Below, piece after piece: positions 1 to 64,000 of a stretch of DNA of 64,000 nucleotides. The notes beneath the pieces were generated by a model. It made no database searches, had not been told where the DNA came from, and was given only the letters and a program-made list of their open reading frames with translations. Each line of letters begins with the position of its first letter. Within the stretch, counting starts at the first letter, position 1. This stretch comes from Thermoproteota archaeon (GTDB taxonomy: Archaea > Korarchaeota > JAOZGF01 > JAOZFZ01): positions 43,458 to 107,457 of the forward strand of contig JAOZFT010000001.1 in NCBI GenBank assembly GCA_027492035.1, in the 5' to 3' direction. Position numbers and translations under genes: made by a program.

Positions 1-1295
1 GCCCATTTAGGAACCCAATTAACTTTTTTGCTTTCTTCAATTAATTTATCCTTTATTTCTGTTACTTTAAAGAACCATTGAGGCATAGAAATTAAGAGGA
101 GAGGGGATTCGCATCTCCAACAGTGAGGATACTCATGTTCAATTTCCTCTTCTAAAAGCAAAAGCTTCCTTGACTTCAATTCATTAATTATTAACTTATC
201 AGCTTCTTTAACGTACATGCCTGCAAATTTACCGCAAGATTCATCGAAAACCCCGCTTATTTTAACAGGGGAAACAACTGGTAAACCTGTTTCTAAACCT
301 ACCTTGTAGTCTTCTTGGCCGTGTCCAGGTGCACTATGAACTAAGCCTGTACCTTCAGTTAAGGTAACGAATTGTTCAGATAAAACAACTCTATGAGCGT
401 TTTTCAGTTTCTTTTGGAAAGGGAATAGGTCAGCTAAGGGGTGTTCATACCTTAACCCCCCTAAATCCCAGCCTTTAACTGTCCCTAACACTTCATAATT
501 GTTGAAACCAAGTTTATCCAAAACAAAGCCAGCTAAAGCCTTGGCTAGAATAAAAACTTCACCTGTGGGAACTTTTACTTTAACGTATTCAGCACTTGGC
601 TTCACCATTACGCCGGTGTTCCCAGGCAGAGTCCATGGAGTAGTTGTCCAAATGACTAAGAAAACATTTTTCTCTCCCTCAACTTTAAATTTGACATAAA
701 TAGCTGGATCTTTAACTGTTTTGTATTCTATTTCGTTGTAAGCGACAGCTGTTTCACAGCGGGGGCAAACATGAACTGGGTAGCTTCCTTTGAAAAGGTA
801 TCCTTTCTCATATGCAGCCTTAAAAGTTGTCCAGGCTCCTTCAATGTAGTTATTGGTTAAAGTCAGGTAAGGATTATCCCAATCCATCCAAACCCCTAAG
901 TTTTTGAACTGCTGCGTCATAACGTCAATGTATTGAGTTGCAAATTTTCTGCATTCCTGAATAAAATTTTCAACACCGAATTTTTCAATGTCGCTTTTTA
1001 CTTTGAAGTTAAGTTTCTTTTCAACTTTGTTCTCAATAGGTAAACCGTGGCAATCATATCCTGGTTGATCCCAGACGTCGTAGTCCAGCATTCTGTGGAA
1101 GCGAATATAAAAATCTTTCAGGATCTTGTTTAAGGCTGTTCCTAAATGTATGGCTCCTGTTGCGTATGGAGGCCCGTCCATGAAAAACCATTTCTTTTTT
1201 CCTTTACGTAACTTTCTTGCTTTACTTAGGATGCTGTTCTCCTCCCAGAAATTCAGTATTCTTTCCTCCATTTTAGGTTGAGGCTCAAATTCCAT
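1..1295 (-). CDS. ileS: Isoleucyl-tRNA synthetase, N-terminal part (runs off the window)
   Basis: Charges tRNA-Ile with isoleucine in the cytoplasm. Only the first 431 or so residues are present; the gene continues past base 1. It starts MEFEPQPKMEERIL at the ATG of 1293-1295, followed by the class I signature region PYATGAIHLGTALNK (HLGT in place of HIGH) near residue 45. The editing (CP1) domain follows, with the typical WTTTPWTLPGN and GTGLVHSAPGHGQEDY segments, which separate IleRS from ValRS and LeuRS. The open frame is intact through the visible part. The gene stands alone, with about 650 bases between it and the next gene upstream. Confidence 0.93.
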   Translation of the reverse strand, partial: MEFEPQPKMEERILNFWEENSILSKARKLRKGKKKWFFMDGPPYATGAIHLGTALNKILKDFYIRFHRMLDYDVWDQPGYDCHGLPIENKVEKKLNFKVKSDIEKFGVENFIQECRKFATQYIDVMTQQFKNLGVWMDWDNPYLTLTNNYIEGAWTTFKAAYEKGYLFKGSYPVHVCPRCETAVAYNEIEYKTVKDPAIYVKFKVEGEKNVFLVIWTTTPWTLPGNTGVMVKPSAEYVKVKVPTGEVFILAKALAGFVLDKLGFNNYEVLGTVKGWDLGGLRYEHPLADLFPFQKKLKNAHRVVLSEQFVTLTEGTGLVHSAPGHGQEDYKVGLETGLPVVSPVKISGVFDESCGKFAGMYVKEADKLIINELKSRKLLLLEEEIEHEYPHCWRCESPLLLISMPQWFFKVTEIKDKLIEESKKVNWVPKW

Positions 1296-1946
1296 GTAAC
1301 CCGCCTTTCTTCCCAACTGTTGGTTTCCTTAAAAGATGTAGGAAGGGTGTAAAAGGAACCTTTCCCTTATTTTAAGAAATTTTTAAAGAATTTTTTAATG
1401 CAAAGATGTTTTGGATGGTTTCTTTATGTCCTGACTCTTTATTAAAAATTTAACTTTTTCGATAGGAGAAGATGCGAAGTTCTTTTGCAGAGGAAGTCTA
1501 CAAGAGTTTAACAACTCATTAACAGCAAAGTTGTTTAAGAGTTAAGGAAAGAAAGTTAATTCCTTAATTGAAGGCCTCAAATAGAGCCTTTTGCTTAACG
1601 TTCAATAACCTTTTTAGCAAAAATATGAAACTTAGTTTTCTTTGCCATCGAGTTCTTCCTTGTCTCTATAACACTCCAAACAAGCGCAAGCAAGTTTTTA
1701 CGCTTAAAAATTCATCAGTCTTTTTTATCAATAACTCTTAAACCTAAAAAATGGTGAAACCTTTATTGAAGAGTTAAACTGAGGGAGATCCGGTCTAAAG
1801 AAAAACTGAGAGGATAGTAGTACAAAACTTTTCTTGTTTCTATTTCTAATAAAGTTTTCTTACTTCTAAAAAACTTTATAGGGTGCTGAATTAGGAAAAC
1901 AATAAATTTTCTAAGCTACAAAAATAAAGGTTTAGAGATGAATTTT
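1296..1946. other. Long intergenic region without a recognised gene
   Basis: About 650 AT-rich bases between ileS and the end of the kor operon. I see no tRNA, no C/D-box motifs and no long ORF. A 16-codon ORF with an AGGAGAAG-like site begins at 1472 but has nothing else to support it. The ileS promoter should lie at the low-coordinate end; CTTTTAAGG read on the minus strand near 1330 is a possible TATA box. Confidence 0.5.
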
Positions 1947-2534
1947 TCAGTGCTTCTTTATTTTTTCGCCTATTTTATAACCTACATTGAAAGCTTTAAG
2001 GTTTAACTCTTTGAAATCAACGGGGGTATTCTTTATTATTGCCTTTTCAACTGCTTCTTTATTTATTAAAGGGAAGAGTTTTGTGAAGACACCTAGAAGT
2101 AAAGTGTTAGCTACAAGTTTGTTTCCGAGTTCTTCAGCCAATTTAGTTGCATGAACAGGAACTTTTTCCACGTCACTCCTTTCTCCTTGATTAATTTGGA
2201 CAAGGTCAGGGTCGTAAATTAGCACTCCGCCTTTCTTCAGTTTTGGCAAATACTTTTCATAGGCGAGTTTAGATAGAGCAATTAAAACATCTGACTCTGC
2301 TACTTTGACGAAATTTATTTCTTTCTCTGAAATGATTACTTCTGAGCTGGTGACTCCTCCACGTGAAGCTGGGCCGTATGATTGAGTTTGAACAGCTTCC
2401 TTCCCTCCATAAAGTGATGCAGCCATTCCTAGGATGATTCCCATTTTCACTATTCCTTGACCGCCTAAGCCTGCAATTCTTATTCTAAATTCACTGACCC
2501 CCTTAGTGGTTCCTCCACTGTTTCGTTTATTCAT
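1947..2534 (-). CDS. korC: 2-oxoacid:ferredoxin oxidoreductase, gamma subunit (KorC type)
   Basis: Gamma subunit of a ferredoxin-dependent 2-oxoacid oxidoreductase, probably 2-oxoglutarate synthase, which interconverts 2-oxoacid plus CoA with acyl-CoA, CO2 and reduced ferredoxin. The diagnostic N-terminal motif IAGLGGQGIVKMG and the family segment QTQSYGPASRGG are present; length (about 195 residues) is normal. The longest frame starts at a TTG at 2570 without a convincing ribosome site, so the ATG at 2534 (MNKRNSGG) is preferred; a still later start is possible. It is the last gene of korDABC, about 105 bases after korB. Confidence 0.85.
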   Translation of the reverse strand: MNKRNSGGTTKGVSEFRIRIAGLGGQGIVKMGIILGMAASLYGGKEAVQTQSYGPASRGGVTSSEVIISEKEINFVKVAESDVLIALSKLAYEKYLPKLKKGGVLIYDPDLVQINQGERSDVEKVPVHATKLAEELGNKLVANTLLLGVFTKLFPLINKEAVEKAIIKNTPVDFKELNLKAFNVGYKIGEKIKKH

Positions 2535-2640
2535 TTTTAACAGTCCCCGAACAACTATACCTCTCTTCAACTTTCTTTACCATTTTTCAAAATAGGGAAA
2601 AATTTAACATTTCTCACGGAATAAACAGTATAACCAAGTT

Positions 2641-3504
2641 TTATTCTTTGTGATAGGTCCGTTCCACTTTACCAATCTTTCCCCAAATTAGGTCAGTGTA
2701 TTCAGGCTTCTCTTTATCCACAAACTCCCCCACAACTATTATGTTTTGAGTAATTTCAGCCTTTATGGGGTCTATCTTATTTTGGATTATTGACGCTTGT
2801 TTCAGCCACTTCATCATCTCAACAGCGTTCATGTGTTTAGTATGTCTTCCATAGATTTCTGGACAGGGGGAAATGACCTCAATGAAACTGAACCCCTTTT
2901 TTAAAAGGGCCTTCTTTATGGAGTCAACTAAGTTTCTGACATGGTAGGCTGTCCACCGGGCAACATAAGTTGCTCCTGAACCTGCAGCTAAATAAACAGC
3001 ATTAAACGGGTGTTCAACGTTTCCGTAGGGAGAAGTTGTTGTTACAGCGTTTAAAGGAGTTGTGGGGCCACATTGACCCCCAGTCATTCCATAATTGAAA
3101 TTGTTTGAGAGTATAACTGTTAATTCAATGTTTCTTCTCGCCGCCTGAATTAAATGGTTTGCACCTATGGCTAAAAGGTCTCCGTCTCCACCGAAAACAA
3201 CAACTTTCAATTCAGGTTTAGCAAGTTTAACACCTAAAGCAAAAGGTATTGCCCTTCCGTGGGTGGTGTGGAACGCGTCAGCGTTTATGTAGCCTGAAAT
3301 CCTACCCATGCAACCTATACCCGAAACAACGACTAAGTTGTCCAAGTTAAAGTGCAGTTCCTTCAATGCCTGAAGGAAGCAGTTAAGGATTACTCCGTTT
3401 CCGCACCCTGGGCACCAGATGTGGGGAATCATCCCTTTTCTTAAGTAACTGTCCAAAGGATGTTTCCTTTCATGGTTAGTTAAATGTTTAATTGATTCTT
3501 TCAT
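2641..3504 (-). CDS. korB: 2-oxoacid:ferredoxin oxidoreductase, beta (thiamine diphosphate) subunit
   Basis: Catalytic beta subunit that binds thiamine diphosphate and, in this family, an iron-sulfur cluster. Visible landmarks are WCPGCGNGV near residue 30, the SGIGCMGR segment, HGRAIPFALGVKLA, and the TPP/Mg motif GGDGDLLAIGANH followed by NNFNYGMTGGQ. At 287 residues it matches KorB. It begins 10 bases after korA. The split into four small subunits, as against a fused large enzyme, is typical of archaea. Confidence 0.92.
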   Translation of the reverse strand: MKESIKHLTNHERKHPLDSYLRKGMIPHIWCPGCGNGVILNCFLQALKELHFNLDNLVVVSGIGCMGRISGYINADAFHTTHGRAIPFALGVKLAKPELKVVVFGGDGDLLAIGANHLIQAARRNIELTVILSNNFNYGMTGGQCGPTTPLNAVTTTSPYGNVEHPFNAVYLAAGSGATYVARWTAYHVRNLVDSIKKALLKKGFSFIEVISPCPEIYGRHTKHMNAVEMMKWLKQASIIQNKIDPIKAEITQNIIVVGEFVDKEKPEYTDLIWGKIGKVERTYHKE

Positions 3505-3514
3505 TTTTTCCCCC

Positions 3515-4663
3515 TTAACTGGTGTTTTTCTCTATTATTTTCAGTATTTCGTTAGGGGTAGGTGGCTCTTCACCAACTTTAGGGAATGAAATTATTGGTG
3601 CGGTTGAAGAAGCTGCCTTCACCTCCCTAATTATTTGTCCTTGATTCATTTCTGGTACAATTATCAGTTTTGCTTCAGAAACAATTTTCGCCACCTCCTC
3701 CTCTGGAAAAGGCCAAACTGTTATTAATCTTAACAGTCCCACTTTTAATCCTTTTTCACGGCCTATTTTAACTGTTTCTTTGGCAGCTCTTGCAGGTGTA
3801 CCGAAAGCTATTATTACAGTTTCAGCGTCGTCTAAAAAGTATTTTTCAACTGTTATTATTTCTTTTTTATTTTTCCTTATTTTTTCACAGAGTCTACTGG
3901 TTAATTCCCTTTGTGTTTTGGCTGACATGTCTGGGTGACCTGATTCATCGTGTGTTAAGCCTGTGGCGTAGAATCTGTACCCTTCACCAAAACAAGACAT
4001 TGGTGGAACAAGATCTTCATCCGGTTTAAAAGGTAAGTACTCTTCCGGCGGAACTTTCGGCTTCTTCCTATCCACTGTTTTTATTTTTTCAGGTTCCGGA
4101 ATGACTAGTTTTTCTCTTGTGTGCGCAATTATTTCATCGGCTAAAATGAAACATGGAACCCTGAATTTCTCCGCTAGGTTGAATGCTTTAATTGTTAAAT
4201 CAAACATTTCCTGAACAGAGTAAGGAGCTAAAGTTATTATTTCGTAGTCTCCATGAGCAGCCCACCTGACCTGCAAAACATCTTGTTGACTTGGTTTCGT
4301 AGGTTGCCCTGTACTTGGGCCTCCTCTCATCATGTCAGCTATTACACAAGGGGTTTCTGTCATTATAGCTAACCCTATGCTTTCAACCATTAAGCTTAAT
4401 CCTGGACCTGAAGTCGCTGTCATTGCTTTAACCCCAGCCCAGCTTGCCCCTATGACTGACATCAGGGACGAAATTTCATCTTCAAGCTGAATAAATATTC
4501 CCCCAACTTGAGGCATTCTCAAAGCCATCCTTTCAGCTATGCTGCTTGCAGGGGTTATGGGGTAAGCGGAGTAGAACCTACAACCTGCAGCTATTGCCCC
4601 TTCAGCTAAAGCGAAGTTTCCTTGGACAAAGTATTCCCCTGTTAAAACATCTGGTTTTTTCAA
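3515..4663 (-). CDS. korA: 2-oxoacid:ferredoxin oxidoreductase, alpha subunit
   Basis: Alpha subunit of the same complex, 382 residues. It carries the family's [11 protein letters not shown] segment near residue 35, [15 protein letters not shown], and the [17 protein letters not shown] loop. The insert [25 protein letters not shown] is characteristic of KorA-type rather than pyruvate-type alpha subunits, so 2-oxoglutarate is the more likely substrate; branched-chain 2-oxoacids cannot be excluded from sequence alone. It overlaps korD by four bases, indicating translational coupling. Confidence 0.9.
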
Positions 4664-4902
4664 GACACCTCAACCTTTTCAGTTTCTTCTAAATAAATTG
4701 CGAAATCTGGACAGATGTTTTGACAGAATTTACAACCTATACAGTTATTTATGTATTTAGGTATGGGGTAATGGTTTCCGCGTTCATTAAAGTTCTCAGA
4801 AAAAACTAAAACTTTTCTTGGACAAAATTCTATGCAGTAACCGCATCCCTTACACCTTTCAGGAATAACGATAACGTTTCTAATTATTTTTAAGCGGCTC
4901 AT
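4660..4902 (-). CDS. korD: 2-oxoacid:ferredoxin oxidoreductase, delta (2x[4Fe-4S] ferredoxin) subunit
   Basis: Small electron-transfer subunit of 80 residues with two CxxCxxCxxxCP clusters: [12 protein letters not shown] near residue 17 and [12 protein letters not shown] near residue 54. It accepts electrons from the TPP subunit and passes them to free ferredoxin. It is the first gene of the korDABC operon; GGAGTTTAAAAT precedes its ATG as a ribosome site. Confidence 0.92.
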
Positions 4903-5038
4903 ATTTTAAACTCCTTGTTTTTGTTTTCACCCTTTAAAGAGTGCACGGAGCTAAAAACAACTTCTTCCTTTAAGAAAAAATATTATTTAAAAGATTATCT
5001 TTACCTTCTTTTTCAGTGGTTTTTGGAGGAGAAGAGCA

Positions 5039-5596
5039 GTGGCGCTGCCAAGTAGAGATGAAGCTTTTGATTTTTTGAGACGGTACGTGAAGAGTGACAA
5101 GTTAATAAAGCATTGTTTAGCTGTGGAAGCTATAATGAAAGAATTAGCAAAGTATTTAGGTGAAAATGTTGAAGTTTGGGGTTTAACAGGCTTACTTCAT
5201 GACATAGATTACGAAACAGTTAGGGATATGAGTAGACATGGGTTAGTTGGGGCTGGGATACTGGAAAAGGAGAACTACCCTAGTGAAATGATTGAAGCCG
5301 TTAAAAGGCACAATTACTTGGTTTCAGGACCTCCAACTAACAAGTTAGAGAGATGTTTAGTTGCTGCTGATTCAGTTTCAGGCTTAATAATTGCCGCCGG
5401 TTTAATGATGCCTGACAAAAGACTGAAAACAGTGACTGTGAAAACAATTAAGAAGAAGTTTAAGGATAAGTCATTTGCTAGAGGCTGTAACCGGGAAGAA
5501 ATAAAAGAGATATTAAAAGTGGGCCTTACTTTGGATGAATTCTTCGGAATAAGTCTAAAGGCTTTACAGAAAATTTCTTCCGAACTAGAGCTTTAA
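5039..5596 (+). CDS. HD domain phosphohydrolase
   Basis: A 185-residue HD superfamily protein. The metal-binding residues are visible as H in KHCLAVEAIM (near residue 25), HD in GLLHDIDYE (near 53) and further His residues in RHGLVGA and VKRHNYLV. Such proteins cleave phosphate bonds of nucleotides or related compounds; the substrate cannot be read from the sequence. GTG start with TTTTGGAGGAGAAG directly upstream. It is transcribed divergently from korDABC, and the 136-base gap probably holds both promoters. Confidence 0.8.
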   Translation: MALPSRDEAFDFLRRYVKSDKLIKHCLAVEAIMKELAKYLGENVEVWGLTGLLHDIDYETVRDMSRHGLVGAGILEKENYPSEMIEAVKRHNYLVSGPPTNKLERCLVAADSVSGLIIAAGLMMPDKRLKTVTVKTIKKKFKDKSFARGCNREEIKEILKVGLTLDEFFGISLKALQKISSELEL

Positions 5597-5631
5597 CATG
5601 TTTCTATGTTAAACAGGATCAAAATAAATGA

Positions 5632-5766
5632 TTAGGGACCGTGCTGTTCTCCCCAGCATGGAGATAAATTGTAGTATTTATCACAAAAATCTTCAAAGAT
5701 GCACTTTTTACCGTTAGCAATTGGACATTTCCCTTTAGTTTCTTCTTCAATTTCTTTTTCAAACAT
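5632..5766 (-). CDS. Small Cys-rich protein, unknown function
   Basis: A 44-residue ORF, MFEKEIEEETKGKCPIANG and onward, with four cysteines (CPIANGKKC, then FEDFC, then SPCWGEQH), which suggests a small metal-binding or redox protein. The longer frame is open to 5832, but the ATG at 5766 is preceded by GAGGTGATTTTATTG, a very good ribosome site. No family was recognised. It is convergent with the HD gene, ending 36 bases from it. Confidence 0.55.
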   Translation of the reverse strand: MFEKEIEEETKGKCPIANGKKCIFEDFCDKYYNLSPCWGEQHGP

Positions 5767-5772
5767 CAATAA

Positions 5773-6041
5773 AATCACCTCTTCCCTTTTAAAATGAGGA
5801 GAGAAATAAGCAAATGTCTGAAGGAAATACACTTTATTTTTTGGAAAATAGATGAAGGAAAGAACATGCCCTTATGTAGTTTTAGGGATGGAGAGGTTGA
5901 GGTAGAGGTTACACAAGATGAAGAGATAAACTGAGATATGACCCCCCTGAAACAATTCATTATTGTGTTACAGGTAAACGAGGCTGTGGATGATTCTGTT
6001 TTTTTGCCTATATGTGTATTATGGCAATGGCAAAACTTTAA
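5773..6041 (+). pseudogene. Possible broken gene with an in-frame TGA and a frameshift
   Basis: Reading the plus strand from about 5773 gives protein-like sequence, including RDGEVEVEVTQDEEIN, then TGA at 5932-5934, then in the same frame DMTPLKQFIIVLQVNEAV and DDSVFLP. Near 6020 the frame would have to change to continue as YMCIMAMAKL and stop at 6039-6041. The charged, alternating pattern on both sides of the stop looks coding, but no homologue was recognised and there is no good ribosome site. It may be a decayed gene or noise. Confidence 0.3.
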
Positions 6042-6229
6042 CACCTTTCATGCAGAGAACCTCTACTTTTTTCATTTTTTCAATCATTTTATTGGATGAA
6101 GCCCAATAAAGTATGTTTTCCTTTAAAAATTTTACGTTTTTGTATTTTTTGAGCAGTTTAGTATTAATGTTGAAAAATTTAAAGAGGATCTCTCTTTTCC
6201 CATTCGCTAAAAAGGAAGGAAAATAAATT

Positions 6230-6976
6230 TTATTTCTTTTTAATAAATGCTTCAGTTCTTTCTCTGTATTCTTTGGTTTGCGAAAGGAGAACTAAGTCTT
6301 TAATTGCTTCTTTAAACCTCTTATTTTTCCTTTTCCTGTTCAACCAAATTTTTATTAGTTTTAGGGAGTATTCGGGCAAGTTAGCTATTTCTTCAGCTAT
6401 TTTTTTGGTTTCTTGAAAGAATTTATTTTCCGGAAAGAAGTCATTAATTAACCCTATTTCTTTAGCTTCTTTAGCTGAGATTCTTTCCCCTGTAAAAATT
6501 AAGTAAGCTGCTCTTTTGTAACCTATTAAATCTGGGAGCAGGGAAGTAGCTATCGGGGGAAAAGCGCCTATTTTGATTTCAGGCACTGCAAAAAAAGCTT
6601 TTTCAGAAGCGAAAGCTAAATCACAAAGTAAAGTTATTTCACAACCTCCCCCTACAGCTAAGCCGTTAACCGCTGCTATACTTATTTTTTCAAGCTTTAA
6701 GAAGGCTTCTAAGGAGGGATAAACAATTTGAAGAAAGAAATCCCAGGATTGACGGAAAGTCTCAGCTTTAAACATTTCATATATATCATCACCTGCTGAG
6801 AAAGCTCTCCCTTCCCCTGTCAAAACAACAACTTTAACTTCCTCGTCTAAATTGACTTCTTCCAGCTTCTTTTTAATTCCAATCCACATTTCCTTGTTTA
6901 AAGCATTCAGTTTTTCAGGCCTTTTCAACGTAACAAAGGCTACTTTACCCTTCATTTCAAGTTCTACAGAACCCAA
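6230..6976 (-). CDS. Enoyl-CoA hydratase/isomerase family protein (crotonase fold)
   Basis: About 248 residues with crotonase landmarks: LKRPEKLNALNKEMW at the N-terminus, the oxyanion-hole segment GEGRAFSAGDD, and AVNGLAVGGGCEITLLCDLAFAS. Both acidic catalytic residues of enoyl-CoA hydratases are kept (E in GGCE and E in VPEI), so hydration of a 2-enoyl-CoA is plausible, probably in fatty-acid or amino-acid breakdown. The longest frame starts upstream at a TTG (7042) with a non-family N-terminus. I prefer the TTG at 6976, preceded by GGGGGTGGTTTA. An ATG at 6955 is an alternative. Confidence 0.8.
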   Translation of the reverse strand: MGSVELEMKGKVAFVTLKRPEKLNALNKEMWIGIKKKLEEVNLDEEVKVVVLTGEGRAFSAGDDIYEMFKAETFRQSWDFFLQIVYPSLEAFLKLEKISIAAVNGLAVGGGCEITLLCDLAFASEKAFFAVPEIKIGAFPPIATSLLPDLIGYKRAAYLIFTGERISAKEAKEIGLINDFFPENKFFQETKKIAEEIANLPEYSLKLIKIWLNRKRKNKRFKEAIKDLVLLSQTKEYRERTEAFIKKK

Positions 6977-7119
6977 TAAACCACCCCCCTTTCTTCCCCC
7001 AAAAAAATCAGGTGAGAATTTAAAAAATATTTTTAGAATCAATGAAAAAAAGGAAGTTTTAAAAGTTGCCCTTTATCGAGAGACAGAAAAACATAAAGCT
7101 TTTTTAGAGGGGATTTTGT

Positions 7120-8070
7120 TTGCAGCAATTAGTAAGTTACGACAGGGGCTTATTTTTTCATCCTTTAAAGATATGGCTGGATGCAAGAGGCAAAAAGCCC
7201 TTTTCTTTTGTTTCTCATGCTCACATTGACCATTTAGGAAACCATAGGAAAGTTTTCCTCAACATGGAAACCGCCCCCTTCTACCTTAGAAGAACAGGAA
7301 AAAGGAACTTCTTGGTCAGAGAATTTAATAAACCTTTTTACATAAATGATTACAAAGTCGAGTTGTTTCCTTCAGGCCACATGCTTGGGTCAGCTCAAAT
7401 AATTTTTGAGAAGGATTTAAAAATTGTTTACACAGGTGATTTTAAGCTTAAAAAGGGGTTAACTTCAGAAAAAATTCAAATAAAGAAATGCGACGTATTA
7501 ATAATGGAAGCTACCTATGGAAACCAGGAATTTTGCTTTCCTAAGAGGGAAGAAGTTATAGGGGAGTTAGTTGATTATGTAGATGAAGTTTTGGTGAATG
7601 AAGAAGTACCTGTTATTTACGCCTACCCCCTAGGTAAAGCTCAAGAGGTAATAAAGATACTTACCTCTAAAGGGTTCCAGGTGAGGGTCCATAAATCCAT
7701 TTTCTTCAACTCAAAAATCTATGAAAAATTAAGTGTTAACTTGGGACATTACACAATTTTTGATGGAGGAGAAACAAGGAGTGAGGTAATTATTTTGCCT
7801 ACTTCCACAAGAGGGAGGAGAAACATTAAAATTAAGAAAAAAAGAGAGATAATTGTTACTGGATGGGTTGCATCAGAAAAAATGAAGAAGAAGTTTAGAG
7901 AAGTGAAAGGTTTCCCTTTAAGTGATCATGCTGATTTCCCTGACTTACTCAATTACGTAAAGAAGGCAGATCCAGAAATTGTTTACGTAATAAAAAGTTA
8001 CAGCCCCTTCACAATAGATAATTTTCTGAAACAACTTTCAAAACAGGGATTTAATGCTTTACCGCTTTAA
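7120..8070 (+). CDS. Metallo-beta-lactamase fold nuclease (mRNA 3'-end-processing / ligase-associated exonuclease type)
   Basis: A 316-residue MBL-fold protein. The metal site HAHIDH lies near residue 33, followed by SGHMLGSAQ, the D of YTGDFKLK, and EATYGN. The C-terminal half has AYPLGKAQEVIKIL and SDHADF, as in beta-CASP relatives that process RNA or DNA ends. The family resembles archaeal mRNA 3'-end-processing-like proteins and ligase-associated exonucleases; which nucleic acid it cuts is not evident. TTG start with AGAGGGGAT seven bases upstream. It is divergent from the crotonase gene. Confidence 0.75.
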   Translation: MQQLVSYDRGLFFHPLKIWLDARGKKPFSFVSHAHIDHLGNHRKVFLNMETAPFYLRRTGKRNFLVREFNKPFYINDYKVELFPSGHMLGSAQIIFEKDLKIVYTGDFKLKKGLTSEKIQIKKCDVLIMEATYGNQEFCFPKREEVIGELVDYVDEVLVNEEVPVIYAYPLGKAQEVIKILTSKGFQVRVHKSIFFNSKIYEKLSVNLGHYTIFDGGETRSEVIILPTSTRGRRNIKIKKKREIIVTGWVASEKMKKKFREVKGFPLSDHADFPDLLNYVKKADPEIVYVIKSYSPFTIDNFLKQLSKQGFNALPL

Positions 8071-8320
8071 CCTTTCCCCCCCAGTTCTTTAAACCTTAAA
8101 AACACTTAACGTAAATGCTGGATTTCTTGGATATGAAGTGAAGGAAACTTGTAACTGAAAATATAATGTCAACGCTATGTGTCGCAAATTTAAGTTTTTC
8201 GTTGCAAAAATACGTTGCAGATAATACTGAAAAACTTCAAGAGAATGCAGTGACTTGGTGTAAGTTACTTGTCACCAGCACCAAAATTTTTTTAAGAAGA
8301 ATTTAGCGGTTAAAAAAATT

Positions 8321-8977
8321 TCACTCTAAACTTTTCATTAATTTCTTAGCTTGAAAATGGGCAAGTCTCAGCGGTTCAGGTGTCCTGTGCTTTATTAGAG
8401 AAGTAACTATTTTTAGTGAAGTTTCAAGTGAAACCTTGTGGCCTGGACTCACATAAATTGGTTTCCTTTTTCCTCCAAGAGTTATTTCGTAACCCACTAG
8501 TTCACCCTTGTAGATTACTCCTTTAACGTTTCTGATGCCTAAATCACGAAGGTTTCCGCATAAAAGATTTTTTGCTACGCCTATGGTTGGAATGTTAAAG
8601 TAAACCCCAATCAATGTTGCTTCTCCTGCCTTAAATGGATGCAATAAGCCGTTGCCATCTATTAATAATAGGTCAGGCTTGTTTTCTAATTTTTTAATTA
8701 CAGAGATTATGGGTGAAGCTTCCCTGAAGAAAAGAAAGGTTGGGACATACGGAAATTTAACGTTGGTTATTGATTTTTGAACTTCTAAAATTTCCAGATG
8801 GGGAAATTTAATCGATACAGCAGCTGAGAAAGCCTTGTCCCCTTTATAGGACACATCGACACCAGTTACTACATTTATTGTTGAAGGTAAGTTGTTTTTG
8901 AAAACAGCTTTATTTGCAAGTAATTTCTGGGCTTTACGTGCTTTTTCGAAGTTGAATTTTTCAATTGTGGTTTTCAA
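8321..8977 (-). CDS. nfi: Endonuclease V (deoxyinosine 3'-endonuclease)
   Basis: Cleaves DNA, and in some lineages RNA, one phosphodiester 3' of deoxyinosine as part of deamination repair. The catalytic acids sit in the expected motifs: D in GVDVSYKGD, E in FLFFREASP, D in LLIDGNGLLHP. The conserved PTIGVAKNLLCG and PIYVSPGHKVSLETS segments follow. The frame is open to 9025, but GAGGGGT six bases before the TTG at 8977 (first residues MKTTIEKF) makes that the best start, giving about 218 residues, the usual length. Confidence 0.88.
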   Translation of the reverse strand: MKTTIEKFNFEKARKAQKLLANKAVFKNNLPSTINVVTGVDVSYKGDKAFSAAVSIKFPHLEILEVQKSITNVKFPYVPTFLFFREASPIISVIKKLENKPDLLLIDGNGLLHPFKAGEATLIGVYFNIPTIGVAKNLLCGNLRDLGIRNVKGVIYKGELVGYEITLGGKRKPIYVSPGHKVSLETSLKIVTSLIKHRTPEPLRLAHFQAKKLMKSLE

Positions 8978-9191
8978 AAAGAAACCCCTCATCGAAAAAA
9001 ACATGTTTTCTCTTTGCCTTTCCAAAAGGTCTTTACTTTATTAAAACTTCTTTTCTTTTCTTCCCTTCTCTCCTTTCACCATTCTTCTTTTTTCCTGATT
9101 TAAAAATGAAATAGAAAAAGCTTAAAAAAGGTTACTTGTTAAAAAATTAGGGAAAAAAGAAAAAGCAGTTTAAAGGATAGGAGAGAGTGAA

Positions 9192-9461
9192 ATGTCAGCA
9201 ATTAAAGTTGTTAAGGAATTAGGTGCAAGAATAATAGCTATGAAAGACGATGGCACACCTAGGCAGATACTGAAAGGGTACATAAAAGAGGGAAGGTATG
9301 GAAAATTTATTTCTATAGAGAAACATTGGGTGCAGACTGACTTAGAGGAATTTACTGATTCAAAATGGGCTAGATGGTCCATCTCAATACCTTACGACAG
9401 AGATAAAGCCATAGCTCTAATTGAAAATATGAAGGAACTGGTTGAGGAAGCTTTCAAATAA
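9192..9461 (+). CDS. Small protein of unknown function (89 residues)
   Basis: The ATG is preceded by GGATAGGAGAGAGTGA, a good ribosome site, and codon use is like that of its neighbours. The protein reads MSAIKVVKELGARII, then a basic central part (RQILKGYIKEGRYGKF) and an acidic amphipathic C-terminal helix. The mix of short strands and a terminal helix loosely recalls small single-strand nucleic-acid binders such as the PC4 fold, but I did not recognise a family. It stands alone between endonuclease V and the MFS gene. Confidence 0.7.
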   Translation: MSAIKVVKELGARIIAMKDDGTPRQILKGYIKEGRYGKFISIEKHWVQTDLEEFTDSKWARWSISIPYDRDKAIALIENMKELVEEAFK

Positions 9462-9666
9462 AATTGTTAATTTTCAAGAATTTGAAGTGTTTAAGGGAGA
9501 AATACCGGGAAACATACTTAATAACTTGAATCAATCACAGCTTGAAGAGGAAATTCTTTAAGGAATCTGTAAGTGAAGGCAAAAACTCAATAAGGTAGAC
9601 ATTGCCCCAATCTTTTATTAATTTTCCTTTAATAAGGTTTTTCAACTGTTAAGGAAAGGGGTACAA

Positions 9667-10935
9667 ATGAAAATGAGCAAAGAAGAAGTCAGTGACAGGG
9701 AAATTGAAAAAGTAAGCCTTAAACTTTCTAAGAGTCTTTTTTTAGTTGCTGGTTTCTCTTCTTTTTCAGTCAGCTTATTTAACCCTTTCCTAAATTTTTA
9801 CGCTGTTTTCATTGGAGCCTCATTTACTGAACTTGGTTGGTTAACTTCTGCGAAAAACTTGTTTCTAAACGTTTTCCAACTTTTTTGGGGTTATTTAAGT
9901 GACTTAAAGGGTAAAAGAATTTTTTTGGGGGTTGGTTATTTATTTACGGGTTTATTGGTTTTAACTGTTTGTTGGGTTAACTCAAGCTTGGTCTTAATAG
10001 GTTTAGTTACACTTCTTTATTTTCTTTACTCAATGACTTTGCCTTCATGGACTTCTTTACTTGGCGATTACAGTGAAGAATCTACTAGAGGGAAAGTTTT
10101 AGGCATTGTTGGTTTTGTCTCCCAATTTGCAAGTGTAACAGCTTACTTAGTTGTTGTCACACTCACTTTCAACTCAAAGTTAAGTAATGAGTTCCTGATA
10201 AAGATACCTTTCATATTGGCGGGTTTTACGTCTTTAACAGCATCTTTTTTCGTTCTCCCATTGAAAGAAAAGAGAAACAACCAAATTAGAAAAATAGCTG
10301 AAAGTTTCACTGGAAGTTTTAAAGTGGGAAATTATAGACGTTTCCTTTACCTATCAAGCTTTAATGCTTTCTCAATGTCTCTTGTTTGGCCTATTTTTTC
10401 ATATTTAACCGTCTTATTAACAAATAATACTGTTTGGGAAATGGCTTTGATTTGGGGGGCTTGGAGCATTTCTAATTCATTAGGTCAAAGATTTCTAGGT
10501 AAACTCATTGATTTATATGGCAGGAAACCTTTTCTCATAATCAGTAAGTTTTCTTTATTCGTGGTTCCCTTAGGTTACATCCTTTCCAACCTTTCCAGTT
10601 CATGGGTTGAATTGTTTGTTGTTATGTTAACTGCTGGGGTTTTTATGTCCCTTTCAATAGTTTCAGAAACAGCTTATATTTTGGATTGTGCAGAGGAAGG
10701 AGAAAGAGCTTCCTTCACAGCAATGTTTAACTTTCTTACAGGTATTTTCTCATTTACGGGTTCAATGGTAGGAGGCTTTCTTACAGATTTGTTTAAATTC
10801 TCATTCACAACTTCAACCTCCCTTAATTTGGTGTTGCTTGTTTCTTTAGTACTAAGGGTAGTTTCAGGTCTCTCCTATAAAACTTTGAAAGAAGTACATG
10901 TTCCAATAAGGCAGCAATCCAGCTTTTCTTCGTAA
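9667..10935 (+). CDS. Major facilitator superfamily transporter
   Basis: A 422-residue membrane protein with about 12 hydrophobic segments. The loop between segments 2 and 3 reads GYLSDLKGKRIFLG, and the corresponding second-half loop reads GKLIDLYGRKPFLI, both versions of the MFS signature. The substrate is unknown; drug/proton antiporter-like members look similar. GGGGTACAA precedes the ATG; a second ATG lies two codons later. It is a single-gene unit. Confidence 0.85.
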   Translation: MKMSKEEVSDREIEKVSLKLSKSLFLVAGFSSFSVSLFNPFLNFYAVFIGASFTELGWLTSAKNLFLNVFQLFWGYLSDLKGKRIFLGVGYLFTGLLVLTVCWVNSSLVLIGLVTLLYFLYSMTLPSWTSLLGDYSEESTRGKVLGIVGFVSQFASVTAYLVVVTLTFNSKLSNEFLIKIPFILAGFTSLTASFFVLPLKEKRNNQIRKIAESFTGSFKVGNYRRFLYLSSFNAFSMSLVWPIFSYLTVLLTNNTVWEMALIWGAWSISNSLGQRFLGKLIDLYGRKPFLIISKFSLFVVPLGYILSNLSSSWVELFVVMLTAGVFMSLSIVSETAYILDCAEEGERASFTAMFNFLTGIFSFTGSMVGGFLTDLFKFSFTTSTSLNLVLLVSLVLRVVSGLSYKTLKEVHVPIRQQSSFSS

Positions 10936-11006
10936 AGGGGACTTCATTTTGAACTTTAAAGTATTTCTGAACAAGGCAAGATCCCAGTTGGAAATTCAGA
11001 GAAGGT

Positions 11007-11100
11007 TTATTTCAGTTTTCTTCCGCAATTAGTGCAATAAATGCCATCTGGGTTAACAAGTGCACTGCAGAAGGGACAGTAACCCTGCTGCTTTCTTTTG
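11007..11100 (-). other. Frameshifted C-terminal zinc ribbon of the neighbouring peptidase gene
   Basis: Directly after the membrane segment and PPPAQKK tail of the peptidase, the shifted frame reads KQQGYCPFCSALVNPDG and then IYCTNCGRKLK, stopping with TAA at 11007-11009. This is an unmistakable CxxC...CxxC zinc ribbon. The zero frame instead ends in a low-quality tail at 11053. Removing one A within the CAAAAGAAAGC stretch (about 11091-11101) would join the two frames. Confidence 0.8.
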
Positions 11101-13113
11101 AGCAGGTGGTGGGTAAGTGGAGGAAATAGGTGTTTGAGGCTTAAAACCTCTCTTACGCAAAAGATATACAGCAATAATAACAGCTACTACCCCAACTATA
11201 AGAATTAATGTGAATGAAGGTGCTTCGTAAGGGGATGGTGAAGGTGAAGCAGTAAAGGAGGGTTTTGGGCTTTGATAAGTGGGGGTTGAAGTTGGCGTGG
11301 GAAATGATGGTGGAGAGGGGGAAGGGACTGAAGGGGATGGAGTTAAAGTTGGGGTAGGAGAGGGAGTTGGTGAAGGAGATGAAACCGGTACTGCAGTTTC
11401 TGGGTAAGTGTATACTTCCGTTAACTGGTCGTTAGATGATACTTCATCATCTCCATCAACATCTTCCCATTCAACCACCAAATACTGGGCTGGTTTAGGA
11501 TTTTGGGCAAGTTTCCAAAAGTTATTCCTTAGATATTGGAGGGCTGCATCTGTACCTTGTTTAGTTATCCCCTCGATTAAAATAGAGGGGCTGTCGGATT
11601 TAACTTGAGCAGTGAATGCAATTATGCCATAATCCCTTTTTCCAACTTGGGAAGGATTTATTGAACCTCGAAATTCACCAATTTTAATTGTGTCACTTGT
11701 TAGGGTGATATTAAATATTTTGTTCAGTTTTGCTGTGGCAGGGTTATTTGAGGGGTTACCGATCACGTAACTATTAGGTTCCGGTTTATCCGTATATTTA
11801 ACAGTTCCCTTAATTTTGTTTGCGAAGTCTAAAGCTTGTTTTTTGTTTGGGGAATTTACACCTATGATTATCGTGGGTTGTGGTTTAAGGTTTCCTAATG
11901 ATTTAGAGTCAACAGAGTGCCATTTATTCAATGTTTTTTCTGCCTCGCTTAAGCATTCACTCCATTTACCGTTCAGGTAAAGGTTTTCAACTGAGGAAAC
12001 AGCGCTTGAAACCCAGTTCAAATTCAACTTATTACTTCTTTCCTTAAGTAAGTCTAGAGCTGAAAGAGCTTCACCTCTTTCAGGGTCTATTTTACTAAGC
12101 ATTTCTTTCCAGTTTGAAGATGATAAGGCAAGATTCCTTAATTCATCAAAGGCTTGGTAAATGTCAAACCCCTTTTCCTGTCTCAGTTCTTCATAGATTT
12201 CGTAGATGGTTTTTTGCGGAGGAGCCTCTAAAATAAGTTTCCAAAAGGTTTGAAGGATGCCTCTACCATATTTCTTGTCAATATAGTAAAGGAGGGTGTA
12301 ACCGACAGAGTAAATGTCTAAAGCTGCGCCTTTGTAGTAAAAGTTGTGAAGGTAATGTTTGGGATATGTCTCAAACCAGTACTGTGAATTGTAGTCTACA
12401 TTTATTGTTTCACCACTTGCTTTCTTGTAGTAAGAGTTGGGGTTTCGGAACATTTGGTAAGCCAGTTTAAAGTGTTCTTCTTCAGGGTTGATGCCGCATT
12501 TAACTTGTACCTCATCATCCTGAAAGAAAAGGTCGCATCTTATCGCTTTCTCAAATTGATTTGTTTCCCTTAAAAGGTTTAGTGAGACATACTCCGCAGA
12601 GGCTTCATCAACCCATAAACCAGTCCAGAAATTCTGCTGACTCCAAAGGGTAGTATCATAAAAATAGGAGTGAACTGCTTCATGAAGAACAGTTTGCTGA
12701 TGATCAAGGAAAAGTTCATAGTTATGTAAAACGATGTTTTTCTCTGCGGAGCGGATAGTATAAGCACCGCCTACAAGCCAATAAGTGCCAATTGATTCGA
12801 AAACAACCTGAACTTCACCTCTGTACCTAGGAGGAGTACCGATAAAGTCTTTCATGTAAGGAAACAATTGATTCAAGAAATTAGTGTAGTTTTCGCCTTG
12901 AGCCCGCATATTCACAGGAAAGTGTAGATATGGTTCAAGTTCAGGATGATATTTCTTAATCCATTCCCTACATGCAACAATAGACGAGGCAGTTTGAGGG
13001 AATTTATTAACAAAGATGATTTCAGGATTTTGGGCATGTATTGAGGGAACAGGAGTAATTAACAGGATCAACAATATTGTAAATGTATAGGGAAAAATTT
13101 TTCTTCTTTCCAT
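11053..13113 (-). CDS. Secreted, membrane-anchored HExxH metallopeptidase (peptidase MA-like)
   Basis: About 686 residues. It starts with a signal peptide (MERRKIFPYTFTILLILLIT, then a likely cut near SIHAQ). The zinc site is VLHEAVHSYFYD with a downstream glutamate in LWVDEASAEYVS, the gluzincin arrangement seen in peptidase MA-like proteins. A Ser/Pro/Thr-rich stalk follows, then one membrane helix (TLILIVGVVAVIIAVYLL) and a short cytoplasmic tail. The enzyme therefore sits outside the cell. The ATG at 13113 gives a cleaner signal peptide than the TTG at 13131. The C-terminus appears frameshifted (see the entry at 11007-11100). Confidence 0.75.
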   Translation of the reverse strand: MERRKIFPYTFTILLILLITPVPSIHAQNPEIIFVNKFPQTASSIVACREWIKKYHPELEPYLHFPVNMRAQGENYTNFLNQLFPYMKDFIGTPPRYRGEVQVVFESIGTYWLVGGAYTIRSAEKNIVLHNYELFLDHQQTVLHEAVHSYFYDTTLWSQQNFWTGLWVDEASAEYVSLNLLRETNQFEKAIRCDLFFQDDEVQVKCGINPEEEHFKLAYQMFRNPNSYYKKASGETINVDYNSQYWFETYPKHYLHNFYYKGAALDIYSVGYTLLYYIDKKYGRGILQTFWKLILEAPPQKTIYEIYEELRQEKGFDIYQAFDELRNLALSSSNWKEMLSKIDPERGEALSALDLLKERSNKLNLNWVSSAVSSVENLYLNGKWSECLSEAEKTLNKWHSVDSKSLGNLKPQPTIIIGVNSPNKKQALDFANKIKGTVKYTDKPEPNSYVIGNPSNNPATAKLNKIFNITLTSDTIKIGEFRGSINPSQVGKRDYGIIAFTAQVKSDSPSILIEGITKQGTDAALQYLRNNFWKLAQNPKPAQYLVVEWEDVDGDDEVSSNDQLTEVYTYPETAVPVSSPSPTPSPTPTLTPSPSVPSPSPPSFPTPTSTPTYQSPKPSFTASPSPSPYEAPSFTLILIVGVVAVIIAVYLLRKRGFKPQTPISSTYPPPAQKKAAGLLSLLQCTC

Positions 13114-13412
13114 TTTTTTTCCATCTTTCAAAACAAGTACATAGACTGCAAAAATTTAGGGAAGATTTTGTAATTTTTAAACTTTTTGTTAAAAATTTTT
13201 CTTGAAATTGTAAATGAAGTTGAGGTTTAAATAATGGAAAGGCTAGTTTTTAAAACATGAAATATAAAGGTGAAAGTATGTTACAGTTCCCCTATAACAT
13301 CCTCTCGTTTTTCCTTTAAAAATACGTTTTGTACAGGTTGAATTTATTCCCTTTTTTACTCCTTCCCAAATAAGAAACTGCCTCCTCAAAAAAAACCTTT
13401 TTTTAGAGTTTT

Positions 13413-14591
13413 TCAAATAACGGTTTCCATCACTTTGTTTATTTTCATGATTAACCCGTTAAGGAAAGCGTTTAGCTCTGCTGTTTCAACTCCACTTACC
13501 CCTATTTTTGTTAATCCCTTGATTTCTATTAATCCCTTATCGGCTAGGTTTTGAAGTTGTTCATCTATCTCTTTCCTTTTCCTTTGTTTTAATTCTTCAC
13601 AAACAACTTTGTAAACTTCCTTTATTTTATTGTAGGGTACATAAGGTTCTTCTTTCCGTTGCAGTGCACGGGCTACACTTAAAAGAACAACTTTTTCTTG
13701 GAAAGGTAGATTTAATATTTCGTCTGTGGTGATTAAGTAGGATTTTTCTTTGAAAACGCTCCTAACGTGTTCGGGCATTATTTTCCTAAAACCTTGCGCT
13801 TCAGCCAGTGTCCCTGCATAGAGTAAAAGATCTAAAGCTGCCCTTGCGTCACCATTTATTGGAGGTTTAGAACAGAGGTCTGAAATAAATTCAACAAGGT
13901 CTTCACTCACCACTCCAGGTTTGAAAGATTCGTTAACTCGAAGCAATAAGATGTCTTTCAGCTGTTTGTGATTGTATGATTGAAATCTTATGTAGTTCCT
14001 TCCTAGAGTGCTTAATTCAGCTGGTTCAAGTTTTTCATGAAACTTCTTAGACCTAGCAATGAATATTTCTCCTAGGAAGTTTAAAGGTTCACCTGGGCTT
14101 AATTCGCTGAGCCTGGTCAACTCATAAACTAATTTTTCCCTGCTATAATTTACGAAGTAGTCTATCTCATCAAAAACAGCTATTAAGTAGGTTTTTTTCT
14201 TTTTTAAATAATTTATTAATTCATTAAGCATTTCAAGAGCACTTAAGTTTTGAGAAAAAATTTCAGGTGCTGCCTTTAAAACCATTGTGCGGTAAAGAAC
14301 TACTTTGCTTGTACCCAGCAGCCTTAAATTCAAATAAACTGACTTAATCCTTAATTTTTTCTTTAAAGCTTCTTTTTCAAATTCTTTAGTGAAAAGGATA
14401 GCTGTACATGTTTTCCCTGAACCTGTTACGCCGATTAATTGAGCTATTTTCAAAAATTTTTCAGAGGGTTTTTCCAATGAATCAAAAAACAAAAGTTTAA
14501 GCTGATTTAACTGCTTCCCTCTATGGGGGAGAGAGTTAGGTATGTAAGTGGGTAGGAGTTTATTTTTATCTTTAAAAATTAGACTTCGCAA
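13413..14591 (-). CDS. Orc1/Cdc6 family replication initiator ATPase
   Basis: A 392-residue AAA+ protein with Walker A GVTGSGKTCTA near residue 55, Walker B LIAVFDEIDYF near 140, a sensor-like segment, and a C-terminal winged-helix region (KEIDEQLQNLADKGLIEIKGLTKI). In archaea such proteins bind origin repeats and load MCM. TTG start with GAGAGGTTTTCC upstream. Neither the flanking spacer downstream (13132-13412) nor the short one upstream shows clear origin-recognition boxes, so I cannot place an origin here. It may be one of several paralogues in the genome. Confidence 0.85.
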   Translation of the reverse strand: MRSLIFKDKNKLLPTYIPNSLPHRGKQLNQLKLLFFDSLEKPSEKFLKIAQLIGVTGSGKTCTAILFTKEFEKEALKKKLRIKSVYLNLRLLGTSKVVLYRTMVLKAAPEIFSQNLSALEMLNELINYLKKKKTYLIAVFDEIDYFVNYSREKLVYELTRLSELSPGEPLNFLGEIFIARSKKFHEKLEPAELSTLGRNYIRFQSYNHKQLKDILLLRVNESFKPGVVSEDLVEFISDLCSKPPINGDARAALDLLLYAGTLAEAQGFRKIMPEHVRSVFKEKSYLITTDEILNLPFQEKVVLLSVARALQRKEEPYVPYNKIKEVYKVVCEELKQRKRKEIDEQLQNLADKGLIEIKGLTKIGVSGVETAELNAFLNGLIMKINKVMETVI

Positions 14592-14638
14592 GGAAAACCT
14601 CTCAACACATTAAAAGGTCTTTCTTCATAGAAATCTTC

Positions 14639-15151
14639 TTAAGTAAAAGATTGAGAAATTTTAATCAATACATCATCTTGGTTGACGAATGCACCTTCCC
14701 TCACCATTACTTCGGTAATCACTCCCTCAACCGGGGAACGAATTTCATTTTCCATTTTCATTGATTCAATAATCAAAAGCAGTTCACCCCGAGCTACTTT
14801 TCCTCTATTCTTCACTTTTAAAGAAACAACTTTACCAGCCATTGGAGCCTTAACAATCACTTCCCCCTTTTCTCCCCTCTTCCCAATCTTTAATTCCTTA
14901 ACTGAAACAAGATGTTTAACCCCGTACTCTTCTACTAAATACACTCCTTCCTCTATTTCTTTAACGTTTACATAAAAGGGTTTGTTCTTTTGAGCAGTCT
15001 TAACTTGGACGTAGTTTCTGTTTTGCGGAGAAATTTGAAACCTTTCTTCTTTTTCGTTAATTACCAGCTTCACCGAATCTTCTAGGCTTAAATTTTCCTT
15101 TTTCACCCTGAACTTTTTCCCATCCACTGTGACTTCGAATTCCTTAACCAT
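14639..15151 (-). CDS. Biotin carboxyl carrier protein of acyl-CoA carboxylase
   Basis: A 170-residue carrier. The C-terminal biotinyl domain contains the lysine target in IIESMKMENEIRSP (near residue 130) between KAPMAGKVVSLKVK and VREGAFVNQDDVLIKI. The N-terminal 80 residues resemble the beta-rich extension found in carrier subunits of propionyl/acetyl-CoA carboxylases. Its ATG lies inside the 3' end of the biotin carboxylase gene (49-base overlap), with CGGTGATTAA as ribosome site. The biotin ligase at the head of the same operon presumably modifies it. Confidence 0.9.
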   Translation of the reverse strand: MVKEFEVTVDGKKFRVKKENLSLEDSVKLVINEKEERFQISPQNRNYVQVKTAQKNKPFYVNVKEIEEGVYLVEEYGVKHLVSVKELKIGKRGEKGEVIVKAPMAGKVVSLKVKNRGKVARGELLLIIESMKMENEIRSPVEGVITEVMVREGAFVNQDDVLIKISQSFT

Positions 15152-16674
15152 TTAATCACCGAAAAGTGTTGATTAGCGTTAATTAATTCCCTCCTTCCCT
15201 GAATCAACCATCCATTGGAAGCCTTCGTTTCTCCTATCAAGTATTCGGTTTTAGTTTTTCTACCTGTTCTTAAATGGTAGTTTAGTGCTGCCGCTATTAA
15301 TGGGGAGCATTCGTCAATTCTTTTTTTAAAGAGGCTGCTTTTGTTTTCGTTTATGAATTGAGTATGGGTTTCTCCCTTGATAAATTTTTTATTTCTGACT
15401 AGGTTTCTAAAGAAAGGAATATTGGTTTTGACACCCGTGATTTCGAATTCTTCCAAGGCGTTACGCATTCTTTTAATTGTTTCCTCCCTGTTTCTTCCCC
15501 AAGTGATCAATTTAACTAATAAAGCGTCATAAAATGGAGAAACTGTGAAGCCTGGGTAAACTGCACTCTCAATTCTCAACCATCCCCCGCATGGAAACCT
15601 TAAACTTTCAATTTTTCCAGATGAAGGAGCAAAATCCCTTTCAGGATCTTCGGCGTAGATTCTGCATTCCATAGCATGCCCATTTAGTATCAATTTTTCT
15701 TGTTTTAAGTTTATTTCCTCTCCATAAGCTATTTTTATTTGTTCCTTAACTATATCTACGCCTGTAACCATTTCAGTGATAGGGTGTTCAACTTGTATAC
15801 GGGTATTTGCTTCTAAAAAATAGAAGCTGCCCTCTTCATCTCTTAAAAACTCTATCGTGCAGACGTTATCATAATTTGCCTCTTTAACAAGTTTCACAGC
15901 ATCTGAACAGATTTTTCTCCTCACTTCATCATCAACAACTGGTGAGGGGGTTTCCTCCAATAGTTTCTGATGCCTTCTTTGAATAGAACACTCCCTTTCA
16001 AACAAATGAATAACGTTACCGTGTTTATCGCTTAAAATCTGAACTTCGACGTGTCTGGGCCTACTTAGTTTTTTTTCAAGGTATAAGGTGGAGTTTCCAA
16101 AGGCTTTCAAAGCTTCCATTTTAGCTGATTCAAAAACATTAGCCAGTTCCCTTTTGTTTTTAATTAACCTCATACCTCTCCCGCCTCCTCCTCCTGAAGC
16201 TTTAAGGAGCACTGGATACCCTATTTTATCTGCCTCCTCCACTGCCTCGCTTAATTCCTTCACTGGTTTAAGGCTTCCAGGAATAATTGACCCCCCAATT
16301 TTTTCCATCATTTGTCTGGCGTTTATTTTATCCCCTAACTTTTCTAAGGCTTCAGGGTTTGAACCAATAAACGTTATCCCTTCTTCTTCACATCTTTTTG
16401 CAAAGAAGGCGTTTTCAGCCAAGAAGCCGTAACCGGGGTGAATAGCTTCTGAACCTGTCTCTTTACAAACTTTAATTATTTTTTCAATGTTGAGGTAGCT
16501 TTCGCTGGGTTTAGCTTCCCCAATTAAGTACGCTTCATCTGCAAATTTCACATGTAGAGAGTTCAGGTCCACTGTAGAGTAAATGGCAACTGTTTTTATT
16601 CCTAATTCTTTACAGGCTCTAATCACTCTTAGAGCTATTTCCCCTCTATTAGCAACTAAAACTTTCTTAAACAA
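15103..16674 (-). CDS. Biotin carboxylase subunit of acyl-CoA carboxylase
   Basis: Uses ATP and bicarbonate to carboxylate biotin on the carrier protein. Family landmarks are FKKVLVANRGEIALRVIRAC at the start, the ATP-grasp glycine loop ASGGGGGRGMRL, and the active-site stretches RECSIQRRHQK, FLEANTRIQVEHPITEMVTG and AEDPERDFAPSSGK. It is about 523 residues. The TTG at 16674 follows AAGGTG at a good distance and gives the family's N-terminus. It lies 23 bases after the carboxyltransferase gene. Confidence 0.92.
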   Translation of the reverse strand: MFKKVLVANRGEIALRVIRACKELGIKTVAIYSTVDLNSLHVKFADEAYLIGEAKPSESYLNIEKIIKVCKETGSEAIHPGYGFLAENAFFAKRCEEEGITFIGSNPEALEKLGDKINARQMMEKIGGSIIPGSLKPVKELSEAVEEADKIGYPVLLKASGGGGGRGMRLIKNKRELANVFESAKMEALKAFGNSTLYLEKKLSRPRHVEVQILSDKHGNVIHLFERECSIQRRHQKLLEETPSPVVDDEVRRKICSDAVKLVKEANYDNVCTIEFLRDEEGSFYFLEANTRIQVEHPITEMVTGVDIVKEQIKIAYGEEINLKQEKLILNGHAMECRIYAEDPERDFAPSSGKIESLRFPCGGWLRIESAVYPGFTVSPFYDALLVKLITWGRNREETIKRMRNALEEFEITGVKTNIPFFRNLVRNKKFIKGETHTQFINENKSSLFKKRIDECSPLIAAALNYHLRTGRKTKTEYLIGETKASNGWLIQGRRELINANQHFSVIKWLRNSKSQWMGKSSG

Positions 16675-16697
16675 GGAGCAACACACCTTGAAACAGT

Positions 16698-18245
16698 TTA
16701 AAGGGGAATATTACAGTGTTTTTTAGGGGGCCTTCTCTCCCTTTTATTCCTTAAAATTTCGAGGAATTTGATCAAAGCAGGCCTTGTTTCAGCTGGGTCT
16801 ATTACGTCATCAATATACCCTAACCTGGCTGCCACGTAAGGGTTAGCGAATTCTTTCCTGTACTCTGAAAGAAGTTTCTCCCTGTATGTTTCAGGGTCAG
16901 AAGCTTTAGCTAATTCTTTTCTGAAAATAATGTTTATAGCTCCACTTGGACCCATTACTGCTATTTCTGCACTTGGCCAAGCCAGGTTAATATCTGCACC
17001 TACATGTTTACTGTTTAAGACATCGTAAGCTCCGCCATATGCCTTTCTCACAATAACAGTCATTCGAGGCACTGTTGCTTCGCAGAAAGCAAATAAAAGC
17101 TTTGAACCATGTTTAATTATTCCTCCATGTTCCTGCGCCGTACCTGGAAGGAAACCTGGAACATCAACAAACACAATGAGAGGGATATTAAATGCGTCAC
17201 AGAACCTTACAAACCTAGCTCCCTTTATTGAAGCATTTATGTCCAATGCACCAGCCAGGTGGTTAGGTTGATTTGCAACTATCCCTACAGAGTAACCGTT
17301 TAACCGAGCAAACCCTGTAATTATGTTTTTAGCCCAGTGTTTATGAACTTCCAAAAACTTGCCTTCATCAATTACCCTCCTAATTATTTCTTTCATGTCA
17401 TAAGGTTTATAAGGGTCTTCAGGCACAATCACTCTTAATTCTTCGTCTCTTCTAGCAGGGTTATCTTTAGGTTTAGCCCTTGGCGGGTCTTCCATGTTGT
17501 TGTTGGGAATGTAACTTAGTAACTCCCTCACTATTCTAAAAGCCTCTTCTTCATTTTCGGCCAAGAAATGGGCAACACCACTTTTCACATTATGAACTTC
17601 AGCTCCCCCTAATTCTTCAAAAGTTATTTCTTCACCTGTTACTGCTTTAATAACGTTAGGGCCTGTTATAAACATATAACTTGTTCCTTTCACCATTATG
17701 ATGAAATCTGTAAGTGCAGGTGAATAAACAGCTCCACCGGCACATGGTCCAAGCACAACAGATATTTGAGGAATAACCCCGGAAGCCAAGGTATTCCTGA
17801 AGAAAATATAAGCATAACCAGCTAAACTTAAAACCCCCTCCTGTATCCTCGCACCCCCTGAATCATTTAGACCAATAAAGGGTGCACCCACCTTCATAGC
17901 TAAATCCATAACTTTACAGATTTTCTTAGCATGCATTTCACCCAGTGACCCACCGAAAACGGTGAAGTCTTGGGAAAAAAGAAAAACAAGTCTTCCACTT
18001 ATTTTACCGTAACCTGTAACTACACCGTCTCCAAAAATTTTCTTCTCTCCCATCCCAAATTCTGATATTCTGTGCGTAACGAAAGGGTCAATCTCTGTAA
18101 ATGTCCCTTCATCAACTAAAAGGTTTATTCTTTCACGTGCAGTTAACTTCCCCCTTTTATGTTGCTCTTCAATTTTCTTTTTCCCTCCTCCAAGTTTTGC
18201 CTTCTCTTTCAGCTGTTTTAATTCTTCAATTTTGTCCTTTTCCAT
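16698..18245 (-). CDS. pccB: Acyl-CoA (propionyl/methylmalonyl-type) carboxyltransferase
   Basis: About 515 residues of the carboxyltransferase family (PccB/MmdA). The N-terminal half has [33 protein letters not shown] and [17 protein letters not shown]. The C-terminal half has [25 protein letters not shown] and [15 protein letters not shown]. It moves the carboxyl group from biotin to an acyl-CoA, most likely propionyl-CoA and/or acetyl-CoA in archaea. The frame is open to 18284, but GAGGGGT nine bases before the ATG at 18245 fits best; this overlaps the ligase gene by 20 bases. Confidence 0.9.
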
Positions 18246-19038
18246 TAACAATCGACCCCTCAAATACTTCAACAACTTCTCCATTCAATTTTTTAATCAA
18301 TAAACCACCTTTTGGACTTAAAGTTAAAGCTAAGCCTTCAATTACTTCCCTGTTACGAATTTTTACTTTTCTCCCAAAGACAGGAGAGAGTTCTCTATAA
18401 AGCTTTAATAATTTATCCTTCCCCCCCTTTTCTAGACTAAAGTAAAGAGAATCGATCTTTTCTAAGAGTTTTTTACATAGATTAAAAAAATCAATTTCGT
18501 GTTTTAATTCACTATAAAGAGTTGTTGCGGTTTTTCTTAAAATATGAGGGAAAGACTCGACAGGAAAGTTTATGTTTAAACCTATTCCTCCAATTGCAGC
18601 TTCCAAAATGTTTCCTGAGAATTTATTTTCAACTAGGACACCACAAACCTTCTTTTCTTCAATTAGGACGTCATTAGGCCATTTAATGGCTGTTTTTACG
18701 CCTAAAAACTCCTTTAAAACCAGGGATACAGCAATGCAAAGTAGATATTGGATAAAGTAAATTGTTTCAGGGTTACGGGGGGAGAAGATAATGGAAAGCC
18801 ATAACCCCCCCTTCGGAGAAAAAAAATTTTTTCCTTTCCTCCCCCTCCCTTGGGTTTGAGTATCAGCCAAAACAACTAGCCCCTCCTTAAACCCTTTCTT
18901 TAATAGAAAGTAGGCCACGTCATTGGTTGAAGAAACTTTTTCAAACCAAAAAATATTTGACCCTACAAATTTTGTTTTCAACAATTTTTTCAACTTACTT
19001 CCTCTAACAAAGGCTTCATTAAATGAAGGCTTAAACAT
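18226..19038 (-). CDS. birA: Biotin--[acetyl-CoA-carboxylase] ligase
   Basis: Attaches biotin to the carrier lysine. The biotinyl-adenylate loop [14 protein letters not shown], the SSTNDVA segment, [20 protein letters not shown] and [10 protein letters not shown] are all present, followed by a C-terminal cap with [17 protein letters not shown]. There is no N-terminal DNA-binding domain, so it is a monofunctional ligase and not a BirA-type repressor. First gene of the four-gene operon ligase, carboxyltransferase, biotin carboxylase, carrier. Confidence 0.9.
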
Positions 19039-19083
19039 TCCTAATTAAACCCTCCAAAAGTGAAATTACTTGATAAAATTGGT

Positions 19084-19881
19084 TTAAGAGAAGAATATAA
19101 GTGGAATGAATAAAATCAGCCAAAACAAAGTAGGTAATGGGAGGCCAGGCATTACTCCTTTCTTTTCAGCTTCTTTCCTTAAAAGAGCAAGCCCTACATA
19201 AAAAGATATTAACGGAAGCGGAGCGAGTGGAAGCTGCAGATATCTAAATGGAAGGGAAGCCATTAAAGAGTACGAAATAATGTCACCCATCCCTATTTGA
19301 ACCTCACCTAGATTTACAAGGAACAAATTAAGATACCCCCTTTCACTCCTCTCGGATTCCTCACCCAATTTTCCTGCACTTAAAAACTTCTTTAATGGAC
19401 CTTTATAGACAGACCACAAATCATAAACAGCAAGTAAAACAACGAAGATTAAGGGAAAGAAGCTGCCGAAAGTTATAATTAAAGCCGCTGAAAAACCTCC
19501 CCCACAAATTATTTTCAAAAGATTAGAATAGAAACCTTTAACCATCAAGAAAGTAATAAAAGCAGCCGCTGAAAACATAGGAAGGAGAAGATTTAAGGAA
19601 AAAACTATATCGCTGTAGATTAGAAGGGAGAGGGTAGCGAAATTCATAAAGAAGAGACCGAGCACCCCCATTGCTTTTATTAGAAGTGCCAGTTTCCACT
19701 TTGCAAGAAAAAGAATTAAATAAGTGACTAAGGTTATTCCAATGATTAAGGTAATGGAGTAAGAAAAGGATTCAGTTGTAGATAAAGGCAGAATGTATTC
19801 TTCTCTGTATCTTAACAGGGAAAAAATGGAGACAAGCTGCGAAATAGCTATTAAAAAGGATTCTTTCAAGAAATTTTTCAA
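19084..19881 (-). CDS. Presenilin/signal peptide peptidase-like intramembrane aspartyl protease
   Basis: About 265 residues with roughly eight or nine membrane segments. The paired catalytic aspartates are in LLAVYDLWSVYKGP (YD) and QIGMGDIISYSLMA (GxGD). A C-terminal MPGLPLPTLFWL occupies the place of the PAL motif. This is the archaeal presenilin-homologue pattern: cleavage of transmembrane helices such as leftover signal peptides. The loop between the two aspartate helices is charged (LGEESERSERG). The frame is open to 19911, but AAGGTG seven bases before the TTG at 19881 is the best start. A second member of this fold lies at 21213-22013. Confidence 0.75.
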   Translation of the reverse strand: MKNFLKESFLIAISQLVSIFSLLRYREEYILPLSTTESFSYSITLIIGITLVTYLILFLAKWKLALLIKAMGVLGLFFMNFATLSLLIYSDIVFSLNLLLPMFSAAAFITFLMVKGFYSNLLKIICGGGFSAALIITFGSFFPLIFVVLLAVYDLWSVYKGPLKKFLSAGKLGEESERSERGYLNLFLVNLGEVQIGMGDIISYSLMASLPFRYLQLPLAPLPLISFYVGLALLRKEAEKKGVMPGLPLPTLFWLILFIPLIFFS

Positions 19882-20004
19882 AGAAAAACACCTTCCAATA
19901 TTTCTCACCAACTTTTTAAAGTTAACTTGTGGAAAAGGGAAAAAGTTTGGGAAGAAAGTTGAAGAGAGACTATTTTCACGAAAATAATTTCACACATATA
20001 ATTT

Positions 20005-20649
20005 TCACTGCATCCACTTTTTAACAATTGCGACAGTTTCTCTAAACACTTCATCTATTGATTTGTTGCCATCTACAATTTCTAGAATGCCCTTTTCTCG
20101 GTAGTAGTTAATTAGAGGCTCTGTTTTTTTCCTGTACTCCATAATTCTTTTTTTAACTATCTCCTCTTTATCATCTTCCCTTTGAAAAAGTTTACTCCCG
20201 CACTTGTTGCAGATTTCATCCTTTTTAGGTGGATTAAAAAGTAAATGATAAACCATTCCACATTTAGGACATTGTCTTCGATAACTTATCCTTTTAATTA
20301 TTTCTTTTTCGTCAACGTTCAAGTAAATAGCCAAATCAAGTTTTTCAGGTTTAAGAATTTCCTCTAAAGCCTCAGCTTGAACAGTTGTCCTTGGATACCC
20401 ATCTAAAATGAACCCTTCACAATCCCTTCTCCTCAATTTCTTTTTTAGAAGTTCAATAACTATTTTATTTGGCACAAGCAAGCCTTTGTTAAGGTAACTT
20501 TTAACTTTATTGCCTAGTTCACTTTCTTCTCTTGAAACCTCCCTTATTATGTCACCCATAACTATGTGAGGCACACCAAGTAAGGCACTCAATTTTTCTC
20601 CCTGAGTTCCTTTACCTGAACCAGGAGGGCCGAGTAAAACAATTTTCAT
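20005..20649 (-). CDS. adk: Adenylate kinase with zinc-binding lid
   Basis: Converts ATP plus AMP to two ADP. P-loop LLGPPGSGKGTQG at the N-terminus, the AMP-site segment FILDGYPRTTVQAEAL, and a lid with CPKCGMVYH and CNKCGSKLF, which binds zinc as in many Gram-positive and archaeal enzymes. It is about 214 residues, the long-lid form. The ATG at 20649 follows TAGAGGGTG; a GTG three codons earlier is the alternative. It shares a direction with the small membrane protein upstream (43-base gap). Confidence 0.93.
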   Translation of the reverse strand: MKIVLLGPPGSGKGTQGEKLSALLGVPHIVMGDIIREVSREESELGNKVKSYLNKGLLVPNKIVIELLKKKLRRRDCEGFILDGYPRTTVQAEALEEILKPEKLDLAIYLNVDEKEIIKRISYRRQCPKCGMVYHLLFNPPKKDEICNKCGSKLFQREDDKEEIVKKRIMEYRKKTEPLINYYREKGILEIVDGNKSIDEVFRETVAIVKKWMQ

Positions 20650-20691
20650 CTTTAACACCCTCTAAAGTGTTTAGGTTTAAACTTTTTAAAG

Positions 20692-21036
20692 TTACCTTCC
20701 CTTTCCGGTTAAGGTTATACCCAGTGGAACCAGGGCCAAAACAAAAAAGAGAACATGCAACATTTCGTAATATATAGGGTACTTAGCAACTACATAAGCT
20801 GTGAAAGCCACCACATTCAGCAACGAATAAAGGATAAGTATAGCTTCTGAAAAGAAGCGGCTCTTGATTTTTAATGTGAAGGAGAGAAGTAAAGCAATAA
20901 AGAAAGTGAAGACACAGTAAATGTTAATAAGGAAATGGTGGAAGTTCAAGATGTAAAAAGGGGTTGGGGAATAAAGTATAGCTGAAATAAATGCAGAAAC
21001 AACATTTAATGAAACAGATAAACTGTATTTATCCAT
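20692..21036 (-). CDS. Small integral membrane protein, unknown
   Basis: 114 residues with about four hydrophobic segments (around residues 8-28, 32-54, 64-84 and 88-108) and a short basic tail. TAGGAA precedes the ATG closely. I did not recognise a family. It lies directly upstream of adenylate kinase in the same orientation and is probably cotranscribed. Divergent from the second presenilin-like gene. Confidence 0.6.
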   Translation of the reverse strand: MDKYSLSVSLNVVSAFISAILYSPTPFYILNFHHFLINIYCVFTFFIALLLSFTLKIKSRFFSEAILILYSLLNVVAFTAYVVAKYPIYYEMLHVLFFVLALVPLGITLTGKGR

Positions 21037-21114
21037 TTCCTAAATATTACCTCCACAACAAAAAACAATTTATTTTAAAAGATAGAGCCTACCTCTTCAA
21101 ACGGTACCAATGCT

Positions 21115-21127
21115 CTTATATATAAAG
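21115..21127 (+). promoter_or_regulatory. TATA-like box for the presenilin-like gene
   Basis: CTTATATATAAAG is the best TATA-like element in the gap between the divergent genes. Transcription would start near 21150 and precede the ATG at 21213, whose GGGGGGT ribosome site is at about 21200. Confidence 0.5.
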
Positions 21128-21212
21128 TACCTCCCTTTAAAAGTGAATTGGAAGTCTGGTTTTTAAAGGGATGCAACTTCTTAGTAGGGAGGTGAAGAAG
21201 GGGGGTAAAAAC

Positions 21213-22013
21213 ATGTTTTTTGATTTAACCATCCCAATTGTTATCTTCATTTTCTCTGTTACAATATCCTACATTTATCCTTCATTCGAAAAAAGGGTGG
21301 AGAAATTATTTGCTGGAGAAAGGGAACTATCCTGCAAAGAAATTGCTTTGGTGCTGCTAATAATTTCAATAAATTTAGTTGTTATGTTTTTTCTACCTGA
21401 AAATTTTTTACCTTACTTAATTCTTTTTGCAACATGTGTATTTCTTTTTTCGGCGTTCTATATCCTCACAAACAAGGAGGCAATCTCTGTTGCACTTGTA
21501 ATCTTCTTTTTAGCCTCTTATTTCTTCCTGAAGGGGAACATTATAACCTTTAACATGTTCAGCTTTATAATAGCTTTTTCAGCTTCACTAATGTTTAACA
21601 CTCTCTTTACTTGGCGGACTGTTTGGTTATTTTTAACCGTATTAACAAGTTTAGATGTTTTTTTTGTATTCTGCACAAACATAATGGTTACTGTAGCTGA
21701 AAGAGCGTTAGAGTTATCTCTTCCACTACTTATAAAATTACCTTCCTTCCCCCTTTTCCTGAACCGAACAATAGGTTTAGGTTTAGGAGATTTACTTGTG
21801 GCTTCTTTGATTGCAGTCCAAACAGCTAAAGAGATAAACAAGAAAGCTGGGTTAATGAGCAGTATAGGTATGTCTTTAAGCACTGTAGTTATGGGGATTG
21901 TGTTGTTAAACTTTAAATCCGCTTTACCAGCAACAGTGTTTCTTTACAGTGGAGGAGCGCTGGTTGCTGTAATTTATTATTTAAAAGGGAAAATGGAGGA
22001 AGGGAGAGTTTAA
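21213..22013 (+). CDS. Second presenilin/signal peptide peptidase-like intramembrane aspartyl protease
   Basis: About 266 residues, nine predicted membrane segments. The catalytic pair reads TSLDVFFVFCTN (LD, close to the YDIFWVF of eukaryotic signal peptide peptidase) and TIGLGLGDLLVAS (GxGD), followed by SALPATVFLYSGG, an intact PAL-type motif. It is closer to classical SPP than the neighbour at 19084, which has YD but no clear PAL. The substrate is unknown. Start chosen at the ATG with GGGGGGT six bases upstream; an ATG at 21171 lies in frame. It ends overlapping the convergent methyltransferase gene by four bases. Confidence 0.78.
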   Translation: MFFDLTIPIVIFIFSVTISYIYPSFEKRVEKLFAGERELSCKEIALVLLIISINLVVMFFLPENFLPYLILFATCVFLFSAFYILTNKEAISVALVIFFLASYFFLKGNIITFNMFSFIIAFSASLMFNTLFTWRTVWLFLTVLTSLDVFFVFCTNIMVTVAERALELSLPLLIKLPSFPLFLNRTIGLGLGDLLVASLIAVQTAKEINKKAGLMSSIGMSLSTVVMGIVLLNFKSALPATVFLYSGGALVAVIYYLKGKMEEGRV

Positions 22014-22738
22014 ACTTTAACTCCTTTGACAAGAAAGAAGAGAAAAAGCCTCGACTTCACAATCTCCGGCTTAAAATAGACTGTAAAAAATTTGAGAAAA
22101 GTTTTAAAGTTCCACATTTCTTGAAAAGTAGCATAAAATAAACTCCATGGAGAAACATCTCTAAAATTCATCGAAATAAATTTGCTTATCGCCGGTACTA
22201 AATATCGAATGTATAAGGAGGAAAGTGGGGTTATGCATTCATTAAGAGGCTTAAAAACATCCAAAATAACTACGGTTCCGTTTTCTTTCAGAACTCTATG
22301 TATTGCTTGCAGTACACGTAGCTTATTCAATGAATCCCTGAAACTGTAAGAAGCGAAGACAACATCGAAAGAACTGTTTGGGAAAGGAAGTTCCTCAAAG
22401 AAACCCTTAATAAACTTTTTATTCACACCTTTATAGGGTAAAAGCTTATTCTTAGCTTCTTTAAGCATTCTATCTGAAGCGTCTAAACAGAAAAGTTCCC
22501 CTCTCCCCAGTTTCTTTGCAATAATTACTGATGAAACGCCTGGGCCGCAACCTAAGTCTAAAACTTTGAAACCAGGTTGAATACCGGCTAGTTCAACTGC
22601 TTGTTTACGCATTCGAGGGCCTAAACCAAAAGAAATAACTTTGTTAACTTTTTCATAGTGAGGAATCGCTTTTTCAAGACAACCAATTACTTCTTCAATG
22701 CTGAAACCGTGTTTTTCATGTTTTCTCTGCAACTGCAA
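22010..22738 (-). CDS. Class I SAM-dependent methyltransferase (UbiE-like)
   Basis: 242 residues with SAM motif I VLDLGCGPGVSSVI, an acidic residue ending strand two (LFCLDASDRML), and SSFDVVFASYSFRD and LKENGTVVILDVFKP further on, the order seen in UbiE/COQ5-type methyltransferases. In archaea such enzymes often methylate quinones or lipids, but the substrate here is open. TTG start preceded by GGGGGGAACG. It overlaps the small membrane protein gene upstream by 23 bases, so the two are likely translated together. Confidence 0.78.
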   Translation of the reverse strand: MQLQRKHEKHGFSIEEVIGCLEKAIPHYEKVNKVISFGLGPRMRKQAVELAGIQPGFKVLDLGCGPGVSSVIIAKKLGRGELFCLDASDRMLKEAKNKLLPYKGVNKKFIKGFFEELPFPNSSFDVVFASYSFRDSLNKLRVLQAIHRVLKENGTVVILDVFKPLNECITPLSSLYIRYLVPAISKFISMNFRDVSPWSLFYATFQEMWNFKTFLKFFTVYFKPEIVKSRLFLFFLVKGVKV

Positions 22739-23078
22739 ACGTTCCCCCCTTAGTTAAGCCTTCAACTAAAAAGTAAACACCTAAAGCTGAAATAATGAAA
22801 CTGAGAATAATTGTGATTTTCCAGAGGTAAATAAAAAGAGTGAGAATCAAGGAAAAGGCTCCACCTGATAAAAGAATTAGGATCTTACCTCTCAAAAAGT
22901 TTTTCTCTTTACTGCCAAAGTTAAGAAATGAAACAGTTAAAGCTGAAAGTAGACCTGTTAAAACATAAACCGGTTTATCTTCGTTACTTATCCAAAGAAA
23001 AAGGGAGGAAACCCAGAAAACAAGGAAAAATCCTCCAAGCCAAGTTTCAAACCATTCCTCTTCACTTAACCCGCCCAT
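22716..23078 (-). CDS. Small integral membrane protein, unknown
   Basis: 120 residues, four hydrophobic segments. The N-terminus (MGGLSEEEWFETWLGG) is acidic and amphipathic and may lie on the membrane surface. No family recognised. It sits between larB and the methyltransferase, overlapping the latter, so it may be in the larC-larB transcript. Confidence 0.55.
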   Translation of the reverse strand: MGGLSEEEWFETWLGGFFLVFWVSSLFLWISNEDKPVYVLTGLLSALTVSFLNFGSKEKNFLRGKILILLSGGAFSLILTLFIYLWKITIILSFIISALGVYFLVEGLTKGGTFAVAEKT

Positions 23079-23110
23079 TTCTGAAACACCAATTCAATAG
23101 GTAAAGTAAC

Positions 23111-23869
23111 TTATTTTCTGGCGATTAAAGCAGCTATAACTCCTGCATTCACTCCATTATCGATGTTAACCACAGCTACGCCTAAAGAACATGACTGAAG
23201 CATTGTAGATAAAGCTGCTTCACCTTTCCCTCTGAAACCGTAACCAACACTTGTAGGTAAACCTATCACAGGTACATCAACCAAACTAGCTACAACAGAC
23301 GGCAGAGCCCCTTCCATTCCCGCTGCAGCAACTATTACATGAACTCCCTCCTTCACCATTTCCTTCAATGCTGAGAGCAACCTGAAAAAACTAGAGAGCC
23401 CTACATCATACTTTTTAATTGTTTCACATCCCATTTCTTCTGCAACCACTCTTGCTTCTTCAGCGGCTTTTATGTCAGCTGTTCCAGCAGCTAAAACACC
23501 AACTTTCCCCCTCTTTTCAACTTTAAAGTCTCCATGTTTAATAACTAGGATTTCTGCTTCTTCAAAAAAGGAGGAGAGATAAGGTTTATGTATCTCTTTC
23601 ATTATTTCTTCAGCTTTATCTCTGCCTAAACCCGAGACAATCAAGTGTTTTTTCACTTTAATTGTTTCAAGAATTATTTTTTTTAAATGACGCCACTTTT
23701 TAGGTTTAGCAAAAATCACTTCCGGTTTGTTCACCCTTTTCTCTCTTGAAACGTCAATTACAGCTAATTCCTCTATTTCCTTGACAGCGTTTAGTTTTAG
23801 TAATTTCTCGGCTTCATGAACTCCTATTTCTCCATTCTTAAATTTCTTCAAAATTTCTCGCAGATACAT
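23111..23869 (-). CDS. larB: Nickel-pincer cofactor biosynthesis protein LarB
   Basis: LarB carboxylates and hydrolyses nicotinic acid adenine dinucleotide, the first step towards the nickel-pincer nucleotide cofactor. The N-terminal helical part (REILKKFKNGEIGVHEAEKL) and the C-terminal PurE-like domain are visible: VGVLAAGTADIKAAEEA, VIVAAAGMEGALPSVVASL and VIGLPTSVGYGFRGKGEAALSTML. At 252 residues it has family length. It follows larC by 19 bases. LarE and a LarA-type racemase are not in the window. Confidence 0.9.
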   Translation of the reverse strand: MYLREILKKFKNGEIGVHEAEKLLKLNAVKEIEELAVIDVSREKRVNKPEVIFAKPKKWRHLKKIILETIKVKKHLIVSGLGRDKAEEIMKEIHKPYLSSFFEEAEILVIKHGDFKVEKRGKVGVLAAGTADIKAAEEARVVAEEMGCETIKKYDVGLSSFFRLLSALKEMVKEGVHVIVAAAGMEGALPSVVASLVDVPVIGLPTSVGYGFRGKGEAALSTMLQSCSLGVAVVNIDNGVNAGVIAALIARK

Positions 23870-23888
23870 CCCCCTAAGTTCCCCTGAT

Positions 23889-25166
23889 TCATTTCTTACC
23901 TTTAAAGAGACTTAATTCTCCATTAAACTCCTCCACTAATTTTTTGTAAACTAAAATTTTTATGTTGAGGATTGAAGTGTTCATTTTTTCAGCTAACCTT
24001 TTCAGATCTTCGAATTCAGGTTTAACTCTAACTACTTCCCCCCTTTCATTCCTTGCAACTTTCACCCTTACTTCAGCTTCAACCCCTTTAAAATTTATTT
24101 TTAATTTTAAAGTGTCCCTCCTTAATACAAACCTTTCACAGGATGAAACTCTTACACCTAGGGTACCTGTTTCCCGCATTATCAGTTCAGAGAAATAAGC
24201 AGCTTTATCCTCTTCAACAACAGCCTTTAAAACGTAGCCAGGCCTGTTTTTCTTGGTTAACATCGGAAGTAAACAAAGATCAAGCAACCCCTCCCTCGAA
24301 ACCTTCCTAAACAAGTTACCAAGCACTTCACCAGAAACATCATCTATGTTAGTTTCCAATAGCACCTTTCTGTCAACAAATAAAGACCTTATTTCCTCCC
24401 CAAAAATAATCCTTAAAACATTCGGCACCTCCTCAAAGTCCATTTGTCCAGCTCCATACCCCACCTTAAAGGGTTTAATTAATGGATAAGAAGGTGAAAC
24501 CTTTTCAACTAAATTGACAAGGATAGATGCACCTGTCGGGGTGGCTAATTCACGTTGAACAAATCCACCATGAAAAGGGTAATTCCTACTTGTCAATATT
24601 TCAACTGTTGCAGGGGCTGGGACAGGGTAGATCCCATGATGAACCTTTACTGAGCCTCTGCCGACAGCTACAGGTGTACCGAACACCTTACCTTCTAAAA
24701 TATTTAAGTCATCTAAAGCTGTGAAAGTTCCTACAATATCTAAAACCGTGTCAACGCCTCCCATTTCATGCAGCTCAACTTCACCCATTTTTTTGCCATG
24801 AACAATTGACTCAGCCTCAAGTAAGGTTTTTAAGGTTTCAACAGCTAAAACTTTCGCTTTACCAGATAAATTTGCTTCATCCAATGCTTCTTTAACCTTT
24901 CCAACCATTTCAATTCCTTTACTTCCCTCCCCTTCCTCTTCCAGGATTTTGATACTTAATTTCTTAGCCTTGATCCCCTTCTTATCTGTTTTTTCAACAT
25001 TAATCTTTACTTTTTGACACTCTTTAAACAAGGAAGCTGTGTTCTTCATAGCTTCAATAACCTTTCCTTCATCAGCTCCAAGGTCTAGTAAAGCTGAAAT
25101 AAACATATCTCCTGACACACCGGCTAAGCTGCAGTCTACAATTGTTAAATATTTTTTAGTCAGCAA
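23889..25166 (-). CDS. larC: Nickel-pincer cofactor biosynthesis protein LarC (nickel insertion)
   Basis: LarC uses CTP to insert nickel into the pincer cofactor precursor. The 425-residue protein has the family N-terminus VDCSLAGVSGDMFISALLDLGA, the ELHEMGGVDTVLDIVGTFTALD segment and GIYPVPAPATVEIL, then the C-terminal ETNIDDVSGEVLGN. It is one uninterrupted frame, unlike the bacterial LarC1/LarC2 split by programmed frameshift. TTG start. The CooT-like gene lies directly upstream and larB directly downstream. Confidence 0.9.
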   Translation of the reverse strand: MLTKKYLTIVDCSLAGVSGDMFISALLDLGADEGKVIEAMKNTASLFKECQKVKINVEKTDKKGIKAKKLSIKILEEEGEGSKGIEMVGKVKEALDEANLSGKAKVLAVETLKTLLEAESIVHGKKMGEVELHEMGGVDTVLDIVGTFTALDDLNILEGKVFGTPVAVGRGSVKVHHGIYPVPAPATVEILTSRNYPFHGGFVQRELATPTGASILVNLVEKVSPSYPLIKPFKVGYGAGQMDFEEVPNVLRIIFGEEIRSLFVDRKVLLETNIDDVSGEVLGNLFRKVSREGLLDLCLLPMLTKKNRPGYVLKAVVEEDKAAYFSELIMRETGTLGVRVSSCERFVLRRDTLKLKINFKGVEAEVRVKVARNERGEVVRVKPEFEDLKRLAEKMNTSILNIKILVYKKLVEEFNGELSLFKGKK

Positions 25167-25196
25167 TTTCCCGTTTATCCCCCTACATATTATATT

Positions 25197-25385
25197 TCAT
25201 AAAGGTTTTAGGTATATTTTATGGTTTAAGAAGTTTATATGACTTATTTCAGCCTTCAAAACCTTTTTGTTGTTTAAAATATCTTGAATATATACTTTCC
25301 CATTTTCTACTTTCAAAAAAACACAGTCATCCATTAATTTTTTTTCTACACCGTTCTCTTCTAAGAAAACCTTCGATTGACACAT
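25197..25385 (-). CDS. CooT-like small nickel-binding protein
   Basis: A 62-residue protein beginning MCQSKVFLEENGVEKKLMDD and ending in SHINFLNHKIYLKPL. This is the CooT pattern: Met-Cys at the N-terminus (the Cys binds nickel in the known protein), then a small beta barrel with a DILNNKKVLKAEI-type segment. The frame is open to 25418, but the ATG at 25385 after GGGTGATTGAA gives the conserved MC start. Its position 30 bases before larC supports a nickel-delivery role for cofactor assembly; that partnership is inference. Confidence 0.75.
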   Translation of the reverse strand: MCQSKVFLEENGVEKKLMDDCVFLKVENGKVYIQDILNNKKVLKAEISHINFLNHKIYLKPL

Positions 25386-25574
25386 TTCAATCACCCGTAA
25401 AAGATAATGAAAAGACATTTCCCTTCTTTATCAACCCTTATTTTAATTTTATTTATTGAAGATTTAAAGGGTACCGGAACAATGCTGAAATTTTCCTTTT
25501 CAAAACTCCATAAAAGTGTTTGCAGCTACTAAGTAAGGAGTCTTCCTCCCAAAAAACACAAAAAGGTTCCCTAA

Positions 25575-26648
25575 TTAATGAAACAAAAACTTATTTGATA
25601 CGTATTTCCCAGTTATGGGGACCCTTTCCCCACATCTCGGGCATTTATTTCCTTTACTTAAATTATACCTCAAAATTTTGACGTTCCACCTTTTTATTAA
25701 CAATTCCCCACAGTTTGGGCAGTAGGTGCTTTCATATTTATGTCCAGGAACGTTTCCAAGGTAAGGAAATTTCACCCCCTCCCTTTTAGCTATTTTGTAA
25801 GCTTTCTCTAAAAACTTGATAGAAGTCGGTGGCTGCTTAAACTTGTAAGCTGGGAAATAACGGGTGAAGTGAAGAGGAGTTTCAGACCCTGCAAACCTTA
25901 AATGTTTCTCAACCAAACCAATTATCTTTTCTTCTTTATCGTTCAAGCCTGTCACAACTAAATGTACAACCTCTACATGTAACCCTTTCCTTTTAGCTTC
26001 CTTAATGTTTCTCCACACAAAATCAACATTCACCCCTCCACAGTATTTTCTATACACCTCCTCATCCCCCTTTACATCTATCTTTATTCCATTTAGGCCG
26101 GAGTCAGCTAACATGTTTAACGCTTCTAAACTCATGTAACCATTTGACACAAACGTGTTATAAAGTTTATTTTCTCTAGCTAGTTTAAATGTTTCAATAG
26201 AGGCCTCAAAAAACAAAGTTGGTTCCTGGAAACTGACACACAAACCTTGATCCCCCCTCAACAATGCTTCCTTCACTATTTCACGTGGAGGCAGGAAAAA
26301 GGCTTTCAGGGGATTAGGAAGTGTAGCTGATAACTGAAAGTTTTGGCACCAAGGACATTTGAAATTGCAGCTCCAAGTGGAAACAGTTAAAGCTTTTGAA
26401 CCAGGCCAAAAGTGAAAGAAAGGTTTTATTTCTATGGGTCTACTTTCAATTACACTTAAGTCTCCGTAAACTAAAGTGTAAAGTTTACCTTCAACGTTTA
26501 CTCTTGTTCCACAAAAACCTGTTTGTTTTTCTTCCAGAACACATTTCCTTTCGCAAAGTAAACATTGAACCTTACTGCTTCTAAGCCTTCTATAAAGCAA
26601 AGCCTCCCTTACTGTAGAGGATTTTCGGAACTGTTCAGGAGTGAACAA
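25575..26648 (-). CDS. AmrS-type radical SAM protein (AmmeMemoRadiSam family)
   Basis: 357 residues. The radical SAM cluster motif is CNFKCPWCQN (CxxxCxxC). Before it lie two Cys pairs typical of the family (CLLCERKC and GFCGTR), and the C-terminus ends in a zinc ribbon (CPNCGELL and CPRCGERV). AmrS proteins usually co-occur with AMMECR1 and Memo proteins, neither of which is in this window; their reaction is not established. TTG start with GGGGGTTA upstream. It is the first of three related genes here (others at 26784 and 53055). Confidence 0.82.
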   Translation of the reverse strand: MFTPEQFRKSSTVREALLYRRLRSSKVQCLLCERKCVLEEKQTGFCGTRVNVEGKLYTLVYGDLSVIESRPIEIKPFFHFWPGSKALTVSTWSCNFKCPWCQNFQLSATLPNPLKAFFLPPREIVKEALLRGDQGLCVSFQEPTLFFEASIETFKLARENKLYNTFVSNGYMSLEALNMLADSGLNGIKIDVKGDEEVYRKYCGGVNVDFVWRNIKEAKRKGLHVEVVHLVVTGLNDKEEKIIGLVEKHLRFAGSETPLHFTRYFPAYKFKQPPTSIKFLEKAYKIAKREGVKFPYLGNVPGHKYESTYCPNCGELLIKRWNVKILRYNLSKGNKCPRCGERVPITGKYVSNKFLFH

Positions 26649-26783
26649 ACACAGTAACCCCCTTTAAAACCTGAAAGGATTTGTAGTGAAGAAATTGAAG
26701 CCTCCTAAAAAGGTTGAAAGTATCTCTCACTTATATTTTTCTAAACGAACCCTTTCTAAAAATTTTAAAAGAGGAAACATAGT

Positions 26784-27938
26784 TTAAAAAGTTGTTCCCT
26801 GTTTTTTAGCAGCTTTCTCAAATTCTGACATGTCCCTTAACCCTAAAAGATGCAAATTACCCACATTAACCCTGCTTAAATGTTTTTTAGCGGCTAAATA
26901 ACATTCCACAGCTTGTTCCAAGGGGGTAACGGGTAAATCTCTCATTAAGTACTCTGGATAGAAAATCAGTAAGCTGTAAGGGATGTCTTCATCTATATCC
27001 GCAATAAATTGAGCTATTTTTTCAACCTCTAATTCATCTACATAACCTGGGACAAGCAAGGTAGTTGCGTTTAAAACAGGGTTTCCCTTTCTTTCAAAAT
27101 AAAACTTTTCACCTACCAATTTAAAGTTGGAGTAAGCTTTACTGTTAGAGACGCCACTTAAAGCTAAGCTTAAGTTTGAATCAAAAACCTTCAAATCAAA
27201 TTTAATATTCCCACCACTAACTAACGAAAGTTCAGCAGCTTCTTCAACCAACTTACTATTTCCGCAGCCGTTCCATTCAAAACATACTCTTAAAACTCTG
27301 TCCCTGATTTGTTTCAAAACTTTCCTTGAAACATTTAAGGCGAAAGGAAGCTGAGGCTCAGGTGATCCACCAAAGAAACAAATACAAGTGACTTTACGGT
27401 TTCTGTTCACCACCTCCAGAAATTTTTCAGCTGTAACAAGTCCCCCCCGGCTTAAAATTTTATGTGTCCAGTTTTGACAGAATAAACAATCGAAATTGCA
27501 GCCGTAAAAGAAAACAGCTAAGTTGTAGTACCCGTATTCAGGTCCCTCCTTTACTGCATACTTCGGGAACCCTAAACCCGTAGCTGCTGGACAGTAATAA
27601 GCTGCGCAGCAGTTTGTTACGTGTGGATCTAGATACCAATCCAGTAATCCCTTCTCAGAACTCACCATACTTTCTAACTTGTTTCTTTTATTCTTCCTTA
27701 AACCGCAGAACCCACTTTCTCCATTTGCAATGGAGCAGTAGTTTGAACAAATTGAACATTTAACTCCTTCCCCAAACTTAGGTGGTTTAACCGGTAAACC
27801 ATACTTTACTCTTTCTTTATGAGCTTCCTCAACAAATTTAGAGGCTTCACTCCAGTTGTTTCTGATACAATCTATACAAACTTTCAGTGTTTCCGAAATA
27901 AGGGGGGATTCTCTTCCGCAAATAACGCATCTTTTCAA
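26784..27938 (-). CDS. Radical SAM protein with N-terminal zinc-binding module (AmrS/PflA-related)
   Basis: 384 residues. It starts with CVICGRES and CIDCIRN, a treble-clef-like pair absent from the neighbours, then CSICSNYC and GFCGLRK as in AmrS proteins, then a Cys-rich stretch CCAAYYCPAA, and the radical SAM motif CNFDCLFCQNW. It lacks the C-terminal zinc ribbon of the other two copies. The reaction is unknown. TTG start at 27938 following GGAAGGTGTC. The gap to the AmrS gene downstream is 135 bases. Confidence 0.75.
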   Translation of the reverse strand: MKRCVICGRESPLISETLKVCIDCIRNNWSEASKFVEEAHKERVKYGLPVKPPKFGEGVKCSICSNYCSIANGESGFCGLRKNKRNKLESMVSSEKGLLDWYLDPHVTNCCAAYYCPAATGLGFPKYAVKEGPEYGYYNLAVFFYGCNFDCLFCQNWTHKILSRGGLVTAEKFLEVVNRNRKVTCICFFGGSPEPQLPFALNVSRKVLKQIRDRVLRVCFEWNGCGNSKLVEEAAELSLVSGGNIKFDLKVFDSNLSLALSGVSNSKAYSNFKLVGEKFYFERKGNPVLNATTLLVPGYVDELEVEKIAQFIADIDEDIPYSLLIFYPEYLMRDLPVTPLEQAVECYLAAKKHLSRVNVGNLHLLGLRDMSEFEKAAKKQGTTF

Positions 27939-28304
27939 GACACCTTCCTCTCTTATCCCTTCTTTACTTTTTCCCCGAAAAATTCATTTTTCCAGTTTAT
28001 ACTTGTAAGGGGGAGGTATAAGGTTTAACATGATCGGTGGCATAGAAGCTATTTTTAAGTAACTATGGATTCTGATAGTTTATAAGAAAGGAGTAATAAA
28101 ACATTTTTATTCTCAGTTAAAGCTTTCTACTTAGTACTTAGCAGTCATTTCCATGGAAAGCATAAACCTTATTTCCTGACCCCCTCCAAATGCTTTATCT
28201 TCCTTAAATTTTCTCTTTCACCCTTAAAATTTTATCAAAAAATTTATCTACCACGCAGGAAAAGGAAAACACTGCTGGAGGGAAATTGTTTCTTGTATTT
28301 TTAG
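27939..28304. other. Intergenic region, nothing recognised
   Basis: About 366 AT-rich bases between two minus-strand genes. I found no tRNA, no C/D-box pair and no ORF with a credible ribosome site. It should hold the promoter of the radical SAM gene at its low-coordinate end. Confidence 0.4.
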
Positions 28305-29516
28305 TTAATTTATTAAACGTTTTTGTGGAGGGCCCCAGTTAGCTACTATCTCTTCTACTTTAGCCAGAAACTCCTCCTTTTTTTCTGAAGGTATTAAGGC
28401 GCTTGCAGCGTAGTCATGGCCATCAGCTATTCCGTAGCCTTTAACAGCCAAGTTAAGCAGTTCAATAGCTGAAGGCTTAGTCCTTTCCATTATTTCCTTT
28501 TTAAGTTTTGCAGGGATTCTTACTGAAATTTTAAGGTATTCTGTATTTAATTTACCGAAACCTGGTATCTCAGGCTTGAGGGGCATTGTCCCAAAGAGAT
28601 ATTTCCCTTCATTAATTAGTCTTTTCTGGAATGTTAAATATGAACAAAACGTTCCTACCACTTTTGTTCCCATTCCCTCATATACATTCTCGGAGTCGAA
28701 CCATTGAATATGTTTTGTTTGGTTTAACCCTTTTGTGTAAAGTATTGCAAGCATTTTTTTGTTAGCTTCCTTCCTTTCTTGCTCTAATTCCTTTAAAAGT
28801 TCTTTTGTTTCCGAGTTTAAACCTGTTAAGCATGTTTTAACCCCTATTAAGGGCCCGTTTCTATAGTAAGCAACTGGTCCTAGAATTTGAAGGAGAGAAA
28901 AGAGTCTTTTAGCTGTTAAGCCTATTTTTTTAATTTTTATTTTCCCTTTCTCATGCGAAACTACTCCTTTCTCAACAGCTTCCTTTAAAACTTCCAAATT
29001 TACACTTTTTAACCCATTGGGCAGCTCTTGGCTTCCCACCAGCGCTAAATAAGATAAATCAATATTTTCTTTATTCAATGTTTTAGAGAAAAGATACGCG
29101 GAAGTTGCTCCTGAAAAATCTGTTTCACCTTTTAAACCCTTAAATTCTAGGTTTAAGTTATAAACTAGAGGATCTTCACTCTTGACTGGGTTGTGGTGGT
29201 CAAGTATCAAAACTAAGTTTTTAGACTTGTTAAAACGGGATATCATGTCAGCATGAGGGGAACCTATGTCGCAATAGAAAAACACTGCTCCTTTTTTCCT
29301 GTGCAGTTTCTCAACTATTTCAGGTAAAATTTTTTCTATGCAGAGGAGACTTGGTTTAACTCTTTCCCTCTCAAGGGTTTTAAGCATTATGGCGGCTGAA
29401 CATAAGCCATCAGCGTCGTCGTGGTGGATAACAAATACTTCAGGTTTCTTGTTTCCTACTTCCTTGAACTTTTCAGCTGCGTCAGAAAAGAAGGGTTTAA
29501 GATTTCTCAAGCCCAT
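28305..29516 (-). CDS. DHH-family phosphoesterase (RecJ-like)
   Basis: About 403 residues. The DHH-family metal motifs are VIHHDDADGLCSAAIML near the N-terminus, CDIGSPHADM, and the signature DHHNP (LVLILDHHNPV). The C-terminal DHHA1-type part ends with the GYGIADGHDYAASAL segment, the glycine/His-rich loop of the family. Archaeal members are exonucleases on RNA or DNA, or oligonucleotide phosphodiesterases; which one is not evident. The frame opens at a TTG (29543); the ATG at 29516, after GTGAG, is preferred with modest certainty. Confidence 0.8.
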   Translation of the reverse strand: MGLRNLKPFFSDAAEKFKEVGNKKPEVFVIHHDDADGLCSAAIMLKTLERERVKPSLLCIEKILPEIVEKLHRKKGAVFFYCDIGSPHADMISRFNKSKNLVLILDHHNPVKSEDPLVYNLNLEFKGLKGETDFSGATSAYLFSKTLNKENIDLSYLALVGSQELPNGLKSVNLEVLKEAVEKGVVSHEKGKIKIKKIGLTAKRLFSLLQILGPVAYYRNGPLIGVKTCLTGLNSETKELLKELEQERKEANKKMLAILYTKGLNQTKHIQWFDSENVYEGMGTKVVGTFCSYLTFQKRLINEGKYLFGTMPLKPEIPGFGKLNTEYLKISVRIPAKLKKEIMERTKPSAIELLNLAVKGYGIADGHDYAASALIPSEKKEEFLAKVEEIVANWGPPQKRLIN

Positions 29517-29680
29517 AAACCGCATCTCACTTAAGGAATGCAATTTAAAAAGTGTAAATTTTAAATTTAAAAATAAATGTTCATAAAAAGGTGTTTCCTT
29601 TAATTACTCCATGGTTAAGGAGGAATGGAAACACTTAAAGAAAGGATTGTTTCTCCGGTATATAAAGGAGAGTGTGGAAA

Positions 29681-29977
29681 ATGTTACATGTTTACCTGAC
29701 TGCTTCATGTTACTCATTACTTCAGCAACCCCCAGATTGGTATATGCAGTTGGCCGTTTTCTTTTGGAAATTTGTTGTTTTTATGGGTAGTTTTGTACAA
29801 CATATTCTTGAAACTGTTGGTGTGCCTATACCTGAAGCTTACACTGGAGTAATAGGGTTTTTAGTGACTTTAGCCATTATTTTAGGAGTTTTAAAGGCGG
29901 CTGAAAATACTTTGAAATATATAGTTCTAGTGATTGTGATTATAATTATTTTGAACGTAATCACTTATTTCATTTAA
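29681..29977 (+). CDS. Small membrane protein, unknown
   Basis: 98 residues with three hydrophobic stretches, the last two forming PEAYTGVIGFLVTLAIILGV and a very hydrophobic C-terminal helix ending NVITYFI. AAAGGAGAG lies eight bases before the ATG at 29681; a GTG three codons earlier is in frame. No family recognised. It is a single gene between two minus-strand genes. Confidence 0.6.
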   Translation: MLHVYLTASCYSLLQQPPDWYMQLAVFFWKFVVFMGSFVQHILETVGVPIPEAYTGVIGFLVTLAIILGVLKAAENTLKYIVLVIVIIIILNVITYFI

Positions 29978-30005
29978 ATTCAGAAACCTATTAAATTTTC
30001 TCCTT

Positions 30006-30557
30006 CTACCTTATAAGGTTTAATAAATCAGATTTTGTAACTATCCCTGTAATTTCACCCTTTCTCACAGTTAACACTGCCGGGAATTTTTCAAGTAAAG
30101 CCTTTAAGATTTTAACGGGAGTGTCTTCAGGAATTAGAGGGAAAGGGTCTCCCATTACTTCCTCCACTTTAAGATCTCTCCTTGAAAGAGTTTCAAATTT
30201 ACTTATTAAGTTTGATTCAGAAATCCCACCCACTACTCTGCCCTCCTCAATTACAGGGAGTTGAGAAATAGCGTAAGCATTCATTAATTTAACAGCTTTT
30301 TTAACGCTGTCTTCAGGAGTTACAGAAATGATTTTTTTGGTGCTAATTTCATTTGCAACCTTATTTTTCTCTTTCTTGGCTCTTTCCTTCTCTAAAGCTA
30401 AAAAAATTTTTTTAGTTATTGTGTAGGAGGGCTCCATTAACCCATTTTCAATTTTTGCTATTGTTGATTGGCTTACGTTTGCAATTCTAGCTAGATCAGA
30501 TTGAGTTAGCCCTAATTTCTTCCTTACCTTGCCTATTTCATCTAACTCGGGAAACAT
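30006..30557 (-). CDS. HTH (XRE) plus paired-CBS transcriptional regulator
   Basis: 183 residues. An XRE helix-turn-helix occupies residues 8-60 (RKKLGLTQSDLARIANVSQS and GLMEPSYTITKKIF), followed by two CBS motifs (KIISVTPEDSVKKAVKLM and MGDPFPLIPEDTPVKILKAL). CBS pairs usually bind adenosyl ligands such as AMP, ATP or SAM, so this is likely a ligand-sensing DNA-binding protein, a combination common in archaea. The target genes are unknown. Confidence 0.85.
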   Translation of the reverse strand: MFPELDEIGKVRKKLGLTQSDLARIANVSQSTIAKIENGLMEPSYTITKKIFLALEKERAKKEKNKVANEISTKKIISVTPEDSVKKAVKLMNAYAISQLPVIEEGRVVGGISESNLISKFETLSRRDLKVEEVMGDPFPLIPEDTPVKILKALLEKFPAVLTVRKGEITGIVTKSDLLNLIR

Positions 30558-30623
30558 CTTTTCAACATCCCCCCTATACCTAAAAATTAAAAATGAGTCT
30601 CCCCAAGTTTATGAAAAATAGCT

Positions 30624-30677
30624 ATGATGAAACCGCTCCAGAATGAGTGGGGGCATGATTAAACCTGAGGTAGCTGA
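30624..30677 (+). ncRNA. C/D-box small RNA (2'-O-methylation guide)
   Basis: The 54-base element has box C ATGATGA (30624-30630), a 12-base guide AACCGCTCCAGA, box D' ATGA (30643-30646), an 8-base spacer, box C' ATGATTA (30655-30661), a second 12-base guide AACCTGAGGTAG, and box D CTGA (30674-30677). Spacing is exactly that of archaeal double-guide sRNAs, which direct fibrillarin to the nucleotide paired five bases before D or D'. A weak terminal AGCT/AGCT pairing flanks it. An AT-rich TATA-like stretch lies near 30585. The targets would read TCTGGAGCGGTT and CTACCTCAGGTT; I cannot place them in an RNA. Confidence 0.75.
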
Positions 30678-30691
30678 GCTCTTATTTAATT

Positions 30692-31012
30692 TTAACTTAC
30701 TTTTGACCCGGGGGAAACAGGTTTATCCGTTGTTAAAAGTACAGGTTTACCTTTTTCTATAGCTGCCAGAAGCATTCCCTTTGACTCTATTCCTCTTATT
30801 TTTTTTGGCTGTAAATTAGCCACTACAATTATGGTTTTACCTGTTAATTCTTCCAGTTTGTACACGTCGGCTATTCCAGCAACTAATTGTCTCTTTTCTT
30901 TTCCAAGGTCAACTTCCAGCTTCACAAGTTTAGTTGTACCTGGAACTTTTTCAGCTTTCAAAATAACCCCGGTTTTTAACTCTATTTTTTGGAAATCAGC
31001 TATAGTGATCAA
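30692..31012 (-). CDS. Stand-alone tRNA-binding domain protein (MetRS C-terminal/CsaA type)
   Basis: 106 residues forming one OB-fold EMAP-like domain: FQKIELKTGVILKAEKVPGT, LVKLEVDLGKEKRQLVAGIA and VVANLQPKKIRGIESKGMLLAA are the family segments. In archaea the domain is often encoded apart from methionyl-tRNA synthetase and dimerises to increase tRNA binding. TTG start with GGGAGGTGA seven bases upstream, a near-perfect ribosome site. It is a single gene; its 3' end is 14 bases from the C/D sRNA on the other strand. Confidence 0.85.
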   Translation of the reverse strand: MITIADFQKIELKTGVILKAEKVPGTTKLVKLEVDLGKEKRQLVAGIADVYKLEELTGKTIIVVANLQPKKIRGIESKGMLLAAIEKGKPVLLTTDKPVSPGSKVS

Positions 31013-31297
31013 ATATTTTCACCTCCCACGGAAGAAAATGTACACAAGTTTTCGTTTAAACCCTTTTTTAAAAATGATTCCCTTGTTTTATTCTGAATTT
31101 TTGTTTCACAAAAGAAAGTAATCAGTTTCTTTTCTCCTAAATTTTCCTTAAATTTTAGGAGGGATCTTCCTTAATTTCTTTACCTAACTTTAGAAAAGAG
31201 TTAAAATTTGCTGTTCCAGAAAATTGTAAAAAAATTAAAATTGAATGGACGTCTTAGTTGGAGTTTAGGTGAAGTAAATTGAGAAGAGGCTGAAGGG

Positions 31298-32590
31298 ATG
31301 AAGGAATACTTGGAAGTAACTGTTCCTGGAGGAGATACTGTCCTGGTTGAGGGTGAAGCCCTATTTGAACTTGTAAAAGGGAAAGGTGAAATTTTTGGTG
31401 TGGAAATCCCATTAAATTCAAAAATAAAGGTTGAACTGTTTAAAGCAGTCCCCTTCCATGCTTTAACAAAAAGCGAATTGAAAGTTTTTTCAGGGAAGAT
31501 ATTGCCAATTAAAGGGGAAACTATTCCAAAGGATTGGAAAAACGTTTTTATCCGTTGTAAAGAAAGGAGGAAACCGTTGAAAGTATTGGTGATTGGGGAC
31601 GCTGATGTGGGTAAAACAGGGTTTGTTACCTTCTTAGCAAACAAATTTTTTAATGAGGGATTTAGAGTAGCTGTGGTCGATTCGGACGTAGGCCAAAGCG
31701 ATATAGGTCCACCTACTACTATTGGTTTAGGTTTGATGACTAAACAAGTAGTTATGCTTAGTGAAATACCTTTAATTGATGCCTTGTTTATAGGTTCAAC
31801 TTCACCCTCAAATTTATTCCACCGTGTAATTTCTTCTGTTTCTTATTTAGTAAACAAAGCTTTAAAGGAGTTGAAAAGTGAAGTAGTGATTATTGACACT
31901 ACAGGTTGGGTTCATGGTGAAAACGGGCGTGAATTAAAGTTTTCAAAAGCACTAGCAGTAAACCCTGACGTAATAGTTGGTATACAGAGAAAGACTGAAC
32001 TAGAACCGATACTTACCTACCTAGAAAAATTTTTTCACATTGAGAGAATTAACCCAGCTGAGTATTTAAGGTATAGAAAGAGAGAAGAAAGGAGAAAAAT
32101 CAGAGCTGAACAATTTAAAAAATGGTTTAATGGAAGTAAAGTAAAGGAAATTGATTTCAAGAAAATACCCATAAATTACTGTTTCCTTTTCACAGGTCAA
32201 CCTCTAAACAAAGAAGAAAAGAAATGTATACCGATAAGTTTCCTTGATAAAGTTGTTTATGGTGAAGTTTTGGAAGATAGAGTTTTACTTGTTCTGAAAG
32301 GAGGCTTTGAAGTGGACATGAACGTTTTAACTACAGTAAGCCGGTGTTTAAACAAGGAAAAAGTAACATTTACTAACGAGGACAAACTAAAAAATTTGCT
32401 TTTAGCTTTCCAAAGTAAAAGGAAAATGTTTGAGGGATTAGGTATACTTCTTTCAATTGACTTTGAAGGAAGGAGAGGTAAAGTTTTCACTTCTGTTGAA
32501 GTTAGGGAGGATTCTATTATCCAATTCGGTTGCTTAAAAATTGATCCCTTCTCTTTTGAAGAGAAATACGTTGGTAAATGGGTTATTTAG
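31298..32590 (+). CDS. Clp1/Grc3-family polynucleotide 5'-hydroxyl kinase
   Basis: 430 residues. The P-loop GDADVGKTGFVTFLAN (near residue 100) and the Clp1 signature DSDVGQSDIGPPTTIGLG are clear, with an N-terminal beta-sandwich domain (YLEVTVPGGDTVLVEGEAL) and a C-terminal region. Archaeal members phosphorylate 5'-OH ends of RNA or DNA and may work in tRNA or rRNA processing. Start at the ATG after GAAGGG. It overlaps the convergent Hsp20 gene by four bases at its 3' end. Confidence 0.88.
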   Translation: MKEYLEVTVPGGDTVLVEGEALFELVKGKGEIFGVEIPLNSKIKVELFKAVPFHALTKSELKVFSGKILPIKGETIPKDWKNVFIRCKERRKPLKVLVIGDADVGKTGFVTFLANKFFNEGFRVAVVDSDVGQSDIGPPTTIGLGLMTKQVVMLSEIPLIDALFIGSTSPSNLFHRVISSVSYLVNKALKELKSEVVIIDTTGWVHGENGRELKFSKALAVNPDVIVGIQRKTELEPILTYLEKFFHIERINPAEYLRYRKREERRKIRAEQFKKWFNGSKVKEIDFKKIPINYCFLFTGQPLNKEEKKCIPISFLDKVVYGEVLEDRVLLVLKGGFEVDMNVLTTVSRCLNKEKVTFTNEDKLKNLLLAFQSKRKMFEGLGILLSIDFEGRRGKVFTSVEVREDSIIQFGCLKIDPFSFEEKYVGKWVI

Positions 32591-33108
32591 TCTAATATTT
32601 TTATTTTTTTGCCCTCCTTTTCCTTTCTTTTCAATGTAACAGTCAAAACGCCGTTGTTCATTTTAGCTATGACATCTTCACTTGAAACTTCACTTGGCAA
32701 ACGTATTACAGTGTTATATTTCTTGTACTTGGTTTTTGCTTTAACCTCTAAATCGTTCCCCTTTATTGAAAGCTCCACATCTTTTTTTTCAGCACCAGGA
32801 AGTTCAATTATAACTTCGTAAACGTCATCTTTTTCATAAATGTCATAAAAAGGCGTTACTTCGTCGTCAACTTTTATTCCTATGGGTCTTTCAGGTTTAA
32901 TGTTCCCGAAGTACCTTATTTGAGGGGTAGGCATCCCTGTCCTCCATGAGTAAGTGAAACCGAAAGTCAAGGGTTCCCCTCTCTTTATCCTTTCATTTAT
33001 TTGGTCCTCAGGAATGTTGCTGATCGCCGTTAAAAACTTTCTCATCCTCCTTATTTCTTCTCTAAATAATTCATCGAATTCCTTAAAGAAGTCGTCGAAA
33101 TCTTTCAT
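32587..33108 (-). CDS. Small heat shock protein (Hsp20/alpha-crystallin family)
   Basis: About 173 residues. The C-terminal alpha-crystallin domain shows PFYDIYEKDDVYEVIIELPG, VELSIKGNDLEVKAK and MNNGVLTVTLKRKE; it ends KIKILD. The N-terminal region is acidic/hydrophobic (DFDDFFKEFDELFREE) with a SWRTGMPTPQ stretch, as in archaeal Hsp20s. It prevents aggregation of unfolded proteins. The ATG at 33108 follows GGAGGTGAT, the strongest ribosome site in the area; the longer frame to 33123 includes that site itself. Confidence 0.9.
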   Translation of the reverse strand: MKDFDDFFKEFDELFREEIRRMRKFLTAISNIPEDQINERIKRGEPLTFGFTYSWRTGMPTPQIRYFGNIKPERPIGIKVDDEVTPFYDIYEKDDVYEVIIELPGAEKKDVELSIKGNDLEVKAKTKYKKYNTVIRLPSEVSSEDVIAKMNNGVLTVTLKRKEKEGKKIKILD

Positions 33109-33283
33109 GGGCATCACCTCCAAAAAAATCTCAATTTCTAAAAAAATGAAAAATTTTTATTTAAATTTTATTTTAAAATTTTTTAAAAAAATAAAAAGGA
33201 ATTTTTTAAAAAAATCCAACAAAAACTCCTTTCTATGCAATCCCTTCTCTCAGAAACAAAGGAGAAATGAAAAACAGGCTAAA

Positions 33284-33754
33284 CTAAAGAAACTTAGCTA
33301 CAGGGAAGGGGATGAAGAAAGACTCGTTATTGTTAAGTTTTTTTATGTAATTCCAAAGTGAACGATAAGTAAAAGGATAAATTTTTTCGTTAAAATTTCT
33401 CTTTATAAGGAACCTAGCCGGGTCAGTTATGAACCTGGAAAAACCAATGAAAGAAATAAGGAAATACCTTTGAGGGGAGTCTATATAAATAGGGGTTGGA
33501 TGGCCTACAAGAACATTTTCAAGCTTCAAATGAAGGAGATAATTAAGTTTTTCAATGAATAAGATGCCTTCAATTTTAGTTTTTGAAGAAATATTCCAAC
33601 CATAAACTATTATATCAAGATCTGATTTCCCAGAGATCCATCTAAAGCTTTCTTTAGTCGAACCAAAAAACTCAACATCTGTAACTCCTTGTCTATTCAC
33701 CATAAACTTTTTATAACGCTTTTTGAAAGCTTCTATCTTTTCGGCATCCAGCAA
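33284..33754 (-). CDS. Nucleotidyltransferase-domain protein (MNT/Pol beta-like)
   Basis: About 156 residues. FFGSTKESFRWISGKSDLDI contains the GS...DxD pattern of the Pol beta-type nucleotidyltransferase superfamily, and IVYGWN follows. The rest (SPQRYFLISFIGFSRFITDP and onward) is unfamiliar. No HEPN partner of the usual MNT/HEPN toxin-antitoxin kind lies beside it. The frame is open to 33817, but that would add a hydrophobic leader unlikely for this fold; the TTG at 33754 after GGGGGAG is preferred. Function unknown. Confidence 0.6.
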   Translation of the reverse strand: MLDAEKIEAFKKRYKKFMVNRQGVTDVEFFGSTKESFRWISGKSDLDIIVYGWNISSKTKIEGILFIEKLNYLLHLKLENVLVGHPTPIYIDSPQRYFLISFIGFSRFITDPARFLIKRNFNEKIYPFTYRSLWNYIKKLNNNESFFIPFPVAKFL

Positions 33755-33926
33755 TATACTCCCCCAGGGAAAGGAATTAACGGTAAATATAAGAGTTAAA
33801 AAGGTAGCGAAATACATTCTTTTTAAAAGAAGCTAAGAAATAGAGAGTTAAATAATGGAATAAAAATTTTGCGAAGAAATTCTTAAAAAGTGGTTTAAAA
33901 GAACATTAAGAGTAAAGGTGCTTCTC

Positions 33927-34862
33927 TTGACTGTTTATTCATTAGAAATCAAAGATAATTGGTTAGATATATTAAATGCTTTAAGGGAGGAAGTAACCTA
34001 TAGGCAAGTAAAGATGAAAATTGATTTTTCGAAAACAATAATGGAGGTAAGAGGTTCAGCATTGAGCGGTTTGTTTCAGATAGTAGATGAAAACATCCTC
34101 AAACCGATAGGTTTCATTCTTTTAGACGTAGGAACAGATAAAAGCTTTATTTTTGAAACTTATCATTACCCTACCAAAAAACATAAAAGAGCGGTTTTAA
34201 AGTTTGAGAACAGTGTCCTTTCAAAACTAAAAAGTGGACAGGAATTCCTCATCCCCTTTTCAGACATGAACAAAACCAGGTCGCACATGAAAATTAAATA
34301 TAGATCCATAAATGTTAAACCGTTGTTCTTAACTAAGAAAATGGATGATGTTTTTGAGGTTGTTGATTTGCTTGATTCCATGCTTAATAGGGAATTTGAA
34401 AGGGAAATAGAAACAAAGACAAGTGTAAAGAAAAGGGGGAATAATGAAACCTTGAAAACAGTACATAGCTTTTCTCCTGTGGGGATTCTCACGGAAGACA
34501 ATGGAGAAACAGTGAATTATGCAATAGTGGACACTGTTTCAATAGAGAAAAACAAAATGAACATAGCAATTATAAACACAAAAATTTCGAAAAAGGAAAA
34601 ACTTATTTCAACTTTATTTAAAGGTAAAAGACGCTTCAGAAAACCTGCAGCAGCTATCTTAACAACTTACTTCCTGAACACACAAACCTTTTTTGGTGAA
34701 GAAGTAACAAAAGCTCTCGCTAAAGATTCAAGTGAATTGATTTCGGAAACACTAAACTTGATGGAAAGAAACCTTCTAAGCAACAAATTTACTCAACAAA
34801 TACCGCTTCCAGGGAAAACCAACTTAAAAAACCTTGAAGAAATGGATAAAGCCCTCATTTAA
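33927..34862 (+). CDS. Protein of unknown function (about 311 residues)
   Basis: Soluble-looking protein with no signal peptide or membrane helix. The frame opens at a GTG (33918); AAAGGTG six bases before the TTG at 33927 suggests the true start (MTVYSLEIKDNWLD). Visible parts are an N-terminal alpha/beta region (GSALSGLFQIVDEN, GFILLDVGTDKSFIFETY), a charged linker near residue 150 (FEREIETKTSVKKRG), and a C-terminal helical half. I recognise no catalytic motif and no family. Divergent from the nucleotidyltransferase, convergent with the next unknown gene. Confidence 0.65.
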   Translation: MTVYSLEIKDNWLDILNALREEVTYRQVKMKIDFSKTIMEVRGSALSGLFQIVDENILKPIGFILLDVGTDKSFIFETYHYPTKKHKRAVLKFENSVLSKLKSGQEFLIPFSDMNKTRSHMKIKYRSINVKPLFLTKKMDDVFEVVDLLDSMLNREFEREIETKTSVKKRGNNETLKTVHSFSPVGILTEDNGETVNYAIVDTVSIEKNKMNIAIINTKISKKEKLISTLFKGKRRFRKPAAAILTTYFLNTQTFFGEEVTKALAKDSSELISETLNLMERNLLSNKFTQQIPLPGKTNLKNLEEMDKALI

Positions 34863-34905
34863 ACTAACTAAATAAGGAAGAAAAGAATAGGTTAAAGGGA
34901 CATTT

Positions 34906-35634
34906 TTATGTTAACCATTTGCAGCTGTCCCTCTTCCACTTCTGGTATGCCTCATCAAAACTCCTAGATTCCAAAACGTAATCAATGAATTTTAGATGTA
35001 ACGAAACAAGCTTTTTCACTTCTTCATCATTTATTTCTTTCCCAAAAAAAATCTCCTCCTTAATTTTCCATTCTAATAAATCTAAAGGCTTCAAAGATTC
35101 CTCAACTACCTCATTTTTAACTTTAAACCCTTCATTTTTCAATTTTTCAACCCCTGACTCCCCCAGATCTACACAGATCACTCTACCATCAATATGGTCC
35201 TTAACAAAATCAGCTTCTTCACGTCCACAATAGTAATCAACCAAAACCTTTTTAGAAATCACTTTCCTCCATTTATCTACCTGTATCCCTCCAACCCTGG
35301 AACGGAAAGTCAGTAAAAAAATCTCTTCTAATACTTTTTTCAGAGAATGGAAATGCTGCTTGTTCATGAAACATTGTACATTTAAGTAAAGGCGTTTTAA
35401 GGTTCTTAGAATTGGTTTATAAGGCTCCAAGAAAGGCTTCTCCAGAGTTGATTCCTCCTTCGCTTCAAAATTTTCAAGTGAGAAATCCTCTTTCTCAATT
35501 AACATATTCCCAAGCTCAGGGGGCAGAGGAAGAAATACAGAAGTAGTGAAAAACCTTTCCTCAAAAATTCTTTTGGCAACCTTGGTTTTAGCTTCAGTAG
35601 TACCCACAGAAGATAAAACAAGTATTTCCGACAT
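34906..35634 (-). CDS. Protein of unknown function (about 242 residues)
   Basis: Begins MSEILVLSSVGTTEAKTKVA, which looks like a first beta strand and loop. It has a central helical part (YKPILRTLKRLYLNVQCF) and an alpha/beta part with VLVDYYCGREEADFVKDHI and GRVICVDLGESGVEKLKNEG. It ends in a Trp-rich tail (KWKRDSCKWLT). No family recognised. The ATG at 35634 lacks a ribosome site but lies about 29 bases after a TATA-like box, so the transcript is probably leaderless. Confidence 0.6.
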   Translation of the reverse strand: MSEILVLSSVGTTEAKTKVAKRIFEERFFTTSVFLPLPPELGNMLIEKEDFSLENFEAKEESTLEKPFLEPYKPILRTLKRLYLNVQCFMNKQHFHSLKKVLEEIFLLTFRSRVGGIQVDKWRKVISKKVLVDYYCGREEADFVKDHIDGRVICVDLGESGVEKLKNEGFKVKNEVVEESLKPLDLLEWKIKEEIFFGKEINDEEVKKLVSLHLKFIDYVLESRSFDEAYQKWKRDSCKWLT

Positions 35635-35658
35635 CAAAGAAAAAAAGACAAACAAAAC

Positions 35659-35667
35659 TTTAAAAGT
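35659..35667 (-). promoter_or_regulatory. TATA-like box of a probably leaderless gene
   Basis: CTTTTAAAG on the minus strand is centred about 29 bases upstream of the ATG at 35634. That is the archaeal TATA-to-start distance, so transcription would begin at or next to the start codon. Confidence 0.4.
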
Positions 35668-35738
35668 TTAACGTTGCACTCCTAAAAACTGGAGGAAGAA
35701 GATGTAAGGTAATGAAGCGAATAAAATTGCTAAGGAGT

Positions 35739-36611
35739 TTAAGGCCGCGAAATTTTGTTGAGGTACTCATCAATTATTTCATTAAGTTCCTGCGGCTTTT
35801 CATAAAGCACCAAATGACCCGCCCCTTTTATTATTTTTATTTCACTGCCTGGTATTTGTTGATGGATTTGTTTGCTCCATTCTGGTGGTGTAACTCGATC
35901 ATGTTCCCCTACCACTATAAGAGTGGGGGTTCTTATTTCTTTTAACCAAGAACTTGCATTGTAGTGCTTGAAGTATTTAAAATACCTGTGTACATGCACA
36001 GGGAGATTTGAGATGTATTCCTCGTTGTCTTCCATGAATTCATGAAACACTTCCTCAGGCGTTGTTGGGCTGAAAAACATTTTTTTATACAAGCTAACTG
36101 TGAGAGGATTCTTTGTAAATAATAGTTTTCTCCAAAAAAGGGAGGGAAGCTTCTCTATTAATTTATCTGAAAGAGTCACAACCCATTTAGGAAGAGACCC
36201 AATTAAAACTAAACCTTTAACTTCCACGTTTCTAGCATAAGTTTGAGCAACTACAGACCCGAAACTATGCCCTATAAGCACTACTTCCTCAGGTTTTAAG
36301 TTGTAATGCTTCAAAACCTCCTCTAAATCCTGAAGATAGTCGTCGATTGATACTTTAGAGGGTTTATCAGAAGCCCCGTACCCTCTTTGATCATAAACTA
36401 TACACCTACATTTGTCACAGAAGTATTTCAACTGTTTCTTCCAGTTGCTGATTTGGCCAGGCATTCCGTGCAGAAACACTAGAGTTAAACCCTTCTTGCT
36501 TGGGTTACAGACACAAAGTTTCAAAACAACATCTCTAATCTTTGTTTTTGTACAGATTAAAAGAGGAGCTTCAGGCCCCGAACCCTTAGCCTCACTTGGA
36601 GATAAATTCAC
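35739..36611 (-). CDS. Alpha/beta hydrolase
   Basis: 290 residues. The nucleophile elbow GHSFGSVVAQ (Ser near residue 116), oxyanion region LVFLHGMPGQISNWKKQL, and the late Asp and His in VVGEHDRVTPPEW and IKGAGHLVLYEKP complete a serine-hydrolase triad. A helical cap lies between residues 145 and 215. The substrate is unknown: esterase, lactonase or C-C hydrolase are all possible. GTG start preceded by GGAGATGAAAAGG. Confidence 0.85.
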   Translation of the reverse strand: MNLSPSEAKGSGPEAPLLICTKTKIRDVVLKLCVCNPSKKGLTLVFLHGMPGQISNWKKQLKYFCDKCRCIVYDQRGYGASDKPSKVSIDDYLQDLEEVLKHYNLKPEEVVLIGHSFGSVVAQTYARNVEVKGLVLIGSLPKWVVTLSDKLIEKLPSLFWRKLLFTKNPLTVSLYKKMFFSPTTPEEVFHEFMEDNEEYISNLPVHVHRYFKYFKHYNASSWLKEIRTPTLIVVGEHDRVTPPEWSKQIHQQIPGSEIKIIKGAGHLVLYEKPQELNEIIDEYLNKISRP

Positions 36612-36940
36612 CCCTTTTCATCTCCACAAAATTTCGAAACTTCCCAAAAGGACTTTTATTAGTTAACTTAAATAATACTTAAAAACTTATTTTAATAAGT
36701 GAATTTAAAGAATTGAAAAAAAGTTAAGACCTTTGTTTAAGAACCTAAAAATTATTTAATAACTTCCGAGTTTCAACTGAACTTCCCTTATAGGTTCATC
36801 TTTTCAACAAGGGTAAGTCTCAACCAGAGACAGTGCTTAGAACCATTAAAGCTATTTTAAGTTATTTGTTTCAATAAAAATGAGAACCAAGAAATCGCAA
36901 TAAGTACGAACACTTGCTGAAATATATCAACATCTATCTG

Positions 36941-36982
36941 GTATCTAACAGTTTTAGGGTTTATTCTGAAAATTTTAGATAC
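36941..36982. promoter_or_regulatory. Imperfect 17-base inverted repeat before the Nik/Cbi operon (candidate operator)
   Basis: GTATCTAACAGTTTTAG (36941-36957) is repeated inverted at 36966-36982 with 14 of 17 positions paired and an 8-base gap; the outer eight, GTATCTAA/TTAGATAC, are perfect. It ends 13 bases before the TATA-like box of the metal-transport operon, so it is placed like a regulator site. It does not match an operator I know. Confidence 0.45.
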
Positions 36983-36993
36983 TAAAATCGATA

Positions 36994-37004
36994 AATTTAT
37001 AAAT
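36994..37004 (+). promoter_or_regulatory. TATA-like box of the nikMNQO/cbiMNQO operon
   Basis: AATTTATAAAT lies about 60 bases before the CbiM/NikM ATG. Transcription would start near 37025, leaving a leader with GGAGAAAGGTGG as ribosome site. Confidence 0.5.
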
Positions 37005-37057
37005 AAGTGTCACTTTTTCTTTTTTTGTGTTACTAGCTTAGGAGAAAGGTGGCAAAA

Positions 37058-37726
37058 ATGCATATTCCAGATGGATACCTTGGACCCTTAACATGCGCAG
37101 TTATGTTTTTAGTGATGGTACCGATTTGGTACTTTGCTTTAAAAAACACGTCAAAGAGACTAGGTCCAAAAGAAGTTCCAATGATAGCTGTTCTTTCAGC
37201 AGTATCTTTTCTAGTAATGATGTTTAACTGGCCTGTACCTGATGGCACCACTGCCCACATGGTGGGTGGAACCCTTTTTGCAATCATCCTCGGTCCTTGG
37301 GCGTCAGTTATTGGAATCACTGTCGCATTAGTTATTCAAGCATTCTTTTTCGGTGACGGAGGAGTAACAGCTTTAGGAGCTAACTGTTTCAACATGGCAT
37401 TTGTGATCCCTTTTGTGGGTTACTTCATTTATAAAGCATTAAAAGAAAGGATCGGCAAGGTTGCATCTGCAGGAGTTGCTGCTTACATAGCAATAAACAT
37501 TGCAGCTGTGGTTGCAGCTATTGAATTCGGTGTTCAACCATACATTGCACCTGGGTACTGTCCTTACGGTTTAAATTTATCCATACCTGCAATGGCTTTC
37601 GCTCACTTGACAACTGCTGGACCTGTAGCTGCTGTTGTCACTGCGGTAGTGGTTGGTTACTTAGAAAGAAGCAGACCTGACTTACTTGCACTAAAGGAGA
37701 CTTCTCCAAATATTAGAGGTGAATGA
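37058..37726 (+). CDS. Nickel/cobalt ECF importer, substrate-binding membrane subunit (NikM/CbiM)
   Basis: 223 residues, about seven membrane helices. The mature N-terminus MHIPDGYLGP is the family hallmark: His2 and the terminal amine hold the metal, which fixes the start at the ATG of 37058 and not the GTG at 37049. FNWPVPDGTTAHMVGG supplies the second His. Nickel and cobalt versions look alike; the PDGLE-type partner and the lar/CooT genes elsewhere in the window favour nickel, which is inference. First gene of a four-gene operon. Confidence 0.85.
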   Translation: MHIPDGYLGPLTCAVMFLVMVPIWYFALKNTSKRLGPKEVPMIAVLSAVSFLVMMFNWPVPDGTTAHMVGGTLFAIILGPWASVIGITVALVIQAFFFGDGGVTALGANCFNMAFVIPFVGYFIYKALKERIGKVASAGVAAYIAINIAAVVAAIEFGVQPYIAPGYCPYGLNLSIPAMAFAHLTTAGPVAAVVTAVVVGYLERSRPDLLALKETSPNIRGE

Positions 37727-37729
37727 GGA

Positions 37730-38050
37730 ATGGAGCCTTGGTTAAAAAGGACTTTAGTTGCACTTGCTGTGTTCATTGTTTTATCTCCGTTAGGTATACT
37801 TTTTACCTGGGACTACGGGGACGCATGGGGAGAGTGGGGTGAAGTTAAGTTACCAAATGGGAAAGTGTGGACGCCGAAATCCTATTTTAACGCACCTCTC
37901 CCAGACTATAACGTTGAAGGATGGGAAGATAAACTGATGGCTTCCATTGGGTACTGGATCTCGGCAGTAATTGGAGTTGCAGCCACTATGCTTATGTCTC
38001 TTGGAGTTGTGAAAACGATTGAACTCTGGAGAAGTGAAGAAGGCAAATAA
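37730..38050 (+). CDS. Nickel/cobalt ECF importer, PDGLE/CbiN-like subunit
   Basis: 106 residues with two membrane helices (residues 8-26 and 72-95) flanking an extracellular loop that contains APLPDYNVEG. This is the PDGLE-type arrangement that replaces CbiN in many nickel systems. The small subunit is needed for metal loading into the M component. It starts three bases after the M gene stop. Confidence 0.75.
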   Translation: MEPWLKRTLVALAVFIVLSPLGILFTWDYGDAWGEWGEVKLPNGKVWTPKSYFNAPLPDYNVEGWEDKLMASIGYWISAVIGVAATMLMSLGVVKTIELWRSEEGK

Positions 38051-38110
38051 CTGATAAAATACTTTTCTCCTTTTTTTGTTAAAAGAGAACGTAGGGGTTG
38101 GTTAAAGAAA

Positions 38111-38998
38111 ATGAGTTTCACGGAAAGAACACTTTACGAAATCATAAATTGGGTGAGGGATTCTGTTTTTTCTGAAATCTACGCGGATAAGAAAGGGTTC
38201 CTACAATCCTTGAACCCAAGAATAAAATTTATTGCATTTCTATGTCTATTGGTCAGTGTAGTGTGTGTCCGTAGCCTACAAGTCATTTTATTCTTTCTCC
38301 TATTTTCCCTTTTACTAGTTTATTTCTCAAAAATACCTTTCAAGTTTTACTTGACCAGAGTGTTAATTTTTATTCCCATATTTACGGGGATAGTGGCTTT
38401 TCCCTCCATTTTCAATATTTTCCAACAAAATAAGGGTAGACCCCTTATTGTACTTTACAATTTCGGTTACACCGTCAATTTTCCCTTCTTAAAACCTTTT
38501 TCAACAATTGAAATAACTGAGGAGGGTGTTTATTGGGCTTTAACTTTTGTTTTACGCGTCACAGTTTCTGTTTCTTTAACAGTATTACTTATACTTACAA
38601 CTAAATGGCCTAGCCTTCTTTCCTCCTTAAGTTCAATAAGGACTCCGGAAACCTTCATCTTTATTTTACACATGACCTACCGCTACATTTTCCTTTTAGC
38701 TACACTAGTTTCTAACATGCTTTTTTCAAGGAAAAGCAGAATAGTTGGGAAAGAAACTGCAATTAAAAGTTGGAAATTGAATGCAAACATAATTGGCGCC
38801 CTTTTTTTAAAATCTCATGATATGAGTGAAAATATTTACTTAGCGATGCTTTCAAGAGGTTTCAATGGACAAGTAAGTAGATCAATGATTAACGTGAAAG
38901 AAAGACAAATGAAGGAAGGGAACATAAAGAGCTATTTATTCCTTATTGCCACAGTAATTTTTTGTGCAACTATTTTGTTGAAGGAGGCATTGATGTGA
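38111..38998 (+). CDS. Nickel/cobalt ECF importer, transmembrane T subunit (NikQ/CbiQ)
   Basis: 295 residues with five or six helices and the coupling motifs that touch the ATPases. LNPRIKFIAFLCLLV near the N-terminus matches the start of the T-component domain, and AMLSRGFNGQ near the C-terminus is the Ala-Arg-Gly coupling motif. Its stop codon overlaps the start of the ATPase gene (ATGTGA). Confidence 0.85.
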   Translation: MSFTERTLYEIINWVRDSVFSEIYADKKGFLQSLNPRIKFIAFLCLLVSVVCVRSLQVILFFLLFSLLLVYFSKIPFKFYLTRVLIFIPIFTGIVAFPSIFNIFQQNKGRPLIVLYNFGYTVNFPFLKPFSTIEITEEGVYWALTFVLRVTVSVSLTVLLILTTKWPSLLSSLSSIRTPETFIFILHMTYRYIFLLATLVSNMLFSRKSRIVGKETAIKSWKLNANIIGALFLKSHDMSENIYLAMLSRGFNGQVSRSMINVKERQMKEGNIKSYLFLIATVIFCATILLKEALM

Positions 38999-39951
38999 AA
39001 AAGGCAAGTAATTTATGGAAGGAAAAAACTGCTTTACTTGAATTAAAGGGGGTTTGTTACAGTTACCCTGATGGAACAGAGGCACTGAATAACATAGACT
39101 TAACTATTTATAGAGGAGAGAAAGTGGCTGTTATAGGTCCTAATGGAGCCGGGAAAACAACCCTGCTTAAAATTTTAGATGGGCTAGTGCTCCCAACTAA
39201 AGGTGTGGCGAAAATTTTTGGCATGCCACTTAACAAAAAAATTTTAAACAGCAAAAAAATGTACAATGTCAGGAAAAGACTGGGTTTTGTTTTCCAAGAC
39301 CCAGATGTTGAACTTTTCTCAGCCACTGTATGGGATGACATAGCTTTTGGACCTTTACACCTAAACCTTTCACATAAGGAAATAGATAAGAGAGTGGAAG
39401 AGACTTTAAAACTTTTAAATATAGAAAATTTGAAGGATAAACATCCTTACAACCTCAGCGGTGGAGAGAAGAGAAAAGCAGCTATTGCAGCTGTTCTCAG
39501 TGTAGATCCGGAGGTATTGCTTCTAGATGAACCTACAGCAGATCTAGACCCAAGAAGCAAGGCTGAAGTTATTGATATAATAAATGAATTAAACAAGACA
39601 GGTAAAACAATTGTTACAGCAACTCAGGACATGGACATTGTCCCTGAACTTGCAGACAGGGTATATGTTTTAAATAAGGAGTTGATGGCTGAAGGAACAC
39701 CTAAAGAAATATTTTCAGATATTGAAATGTTAAAAAGAAACAATTTGGAAGTTCCTGAAGTGATGAAGCTCTTCGAAGTTTTGAAATGTTTCGGGTACGA
39801 CTACACAAGGTTACCTCTCTCAATTAATGAAGCAATAAAGGTGCTTACTGAAACAATTGAAACTGAGGGGGGACATATTCATTTACACATCCACGAACAT
39901 ACACATGAAGAAATAAAGAAACTGAAGGGAAAATATAACCATCACAGTTAA
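38995..39951 (+). CDS. Nickel/cobalt ECF importer, ATPase (NikO/CbiO) with His-rich tail
   Basis: About 318 residues. Walker A GPNGAGKTTLL, Q-loop VFQDPDVELFSATVWDDIAFG, ABC signature LSGGEKRKAAIA and Walker B VLLLDEPTADLDP are intact. Unusually, the C-terminus carries GGHIHLHIHEHTHEE, six His in about twelve residues, likely binding Ni or Co and perhaps sensing cytoplasmic metal. GTG start overlapping the T gene stop, preceded by GGAGGCATTGAT. The longer frame from 38962 lies inside the T gene and is not used. Confidence 0.88.
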   Translation: MKKASNLWKEKTALLELKGVCYSYPDGTEALNNIDLTIYRGEKVAVIGPNGAGKTTLLKILDGLVLPTKGVAKIFGMPLNKKILNSKKMYNVRKRLGFVFQDPDVELFSATVWDDIAFGPLHLNLSHKEIDKRVEETLKLLNIENLKDKHPYNLSGGEKRKAAIAAVLSVDPEVLLLDEPTADLDPRSKAEVIDIINELNKTGKTIVTATQDMDIVPELADRVYVLNKELMAEGTPKEIFSDIEMLKRNNLEVPEVMKLFEVLKCFGYDYTRLPLSINEAIKVLTETIETEGGHIHLHIHEHTHEEIKKLKGKYNHHS

Positions 39952-39972
39952 GTTTTCTTCATTCCTTTAAAT

Positions 39973-39995
39973 GTTCTGTTTTATTTATTTTTATG
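39973..39995 (+). terminator. T-rich terminator of the metal importer operon
   Basis: TGTTCTGTTTTATTTATTTT (from about 39974) follows the ATPase stop by some 20 bases and ends in a run of T, the usual archaeal termination signal. Confidence 0.35.
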
Positions 39996-40227
39996 AAGTG
40001 TTTGAACTCTACTGCTCGAAAAATTTCTTCGTAAACCAGCTTATTCATTATAAATAAAAGGCTTCAGAGATTTTTCTTTATTAAAGTGTAAAATTCTTGA
40101 AGGCGGCAAAAGTTTAGGGATGATAATTTATGATAAGAAGTTGAAGAACCGAGAAATTTACAAAGGTTGTAGATAAGAGAGATTATTAAACTTTTGTAAG
40201 AGGGGAGAGGGTGTAGAGGGTAAAAAA

Positions 40228-40917
40228 ATGGTTACCGAATCAGTAAATGAAGAATCATTGATAGATAAGTTAAGAGGAATAATTAGAGAAGGGAAACAGG
40301 TAAGTAAGTTGATTTTTAAGATTTTAAGCTGTGGAAAAAGGTCGTTAACATTTGCAGAAATAATTGGTTTAGCTAGTGAAATAGTTACTTCTAATTTGGA
40401 TGAATTAATTGAAGAAAGTTTGTTAGTGATGGAGAAACTTAGACTCCTTCTACCAGTGCTTTCAAGGAACAGATTGTGTTTATCTTGGGAAAGCAGGAAA
40501 ATACTTTTCAGGTTGGACACAAAATTTGAGATACCAAACGTTATTGTTCATATTTTTAACGAGTTTCTTTCAACTGGAGAATGGAACTGGCGGAAAGCAG
40601 TTAAAAAATATTTTGAAGAAATAAGAAGCCCACGGAGAGAAGTCGTTCTTAGAATAATTGAGGAATTGATTGATGCAGCGTACAGTGGAGTTTATATAAA
40701 TGCAGGGATGATAGAGGAGAATTGTTCTAAATTCAAGATAGGCAAAGAAAGTGTTTCTGCTCTAATAGCTGAACTTAAGGGAGGAGGAATCATCAGCCCC
40801 TACATTGTCCCAGGTTTAACGAAACCCTTAAATGAGGCAGAGAAGAAACTTTTCCGTGAAGCACCTATTTACGAATTAAACAGGGCTCTTTTCCTGAAGG
40901 AAAAAGCCAATGAATAA
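40228..40917 (+). CDS. Protein of unknown function, possibly winged-helix (229 residues)
   Basis: Mostly helical, soluble. ILSCGKRSLTFAEIIGLASE and LDELIEESLLVMEKLRLL look like a winged-helix DNA-binding unit, and GKESVSALIAELKGGGIISPY near the C-terminus looks like a second. Neither is certain and I recognise no family. The ATG follows GGGTGTAGAGGG at a good distance. It is transcribed alone after the metal importer and converges on the radical SAM gene at 40948. Confidence 0.6.
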   Translation: MVTESVNEESLIDKLRGIIREGKQVSKLIFKILSCGKRSLTFAEIIGLASEIVTSNLDELIEESLLVMEKLRLLLPVLSRNRLCLSWESRKILFRLDTKFEIPNVIVHIFNEFLSTGEWNWRKAVKKYFEEIRSPRREVVLRIIEELIDAAYSGVYINAGMIEENCSKFKIGKESVSALIAELKGGGIISPYIVPGLTKPLNEAEKKLFREAPIYELNRALFLKEKANE

Positions 40918-40947
40918 GGGGAAAGCTGTAAAAAGAAATTTGATAAT

Positions 40948-41946
40948 TTAATAAAGTTTGATAGTAGAGGAGAGAATGTCCAAAACTTCTTTCCTTTCCT
41001 GGGAAGTCAATTCTCGAGGGAAATTGAATAAGGGGCCGCTTGGTTTTTCATTATAGAAAGGTCTGTTACAGTGGGGGCAGCCCGATGTTTTAAAAGGCTC
41101 ACCAACCATTATTTCCTTTAACACTTCCTGTTCAGCAACTAAAATTTCATCTATGGCACCGTTTTTGTTCCATTTAATACTGAACTTTTCTCCATACCCT
41201 TTATTTAGTAAATAGTTTACTACTTGAAGTTTTCGGTAAGAGTACAGGTTTGGTGGATAGTTGAGGCCCATTTTTGTCCCTTTCACCGGTGTGAAAGCGA
41301 AAAGCCCCACTTTAACTCTTAAATTATTCATTTTACGGAGGAAAGAAACAACATCTTTCTCTCTCTCACCTAAACCTACAATTAAATGTGTATATACTTT
41401 CCCTTCACCGAAAACGTTCACGGCGTCTTTTAAAGCGTGGAAGTACGATTCCCAGGTGTATCCAGGCTTGATTTTATTAAAAATTTCTTTCTTCGCAGCA
41501 TCTAAAGGAAAACAAATGATATCTACTCCTAAATCTCTATATAAGCCAATTTCTTTTCTTCTAAGTGGAAAAACACTTAAAGAAATAGGTTTAAACTTAG
41601 GTAAGGCAGAAACCAGTCCCTTTAAGTATTCTTTAACCCCTTTAAAAACAGTTGTTTGGACACATACCCTCTTATATTTTGCTTTTCTTGTTTTTAGGGC
41701 TGAAACAAGTTTTTTTAAGGTGAAAACTGGCCACTTAATTCTTGACAAGCGACTTAAGTCACAGGAACTTGTTCTAGCTTGAGCACAGAAAGCACAATCC
41801 ATCAAACACTTACTGCCACTGTAACTCATTAAATAAATAGTTGTTGGGTAAACATCCATTTTCACATTTAAGAGACCTAACAAACCAGCTGAACCAATAG
41901 AAACCCTTACTCTAAAATTATCCAGGCCACTCAAATCTCCTACCAT
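40948..41946 (-). CDS. Radical SAM protein, candidate archaeal lipoyl synthase subunit (LipS1/LipS2 type)
   Basis: About 332 residues. CLMDCAFCAQA is the radical SAM cluster motif, in a BioB-like context (IYLMSYSGSK before it). A C-terminal CPHCNRP adds cysteines. Archaea that lack LipA make lipoate with two different radical SAM proteins, LipS1 and LipS2, often encoded side by side as here. Which of the two this is I cannot say. The start is uncertain: ATG at 41946 directly after GGGGAGGTGTG, or further upstream, since the frame is open to 41988, immediately after the neighbour's stop. Confidence 0.6.
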   Translation of the reverse strand: MVGDLSGLDNFRVRVSIGSAGLLGLLNVKMDVYPTTIYLMSYSGSKCLMDCAFCAQARTSSCDLSRLSRIKWPVFTLKKLVSALKTRKAKYKRVCVQTTVFKGVKEYLKGLVSALPKFKPISLSVFPLRRKEIGLYRDLGVDIICFPLDAAKKEIFNKIKPGYTWESYFHALKDAVNVFGEGKVYTHLIVGLGEREKDVVSFLRKMNNLRVKVGLFAFTPVKGTKMGLNYPPNLYSYRKLQVVNYLLNKGYGEKFSIKWNKNGAIDEILVAEQEVLKEIMVGEPFKTSGCPHCNRPFYNEKPSGPLFNFPRELTSQERKEVLDILSSTIKLY

Positions 41947-41988
41947 CACACCTCCCCTCTTCCTGAAACTGGGTAGGGAAAAAAGCAA

Positions 41989-42900
41989 TTAGAGGGCACA
42001 ACATTTCTTTTCAATCCTTAACTGCAACCCCTTCTTCCTAACGAAATCAAGAGTTTCTTTCTTTGGAAGAACAATTCCGTCTACACCACTTTTAATGGCT
42101 AAAACGTCAAACTTGTTCCTTTCAAACCAGGGGCGCATACATCCCAAATTTATTATTTTATCTGGGAACATTAACCTAGCCTTAGCTACAATGTAAGCCA
42201 CCTCCGTAGGTTCGGGAGGTTTAAGGTTCTGGTAAAATGTTCCTTTTGTAGGAACAAAAACTGTGATCACTATTTTTTGAGGATCCGCTTTTTTAAGAAT
42301 GTTTAAGGCTTTAACTTCGCCCCTTAATTTTCCTTTATAAAGGCCGACACATACGTGTGGAACAACCTCTTTCACACCAGCCCTCTTTAGGTTCTTAATT
42401 ACTTCTAAATAATCCTGTGGGGATTTGTTTAACCCATAAACCTCCTTTATTGTCTCTTCATCCCCTACAAAGTCGATAGAGACGGTATCAATTCCTGCTT
42501 CAACTATTTTTTCAGCATCTTTTTCGTTTACAAACCCGCAGTGTGCATTATAAACTAAATTAAATTTCTTTTTAGCTTTGAACAAAACCTTGCTAAATTT
42601 GTCGATAGGAACAATAAATCTCTGATCCAGTCCCCCACTTATAAGGAAACCTTCAGCTCCTTTGCTGTGAAGATGTTTCAACTTTTTGTAGAGTTCATTT
42701 TGGGAACGTACCTTAGTCATACCCTTCAAATAAATCCTTCCACAATGTTTGCAGTTAAGTGAACAGTTGGTTCCAGTTAAGGAAATAGAGGGAAAAAACC
42801 TACCCAGGTAGTAAATTGTTAAATTAGTGTTCCTACTCCTTTTCACCTTAAAAGCTTTCTCCAGTAACTTGTCTAAATTTTCAACCGGTGACATATACAT
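41989..42900 (-). CDS. Radical SAM protein, partner of the preceding gene (LipS1/LipS2 type)
   Basis: 303 residues with CSLNCKHCGRIYLKG as the radical SAM motif (CxxxCxxC), GAEGFLISGGLDQ as the SAM-binding GG region, and NLGCMRPWF plus the terminal KKCCAL as extra cysteines. Like its neighbour it resembles BioB/LipA-type sulfur-inserting enzymes. The two genes are adjacent and almost certainly act together. No lipoyl-accepting protein or lipoate ligase is in the window, so the assignment rests on gene pairing and motif type. Confidence 0.6.
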   Translation of the reverse strand: MYMSPVENLDKLLEKAFKVKRSRNTNLTIYYLGRFFPSISLTGTNCSLNCKHCGRIYLKGMTKVRSQNELYKKLKHLHSKGAEGFLISGGLDQRFIVPIDKFSKVLFKAKKKFNLVYNAHCGFVNEKDAEKIVEAGIDTVSIDFVGDEETIKEVYGLNKSPQDYLEVIKNLKRAGVKEVVPHVCVGLYKGKLRGEVKALNILKKADPQKIVITVFVPTKGTFYQNLKPPEPTEVAYIVAKARLMFPDKIINLGCMRPWFERNKFDVLAIKSGVDGIVLPKKETLDFVRKKGLQLRIEKKCCAL

Positions 42901-43060
42901 TCACAAGTAAAGAGAAACTAAACTCATGGAAAAATCTGGGAAAAATGAAAGAATTCCTAAAAGAAAAGTTATTTTCACTTTTTTAAATTGTTTTTAAATA
43001 GGGAGAAGATAGAGAGGAGAAATGAATAGTTCCTTAATTTGAAGGGGAGAGGTAGCTTAA

Positions 43061-44308
43061 ATGCCTATAAACTTTGACAATAAAGTTAAGTACAGGGAAG
43101 TAAAGGAGGTATACGCGGACATAAAAAGAATTTCTGAGTTTAAAAGGAAAGTAGAAACAGTAGATTTATATGAATCTTTAGGAAGAGTTTTAGCTGAGGA
43201 ACTGAAGTCTAAAATTGACTTTCCGCAAAAAAGCTTTTCCCATTTCGACGGATACGCAATTAACTCAAGAGATACAGAGGATGCTTCACCCGCAAACCCT
43301 GTTATTTTCAATGTTAAAGGCAAAGTTTTTCCAGGTGAAGAAGTAACCGTGAAACTTAAGGAGAAGGAGGCTTTTTACGTTGCAACAGGCGCTTATTTAC
43401 CAGAGAATGCTGACGCAGTCATTCCAGTAGAAAAAATAAAAGAAATTAAGGAAGGAGTAATTAAAATTTACCATAAAATAAAACGTTTTGAAAACGTGGT
43501 TTTGAAGGGTTCAGATTTCAGGAAAGGCCAAACAATTTTTAAGGCGGGGCATGAAGTAAAGCCTCTAGACTTAATGGCTTTAGCAGTTACAGAAAATTTT
43601 GAAGTAAGGGTTTTCAAAAAGGTAAAGGTTGCATTTTTTTCAGTTGGTAATGAACTTACAGACTCATTAAACCGGTTGAAGAGTGGAAAAAGATTTAGCT
43701 ACAACCTTACATTGTTAAATTTACTTAAGGAGAGGAAATGTGAAGCTGTAGATCTAGGCATTGTAGAAGATGAATTAAGAAAAGTAGAAATGAAAATTTC
43801 TGAAGCATTAAAAATCGGAGATATAGTTATAGTTGCAGGAGGATGCTCAGTAGGTGAGAAAGATTATGTCTTAAGAGCAGCTAAACAATTCAGAAGTTTC
43901 AAATTAATAACGAGAGGAATAAAAGTTCAACCAGGAAGAATGACAAGTGCAGCTTTTGTCCAAGGCAAACCTTTAATTATGCTTCCTGGCCATATCCAAT
44001 CGATGGTTACTGGCTTCTACTTAATAGCCAAACCATTAATAAACTATTTTTCGGGGCAGAAACTTGAAATAAGCAATAACGTAATTGAAGCATTAATTAA
44101 GGAAGAGGTAGAAATAAAAGGGTACTCCCCATTTTGGAGAGTTAGGTTTGTAGAATTGAAAAAGGAGAAAGGGAGATATGTCGCTAAACCTTTACTGGGT
44201 GATTCATCCCTATTTACCCCTCTTGTTAAGTCACAGGGCTTCACAATAATACCGCCCAAGAAAACAGTGTTAAGGAAAGGTGAAACAATAAAAATTTATA
44301 TCTATTAA
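43061..44308 (+). CDS. moeA: Molybdopterin molybdenumtransferase (MoeA family)
   Basis: Inserts molybdate or tungstate into adenylated molybdopterin. 415 residues with the family segments SFSHFDGYAINSRDT, VATGAYLPENADAVIPVE, IVAGGCSVGEKDYV and GRMTSAAFVQGKPLIMLPGH, then the C-terminal beta domain. In anaerobic archaea the metal is often tungsten, for aldehyde:ferredoxin oxidoreductases or formate dehydrogenases. GGGGAGAGGTAGCTTAA precedes the ATG. Single gene; no tungstate transporter nearby. Confidence 0.9.
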   Translation: MPINFDNKVKYREVKEVYADIKRISEFKRKVETVDLYESLGRVLAEELKSKIDFPQKSFSHFDGYAINSRDTEDASPANPVIFNVKGKVFPGEEVTVKLKEKEAFYVATGAYLPENADAVIPVEKIKEIKEGVIKIYHKIKRFENVVLKGSDFRKGQTIFKAGHEVKPLDLMALAVTENFEVRVFKKVKVAFFSVGNELTDSLNRLKSGKRFSYNLTLLNLLKERKCEAVDLGIVEDELRKVEMKISEALKIGDIVIVAGGCSVGEKDYVLRAAKQFRSFKLITRGIKVQPGRMTSAAFVQGKPLIMLPGHIQSMVTGFYLIAKPLINYFSGQKLEISNNVIEALIKEEVEIKGYSPFWRVRFVELKKEKGRYVAKPLLGDSSLFTPLVKSQGFTIIPPKKTVLRKGETIKIYIY

Positions 44309-44367
44309 GGGGAGGCAGGAAGATTTTTAAAAGGGAAACATAGAGAAGATACTTTTGCAAAATAAAA

Positions 44368-44378
44368 ATTTTTAAATA
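44368..44378 (+). promoter_or_regulatory. TATA-like box of the first dipeptide ABC operon
   Basis: AATTTTTAAAT lies about 55 bases before the ATG of the binding-protein gene; GTGAGGATG then serves as ribosome site. Confidence 0.45.
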
Positions 44379-44428
44379 GATGTATCAAGAAAATATTCAA
44401 TCCTTTTCAAAAAAGTGAGGATGTAAAA

Positions 44429-46258
44429 ATGAATTTCGAGAAAAGAATGTGGGAAATCTTTGCAATAAGTGCATTAATAGGCATGATGCTGTTTGCGGGA
44501 TGTGTCGGGCAACCACCTACACCAACACCAACCCCAACACCTACAGCAACCCCAACACCAACCCCCACAGCAACACCAACCCCAACAGTTGTTAAACACC
44601 CTGACACAGTAACAGTAGCTACGATAGGTGAACCGGAGACACTGGACCCTGCTTGGGCATATGATACTGCAAGCGGGGAAGTAATTTTCAACGTTTACGA
44701 AACACTAATTTTCTTTGACGGTGAACATACCGACAAATTTGTGCCAAGAATAGCCACCAAAGTTCCCAGCGTTGAAAACGGTTTAATAAAGAAAAATGGC
44801 ACTGAAATATGGTTCCCTATTAGGGAAGGAATTTATTTCCACAATGGCGACCCCTTAACAGCAGAGGATGTTGAGTACTCCTTTGAAAGAGCAATGGTTC
44901 AAGACAGGGATGGTGGACCTGTTTGGATGCTTCTTGAGCCGTTACTCGGGGTAGACTCTACCCGTGACTCAGAAGGGAATATAGTAGTATCTTTTGAAGA
45001 CATAGATAAAGCAGTAGAAGTCAGGGGAGGTTTCGTTGTTTTCCACTTAAAGCAGCAATTCCCCATCACAACGTTCTTCCAAATCCTTTCACAAACTTGG
45101 TCATCAATAGTGGATAAAAAGTTCTGCATTGAACATGGAGACTGGCCTGGAACCGCTGAAACATGGAAACAATATAACAACCCTGAAGTTCCTCCACTGC
45201 AGGAGATTATGTGTGGTACAGGACCTTTCAAACTGTTAAGGTGGGAGAAGGGATCTCAAGTAATACTTGAGAGAAATGATAAGTACTGGAGAGGACCTGC
45301 AAAGATAAAGTGGGCTGTAATAAAGAAAGTTGATGAATGGTCTGACAGAAAACTTATGTTCATTAATGGTGACGCAGACATTGTCTATGTTCCCACTGCA
45401 CACATAAAGGAGCTAGAGGGAGTGGAGGGTATAAGAGTTGTAAAAGATCTTCCAGAGTTGGTGGTAGCTGCATTATTCTTCACTTTCGACATAGATCCAG
45501 AAAGCCCTTACATAGGAAGTGGAAAACTAGATGGGCAAGGAGTACCTCCCAACTTCTTCAATGACAAAAACATAAGATTGGCGTTTGCTTATTCCTTCGA
45601 TTACGACACCTACCTTAAGGAAGCTTGGTTAGGAGAAGCTGAACAACCTGCTTCACCAGTTATTAAGGGATTACCTTATAGAAATCCTGAGCAGGAGAAA
45701 TTCACTTTCGATTTAGACAAAGCAAAAAGCTACTTCAAAGTAGCATTTAACGGTGAAGTATGGAAAAAAGGATTCACAATGGATTTGCTCTATAACACAG
45801 GGAACGAACAAAGAAAGATAGCAGCGGAAGTTCTAAAAGAGAACATTGAGAGCCTAAATCCAAAGTTCCACATAAACGTAAGGGCTGTTGAGTGGCCTAT
45901 TTACCTAAGGGCAATGGTTAGAGGACAGCTACCCTGCTTCATAATAGGATGGCTAGCTGACTACCCTGATCCTCACAACTTTGTACACCCATTCATGCAT
46001 TCTCAAGGAGCATTTGCAGCATGGCAACACTACAGCAACCCTGAAGTGGACAAGTTAATCGATGAAGGAATAAGGACAATTAATCCCGACGCTAGGAAAC
46101 AAATATACTATAAATTACAGGAGATATATCATGAGGATGTCCCAAGTGTTCCTCTATATCAACCGTTAGGAAGACACTGGGAAAGAACATGGCTTCACGG
46201 ATGGTACTACAACCCAATATATCCAGGTGTCTACTTCTATCCGTTGTGGAAAGGCTAA
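44429..46258 (+). CDS. ABC transporter peptide-binding lipoprotein (DppA/OppA family)
   Basis: 609 residues. The lipobox is LFAGC with Cys25 as anchor after a hydrophobic leader. A Thr/Pro repeat stalk covers residues 29-53. The binding domain (SBP family 5) shows TVATIGEPETLDPAWAYDTA, YFHNGDPLTAEDVEYSFERA and CGTGPFKLLRWEKGSQV, and ends with EDVPSVPLYQP. It captures peptides or similar solutes at the cell surface for the four following genes. Confidence 0.92.
   Translation: MNFEKRMWEIFAISALIGMMLFAGCVGQPPTPTPTPTPTATPTPTPTATPTPTVVKHPDTVTVATIGEPETLDPAWAYDTASGEVIFNVYETLIFFDGEHTDKFVPRIATKVPSVENGLIKKNGTEIWFPIREGIYFHNGDPLTAEDVEYSFERAMVQDRDGGPVWMLLEPLLGVDSTRDSEGNIVVSFEDIDKAVEVRGGFVVFHLKQQFPITTFFQILSQTWSSIVDKKFCIEHGDWPGTAETWKQYNNPEVPPLQEIMCGTGPFKLLRWEKGSQVILERNDKYWRGPAKIKWAVIKKVDEWSDRKLMFINGDADIVYVPTAHIKELEGVEGIRVVKDLPELVVAALFFTFDIDPESPYIGSGKLDGQGVPPNFFNDKNIRLAFAYSFDYDTYLKEAWLGEAEQPASPVIKGLPYRNPEQEKFTFDLDKAKSYFKVAFNGEVWKKGFTMDLLYNTGNEQRKIAAEVLKENIESLNPKFHINVRAVEWPIYLRAMVRGQLPCFIIGWLADYPDPHNFVHPFMHSQGAFAAWQHYSNPEVDKLIDEGIRTINPDARKQIYYKLQEIYHEDVPSVPLYQPLGRHWERTWLHGWYYNPIYPGVYFYPLWKG
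44514..44588 (+). repeat. Thr-Pro/Ala-Thr-Pro coding repeat (lipoprotein stalk)
   Basis: Degenerate tandem repeat of CCAACACCAACC-like units encoding TPTPTPTPTATPTPTPTATP. It forms an extended linker between the lipid anchor and the binding domain and could be O-glycosylated. Confidence 0.85.
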
Positions 46259-46260
46259 AA

Positions 46261-46283
46261 CCCCTCTTCTTTTTCTTTTTTAT
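46261..46283 (+). terminator. T-rich partial terminator between binding protein and permeases
   Basis: CCCCTCTTCTTTTTCTTTTT starts two bases after the binding-protein stop. A new TATA-like box (ACTTTTATAAA, about 46291-46301) follows. The pair would let the binding protein be made in excess over the membrane subunits. Confidence 0.45.
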
Positions 46284-46369
46284 TAAACAAACTTTTATAA
46301 ATTTTTGTAAGGTTTTGTGATGAAAAGCATATTGAAGAGAAAATTCCTCTTACCTGGTGACTGAAAGAG

Positions 46370-47401
46370 ATGGGCATGAGGGCTTATATTGCGCGGAGAC
46401 TTCTACTTTTAGTCCCTACCTTAATTGGTTTAAGTATTTTGATTTTTGCAGTTTTACAAGTTTTCAGCCCCGTGGAAAGGGCAGCTTTATACATTAGAGA
46501 CCCTAAAGCTGCTAAGAATATAGGGGCTATAATAAGGAAGTATCATTTGGATGCTCCTCTCTACGTCCAATACTTCACTTGGTTAAGTGAAGTATTGCAT
46601 GGGAATTTAGGATGGTCCAAAAGTGTAAACATGCCTGTTAGTGAGGCCATCAAAACCTTTTTACCTGCTACGGTGGAGCTTGTTGCATTCTCTATACCCT
46701 TAACGGTTATTGTAGGCATTTATCTCGGTGTTATTTCAGCAACTCATAAAGATAAAGCCTTGGACCATGCCACTAGAGCTCTTGCCATAGCTGGTTGGTC
46801 TCTTCCTTCTTTCTGGCTTGGCTTAGTTTTAATATCAATTTTCTATGGAGGATTAAAAATATTCCCACCCGGAAGACTTTCAACTGAACATTCCATAGTG
46901 GTTAACAGCCCAGGGTTTATACGTTACACAGGAATGAATACAATTGACGCTCTTTTAAACGGTAACTTAGAAATTTTTCTAGATGCATTGCAACACTTAA
47001 TTCTGCCAACTATTACTTTAACTACTATTAATATAGCTTTGATTGTGAGAATAATGCGTTCAGGCATGTTAGAGTCTCTTAGTAAAAATTATGTTTTGGC
47101 AGCTCGAGCTAAAGGACTGCCTGAGAAAGTTGTTATTAATAAACATGCTAGAAGAAATGCTTTAATTCCTGTAATTACAGTCTCAGGCTTATTAACTGCA
47201 GGGATGTTATCTGGAGTAGTTATAACAGAAACCGTTTTTAATTACCACGGTATTGGTTATTGGGCTGCTAATGCTGCTACTCAACTTGATATACCTGCTG
47301 TTTTAGGTTTTGCCATTTTTACCGGTCTCCTCTTTATTTTTGCAAATCTCATCGTAGATTTACTTTATGCTTATATTGACCCGAGAATTAGGTTAGAGTG
47401 A
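46370..47401 (+). CDS. dppB: Dipeptide/oligopeptide ABC transporter permease (DppB type)
   Basis: 343 residues, six membrane helices. MRAYIARRLLLLVPTLIGLS at the N-terminus and the EAA coupling loop (NYVLAARAKGLPEKVVINKHARRNALIPV) are diagnostic of the DppB/OppB family. GGTGACTGAAAGAG precedes the ATG. Forms a heterodimer with the next gene's product. Confidence 0.9.
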   Translation: MGMRAYIARRLLLLVPTLIGLSILIFAVLQVFSPVERAALYIRDPKAAKNIGAIIRKYHLDAPLYVQYFTWLSEVLHGNLGWSKSVNMPVSEAIKTFLPATVELVAFSIPLTVIVGIYLGVISATHKDKALDHATRALAIAGWSLPSFWLGLVLISIFYGGLKIFPPGRLSTEHSIVVNSPGFIRYTGMNTIDALLNGNLEIFLDALQHLILPTITLTTINIALIVRIMRSGMLESLSKNYVLAARAKGLPEKVVINKHARRNALIPVITVSGLLTAGMLSGVVITETVFNYHGIGYWAANAATQLDIPAVLGFAIFTGLLFIFANLIVDLLYAYIDPRIRLE

Positions 47402-47408
47402 TGAAGCG

Positions 47409-48335
47409 ATGAGTGGAAAAGAAGCTTCTGGTGGAGGGGGGAGGGAAGCATTCCTAAAGGAGTTAAAATTTACAGTTAAAAGGATAAGAGAAAGTCCTCT
47501 ATCGATTTTAGGCCTCGCCATAATTACTTTCTTTGTGTTAATAGCTGTTTTAGCACCTGTTATAGCTCCACCTAAAAAGGCAGACCCTTACATGATACCT
47601 AGGTATGGGTATACTCAGGAACCTAAACCTCCAAGCCCAGAGCATATTTTCGGAACTGCTCAAGGCCAGTACGACGTTTTTTATGGAGTTATTTGGGGAA
47701 CTAGGTCAGCTTTCAGAGTAGGTGTAATAGTGATTGGAATAACTATTTTAATAGGTGTCGCTATAGGTAGTGTCTCCGGTTACTATGGAGGCATAGTTGA
47801 TGAAGCGATGATGAGAATTACAGATATTATCCTTGCTTTTCCAGCTTTAATACTTGCAATGGCCTTGGTTGTAGCCTTCGGCCCTGGGCTTAACAGTGTA
47901 ATGCAAGCATTCATCTTAATTTGGTGGGCTAGTTACGCCAGAGTTACCCGAGGAGAAGTTTTAAAAATAAAGCAAGAGGATTTCGTTGAAGCTGCGAAAG
48001 CTATTGGCTGCAGCGACTTCCGCGTCATAACTAGACATATTCTGCCCAACATTATTTTTCCAGTTCTTATTATGGGGTCACTTGATATAGGGAGTGTGGT
48101 TTTAGTTGCTGCCGCCCTAAGTTTCTTGGGGTTAGGTGCACCTTTAGGTTACGCTGACTGGGGACAAATGATAAGTATATCAAGGAATTGGATACTTGGA
48201 AAGGCAGGAAACCCTTTTGCTTACTGGCACACTTTCATTATACCTGGTTTATTTATTTTCTTCTTTGTAATGGGCTGGAATTTGCTTGGAGACGCCTTCA
48301 GAGACATACTTGACCCTATGATGAGGAGAAGATAA
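47409..48335 (+). CDS. dppC: Dipeptide/oligopeptide ABC transporter permease (DppC type)
   Basis: 308 residues. An N-terminal helix (SPLSILGLAIITFFVLIAVL), the periplasmic-type loop with PSPEHIFGTAQGQYDVFYGVIWG, and the EAA loop (QEDFVEAAKAIGCSDFRVIT) identify DppC/OppC. It starts seven bases after dppB. Confidence 0.9.
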   Translation: MSGKEASGGGGREAFLKELKFTVKRIRESPLSILGLAIITFFVLIAVLAPVIAPPKKADPYMIPRYGYTQEPKPPSPEHIFGTAQGQYDVFYGVIWGTRSAFRVGVIVIGITILIGVAIGSVSGYYGGIVDEAMMRITDIILAFPALILAMALVVAFGPGLNSVMQAFILIWWASYARVTRGEVLKIKQEDFVEAAKAIGCSDFRVITRHILPNIIFPVLIMGSLDIGSVVLVAAALSFLGLGAPLGYADWGQMISISRNWILGKAGNPFAYWHTFIIPGLFIFFFVMGWNLLGDAFRDILDPMMRRR

Positions 48336-48336
48336 A

Positions 48337-49482
48337 TTGGGAGAAATACTGAAAGTTGAAGATTTAAAAGTTAGGTTTTACACTTACGAAGGAATAGTTA
48401 AAGCTCTAGAGGGAGTAAATTTAGATGTTTTAGAAGGTGAAACCTTAGGAATAGTTGGAGAAACAGGATCCGGAAAAACAGTTACAAGTTTATCTATTCT
48501 TGTCCTGATTCCACCACCCGGAAGAATAGAAGAAGGAAAAATTCTTTTTAGGAGAGGTAAAGAATTTCTGGATTTCTTAAGAAATACACAGGTTATGTAT
48601 CAAATAAGAGGTAAAGAGATTTCAATGGTTTTTCAAGAACCTAACGCCGCTTTAAACCCGGTTTACACCGTAGGCGACCAAGTTTCCGAGGTTCTAGTTC
48701 TCCATAGGAGGAAAGAGTTTTTGAAAAAGACAGTTGAGGAAATAGAGGAAGAACTTGAAAGGGGGACGGGTTTCAAAAAGTTTCTGTTAAGGATTGAAAA
48801 GAAAATTTACTCGGGAATGTTAAAGGAACAACTTCCTCTGGCTTTACGGTTTCTTTTAAAGGTTCCAATCCTTAACAGGTTAGGTAAATCAAGGTTCAAT
48901 AAGGAAGTAAGGAATGAAGTAGTGAATATTCTTAGAGAGATGGGTATAGGGGATCCTGAAAGAGTTGTTGACATGTACCCTCACGAACTAAGTGGAGGCA
49001 TGCAGCAAAGGGTTGTAATAGCGATGGCTTTAGCCTGCAACCCAAAACTTTTAATTGCAGACGAACCCACTACTTCACTGGATGTTACAGTGCAGGCACA
49101 GATTCTAGACCTTATTAGGGAACTTAAAGAGAAATTTAAATCATCAATAATCTACGTCACTCACGACATGGGGGTAATAGCTGAACTCTGCGATCGAGTG
49201 GCAGTAATGTATGCAGGAACGATATGTGAAGTTGCAAATGTTTTAGAGTTGTTCAAAAACCCTCTACACCCCTACACAAAAGCATTACTTGAGTCAATAC
49301 CTAAACCAGGAAAAGAATTGAAAGCTATAAGAGGAACAGTTCCCAATTTAGTTGATCCTCCTTCAGGATGCCGATTCCACCCTAGATGTGATTACAATAT
49401 GCCTATTTGTTCAAAAGAGAAACCTGAATTGAGAGAAATAAAGAAGGGACATTATGTAGCTTGCCACTTATATAAGCGGTGA
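48337..49482 (+). CDS. dppD: Dipeptide/oligopeptide ABC transporter ATPase (DppD type)
   Basis: 381 residues. Walker [12 protein letters not shown], signature [12 protein letters not shown], Walker [14 protein letters not shown] and the C-terminal oligopeptide-transporter motif with CRFHPRC and CSKEKPEL (four Cys, iron-sulfur-like in some relatives). A charged insert of roughly 60 residues between the Q-loop and the signature ([15 protein letters not shown] and onward) makes it longer than usual. TTG start one base after dppC. Confidence 0.9.
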
Positions 49483-49488
49483 ATACAT

Positions 49489-50541
49489 GTGGAAGCCTTT
49501 CTTGAAACAGTAAATTTAAAGAAGTATTACCCAGTTAAGGGAGGAGTGTTTAAAAGAAAGAAAGCAGACGTTAAAGCAGTAGACGGAATAAGTATAAACA
49601 TTAAGAAGGGGGAATGCTTCGGTTTAGTTGGGGAATCAGGATGTGGAAAAACAACTTTCGGCAAAACAATAATAAGGTTACTAAAACCAACTTTCGGTCA
49701 CATATATTTCAAAATTCCAGAAAAAGTAAGGAGCGATATAAAGGAATTAGAGAAGAATTCAAACAATTCACCGGAACTTAATAGGCTTTATGAAGAATAT
49801 GATTTAGGCACTTTCAAAGGGGGGAGATTGAAACAATTAAGAAGAAAAATGCAGATAGTTTACCAGAATCCTTCCACTTCACTTAATCCACGAATGCTTG
49901 TTAAAGACATCGTTGCTGAACCCTTAATTGTTCAAGGAATAGCTAAAGGCAGAGAAGCGAATGAAAAAGTTCTAGGTATCCTTAGTAAGGTTGGATTGAC
50001 TGAAAAACATCTTTACAGGTATCCTCATGAATTCAGTGGGGGGCAAAGGCAAAGAATAGCTATTGCACGCGCACTTATTACAAACCCAGAATTCGTGGTG
50101 CTAGACGAACCAACTTCCTCGGTTGACGTATCTGTCAGAGCCCAGCTTCTAAATTTATTCCAAACATTAAGGAAAGAGTTTAACCTAACCTATTTATTTG
50201 TAAGCCATGACTTAAGCGTGGTTGAATGCATTAGTGACAGGGTTGCAGTTATGTATTTAGGAAAAATAGTGGAATTAGCTAAAACTGAAGAACTGTTCAA
50301 AAACCCTTTACACCCTTATTCACAAGCCCTTTTCTCTGCTATACCAATACCAGACCCTACAGTAAAAAAAGAAAGAATAATTTTGAAAGGGGATGTACCT
50401 AGTCCCGTCAACCCCCCTTCAGGATGCCGTTTCCATCCAAGATGTAAATATGCCACTGAAGTATGTGGAAAAAGGGAACCTCAACTGGAAGAAATAAAGG
50501 ATGGACATTATATAGCATGCCACAACTGGGAAAGAATCTAG
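49489..50541 (+). CDS. dppF: Dipeptide/oligopeptide ABC transporter ATPase (DppF type)
   Basis: 350 residues. Walker A GESGCGKTTFGKT, signature FSGGQRQRIAIA, Walker B FVVLDEPTSSVDV, and CRFHPRC with CGKREPQL at the end. It has an insert of about 40 residues (SDIKELEKNSNNSPELNRL) before the Q-loop. GTG start after GCGGTGAATACAT. Last gene of the locus. Confidence 0.9.
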   Translation: MEAFLETVNLKKYYPVKGGVFKRKKADVKAVDGISINIKKGECFGLVGESGCGKTTFGKTIIRLLKPTFGHIYFKIPEKVRSDIKELEKNSNNSPELNRLYEEYDLGTFKGGRLKQLRRKMQIVYQNPSTSLNPRMLVKDIVAEPLIVQGIAKGREANEKVLGILSKVGLTEKHLYRYPHEFSGGQRQRIAIARALITNPEFVVLDEPTSSVDVSVRAQLLNLFQTLRKEFNLTYLFVSHDLSVVECISDRVAVMYLGKIVELAKTEELFKNPLHPYSQALFSAIPIPDPTVKKERIILKGDVPSPVNPPSGCRFHPRCKYATEVCGKREPQLEEIKDGHYIACHNWERI

Positions 50542-50604
50542 AAGAATAAAATTCTCTACTTCTCATTGTTAAGAAAAAGTTTAGTTGATATTCTCCACCT
50601 CTTT

Positions 50605-52389
50605 TTAAAAAAGCTCTTTTGGGATCTGAAGAGGCAGAAGATTTATTTGTAAAATAAAACCTAGGATTAAGAAGAACACGTAAATGAAGACGACATTAAT
50701 TAATACGGGAATAACGAGGGAGAGGGACACCTGAGAACTTTTTAAGTTACGAATTTTTTTCTCTGCCAGAAAAACAACCCTGAATTTCAACACAAGAAGA
50801 ATTACTGCTAAAGTTAAGATACTTACTTGGATTACGAATGTAATTAAGGGAGTCAAAGCCACTAAGAATTGAATTGCAACCAAAGGAATAATGAAAAGTA
50901 TAACGAAGAGGAGGTTAGCAAAGTCTGAAGCAAGGTAGATTTTAGTTGTTTCAGTAGCAGGCACCATGTTTTTAGAAAAGAACTTGGATAAATAACCCAC
51001 AAGGGAACCTAATGCAATTGATTGCATAACAAAAAGAACTAAACCAATTACTCCCACCACAAAAATAATAATGGTGGATGTAGCTTGTAAACTGGATAAA
51101 TTTACAGGTAAAATTACACCGAATCCTTTAAGGAATGAATGGAAAGATTTAACAGCTGGTTTCAGCCTTGAGAAATCAAACCCTGGAATCCAAGGAGAAA
51201 GGGTTGCAGGCAATATTAATAGGAGGAAAAGAAAGAAACTTGTTTTAAAAACTAATTCGCCTAAAGTACTGCCTGTAAAAAGGCTTCCAGCAAAATTCCA
51301 AATTTTATCTTTCCCTGAAAAGAAAAGGGGAAAAATGTGGAAAGTATTTGGAGATTTTCCGGATATATAGGGCTTAGTTTCGGTTTTCACGGTTTTCTCC
51401 GAAACAGCAAACCTAATTTTTTGAATTTCAGCTTCCACAGGCTTTAAGTTCTTCTTAACTATTTTCTCTGTTTTTTTCGGGAAATCACGTTCAAATTTTT
51501 CAAGAGATGAAACCCTGTTACTTAATTCAGTGGATATCTCTCCCAATTTAAGTAATTTTGTGTTTAAATCCGTTAAATATTTTTCTGACCTTGATACTGC
51601 CTCTCTTAAGCTGACAAGTTTGTTAATTTTATCCTCAAAAGTACTTAACTGCCTAGAAACTTCTTTCGAAACAAGTTTAGAGATATCGGGTAACTCCTTC
51701 AGTTTTTTCGGCACCGGACCCTTGGCAATTTTACTAAAGGATTCATTCAACAAGGAAATTTGTTCAGTGAGTCCACTTCTTAACTCTGAAATTTTGTTGC
51801 TTAAGTCTGTTTTAAGGGTGGAGAGTTCCTCCTCAAGATTCTTTATTTTGGAATCAACCTCACCAGCAAAGGTTTCTAATTGAGCAGAAGGAACCCCTCC
51901 CCCACCCAACCTCTCACTCAAAGAACCAAAATCCTTCTCTAGACTTAAAACTTTTTCATTTAGGGATTTCACTCTGTTAATTACTTGGTTACCGAATTTT
52001 TCCAATTGTTCATTCACTTTGTTAACAATTAAAGTAATCAACTCATCTCGGGAAGTCTCTCCTCCAGAAGCTTCTTCAACTTTACTTTTCAAAGAATTAA
52101 GTTCAAGAAGAGTTTTTTCAGTTCTCTTATTAACTTCTTGAATCATCTTCCTTAATTGTTTAATTTCAGTCGAAACAGGGCCTATAGGAGCCGGTGCAGC
52201 CTTTAATTTCTGGAACTCAGAACTTATTTTTTCAATTTGAGCTTGTAAGTTATTAATTTTGGCTGATAACTCTCCAATATCATATTTCTTTTTAACAAAA
52301 CCTAAATAGATTTTAATTAGTTCTAGTTCGGATGAAAATATTTCTTTGAGCACCTTTACCGTTTCACTTAAATTTTTTTCATTTTCCAA
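50605..52389 (-). CDS. Coiled-coil protein with C-terminal membrane domain, unknown
   Basis: About 594 residues. Residues 1-340 are nearly all coiled coil (SAKINNLQAQIEKISSEFQK, SSLEKFERDFPKKTEKIVKK), interrupted by Gly/Pro hinges. Residues 375-598 hold five or six hydrophobic helices (FFLFLLLILPATLSPWIPG, STIIIFVVGVIGLVLFVMQ, NLLFVILFIIPLVAIQFLV). It would form a long cytoplasmic or external rod anchored in the membrane. Start at the TTG following AGGTG; GTG at 52401 is the alternative. No family recognised. The small helical gene upstream is probably its partner. Confidence 0.7.
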   Translation of the reverse strand: MENEKNLSETVKVLKEIFSSELELIKIYLGFVKKKYDIGELSAKINNLQAQIEKISSEFQKLKAAPAPIGPVSTEIKQLRKMIQEVNKRTEKTLLELNSLKSKVEEASGGETSRDELITLIVNKVNEQLEKFGNQVINRVKSLNEKVLSLEKDFGSLSERLGGGGVPSAQLETFAGEVDSKIKNLEEELSTLKTDLSNKISELRSGLTEQISLLNESFSKIAKGPVPKKLKELPDISKLVSKEVSRQLSTFEDKINKLVSLREAVSRSEKYLTDLNTKLLKLGEISTELSNRVSSLEKFERDFPKKTEKIVKKNLKPVEAEIQKIRFAVSEKTVKTETKPYISGKSPNTFHIFPLFFSGKDKIWNFAGSLFTGSTLGELVFKTSFFLFLLLILPATLSPWIPGFDFSRLKPAVKSFHSFLKGFGVILPVNLSSLQATSTIIIFVVGVIGLVLFVMQSIALGSLVGYLSKFFSKNMVPATETTKIYLASDFANLLFVILFIIPLVAIQFLVALTPLITFVIQVSILTLAVILLVLKFRVVFLAEKKIRNLKSSQVSLSLVIPVLINVVFIYVFFLILGFILQINLLPLQIPKELF

Positions 52390-52421
52390 AATTAAAAACA
52401 CCTACACACGAAAACTTTATT

Positions 52422-52802
52422 TTAGATAAGTTGTAAAATAAGTTTTCGAACATTTTTAACTTTAATAATTAATTCTTTCTCATCTAGGAAATGGGGAAGA
52501 GAGAGGGTTTTGGCAAGCTTTAAAAATGAAACCTTTAAGTTACCAATTAAAATAAAGAGCTCAGTTAATAACTTTTTTTCGTCGAACTTACGTATAGTAT
52601 CTTCACTAAATATCGTGGCTTCTACAGAACTTTGATTTTCGACTTTTTCCCGTAAAAAAGCTTCAATTCTATTTAGTTTTTCTTTTATAGAAGTTAGTTC
52701 TTTCTCGTTAATTCCTTCCTTTTGAAGTAAGTCAAGCTCTTTTTTCAAGTTTAAAGTGAGGGAAATAAGATCCCTGATAAATACTTCACTCACCGAAATC
52801 AC
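52422..52802 (-). CDS. Small helical protein, unknown, paired with the coiled-coil membrane protein
   Basis: 126 residues, all helical by appearance, with heptad-like stretches (LKKELDLLQKEGINEKELTS, LNRIEAFLREKVENQ). No signal or membrane segment. GTG start at 52802 without a strong ribosome site, so the start is uncertain. It precedes the membrane coiled-coil gene by about 30 bases in the same direction. Confidence 0.6.
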   Translation of the reverse strand: MISVSEVFIRDLISLTLNLKKELDLLQKEGINEKELTSIKEKLNRIEAFLREKVENQSSVEATIFSEDTIRKFDEKKLLTELFILIGNLKVSFLKLAKTLSLPHFLDEKELIIKVKNVRKLILQLI

Positions 52803-53054
52803 TTCATAAGAAAAATTTCTGGAAAGGGTGAGAGAGGGACAACATGACCCTTTTTACTTTTTAATATTTAGGGTTGAAAGACCCCCCTTTTTAAAATTTT
52901 GCGGAAAATTTACTTTAATTGTTCACTTCATTTTTCCTTATTTGTTTTATCTACACTTTTCCCAACCTATTAAGGGGTGTAAGATATCCTCCCGTGCTTC
53001 TTCAACCCCTCTTTTCATTTAAAATGAACCGAAAAGGTTTAGTGAATCTGGTTT

Positions 53055-54098
53055 TTAAAATATCCAGTAACTCCTTTTTGTTTCCTTATATTTACCTACT
53101 ACATTAATTTTTTCTCCGCAATTAGAACAGTTGTTTTTTTCGTCAAGGCCCCAGTCTGTTATTGTGAAACCTAACCTTCCAATTACTTTTTCTCCGCAAT
53201 TTGGGCAGAATGTGTTCTCTAATTTATGGCCCCACACGTTTCCAACGTAAACGTATTTTAATCCTTTCTTGAAGGCTAAATTAGCAGCTTTCTCCAGTGT
53301 TTTTACCGGGGTTGAAGGTTTATCTGTCATTAAATAGTCTGGATGAAATCTTAAGAAATGGACAGGTGTGTCTTCACCCAAGTTGTCAAGCACCCAGTTC
53401 AGCATTTTCTCTATGTACTGGAAATTATCTCCTACTTCAGGAACTATTAAGTCAGTTATTTCTACATGTATTTTTTCTTCCACCATTTTTTTAATTGTTT
53501 CATAAATTGGAGATGGGTTATCTACGCCCATGTATCTTTTGTAAAAGTTTGGGTCACCTGAACCTTTAAGGTCTACAGTTGCAGCGTCCAAGTAAGGAGC
53601 CAGTTTTTCAACAGCTTCAGGGGTCATATACCCGTTCGTGACTATTGTGTTAAACAACCCCTCCTTCTTGCTCAAAACAGAAGTGTCAAGCATGAATTCA
53701 TAAAAAACAGTTGGTTCATTGTAGGTGTAACTTATTCCGTCAGCTTTACCTTTCAAAGCGGTAGAAACAACTTCTTTAGGGGTATATTTTTCACCAATTA
53801 TTTCTTTTTCTTGGCTTATGTTCCAGTTTAGACAGAACCGGCACTTGAAGTTACAACCCACTGTTGAAATAGACAACACGTTTGAGCCAGGATAGAAATG
53901 GAAGAGGGGTTTCTTCTCTATTGGATCCGTGTTCAGTGCAGTGAGTAACCCATAAACTAGAGAGTAGAGAACTCCATTTATGTTTTTTCTAACCCTACAA
54001 ACACCAGTTTTTCCTTCAGGTATTTTGCAGAAACGATTACAAAGTTTACAAACCACCTCTTTGTTTGATGAGGGTTCCCAGAAAAGAGCTTCCTTCAA
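53055..54098 (-). CDS. AmrS-type radical SAM protein, third copy
   Basis: About 347 residues. CNFKCRFCLNWNIS is the radical SAM motif; CKLCNRFC and GVCRVRKN precede it, and two zinc-ribbon halves (CPNCGEKV and CSNCGEKI) close the protein, exactly the layout of the copy at 25575. The TTG at 54098, eight bases after AAGGGTGA, gives MKEALFWEPS, matching the usual AmrS N-terminus (the longer frame begins with a GTG at 54110). Function open; no AMMECR1 or Memo gene nearby. Divergent from the thioredoxin-CcdA fusion. Confidence 0.82.
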   Translation of the reverse strand: MKEALFWEPSSNKEVVCKLCNRFCKIPEGKTGVCRVRKNINGVLYSLVYGLLTALNTDPIEKKPLFHFYPGSNVLSISTVGCNFKCRFCLNWNISQEKEIIGEKYTPKEVVSTALKGKADGISYTYNEPTVFYEFMLDTSVLSKKEGLFNTIVTNGYMTPEAVEKLAPYLDAATVDLKGSGDPNFYKRYMGVDNPSPIYETIKKMVEEKIHVEITDLIVPEVGDNFQYIEKMLNWVLDNLGEDTPVHFLRFHPDYLMTDKPSTPVKTLEKAANLAFKKGLKYVYVGNVWGHKLENTFCPNCGEKVIGRLGFTITDWGLDEKNNCSNCGEKINVVGKYKETKRSYWIF

Positions 54099-54261
54099 AT
54101 CTTTCTTCACCCTTTAGAAGAAGGTTTATTTTTCAGAAAATAGAAAAGGAAAACTTTTAATCCAGTCCAGCTTTCCTCTACTTCAAAAGGTTTTTAAAGA
54201 ATTAAAAATGTTTTGTGAAAACTAGAACTTGAATAAGAAAATAAAGAGGAAAAGTGAGCAA

Positions 54262-55425
54262 ATGAGGAATGCAAAGCTTTACTTAATGGCTTTACTTGTT
54301 TTAACATTGCCTTACTTCTTTCTTCAAGCAAAAGCGCAAGGTAATGTAAAGTTTTACATTTACGGCTCCAGAGAATGTTCAGCTTGCAGAAGCACAGAAG
54401 ATTTCTTAACAGCTTTATTTGGTGACAATTCAGTAACTTTTTATGAACTCAAGGGGTCTACAGAAAACGCTGACAAATTCCTGAAAATTTATGACTGTAT
54501 AGGACCAAACAGAGCAAAATATATTCCGGTGGTAGGGGTTTTTGTTAACAATAGCTTAAAATCAATAGTAGTGGGTTTCAGGAAGAAGGAGTTCTGGAAG
54601 TCAGTGGTTGAAAAACCCGTTAAAAATGGAGAAGCGGAAGTGTATTGGCTTGGTTCTAGCCAGCCATCTTCCATAAAGAATGCCACAATTATTTTGCAAT
54701 TGTACACCCTTTTTACAAAGAGGGGATTGGCTAAATTGAAAGGCAACGTATCGATAGGAAATGTTAGCATAGTTGAATTGGTGTCAGTTATCGTTCTTTC
54801 AGCTTTAGCTGACTCTATAAATCCATGTGTACTTTATATTTTCACTGTGCTTTTAATAATAGCTTCTATTCTTAAAAATAAAAAAAGAGCTTTATCTATA
54901 GGTTTATTTTTTATTTTAGCAGTCTTTATGGTTTATTACCTTCTCGGTTTAGGGTTGGTTAACGTTTTAAGTTCCAGCCCATACATAAAGTATGTAGTAG
55001 GAGGTTTAGCTTTCCTTTTAGGCAGTTACTTAATTTACGGAGGATTGAGGGAGGAGACAGTAAGTTTGGAGCCTGAATTCCTCCGAACGAGTCTGGTTAA
55101 GAAAATAAGGAAGGTTACTTCTGAACCTGCAGCTTTTATTGCTGGGTTAATTTCCGGTTTAACCCTTCTTCCCTGTTCGAGCGGGCCTTACATTGTAGCT
55201 TTAACCTTGCTTGCCCAAGAAAGCACAACAATGAAACTTTTATTCCTTGCACTGTATAATTTCATTTTCGTTTTACCAATGATAATTATTTTAATTACTC
55301 TGTACTTCTTCTCTCTCACCAAATGGAGGGAATTCTTTTTCAACAAGAAAAGAATAAATATATTAAGTTTAGTAGAAGGAATTGTACTGGTAACTTTAGG
55401 TGTCTTCATTCTTTTGAAAATTTAA
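54262..55425 (+). CDS. Thioredoxin-like domain fused to CcdA/DsbD-type membrane domain
   Basis: About 387 residues. A signal peptide (MRNAKLYLMALLVLTLPYFF, cut near AKAQ) precedes a thioredoxin/glutaredoxin-like domain with CSAC (GSRECSACRSTEDF). From about residue 180 come six helices of the CcdA type with the paired cysteines in DSINPCVLYIF and LLPCSSGPYI. Such proteins carry electrons from the cytoplasm to the cell surface to reduce disulfides. The ATG at 54262 gives the best signal peptide; the frame is open to a TTG at 54229. Confidence 0.82.
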   Translation: MRNAKLYLMALLVLTLPYFFLQAKAQGNVKFYIYGSRECSACRSTEDFLTALFGDNSVTFYELKGSTENADKFLKIYDCIGPNRAKYIPVVGVFVNNSLKSIVVGFRKKEFWKSVVEKPVKNGEAEVYWLGSSQPSSIKNATIILQLYTLFTKRGLAKLKGNVSIGNVSIVELVSVIVLSALADSINPCVLYIFTVLLIIASILKNKKRALSIGLFFILAVFMVYYLLGLGLVNVLSSSPYIKYVVGGLAFLLGSYLIYGGLREETVSLEPEFLRTSLVKKIRKVTSEPAAFIAGLISGLTLLPCSSGPYIVALTLLAQESTTMKLLFLALYNFIFVLPMIIILITLYFFSLTKWREFFFNKKRINILSLVEGIVLVTLGVFILLKI

Positions 55426-55523
55426 ACGGAAAAATGGAAACTGTAGAATGGAGGCAAGTATCTCCCTTAGTTATTCCTTTTCCTAGACTGGAACCTGCTT
55501 TGTCCCCAAAAAATTTTAAAAAA

Positions 55524-56147
55524 TTAAAGAACGCCTTTGATGTAAAGCCTTGTATTTTTAACTTTGTAAGTGGCGAAGTGAAGGAGAAGGAAACTTGTTA
55601 GAAAAGTAATAATCGCACCTCCAACGAATTTTCTCAGAAAAAGAGGCAAGAGGAAATCCTTTGAAGCTTTAACAAGAATTATTGAGCAAACTGATTTAAG
55701 AGATGCATCAACCAAGTTAACAAATAAGACAGGGAAAACAAGGTATATAATTAAGCTTCTTTTGTCTTTCAGAGATTCATCCAATTCAAGAAACCTGAAA
55801 AGGGTTAGAGGAATAATTGAAAAGAGGAAATCAGGCAAAAAATAAATGAAAGAAATTGTTAAAGGCAATTGTTGCGTGAAACCGCCTAAAACAGCGCCTA
55901 AGTAACTTCCTAAGCAACCCCAGAAACCAAACCATAAACCAAAAGTGACCTCAAAACCTGAAGTGTAAGAGACATCAACATAATAGCCTAGAAAGGGGTT
56001 GTTGGAGGAACTAAATAAATTTAAAACAAAAATTGAAACACCTGAGACAATTAAAATTAAAGGAATAATTTCTAAATGAGTTTCGCTGCTTTCAACTTCT
56101 CTCCTCCTCACTTCCTCATTTACTCCTTCTTGGTTCCTAATCACCAA
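55524..56147 (-). CDS. Integral membrane protein, unknown
   Basis: About 207 residues with six hydrophobic segments. The stretch EVTFGLWFGFWGCLGSYLGAVLGG with short helices on both sides recalls substrate-binding components of ECF transporters, but no motif settles it. TTG start five bases after GAGGTGA. It faces the thioredoxin-CcdA gene and ends about 100 bases from its stop. Confidence 0.6.
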   Translation of the reverse strand: MVIRNQEGVNEEVRRREVESSETHLEIIPLILIVSGVSIFVLNLFSSSNNPFLGYYVDVSYTSGFEVTFGLWFGFWGCLGSYLGAVLGGFTQQLPLTISFIYFLPDFLFSIIPLTLFRFLELDESLKDKRSLIIYLVFPVLFVNLVDASLKSVCSIILVKASKDFLLPLFLRKFVGGAIITFLTSFLLLHFATYKVKNTRLYIKGVL

Positions 56148-56380
56148 TATTTTCACCTCTTTCCTCAGAACCTTCCTCTAAAAATCTTTAAAAGGAAAAG
56201 AAATAACTGAAACCCTTTCTTAAAAGAGGAAAAAGAACATATTTCTTTTAAAACCATTTATTTTAAAAGTTTTTCATTTAAAAAATGAAAAACTTATTTA
56301 TTTCTTGTCCCGTAAAACCGCCTTTCTTACTTACAAAGGAAAGTGCCAGAAAACATCCTATTCTTTAGCGGAAATAAATG

Positions 56381-56770
56381 ATGCTAACAAATAACCGTAT
56401 CAAGTTGTGGAATGAAGTAAACTGTGAGCAAAGATAAATGGTATACGTGTCATAGGAAGTTTAAAGAGTACCCGAAATACCTATGCACGAAGCATGTTTT
56501 GTTAATAAGCTCAGCAGTGTTTTAACAGGCAATAAAAAGGGACAATGAAGCTTGAAGAAACTTTCTAAAACTTAAGAAACTTGAGAAAAAGGGGGTAAGA
56601 ATATACTGAATCCACATCAAACCTTAAGCTTCTGCTTGATATGTGGGAGTAAGTTAAGCTCGAAATGGGTAGAGGGTTTGAAGTGCAAATAGGGTTTAAT
56701 TGCTGATAGAGGTGTAACCAGTAACTTAAACATAAAATCGAGAGAACTGAAGCTCCCTGGTGAATTTTAA
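56381..56770 (+). pseudogene. Decayed TnpB (IS200/IS605-type transposon nuclease)
   Basis: Fragments of archaeal TnpB in shifting frames. RIKLWNEVNCEQR (56396-56434) matches the family's N-terminal KLWNEVNYERR segment and then hits TAA. Frame +1 gives HRKFKEYPKYLCTKHV and later QAIKRDNEA. Back in the first frame, CLICGSKLSS (from 56633) and KWVEGLKCK are zinc-finger halves, with TAG where the last Cys codon should be, then GLIADRGVTSNLNI, the RuvC-III Asp region. Most of the central nuclease is missing. No terminal hairpins or TnpA were recognised. Confidence 0.75.
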
Positions 56771-56858
56771 GGAAGAAAGACTCTCATTATGAATGTACCA
56801 AAAAGCTATAAAAAGCGGTGGGGAGTTAGAACAGATCCTACTTAGGTTAGAGGAAGTA

Positions 56859-57587
56859 TCAAATAAAATCAAGTAAAGTACCTTTAAGTTTTAGCTTGAA
56901 TAGATCCACAACCACTATTTCTTTTCTTGCAGGAAGAGCCACATTTAAAACCTTCGTGGAATTAATTTCTGCTTCAGGTAAAATAGATTTGTGTGCATGT
57001 CCATGAAACCAGAAATCAGGTTCATATTTTGTTATTAACTTCTCTAATTTACGGCAACCTATTTCAGGAAAGAATTTTTCTTTTTCTCCTTTTAAAGTCA
57101 CATAAGTTGGAGCGTAGTGGGTTAAAACAACTGTTATTCCGTTTCCTTTCTTTGCTTTAATTAAAAGCTTTTCAATTTTATTCGCTTTCTCCCGGTAAAT
57201 ATTCCAAATATTGTTTACATGTGTTCTTTGCCAATAAGTGGGTCTGTCAAGACAGCCACGTGAACCAATTATATTAATTATTGTTTCGTTTGCTTTAACT
57301 CTTTTCAGTTCATCATTCAACCAAGTTATTTCTTTAAATTCTAAGTATTCATTCATTGACTGGCTGTATTCTTCGTTCCCGAAACAAGCAAGTACCTTCC
57401 CCGTGTAAAAACCTGTAATTGCTTCTAAAACTTTGTTTAAGTCATGCACACGGTTTTTCAGCACTATGTCTCCAACCAAAAGGAAAAGGCTGCATTCCTG
57501 AATTTCTTTTTCAGCTTTTTTTAAGGAATCAGTCAACAACCCCAAATACTTTGGGCCATGGATATCAGCTGTAACAGCTACCTTCAT
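56859..57587 (-). CDS. Metallophosphoesterase
   Basis: 242 residues of the calcineurin-like fold. Metal ligands: D and H of VTADIHGPKY, D in LLVGDIV, N in CFGNEEY (GNH replaced by GNE), H in LTHYAPTY, and the GHAH motif FHGHAHKS near the C-terminus. The substrate is unknown; similar archaeal proteins include cyclic nucleotide and nucleic-acid phosphodiesterases. GGTGAGTTA precedes the ATG. The gene follows the DUF3160 gene in the same direction by 33 bases and may share its transcript. Confidence 0.85.
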   Translation of the reverse strand: MKVAVTADIHGPKYLGLLTDSLKKAEKEIQECSLFLLVGDIVLKNRVHDLNKVLEAITGFYTGKVLACFGNEEYSQSMNEYLEFKEITWLNDELKRVKANETIINIIGSRGCLDRPTYWQRTHVNNIWNIYREKANKIEKLLIKAKKGNGITVVLTHYAPTYVTLKGEKEKFFPEIGCRKLEKLITKYEPDFWFHGHAHKSILPEAEINSTKVLNVALPARKEIVVVDLFKLKLKGTLLDFI

Positions 57588-57620
57588 TAACTCACCAAAA
57601 AAGTTTTCCAGGGAGAAACA

Positions 57621-59843
57621 TTAGTTTGAATAAAAGTTTACCGTCCAATCTAGAGGCTTGATTCCTCCTTTACTGACTAAATTGCTCCAGGATTTATCTG
57701 TTAACCTTTTATTTATAGGTTGTTTAAATTCAAAGTAATTGTAAATCGGCCCTATTGCAGCGTATAATTTGTGATTTTTGTTGCTGAAAACGACAATTAC
57801 CATATTTAATTTCCCCAAGGCTTCCTCCAAAACTTGTTTAGTGTTTAAGTCTGTGTGGACATCCACTACAATCGTTACTTTTCTTACTTTTTCAGAAGAA
57901 ACCTTAAGTATTTCTGTTAAACTATAGACACTACTCACCAATTGATTTTCTTCATTACTACTTAATTCTTCACCTTTCAATTCCTTAATTGAAGCCTTCT
58001 CCAAAAGGTTAAGAATAGACTTGAAGGAAGTAAGGCTTTGTTCTAGGTCGGGAGACAAAACATGAAACGCTTTTAAACCATTCATTGTCATTTCAACAAG
58101 CATTTCAAGCCTAAAGTAAGTTTCAGGGTAGGGTTCCACAAAAACTTTAAATTTCTCCTTTTCATGTTCAGGCACAGGTACAGCAGTAATTTTTGGGGTG
58201 TAGGATTGTTTAGCGTAGAGAATTGTATCATGCCTCGCCTCTGTCCAACCCCCTAAGAAGGTTTGTACCTTTTCGAAAAGCCATGATTCTGTTCTCATAA
58301 AGGTTGGGTACGGTTTACTTCTGGTATCCTTTAGGGTGGTTTTTAAACTATAAAGCCAAGTTAAGTAAAGGTTCTTTGTCCAGTTTTCCGGAGATAATTT
58401 AGCCATTTCATTCCTTAACTTATCGGCTTTGTCAAGGTAGCCCGTAAATTTGTTCTCGGTTTTATTTAAGGCTTTTTCAGCAACTTTTGAACCAAGTACA
58501 GAGGGGAGGTCAAGAGCCTTTGGGAAAAGCCTAGGGTTAGTGAAGGTTCCAACTTCTGGATAAACAAGTTTCTGGAAGATGTAAGAGTCAGGAGTGAACC
58601 TTTGTCCCATGAAACGCAACCCTGCTGTTTTATTAAGTATCCTTTCAAGTTCTTTTTGCTGAGGAAGCCAAGGATAAGTTTCACCATAGGTTCCAAGTAT
58701 TTTGCTTCTGTTTCTCTTTAAAAGAAGAGAAGTTAATTGTTTCAATGTTTCCTTCTGGTTAAGTTGTTCAGGTGAAGTTATGTTTAATTCTGTGAGCACA
58801 GTGAAGTAATCTTCGAAAGTTAAATCATCTGAGTAACCAACAAAAAACTTAGTTATTTCATATATTCTTTTCCATTTCCCTAACAGGTTGTCGTGTTTCA
58901 TTAAGAAACAAAGGAGAACTGCTGCCTTTGTGTGGGTTTCGTTTTTTAGAGAGAAACGCATTCTTCCAAGCCACATCATTACTTTAAAGTAAGACTTAAG
59001 TTCTTCGTTTTCTGTGTAATGTTCTCTGGGTATATATTGTGTGTAGTCTTCTTTGTAACCGAAAACAAAGCTTTTTGAAATAGATGAGTGGTTATTAATT
59101 AATTCCAATTCTTTCTCAGCTTCAGCAGAAGATAGAGGGTAGTTTGGGTTTCTTAATTTATAAGCGACTTCAATATACTGGAACAGTAAAGTGGAAGCCG
59201 GTTCAAGTTGAGATCCCTTATACTTCTTCACTTCTTCACTGGATAACTGGAGAAGTGAAAGTAATATAGTGTCTAGGTCATGCGTTAAATTGTTTATTTC
59301 AACTTTTTTCAGGGTTTCATCAAATAAGACATGGTAAGAGTGAAAAACTGAATCTGTGGTGATAAGTAAAGGTAAATTGTTTTCTAAAATGAAACTATAG
59401 GCTTTTTCTAGGGTTTCAAACCTGTTTAACCTGAGTCCCACAAAGCCATTATTTGAAAGAAACTCCTTTTGCTTATTGTTTAAAGGAAAACAATTGGTTA
59501 TTTCCCTGTATCCTGACACTTCCTCAAGGTTCAAAGGAAGTTCATATTGAGGTGCATCAACTACATAGGAAACCCCTTCCCCTTCAGCTTTGAAGTAACC
59601 GAATCCAAGTTTTTCCCTGGGAATACCTTCCTCTAGCCCTTTATTACTTTTAGGTAAAGTAGGCACAGGCATAGGGACGGGAAAAGACCGAAATTTACCT
59701 TTACGAAAAAACCCAGTCGTTAAAAAAGAAAGAAATGTTCCGAAAAGGAAACTGCTAGTTAAAGCCAAAACTATAATTGTTACCAAAGTGGTTTTTCTAA
59801 CGTAAATGTTTCGCTTAATCCATGGAATCCTTGAAGAAACCAT
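57621..59843 (-). CDS. DUF3160 family surface protein
   Basis: 740 residues. An N-terminal membrane anchor (LVTIIVLALTSSFLFGTFLS) is followed by a Pro-rich linker (FPVPMPVPTLPKSNKG). The rest is the DUF3160 domain: NKQKEFLSNNGFVGLRLN, LLITTDSVFHSYHVLFDETL, RFMGQRFTPDSYIFQKLVYP, and LYAKQSYTPK with a C-terminal VVVDVHTDLNTKQVLEEALG. These proteins are predicted extracellular; their function is not known. GGGGGGTTTTAAGAAA precedes the ATG. It lies between a metallophosphoesterase and a membrane-bound HTH regulator. Confidence 0.82.
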   Translation of the reverse strand: MVSSRIPWIKRNIYVRKTTLVTIIVLALTSSFLFGTFLSFLTTGFFRKGKFRSFPVPMPVPTLPKSNKGLEEGIPREKLGFGYFKAEGEGVSYVVDAPQYELPLNLEEVSGYREITNCFPLNNKQKEFLSNNGFVGLRLNRFETLEKAYSFILENNLPLLITTDSVFHSYHVLFDETLKKVEINNLTHDLDTILLSLLQLSSEEVKKYKGSQLEPASTLLFQYIEVAYKLRNPNYPLSSAEAEKELELINNHSSISKSFVFGYKEDYTQYIPREHYTENEELKSYFKVMMWLGRMRFSLKNETHTKAAVLLCFLMKHDNLLGKWKRIYEITKFFVGYSDDLTFEDYFTVLTELNITSPEQLNQKETLKQLTSLLLKRNRSKILGTYGETYPWLPQQKELERILNKTAGLRFMGQRFTPDSYIFQKLVYPEVGTFTNPRLFPKALDLPSVLGSKVAEKALNKTENKFTGYLDKADKLRNEMAKLSPENWTKNLYLTWLYSLKTTLKDTRSKPYPTFMRTESWLFEKVQTFLGGWTEARHDTILYAKQSYTPKITAVPVPEHEKEKFKVFVEPYPETYFRLEMLVEMTMNGLKAFHVLSPDLEQSLTSFKSILNLLEKASIKELKGEELSSNEENQLVSSVYSLTEILKVSSEKVRKVTIVVDVHTDLNTKQVLEEALGKLNMVIVVFSNKNHKLYAAIGPIYNYFEFKQPINKRLTDKSWSNLVSKGGIKPLDWTVNFYSN

Positions 59844-59969
59844 TTTCTTAAAACCCCCCTCTCAACACTTTTCCAATTTCTAACAAAGAAATTAGGCTTT
59901 ATTATTTTTACGTCTAGTTAAGCATTAAAAATTTTTGAACATGAGAAAACGAAAGATTACACACTTTTT

Positions 59970-60428
59970 TCAACTTTTTAATCTTTTCATGAGGAGATAA
60001 GCTTCTGAAAGGAAGCCGAAAGCACTAAAAAAAGTTAAGGAAAGTATAATAAAGTCTTTATACTCCCAGTTGAAGGATGAATAATAGAGGTAAGATATGA
60101 AAAGCCCTATAACGAAAACACCGTAAAAAAAAAGTTTAGGTATGAGCTTACCCCCTACAAAAACAAAACTTTTTAAAACACTTATTTGAGCCTTAGATTT
60201 CGCAACATACTTACCTGAAGGATCTTTCTGAATCAATCCAAGCTCAACAAGTTTGTTGATGTGGTACTGGGCAAGACTTGGAGTAGATAAATTAAGCCCT
60301 TTCCAGACTTCACGTACACCTACAGGGTGGTTAGAAGTTAAAATATATAGATAAACATCCCAAGTTTTTCCTGAAACTAAACCTGAAGCTTCACTTTTCA
60401 ACTTTCTATAACCTTTCAACCTAACCAA
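59970..60428 (-). CDS. Winged-helix regulator with two C-terminal membrane helices
   Basis: 152 residues. The N-terminal half is an ArsR/MarR-like winged helix (TWDVYLYILTSNHPVGVREV, LSTPSLAQYHINKLVELGLI). Two hydrophobic helices follow (KLFFYGVFVIGLFISYLYY and FIILSLTFFSAFGFLSEAYL). Membrane-tethered HTH proteins of this type are frequent in archaea. TTG start at 60428 without a clear ribosome site. It lies 42 bases downstream of the second peptide transporter's last gene, suggesting it may be read with that operon. Confidence 0.75.
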   Translation of the reverse strand: MVRLKGYRKLKSEASGLVSGKTWDVYLYILTSNHPVGVREVWKGLNLSTPSLAQYHINKLVELGLIQKDPSGKYVAKSKAQISVLKSFVFVGGKLIPKLFFYGVFVIGLFISYLYYSSFNWEYKDFIILSLTFFSAFGFLSEAYLLMKRLKS

Positions 60429-60470
60429 ATCGAAAGATTTTCTTTAAAAGTTCTGTAAAAGAATAGATTT

Positions 60471-61448
60471 TTAGGGGTATAGGTGACAAGCCACATAATG
60501 TCCCTTCTTTATTTCTCTCAATTCAGGTTCTCTTTTTTCGCAAATTTTAATTTTTTCAATGCATCTAGGGTGGAACCTACATCCCTTAGGTATATTAATG
60601 GCAGAAGGAATTTCGCCCTTAAGTTTAATTCTTTCCTTTTTAAGCTTCGGAGTAGGGACAGGAATAGCTGAAATAAGAGCTTTGGTGTAAGGGTGCAAAG
60701 GTTCTTTAAATAGAACATGAGTTGGGCCCATCTCAACTATTTTCCCTAAATAAAGCACAGCAATTTTGTTCGAAATGTATTTGGCTACTGCTAAGTCGTG
60801 GGTTATAAAGAGGTAGGAAAGCTTTAGCTCCTCTTTCAGGTTCATCATTAATTCAAGGATTGACGCCCTAAGTGAAACATCTATTGAGGACACAGGTTCA
60901 TCAGCTACAATGAATTCCGGCTTAGTTATCATGGCTCTAGCTATAGCTACTCTCTGCCTCTGTCCACCACTCAATTGATCTGGGTAAATATCATAAAATT
61001 CGTCAGCAGGGCTTAACCCTACTTTTTCAAGCATGTTTAATACTAATTCTCTTTCTTTATCACCCTTAGCTATTTCATGTATCTCTAAAGGATGCCCAAT
61101 AGCTTCTCCTACTTTCATTCGTGGATTCAAAGATGAGTAAGGGTCTTGGTAGATTATTTGCATATATCTCCTCAGTTTCCTAAGTCCTTCACCCTTAAGA
61201 TTAGTGATATCTTGTCCGTCAAAGAAAATTTTTCCAGAAGTTGGGTTAATCAGTCTCAGTATCAATTTACCGGTTGTGCTTTTACCGCTTCCTGTCTCCC
61301 CAACAAGGGAAAAAACTTCTCCTCTTTCAATCCCAAACGTTATATTGTCTACAGCTTTTACGTATTTCCTTTGCCGAGTCAGCAATTTTTCTATAAATGT
61401 TTTCTCAACTGGAAAATACTTCTTCAAGTTTTCAACTCGAACTATCAT
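60471..61448 (-). CDS. dppF: Dipeptide/oligopeptide ABC transporter ATPase (DppF type), second locus
   Basis: 325 residues. Walker A GETGSGKSTTGK, Q-loop IYQDPYSSLNPRM, signature LSGGQRQRVAIA, Walker B FIVADEPVSSIDV, C-terminal CRFHPRC and CEKREPEL. Unlike the DppF at 49489 it has no insert before the Q-loop. It is the last of four transporter genes in this operon. Confidence 0.9.
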   Translation of the reverse strand: MIVRVENLKKYFPVEKTFIEKLLTRQRKYVKAVDNITFGIERGEVFSLVGETGSGKSTTGKLILRLINPTSGKIFFDGQDITNLKGEGLRKLRRYMQIIYQDPYSSLNPRMKVGEAIGHPLEIHEIAKGDKERELVLNMLEKVGLSPADEFYDIYPDQLSGGQRQRVAIARAMITKPEFIVADEPVSSIDVSLRASILELMMNLKEELKLSYLFITHDLAVAKYISNKIAVLYLGKIVEMGPTHVLFKEPLHPYTKALISAIPVPTPKLKKERIKLKGEIPSAINIPKGCRFHPRCIEKIKICEKREPELREIKKGHYVACHLYP

Positions 61449-61478
61449 TAACCTTCACTTTTAAAATTAAGGGGGGTA

Positions 61479-62438
61479 TTAAGTAAAAAGGTGGCATTTT
61501 ACTAATCTATCTTTTACCTGTATGGTGCAGGGCTCTTCTTTTCTGCATTTTTCCATAGCTTGTGGGCATCTAGGGTGAAATCTACACCCTTTAGGTGGGT
61601 TTATTAAGTCTGGAGGGTTTCCTGGGATGGACACAAGTTTTTGATCATCTAGAAGCACATTAGGTATCGCTTTTAAAAGTTCTTTTGTGTAGGGGTGTAG
61701 AGGATCTGAAGCTATTTTTTCAGCTGGGGAAAACTCAACAAGCCAACCTCCATAAAGGACAGCTACTTTATCCACAACTTCAAGTTCTAAAGCTATATCG
61801 TGAGAAATAAGGATGACACTCATACCTAGTTTCCTTTGAAGATTTCGAAAGAGTTTAAGAATTTGATCTTGCACAATCACGTCTAGAGCTGTGGTGGGTT
61901 CATCCGCGATAATTAATTCTGGGTTGAGGGAAATTGCCATTGCAATCATTACTCTCTGCCTCATTCCTCCGCTTAATTGATGCGGATAGGCTTTTATTCG
62001 GTCTTCTGAGATTCCAACTGACTGAAGGAGCCTTACAGCTTTCTTCTTAGCTTCTTCATGGCTTAGTTTTTGATGTACAGTTAAGGTTTCAATTAATTGG
62101 TCCCCTATCCTCATTAAGGGATCTAAGGAGGTCATGGGATCCTGGAAAACCATACTTATATGTTTACCTCTTACGTTCCTCATTTCTTTGTCGTTAAGGT
62201 GAGTTATTTCTTTACCGTTAAACATTATTTTTCCCCCCACTAGTTTCCCAGGTGGGGGAATGATTTTTAAAATAGACAACCCAAGTGTGCTTTTCCCTGA
62301 ACCTGACTCACCGACCAAACCTATAAATTCACTTTTACCCACATTGAAAGTGACTCCATCCACTGCTCTAACTACTCCCCTTCTTGTGAAGTAGTATGTC
62401 TTTAAGTTTTCAATTGAAAGCACATTGCTTCTGTTCAT
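61479..62438 (-). CDS. dppD: Dipeptide/oligopeptide ABC transporter ATPase (DppD type), second locus
   Basis: 319 residues. Walker A GESGSGKSTLGL, VFQDPMTSLDPLM, signature LSGGMRQRVMIA, Walker B LIIADEPTTALDV and C-terminal CRFHPRC. It has the ordinary family length, in contrast to the expanded DppD at 48337. AGAGGTAGGA precedes the ATG; it starts two bases after the DppC gene. Confidence 0.9.
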   Translation of the reverse strand: MNRSNVLSIENLKTYYFTRRGVVRAVDGVTFNVGKSEFIGLVGESGSGKSTLGLSILKIIPPPGKLVGGKIMFNGKEITHLNDKEMRNVRGKHISMVFQDPMTSLDPLMRIGDQLIETLTVHQKLSHEEAKKKAVRLLQSVGISEDRIKAYPHQLSGGMRQRVMIAMAISLNPELIIADEPTTALDVIVQDQILKLFRNLQRKLGMSVILISHDIALELEVVDKVAVLYGGWLVEFSPAEKIASDPLHPYTKELLKAIPNVLLDDQKLVSIPGNPPDLINPPKGCRFHPRCPQAMEKCRKEEPCTIQVKDRLVKCHLFT

Positions 62439-62440
62439 TC

Positions 62441-63313
62441 CTACCTCTCCATTTCACTTGGGTTCAGAACAGCATTCAACCCGTCCCCAAGTAAGCTGAA
62501 CCCTAAAGAGAGTATAATTATCATTAAACCCGGAAATGTAACTAACCACCAGTAACCTGAAAGAAAGTATCTTTGGCCATTTTTTAAGTCAAAACCCCAG
62601 TCAGGAGTTGGGGCAGGGACGCTTAAGCCTAAAAAGGAGAGACCTGCTTCAGTTAAAACAGCATCTGCTACGTTTAAGGAGAAAACAACAACTATTATTG
62701 GGAGGACATTAGGTAAAAGATACTTGCGAAGTATTGTTCTACCTTTAGCTCCTAAAGCTTTAGCCGCTTCAATAAAGGTTCTTTCTTTAAGTGAAAGAGT
62801 TTCCCCCCTCACCATCCTGAAATATGTTGGAATGTAAACTACCGCTATCGAAATTGCGGTGTTGTACACCCCTGGCCCAAGCATTGCAGCAATTGCAATA
62901 GCTAAAATTAAACCTGGGAAGGAGTAAATGCTATCCATTATAAGGGAAAGAATTCTATCTATAACTCCCCCTGTGTAACCAGAAGCTAAACCTAAAGGTA
63001 TACCTACACTCATGGATAGTATAGTGGAGAAAATAACTACGAGAAGCATGGTTCTGGAGCCATAAATTATCCTACTTAACAAATCCCTTCCTAATGAATC
63101 TGTACCAAGCAAGTATTTTTTGGAGGGAGGCAAAGCAGGCCTACCAACTATTTTTATTGGGTCATAAGGAGCAAGATACTCTGCAAACGCAGCCATTACA
63201 ACCACAGCTAGAACTATAATTAAACCAATACTTATTATTACCTTCTCCAGTTTCCCCCCTCTCATAAGCAGTTTAATTTTAGGACTTATGAATTTTTCAA
63301 CCAAGGACACCAT
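62441..63313 (-). CDS. dppC: Dipeptide/oligopeptide ABC transporter permease (DppC type), second locus
   Basis: 290 residues. N-terminal helix (VIISIGLIIVLAVVVMAAFA), LLGTDSLGRDLLSRIIYGSR, and the EAA loop (ERTFIEAAKALGAKGRTILR) identify the family. GGAGGGAAATGT precedes the ATG. Confidence 0.9.
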   Translation of the reverse strand: MVSLVEKFISPKIKLLMRGGKLEKVIISIGLIIVLAVVVMAAFAEYLAPYDPIKIVGRPALPPSKKYLLGTDSLGRDLLSRIIYGSRTMLLVVIFSTILSMSVGIPLGLASGYTGGVIDRILSLIMDSIYSFPGLILAIAIAAMLGPGVYNTAISIAVVYIPTYFRMVRGETLSLKERTFIEAAKALGAKGRTILRKYLLPNVLPIIVVVFSLNVADAVLTEAGLSFLGLSVPAPTPDWGFDLKNGQRYFLSGYWWLVTFPGLMIIILSLGFSLLGDGLNAVLNPSEMER

Positions 63314-63325
63314 ACATTTCCCTCC

Positions 63326-64000
63326 TTAGTACCTTATCCTCGGGTCAATATATGCATAAACGAGATCCACTATTAGACTAACCACCACAACAAAGATTGC
63401 ATAGAAAACAATGGTTCCTTGGACGGTGGTGAAGTCCCTGTAGGTTATCCTATCCATTAGAAAGGTACCCATTCCAGGCCAAGAGAAAGTGGTTTCTGTA
63501 AGAACAGCTCCAGCCAGCAAAATTGCAAACTGTAAACCCATCATTGTCAATATTGGAATAAAAGCGTTTTTCAGAGCATGCCTAAAAAAGATAAGCCTTG
63601 ACGGTATCCCTCTGGATTTAGCGGCCCTAATGAAATCTTTAGATAACACTTCAATAAGGCTAGATCTGACCAGTCTAGTATATGCACCTGAAAGAACGAA
63701 ACCCAAAGTAAGTGAAGGCAGGAAAAGGTATTTAAGAGCTGAGATGAGGCTTTTAAAGTTTAAAGTAAGTATGCTGTCCAGCACATATAACCCCGTGATT
63801 TTTTCAGGTTCAAGTAAAGGTTCGATTCTGCCCCCCACAGGAAGCCATTTAAGCCAAACACCGAAAATTAACTGGAGCATCATTCCAAGCCAAGGAATAA
63901 AGAGGGTATAAGCAACTACACTTAAAAGCCTCATCCCTACATCTAACCCTGTCCCTTTCTTAAGTGCCGCTATTGAACCTGTAACTAAACCAAACAGTAC
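63326..64000 (-). CDS. dppB: Dipeptide/oligopeptide ABC transporter permease (DppB type), 5' end outside window
   Basis: The frame is open from 63326 to the window edge, giving 225 residues. An internal ATG at 63934 is not the real start, since family members have 310-340 residues and the upstream codons (VLFGLVTGSIAALKKGTGLD) read as the normal DppB helix and cytoplasmic loop. The EAA loop KDFIRAAKSRGIPSRLIFFR and the C-terminal VDLVYAYIDPRIRY are present. The rest, and probably the binding-protein gene, lie beyond 64000. Confidence 0.88.
   Translation of the reverse strand, partial: VLFGLVTGSIAALKKGTGLDVGMRLLSVVAYTLFIPWLGMMLQLIFGVWLKWLPVGGRIEPLLEPEKITGLYVLDSILTLNFKSLISALKYLFLPSLTLGFVLSGAYTRLVRSSLIEVLSKDFIRAAKSRGIPSRLIFFRHALKNAFIPILTMMGLQFAILLAGAVLTETTFSWPGMGTFLMDRITYRDFTTVQGTIVFYAIFVVVVSLIVDLVYAYIDPRIRY

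Follow-up and report, generated by a model that had tools for sequence, protein, structure and literature searches.

The window, a 64,000-nucleotide stretch of DNA from a Thermoproteota archaeon, carries on its minus strand a compact run of three genes with a nickel theme. The first, cooT (25385..25197), encodes a 62-residue CooT-family nickel-binding protein and begins with an ATG followed immediately by TGT. Behind it lie larC (25166..23889), which uses a TTG start and encodes a 425-residue nickel-pincer nucleotide cyclometallase with LarC1 and LarC2 in one frame, and larB (23869..23111), encoding the 252-residue NaAD carboxylase/hydrolase of nickel-pincer cofactor synthesis. No overlaps occur within the run, and the narrow same-strand gaps (30 nt between cooT and larC, 19 nt between larC and larB) suggest that the three genes are probably read as one transcript. 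Upstream of cooT, an A+T-rich intergenic stretch of 189 nt (25386..25574, minus strand) is the putative promoter region of the run, and a GGGTGAT motif close upstream of the cooT ATG is a plausible ribosome-binding site that supports this choice of start. A scan with a sigma-70 promoter and terminator model, which is inapplicable to archaea, returned nothing above chance.

The genes on either side of the run were also examined. About 30 nt downstream of larB, a hydrophobic protein of 120 residues (22716-23078, minus strand) had no family matches; its gene overlaps that of a UbiE-type methyltransferase and may share the larB transcript. Upstream of cooT, positions 25575-27938 on the minus strand hold two radical SAM genes of the AmmeMemoRadiSam/PflA-activase type, the second of which is 61% identical to a gene lying about 4 kb from CooT in a sister genus (G001). 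Some 12 kb from the cooT-larC-larB run, positions 37055-39951 on the plus strand encode a CbiM protein (starting MHIPDGYL), a small CbiN/NikN-like protein, CbiQ and an ECF ATPase, a set that corresponds to a cobalt/nickel ECF importer.

The small protein encoded by the first gene of the run is a genuine CooT. It matches the Pfam CooT family (PF10133) over the full profile length with 65.2 bits against a cut-off of 27, and its N terminus (MCQSKV...) has the Met1-Cys2 start that is invariant across a 30-sequence CooT alignment. An AlphaFold2 model of the protein (pLDDT 95.9) was most similar in the PDB to known CooT structures, which made up all of the best seven matches, with TM scores of 0.90 for 6fan and ~0.79 for 5n76. 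The family membership proposed in the original prediction therefore stood up to the Pfam, fold and N-terminal tests. In fold, length, Met1-Cys2 start and family profile the protein resembles the CooTs of Rhodospirillum rubrum (5n76) and Carboxydothermus hydrogenoformans (6fan), although it shares only 20-22% identity with them and its gene precedes larC and larB rather than lying in a CO dehydrogenase (CODH) operon. The CooT of R. rubrum has been reported to form a homodimer with one nickel bound via both Cys2 residues (reviewed in PMC6006190), and by analogy the window protein would dimerize and hold a single nickel ion between its Cys2 side chains.

The identities of the two lar genes are equally clear. 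The larC product scored 379 bits against Pfam PF01969 (Ni_insertion), 167 and 115 bits against the NCBIfam LarC1 and LarC2 models, and above the cut-off against TIGR00299 and NF052512; it aligned with nine LarC proteins from the same phylum at 35-45% identity. The larB product matched NCBIfam NF033503 with 226 bits (cut-off 175) and also PF00731. The order of a cooT-like gene, larC and larB with a common nickel theme, as originally described, is thus borne out both in the gene identities and in the operon-like run. It had further been proposed that the genes for LarE and LarA lie outside this region, and both were indeed found elsewhere in the host genome, LarE on contig C20 (TIGR00268, 275 bits) and two LarA homologues on contigs C8 and C39, which rules out that the organism lacks either protein. 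The host genome accordingly holds a complete nickel-pincer pathway, with LarB, LarE, LarC and at least one LarA. LarB, LarC, LarE and LarA are likewise the components of the larB-larE-larC plus larA pathway of Lactiplantibacillus plantarum and Thermotoga maritima, but the host genes differ in being spread over four contigs, in having larC before larB, and in having cooT before larC. The host LarE has a CxxC plus third Cys pattern, the mark of the [4Fe-4S] type of LarE described for T. maritima (PMC9283937). As for the two LarA homologues, the one on C39 (L042:1-953) retains the sequence PHYFAGFTGG, and the one on C8 (L041:8745-10028) is nearest to the LarAH6 malate racemase model, below the cut-off of that model, and appears to be without the second catalytic histidine (NITPCMLAGYSGG). 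Single-histidine LarA-like enzymes have recently been described, and the C8 protein resembles these in that trait.

To assess whether the position of cooT beside larC is conserved, we searched 394 archaeal genomes for CooT and LarC. Both proteins were present in 78 of them, yet the two genes were adjacent in a single case, the window itself, and the next nearest pair was 15.7 kb apart. Adjacency would have been visible elsewhere, because at least 700 bp of contig flanks CooT on both sides in 72 of the 78 genomes. Within the host phylum (29 genomes), six genomes encode both proteins, and the genes lie together in that of the window alone. We also approached the question from the side of larC, using 80 larC loci of other genomes (about 20 of them bacterial) drawn from a collection that spans 84,980 species. 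No CooT was found in flanks of up to 8 kb around any of these loci, and a search of them at lowered threshold gave chance matches only, whereas the same method placed larB within 3 kb in 35 of the 80 and larE in 31. Of the CooT neighbourhoods surveyed, the CooT model missed the gene in just one, so lack of sensitivity does not account for the absence of CooT from the larC loci. A further search of archaea at class and phylum level added two genomes, neither with CooT, and a search of the open-access literature returned no published link between CooT and LarC. The wider neighbourhood conservation whose absence the original prediction had itself named as evidence against it is therefore missing. 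By a rough estimate, adjacency would arise by chance at ~0.1% per genome (~1,900 genes), or ~8% for an occurrence somewhere among the 78.

A faint second link between CooT and the Lar proteins was seen in two genomes of one family, in which CooT lies 2.8 kb (G057) and 5.2 kb (G137) from larB. In both (loci L193 and L196, respectively) CooT stands in an apparent run with GAPDH-, inositol-monophosphatase- (SuhB-) and NAD-kinase-like genes, named here by reading of the sequences rather than by family search. Eight other surveyed genomes of that family have no larB in the stretches examined, and we do not treat the proximity as a conserved module.

The distribution of CooT across archaea instead follows that of CODH. 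A prismane-family (CODH/HCP) gene was present in 98 of 100 genomes with CooT as against 52 of 294 without it (Fisher p ~6e-51), where the presence of CODH is somewhat overcounted given that the Pfam model used (PF03063) also catches hybrid cluster proteins. LarC was found in 78 of the 100 CooT genomes, largely because LarC and CODH themselves co-occur. When only CODH-positive genomes were considered, the association of CooT with LarC was weaker but persisted (odds ratio 2.7; p = 0.008 with no correction for kinship), and none was seen between CooT and LarA (odds ratio 0.84). Among the 29 genomes that have LarC and LarA but no CODH, just two encode CooT, one of these being 71% complete. CooT follows CODH far more tightly than it follows LarC or LarA. 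Together with the lack of neighbourhood conservation, this leaves the original proposal, that CooT-like proteins supply LarC with nickel, without support as a general rule.

The gene neighbourhoods point in the same direction. In 31 genomes, CooT has a CooC-like or CooS gene no more than 8 kb away, and in 13 an immediate neighbour of CooT is CooC-like. The CooC model behind these counts was built for this analysis and may pick up MinD-type ATPases of other kinds as well. In seven relatives from the host phylum (G008, G018, G006, G009, G022, G026 and G025) CooT is 1-8 kb from CooS. In the sister genus G001 it adjoins a CooC-type ATPase, and the larB-larC-larE cluster of that genome is on a different contig with no CooT beside it. 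Published surveys, too, locate CooT in CODH operons, namely those of clades E and F (PMC13056359; see also PMC6344411). One CODH operon in our set (L192; G256:C1:1808311-1808690) carries a tandem pair of CooT genes right after its CooC-type gene.

The host genome has a CODH of its own, with CooS encoded on contig C21 (67380-69053; TIGR01702, 750 bits) in an operon with a CooF-like protein and an ATPase, the latter called CooC-like by similarity, as it met no NCBIfam equivalog. We looked for CooT in this operon and found none; the genome contains a single CooT match among its contigs, the one at larC. The CooF, CooS and CooC-like genes correspond to the CooS-CooC-CooT operons of G205 and G256 (family f10) and of G026 and G008 (host phylum), but in those genomes cooT is part of the CODH operon (with cooC immediately before it in G026, G205 and G256), whereas in the host it lies on another contig beside larC. 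In a CooT tree, built from 63 columns and with long branches flagged, the window CooT grouped with those of G205 and G256 and fell in a supported set (96/83) that otherwise comprises only CooTs from CODH operons or linked to CooC. This grouping is supporting rather than decisive evidence.

Taken together, these data make it probable that the window encodes a nickel carrier of the CODH type whose gene now sits in a lar cluster, an arrangement specific to this lineage. The inherited client of the protein would most likely be the CooS-type CODH on the other contig; a rearrangement in this lineage would have put cooT ahead of larC and larB, after which the nickel carrier and the nickel-cofactor enzymes would probably be transcribed together, and their common dependence on nickel may help to keep cooT at this site. 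The co-occurrence of CooT with CODH, the rarity of CooT in genomes with LarC and LarA but no CODH, the CooS and CooC neighbourhoods and the tree all speak for CODH as the client. Close genes on the same strand are usually co-transcribed and often related in function, and the 30-nt gap between cooT and larC argues against this reading, as do the residual association of CooT with LarC that CODH does not fully explain (p = 0.008, without phylogenetic correction) and, faintly, the proximity of CooT to larB in G057 and G137.

A rival reading is that CooT was recruited in this lineage as a nickel donor for LarC, either alone or shared with CODH, such that nickel-loaded CooT would dock on LarC and supply the CTP-activated dithiocarboxylate substrate with Ni(II). 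This is possible but doubtful. The tight same-strand cluster, the complete Lar pathway of the host, the separation of its CooT from its CODH operon, and the 3-5 kb distance between CooT and larB in two genomes are all consistent with such a role. It is harder to reconcile with the failure of the arrangement to recur, either in the genomes that have both genes or at the 80 larC loci, and with the 27 of 29 CODH-negative genomes that keep LarC and LarA and do without CooT. Moreover, in vitro NPN synthesis is reported with purified LarB, LarE and LarC, in passages that name no nickel chaperone (PMC7583248), and the CTP-dependent insertion of nickel by LarC has been described without one (PMC11796402). 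That CooT has by now become the dedicated donor to LarC in this deep lineage seems to us quite improbable; if true, this would give nickel-pincer cofactor synthesis its first metallochaperone, as the papers considered here describe the step without any chaperone. Also unlikely, in our view, is a general role for CooT in buffering or carrying cytosolic nickel, in which case its place near the Lar genes and the CbiMNQO-type importer would reflect nickel-related regulation only. The host does have several probable nickel users for a general carrier to serve (CODH, a NiFe hydrogenase-family protein and LarA) as well as the ECF importer in the window, but CooT follows CODH specifically across genomes, the 12 kb between the importer and CooT are too long a distance to count as operonic linkage, and cobalt is the annotated substrate of CbiM-type importers.

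As support for a transfer of nickel from CooT to LarC, the cooT-larC-larB arrangement is therefore weak, and the survey speaks against annotating CooT as a partner of LarC on present evidence. The presence of CooT in an archaeal genome predicts CODH, and the arrangement in this lineage offers a concrete protein pair with which to test how LarC obtains its nickel.
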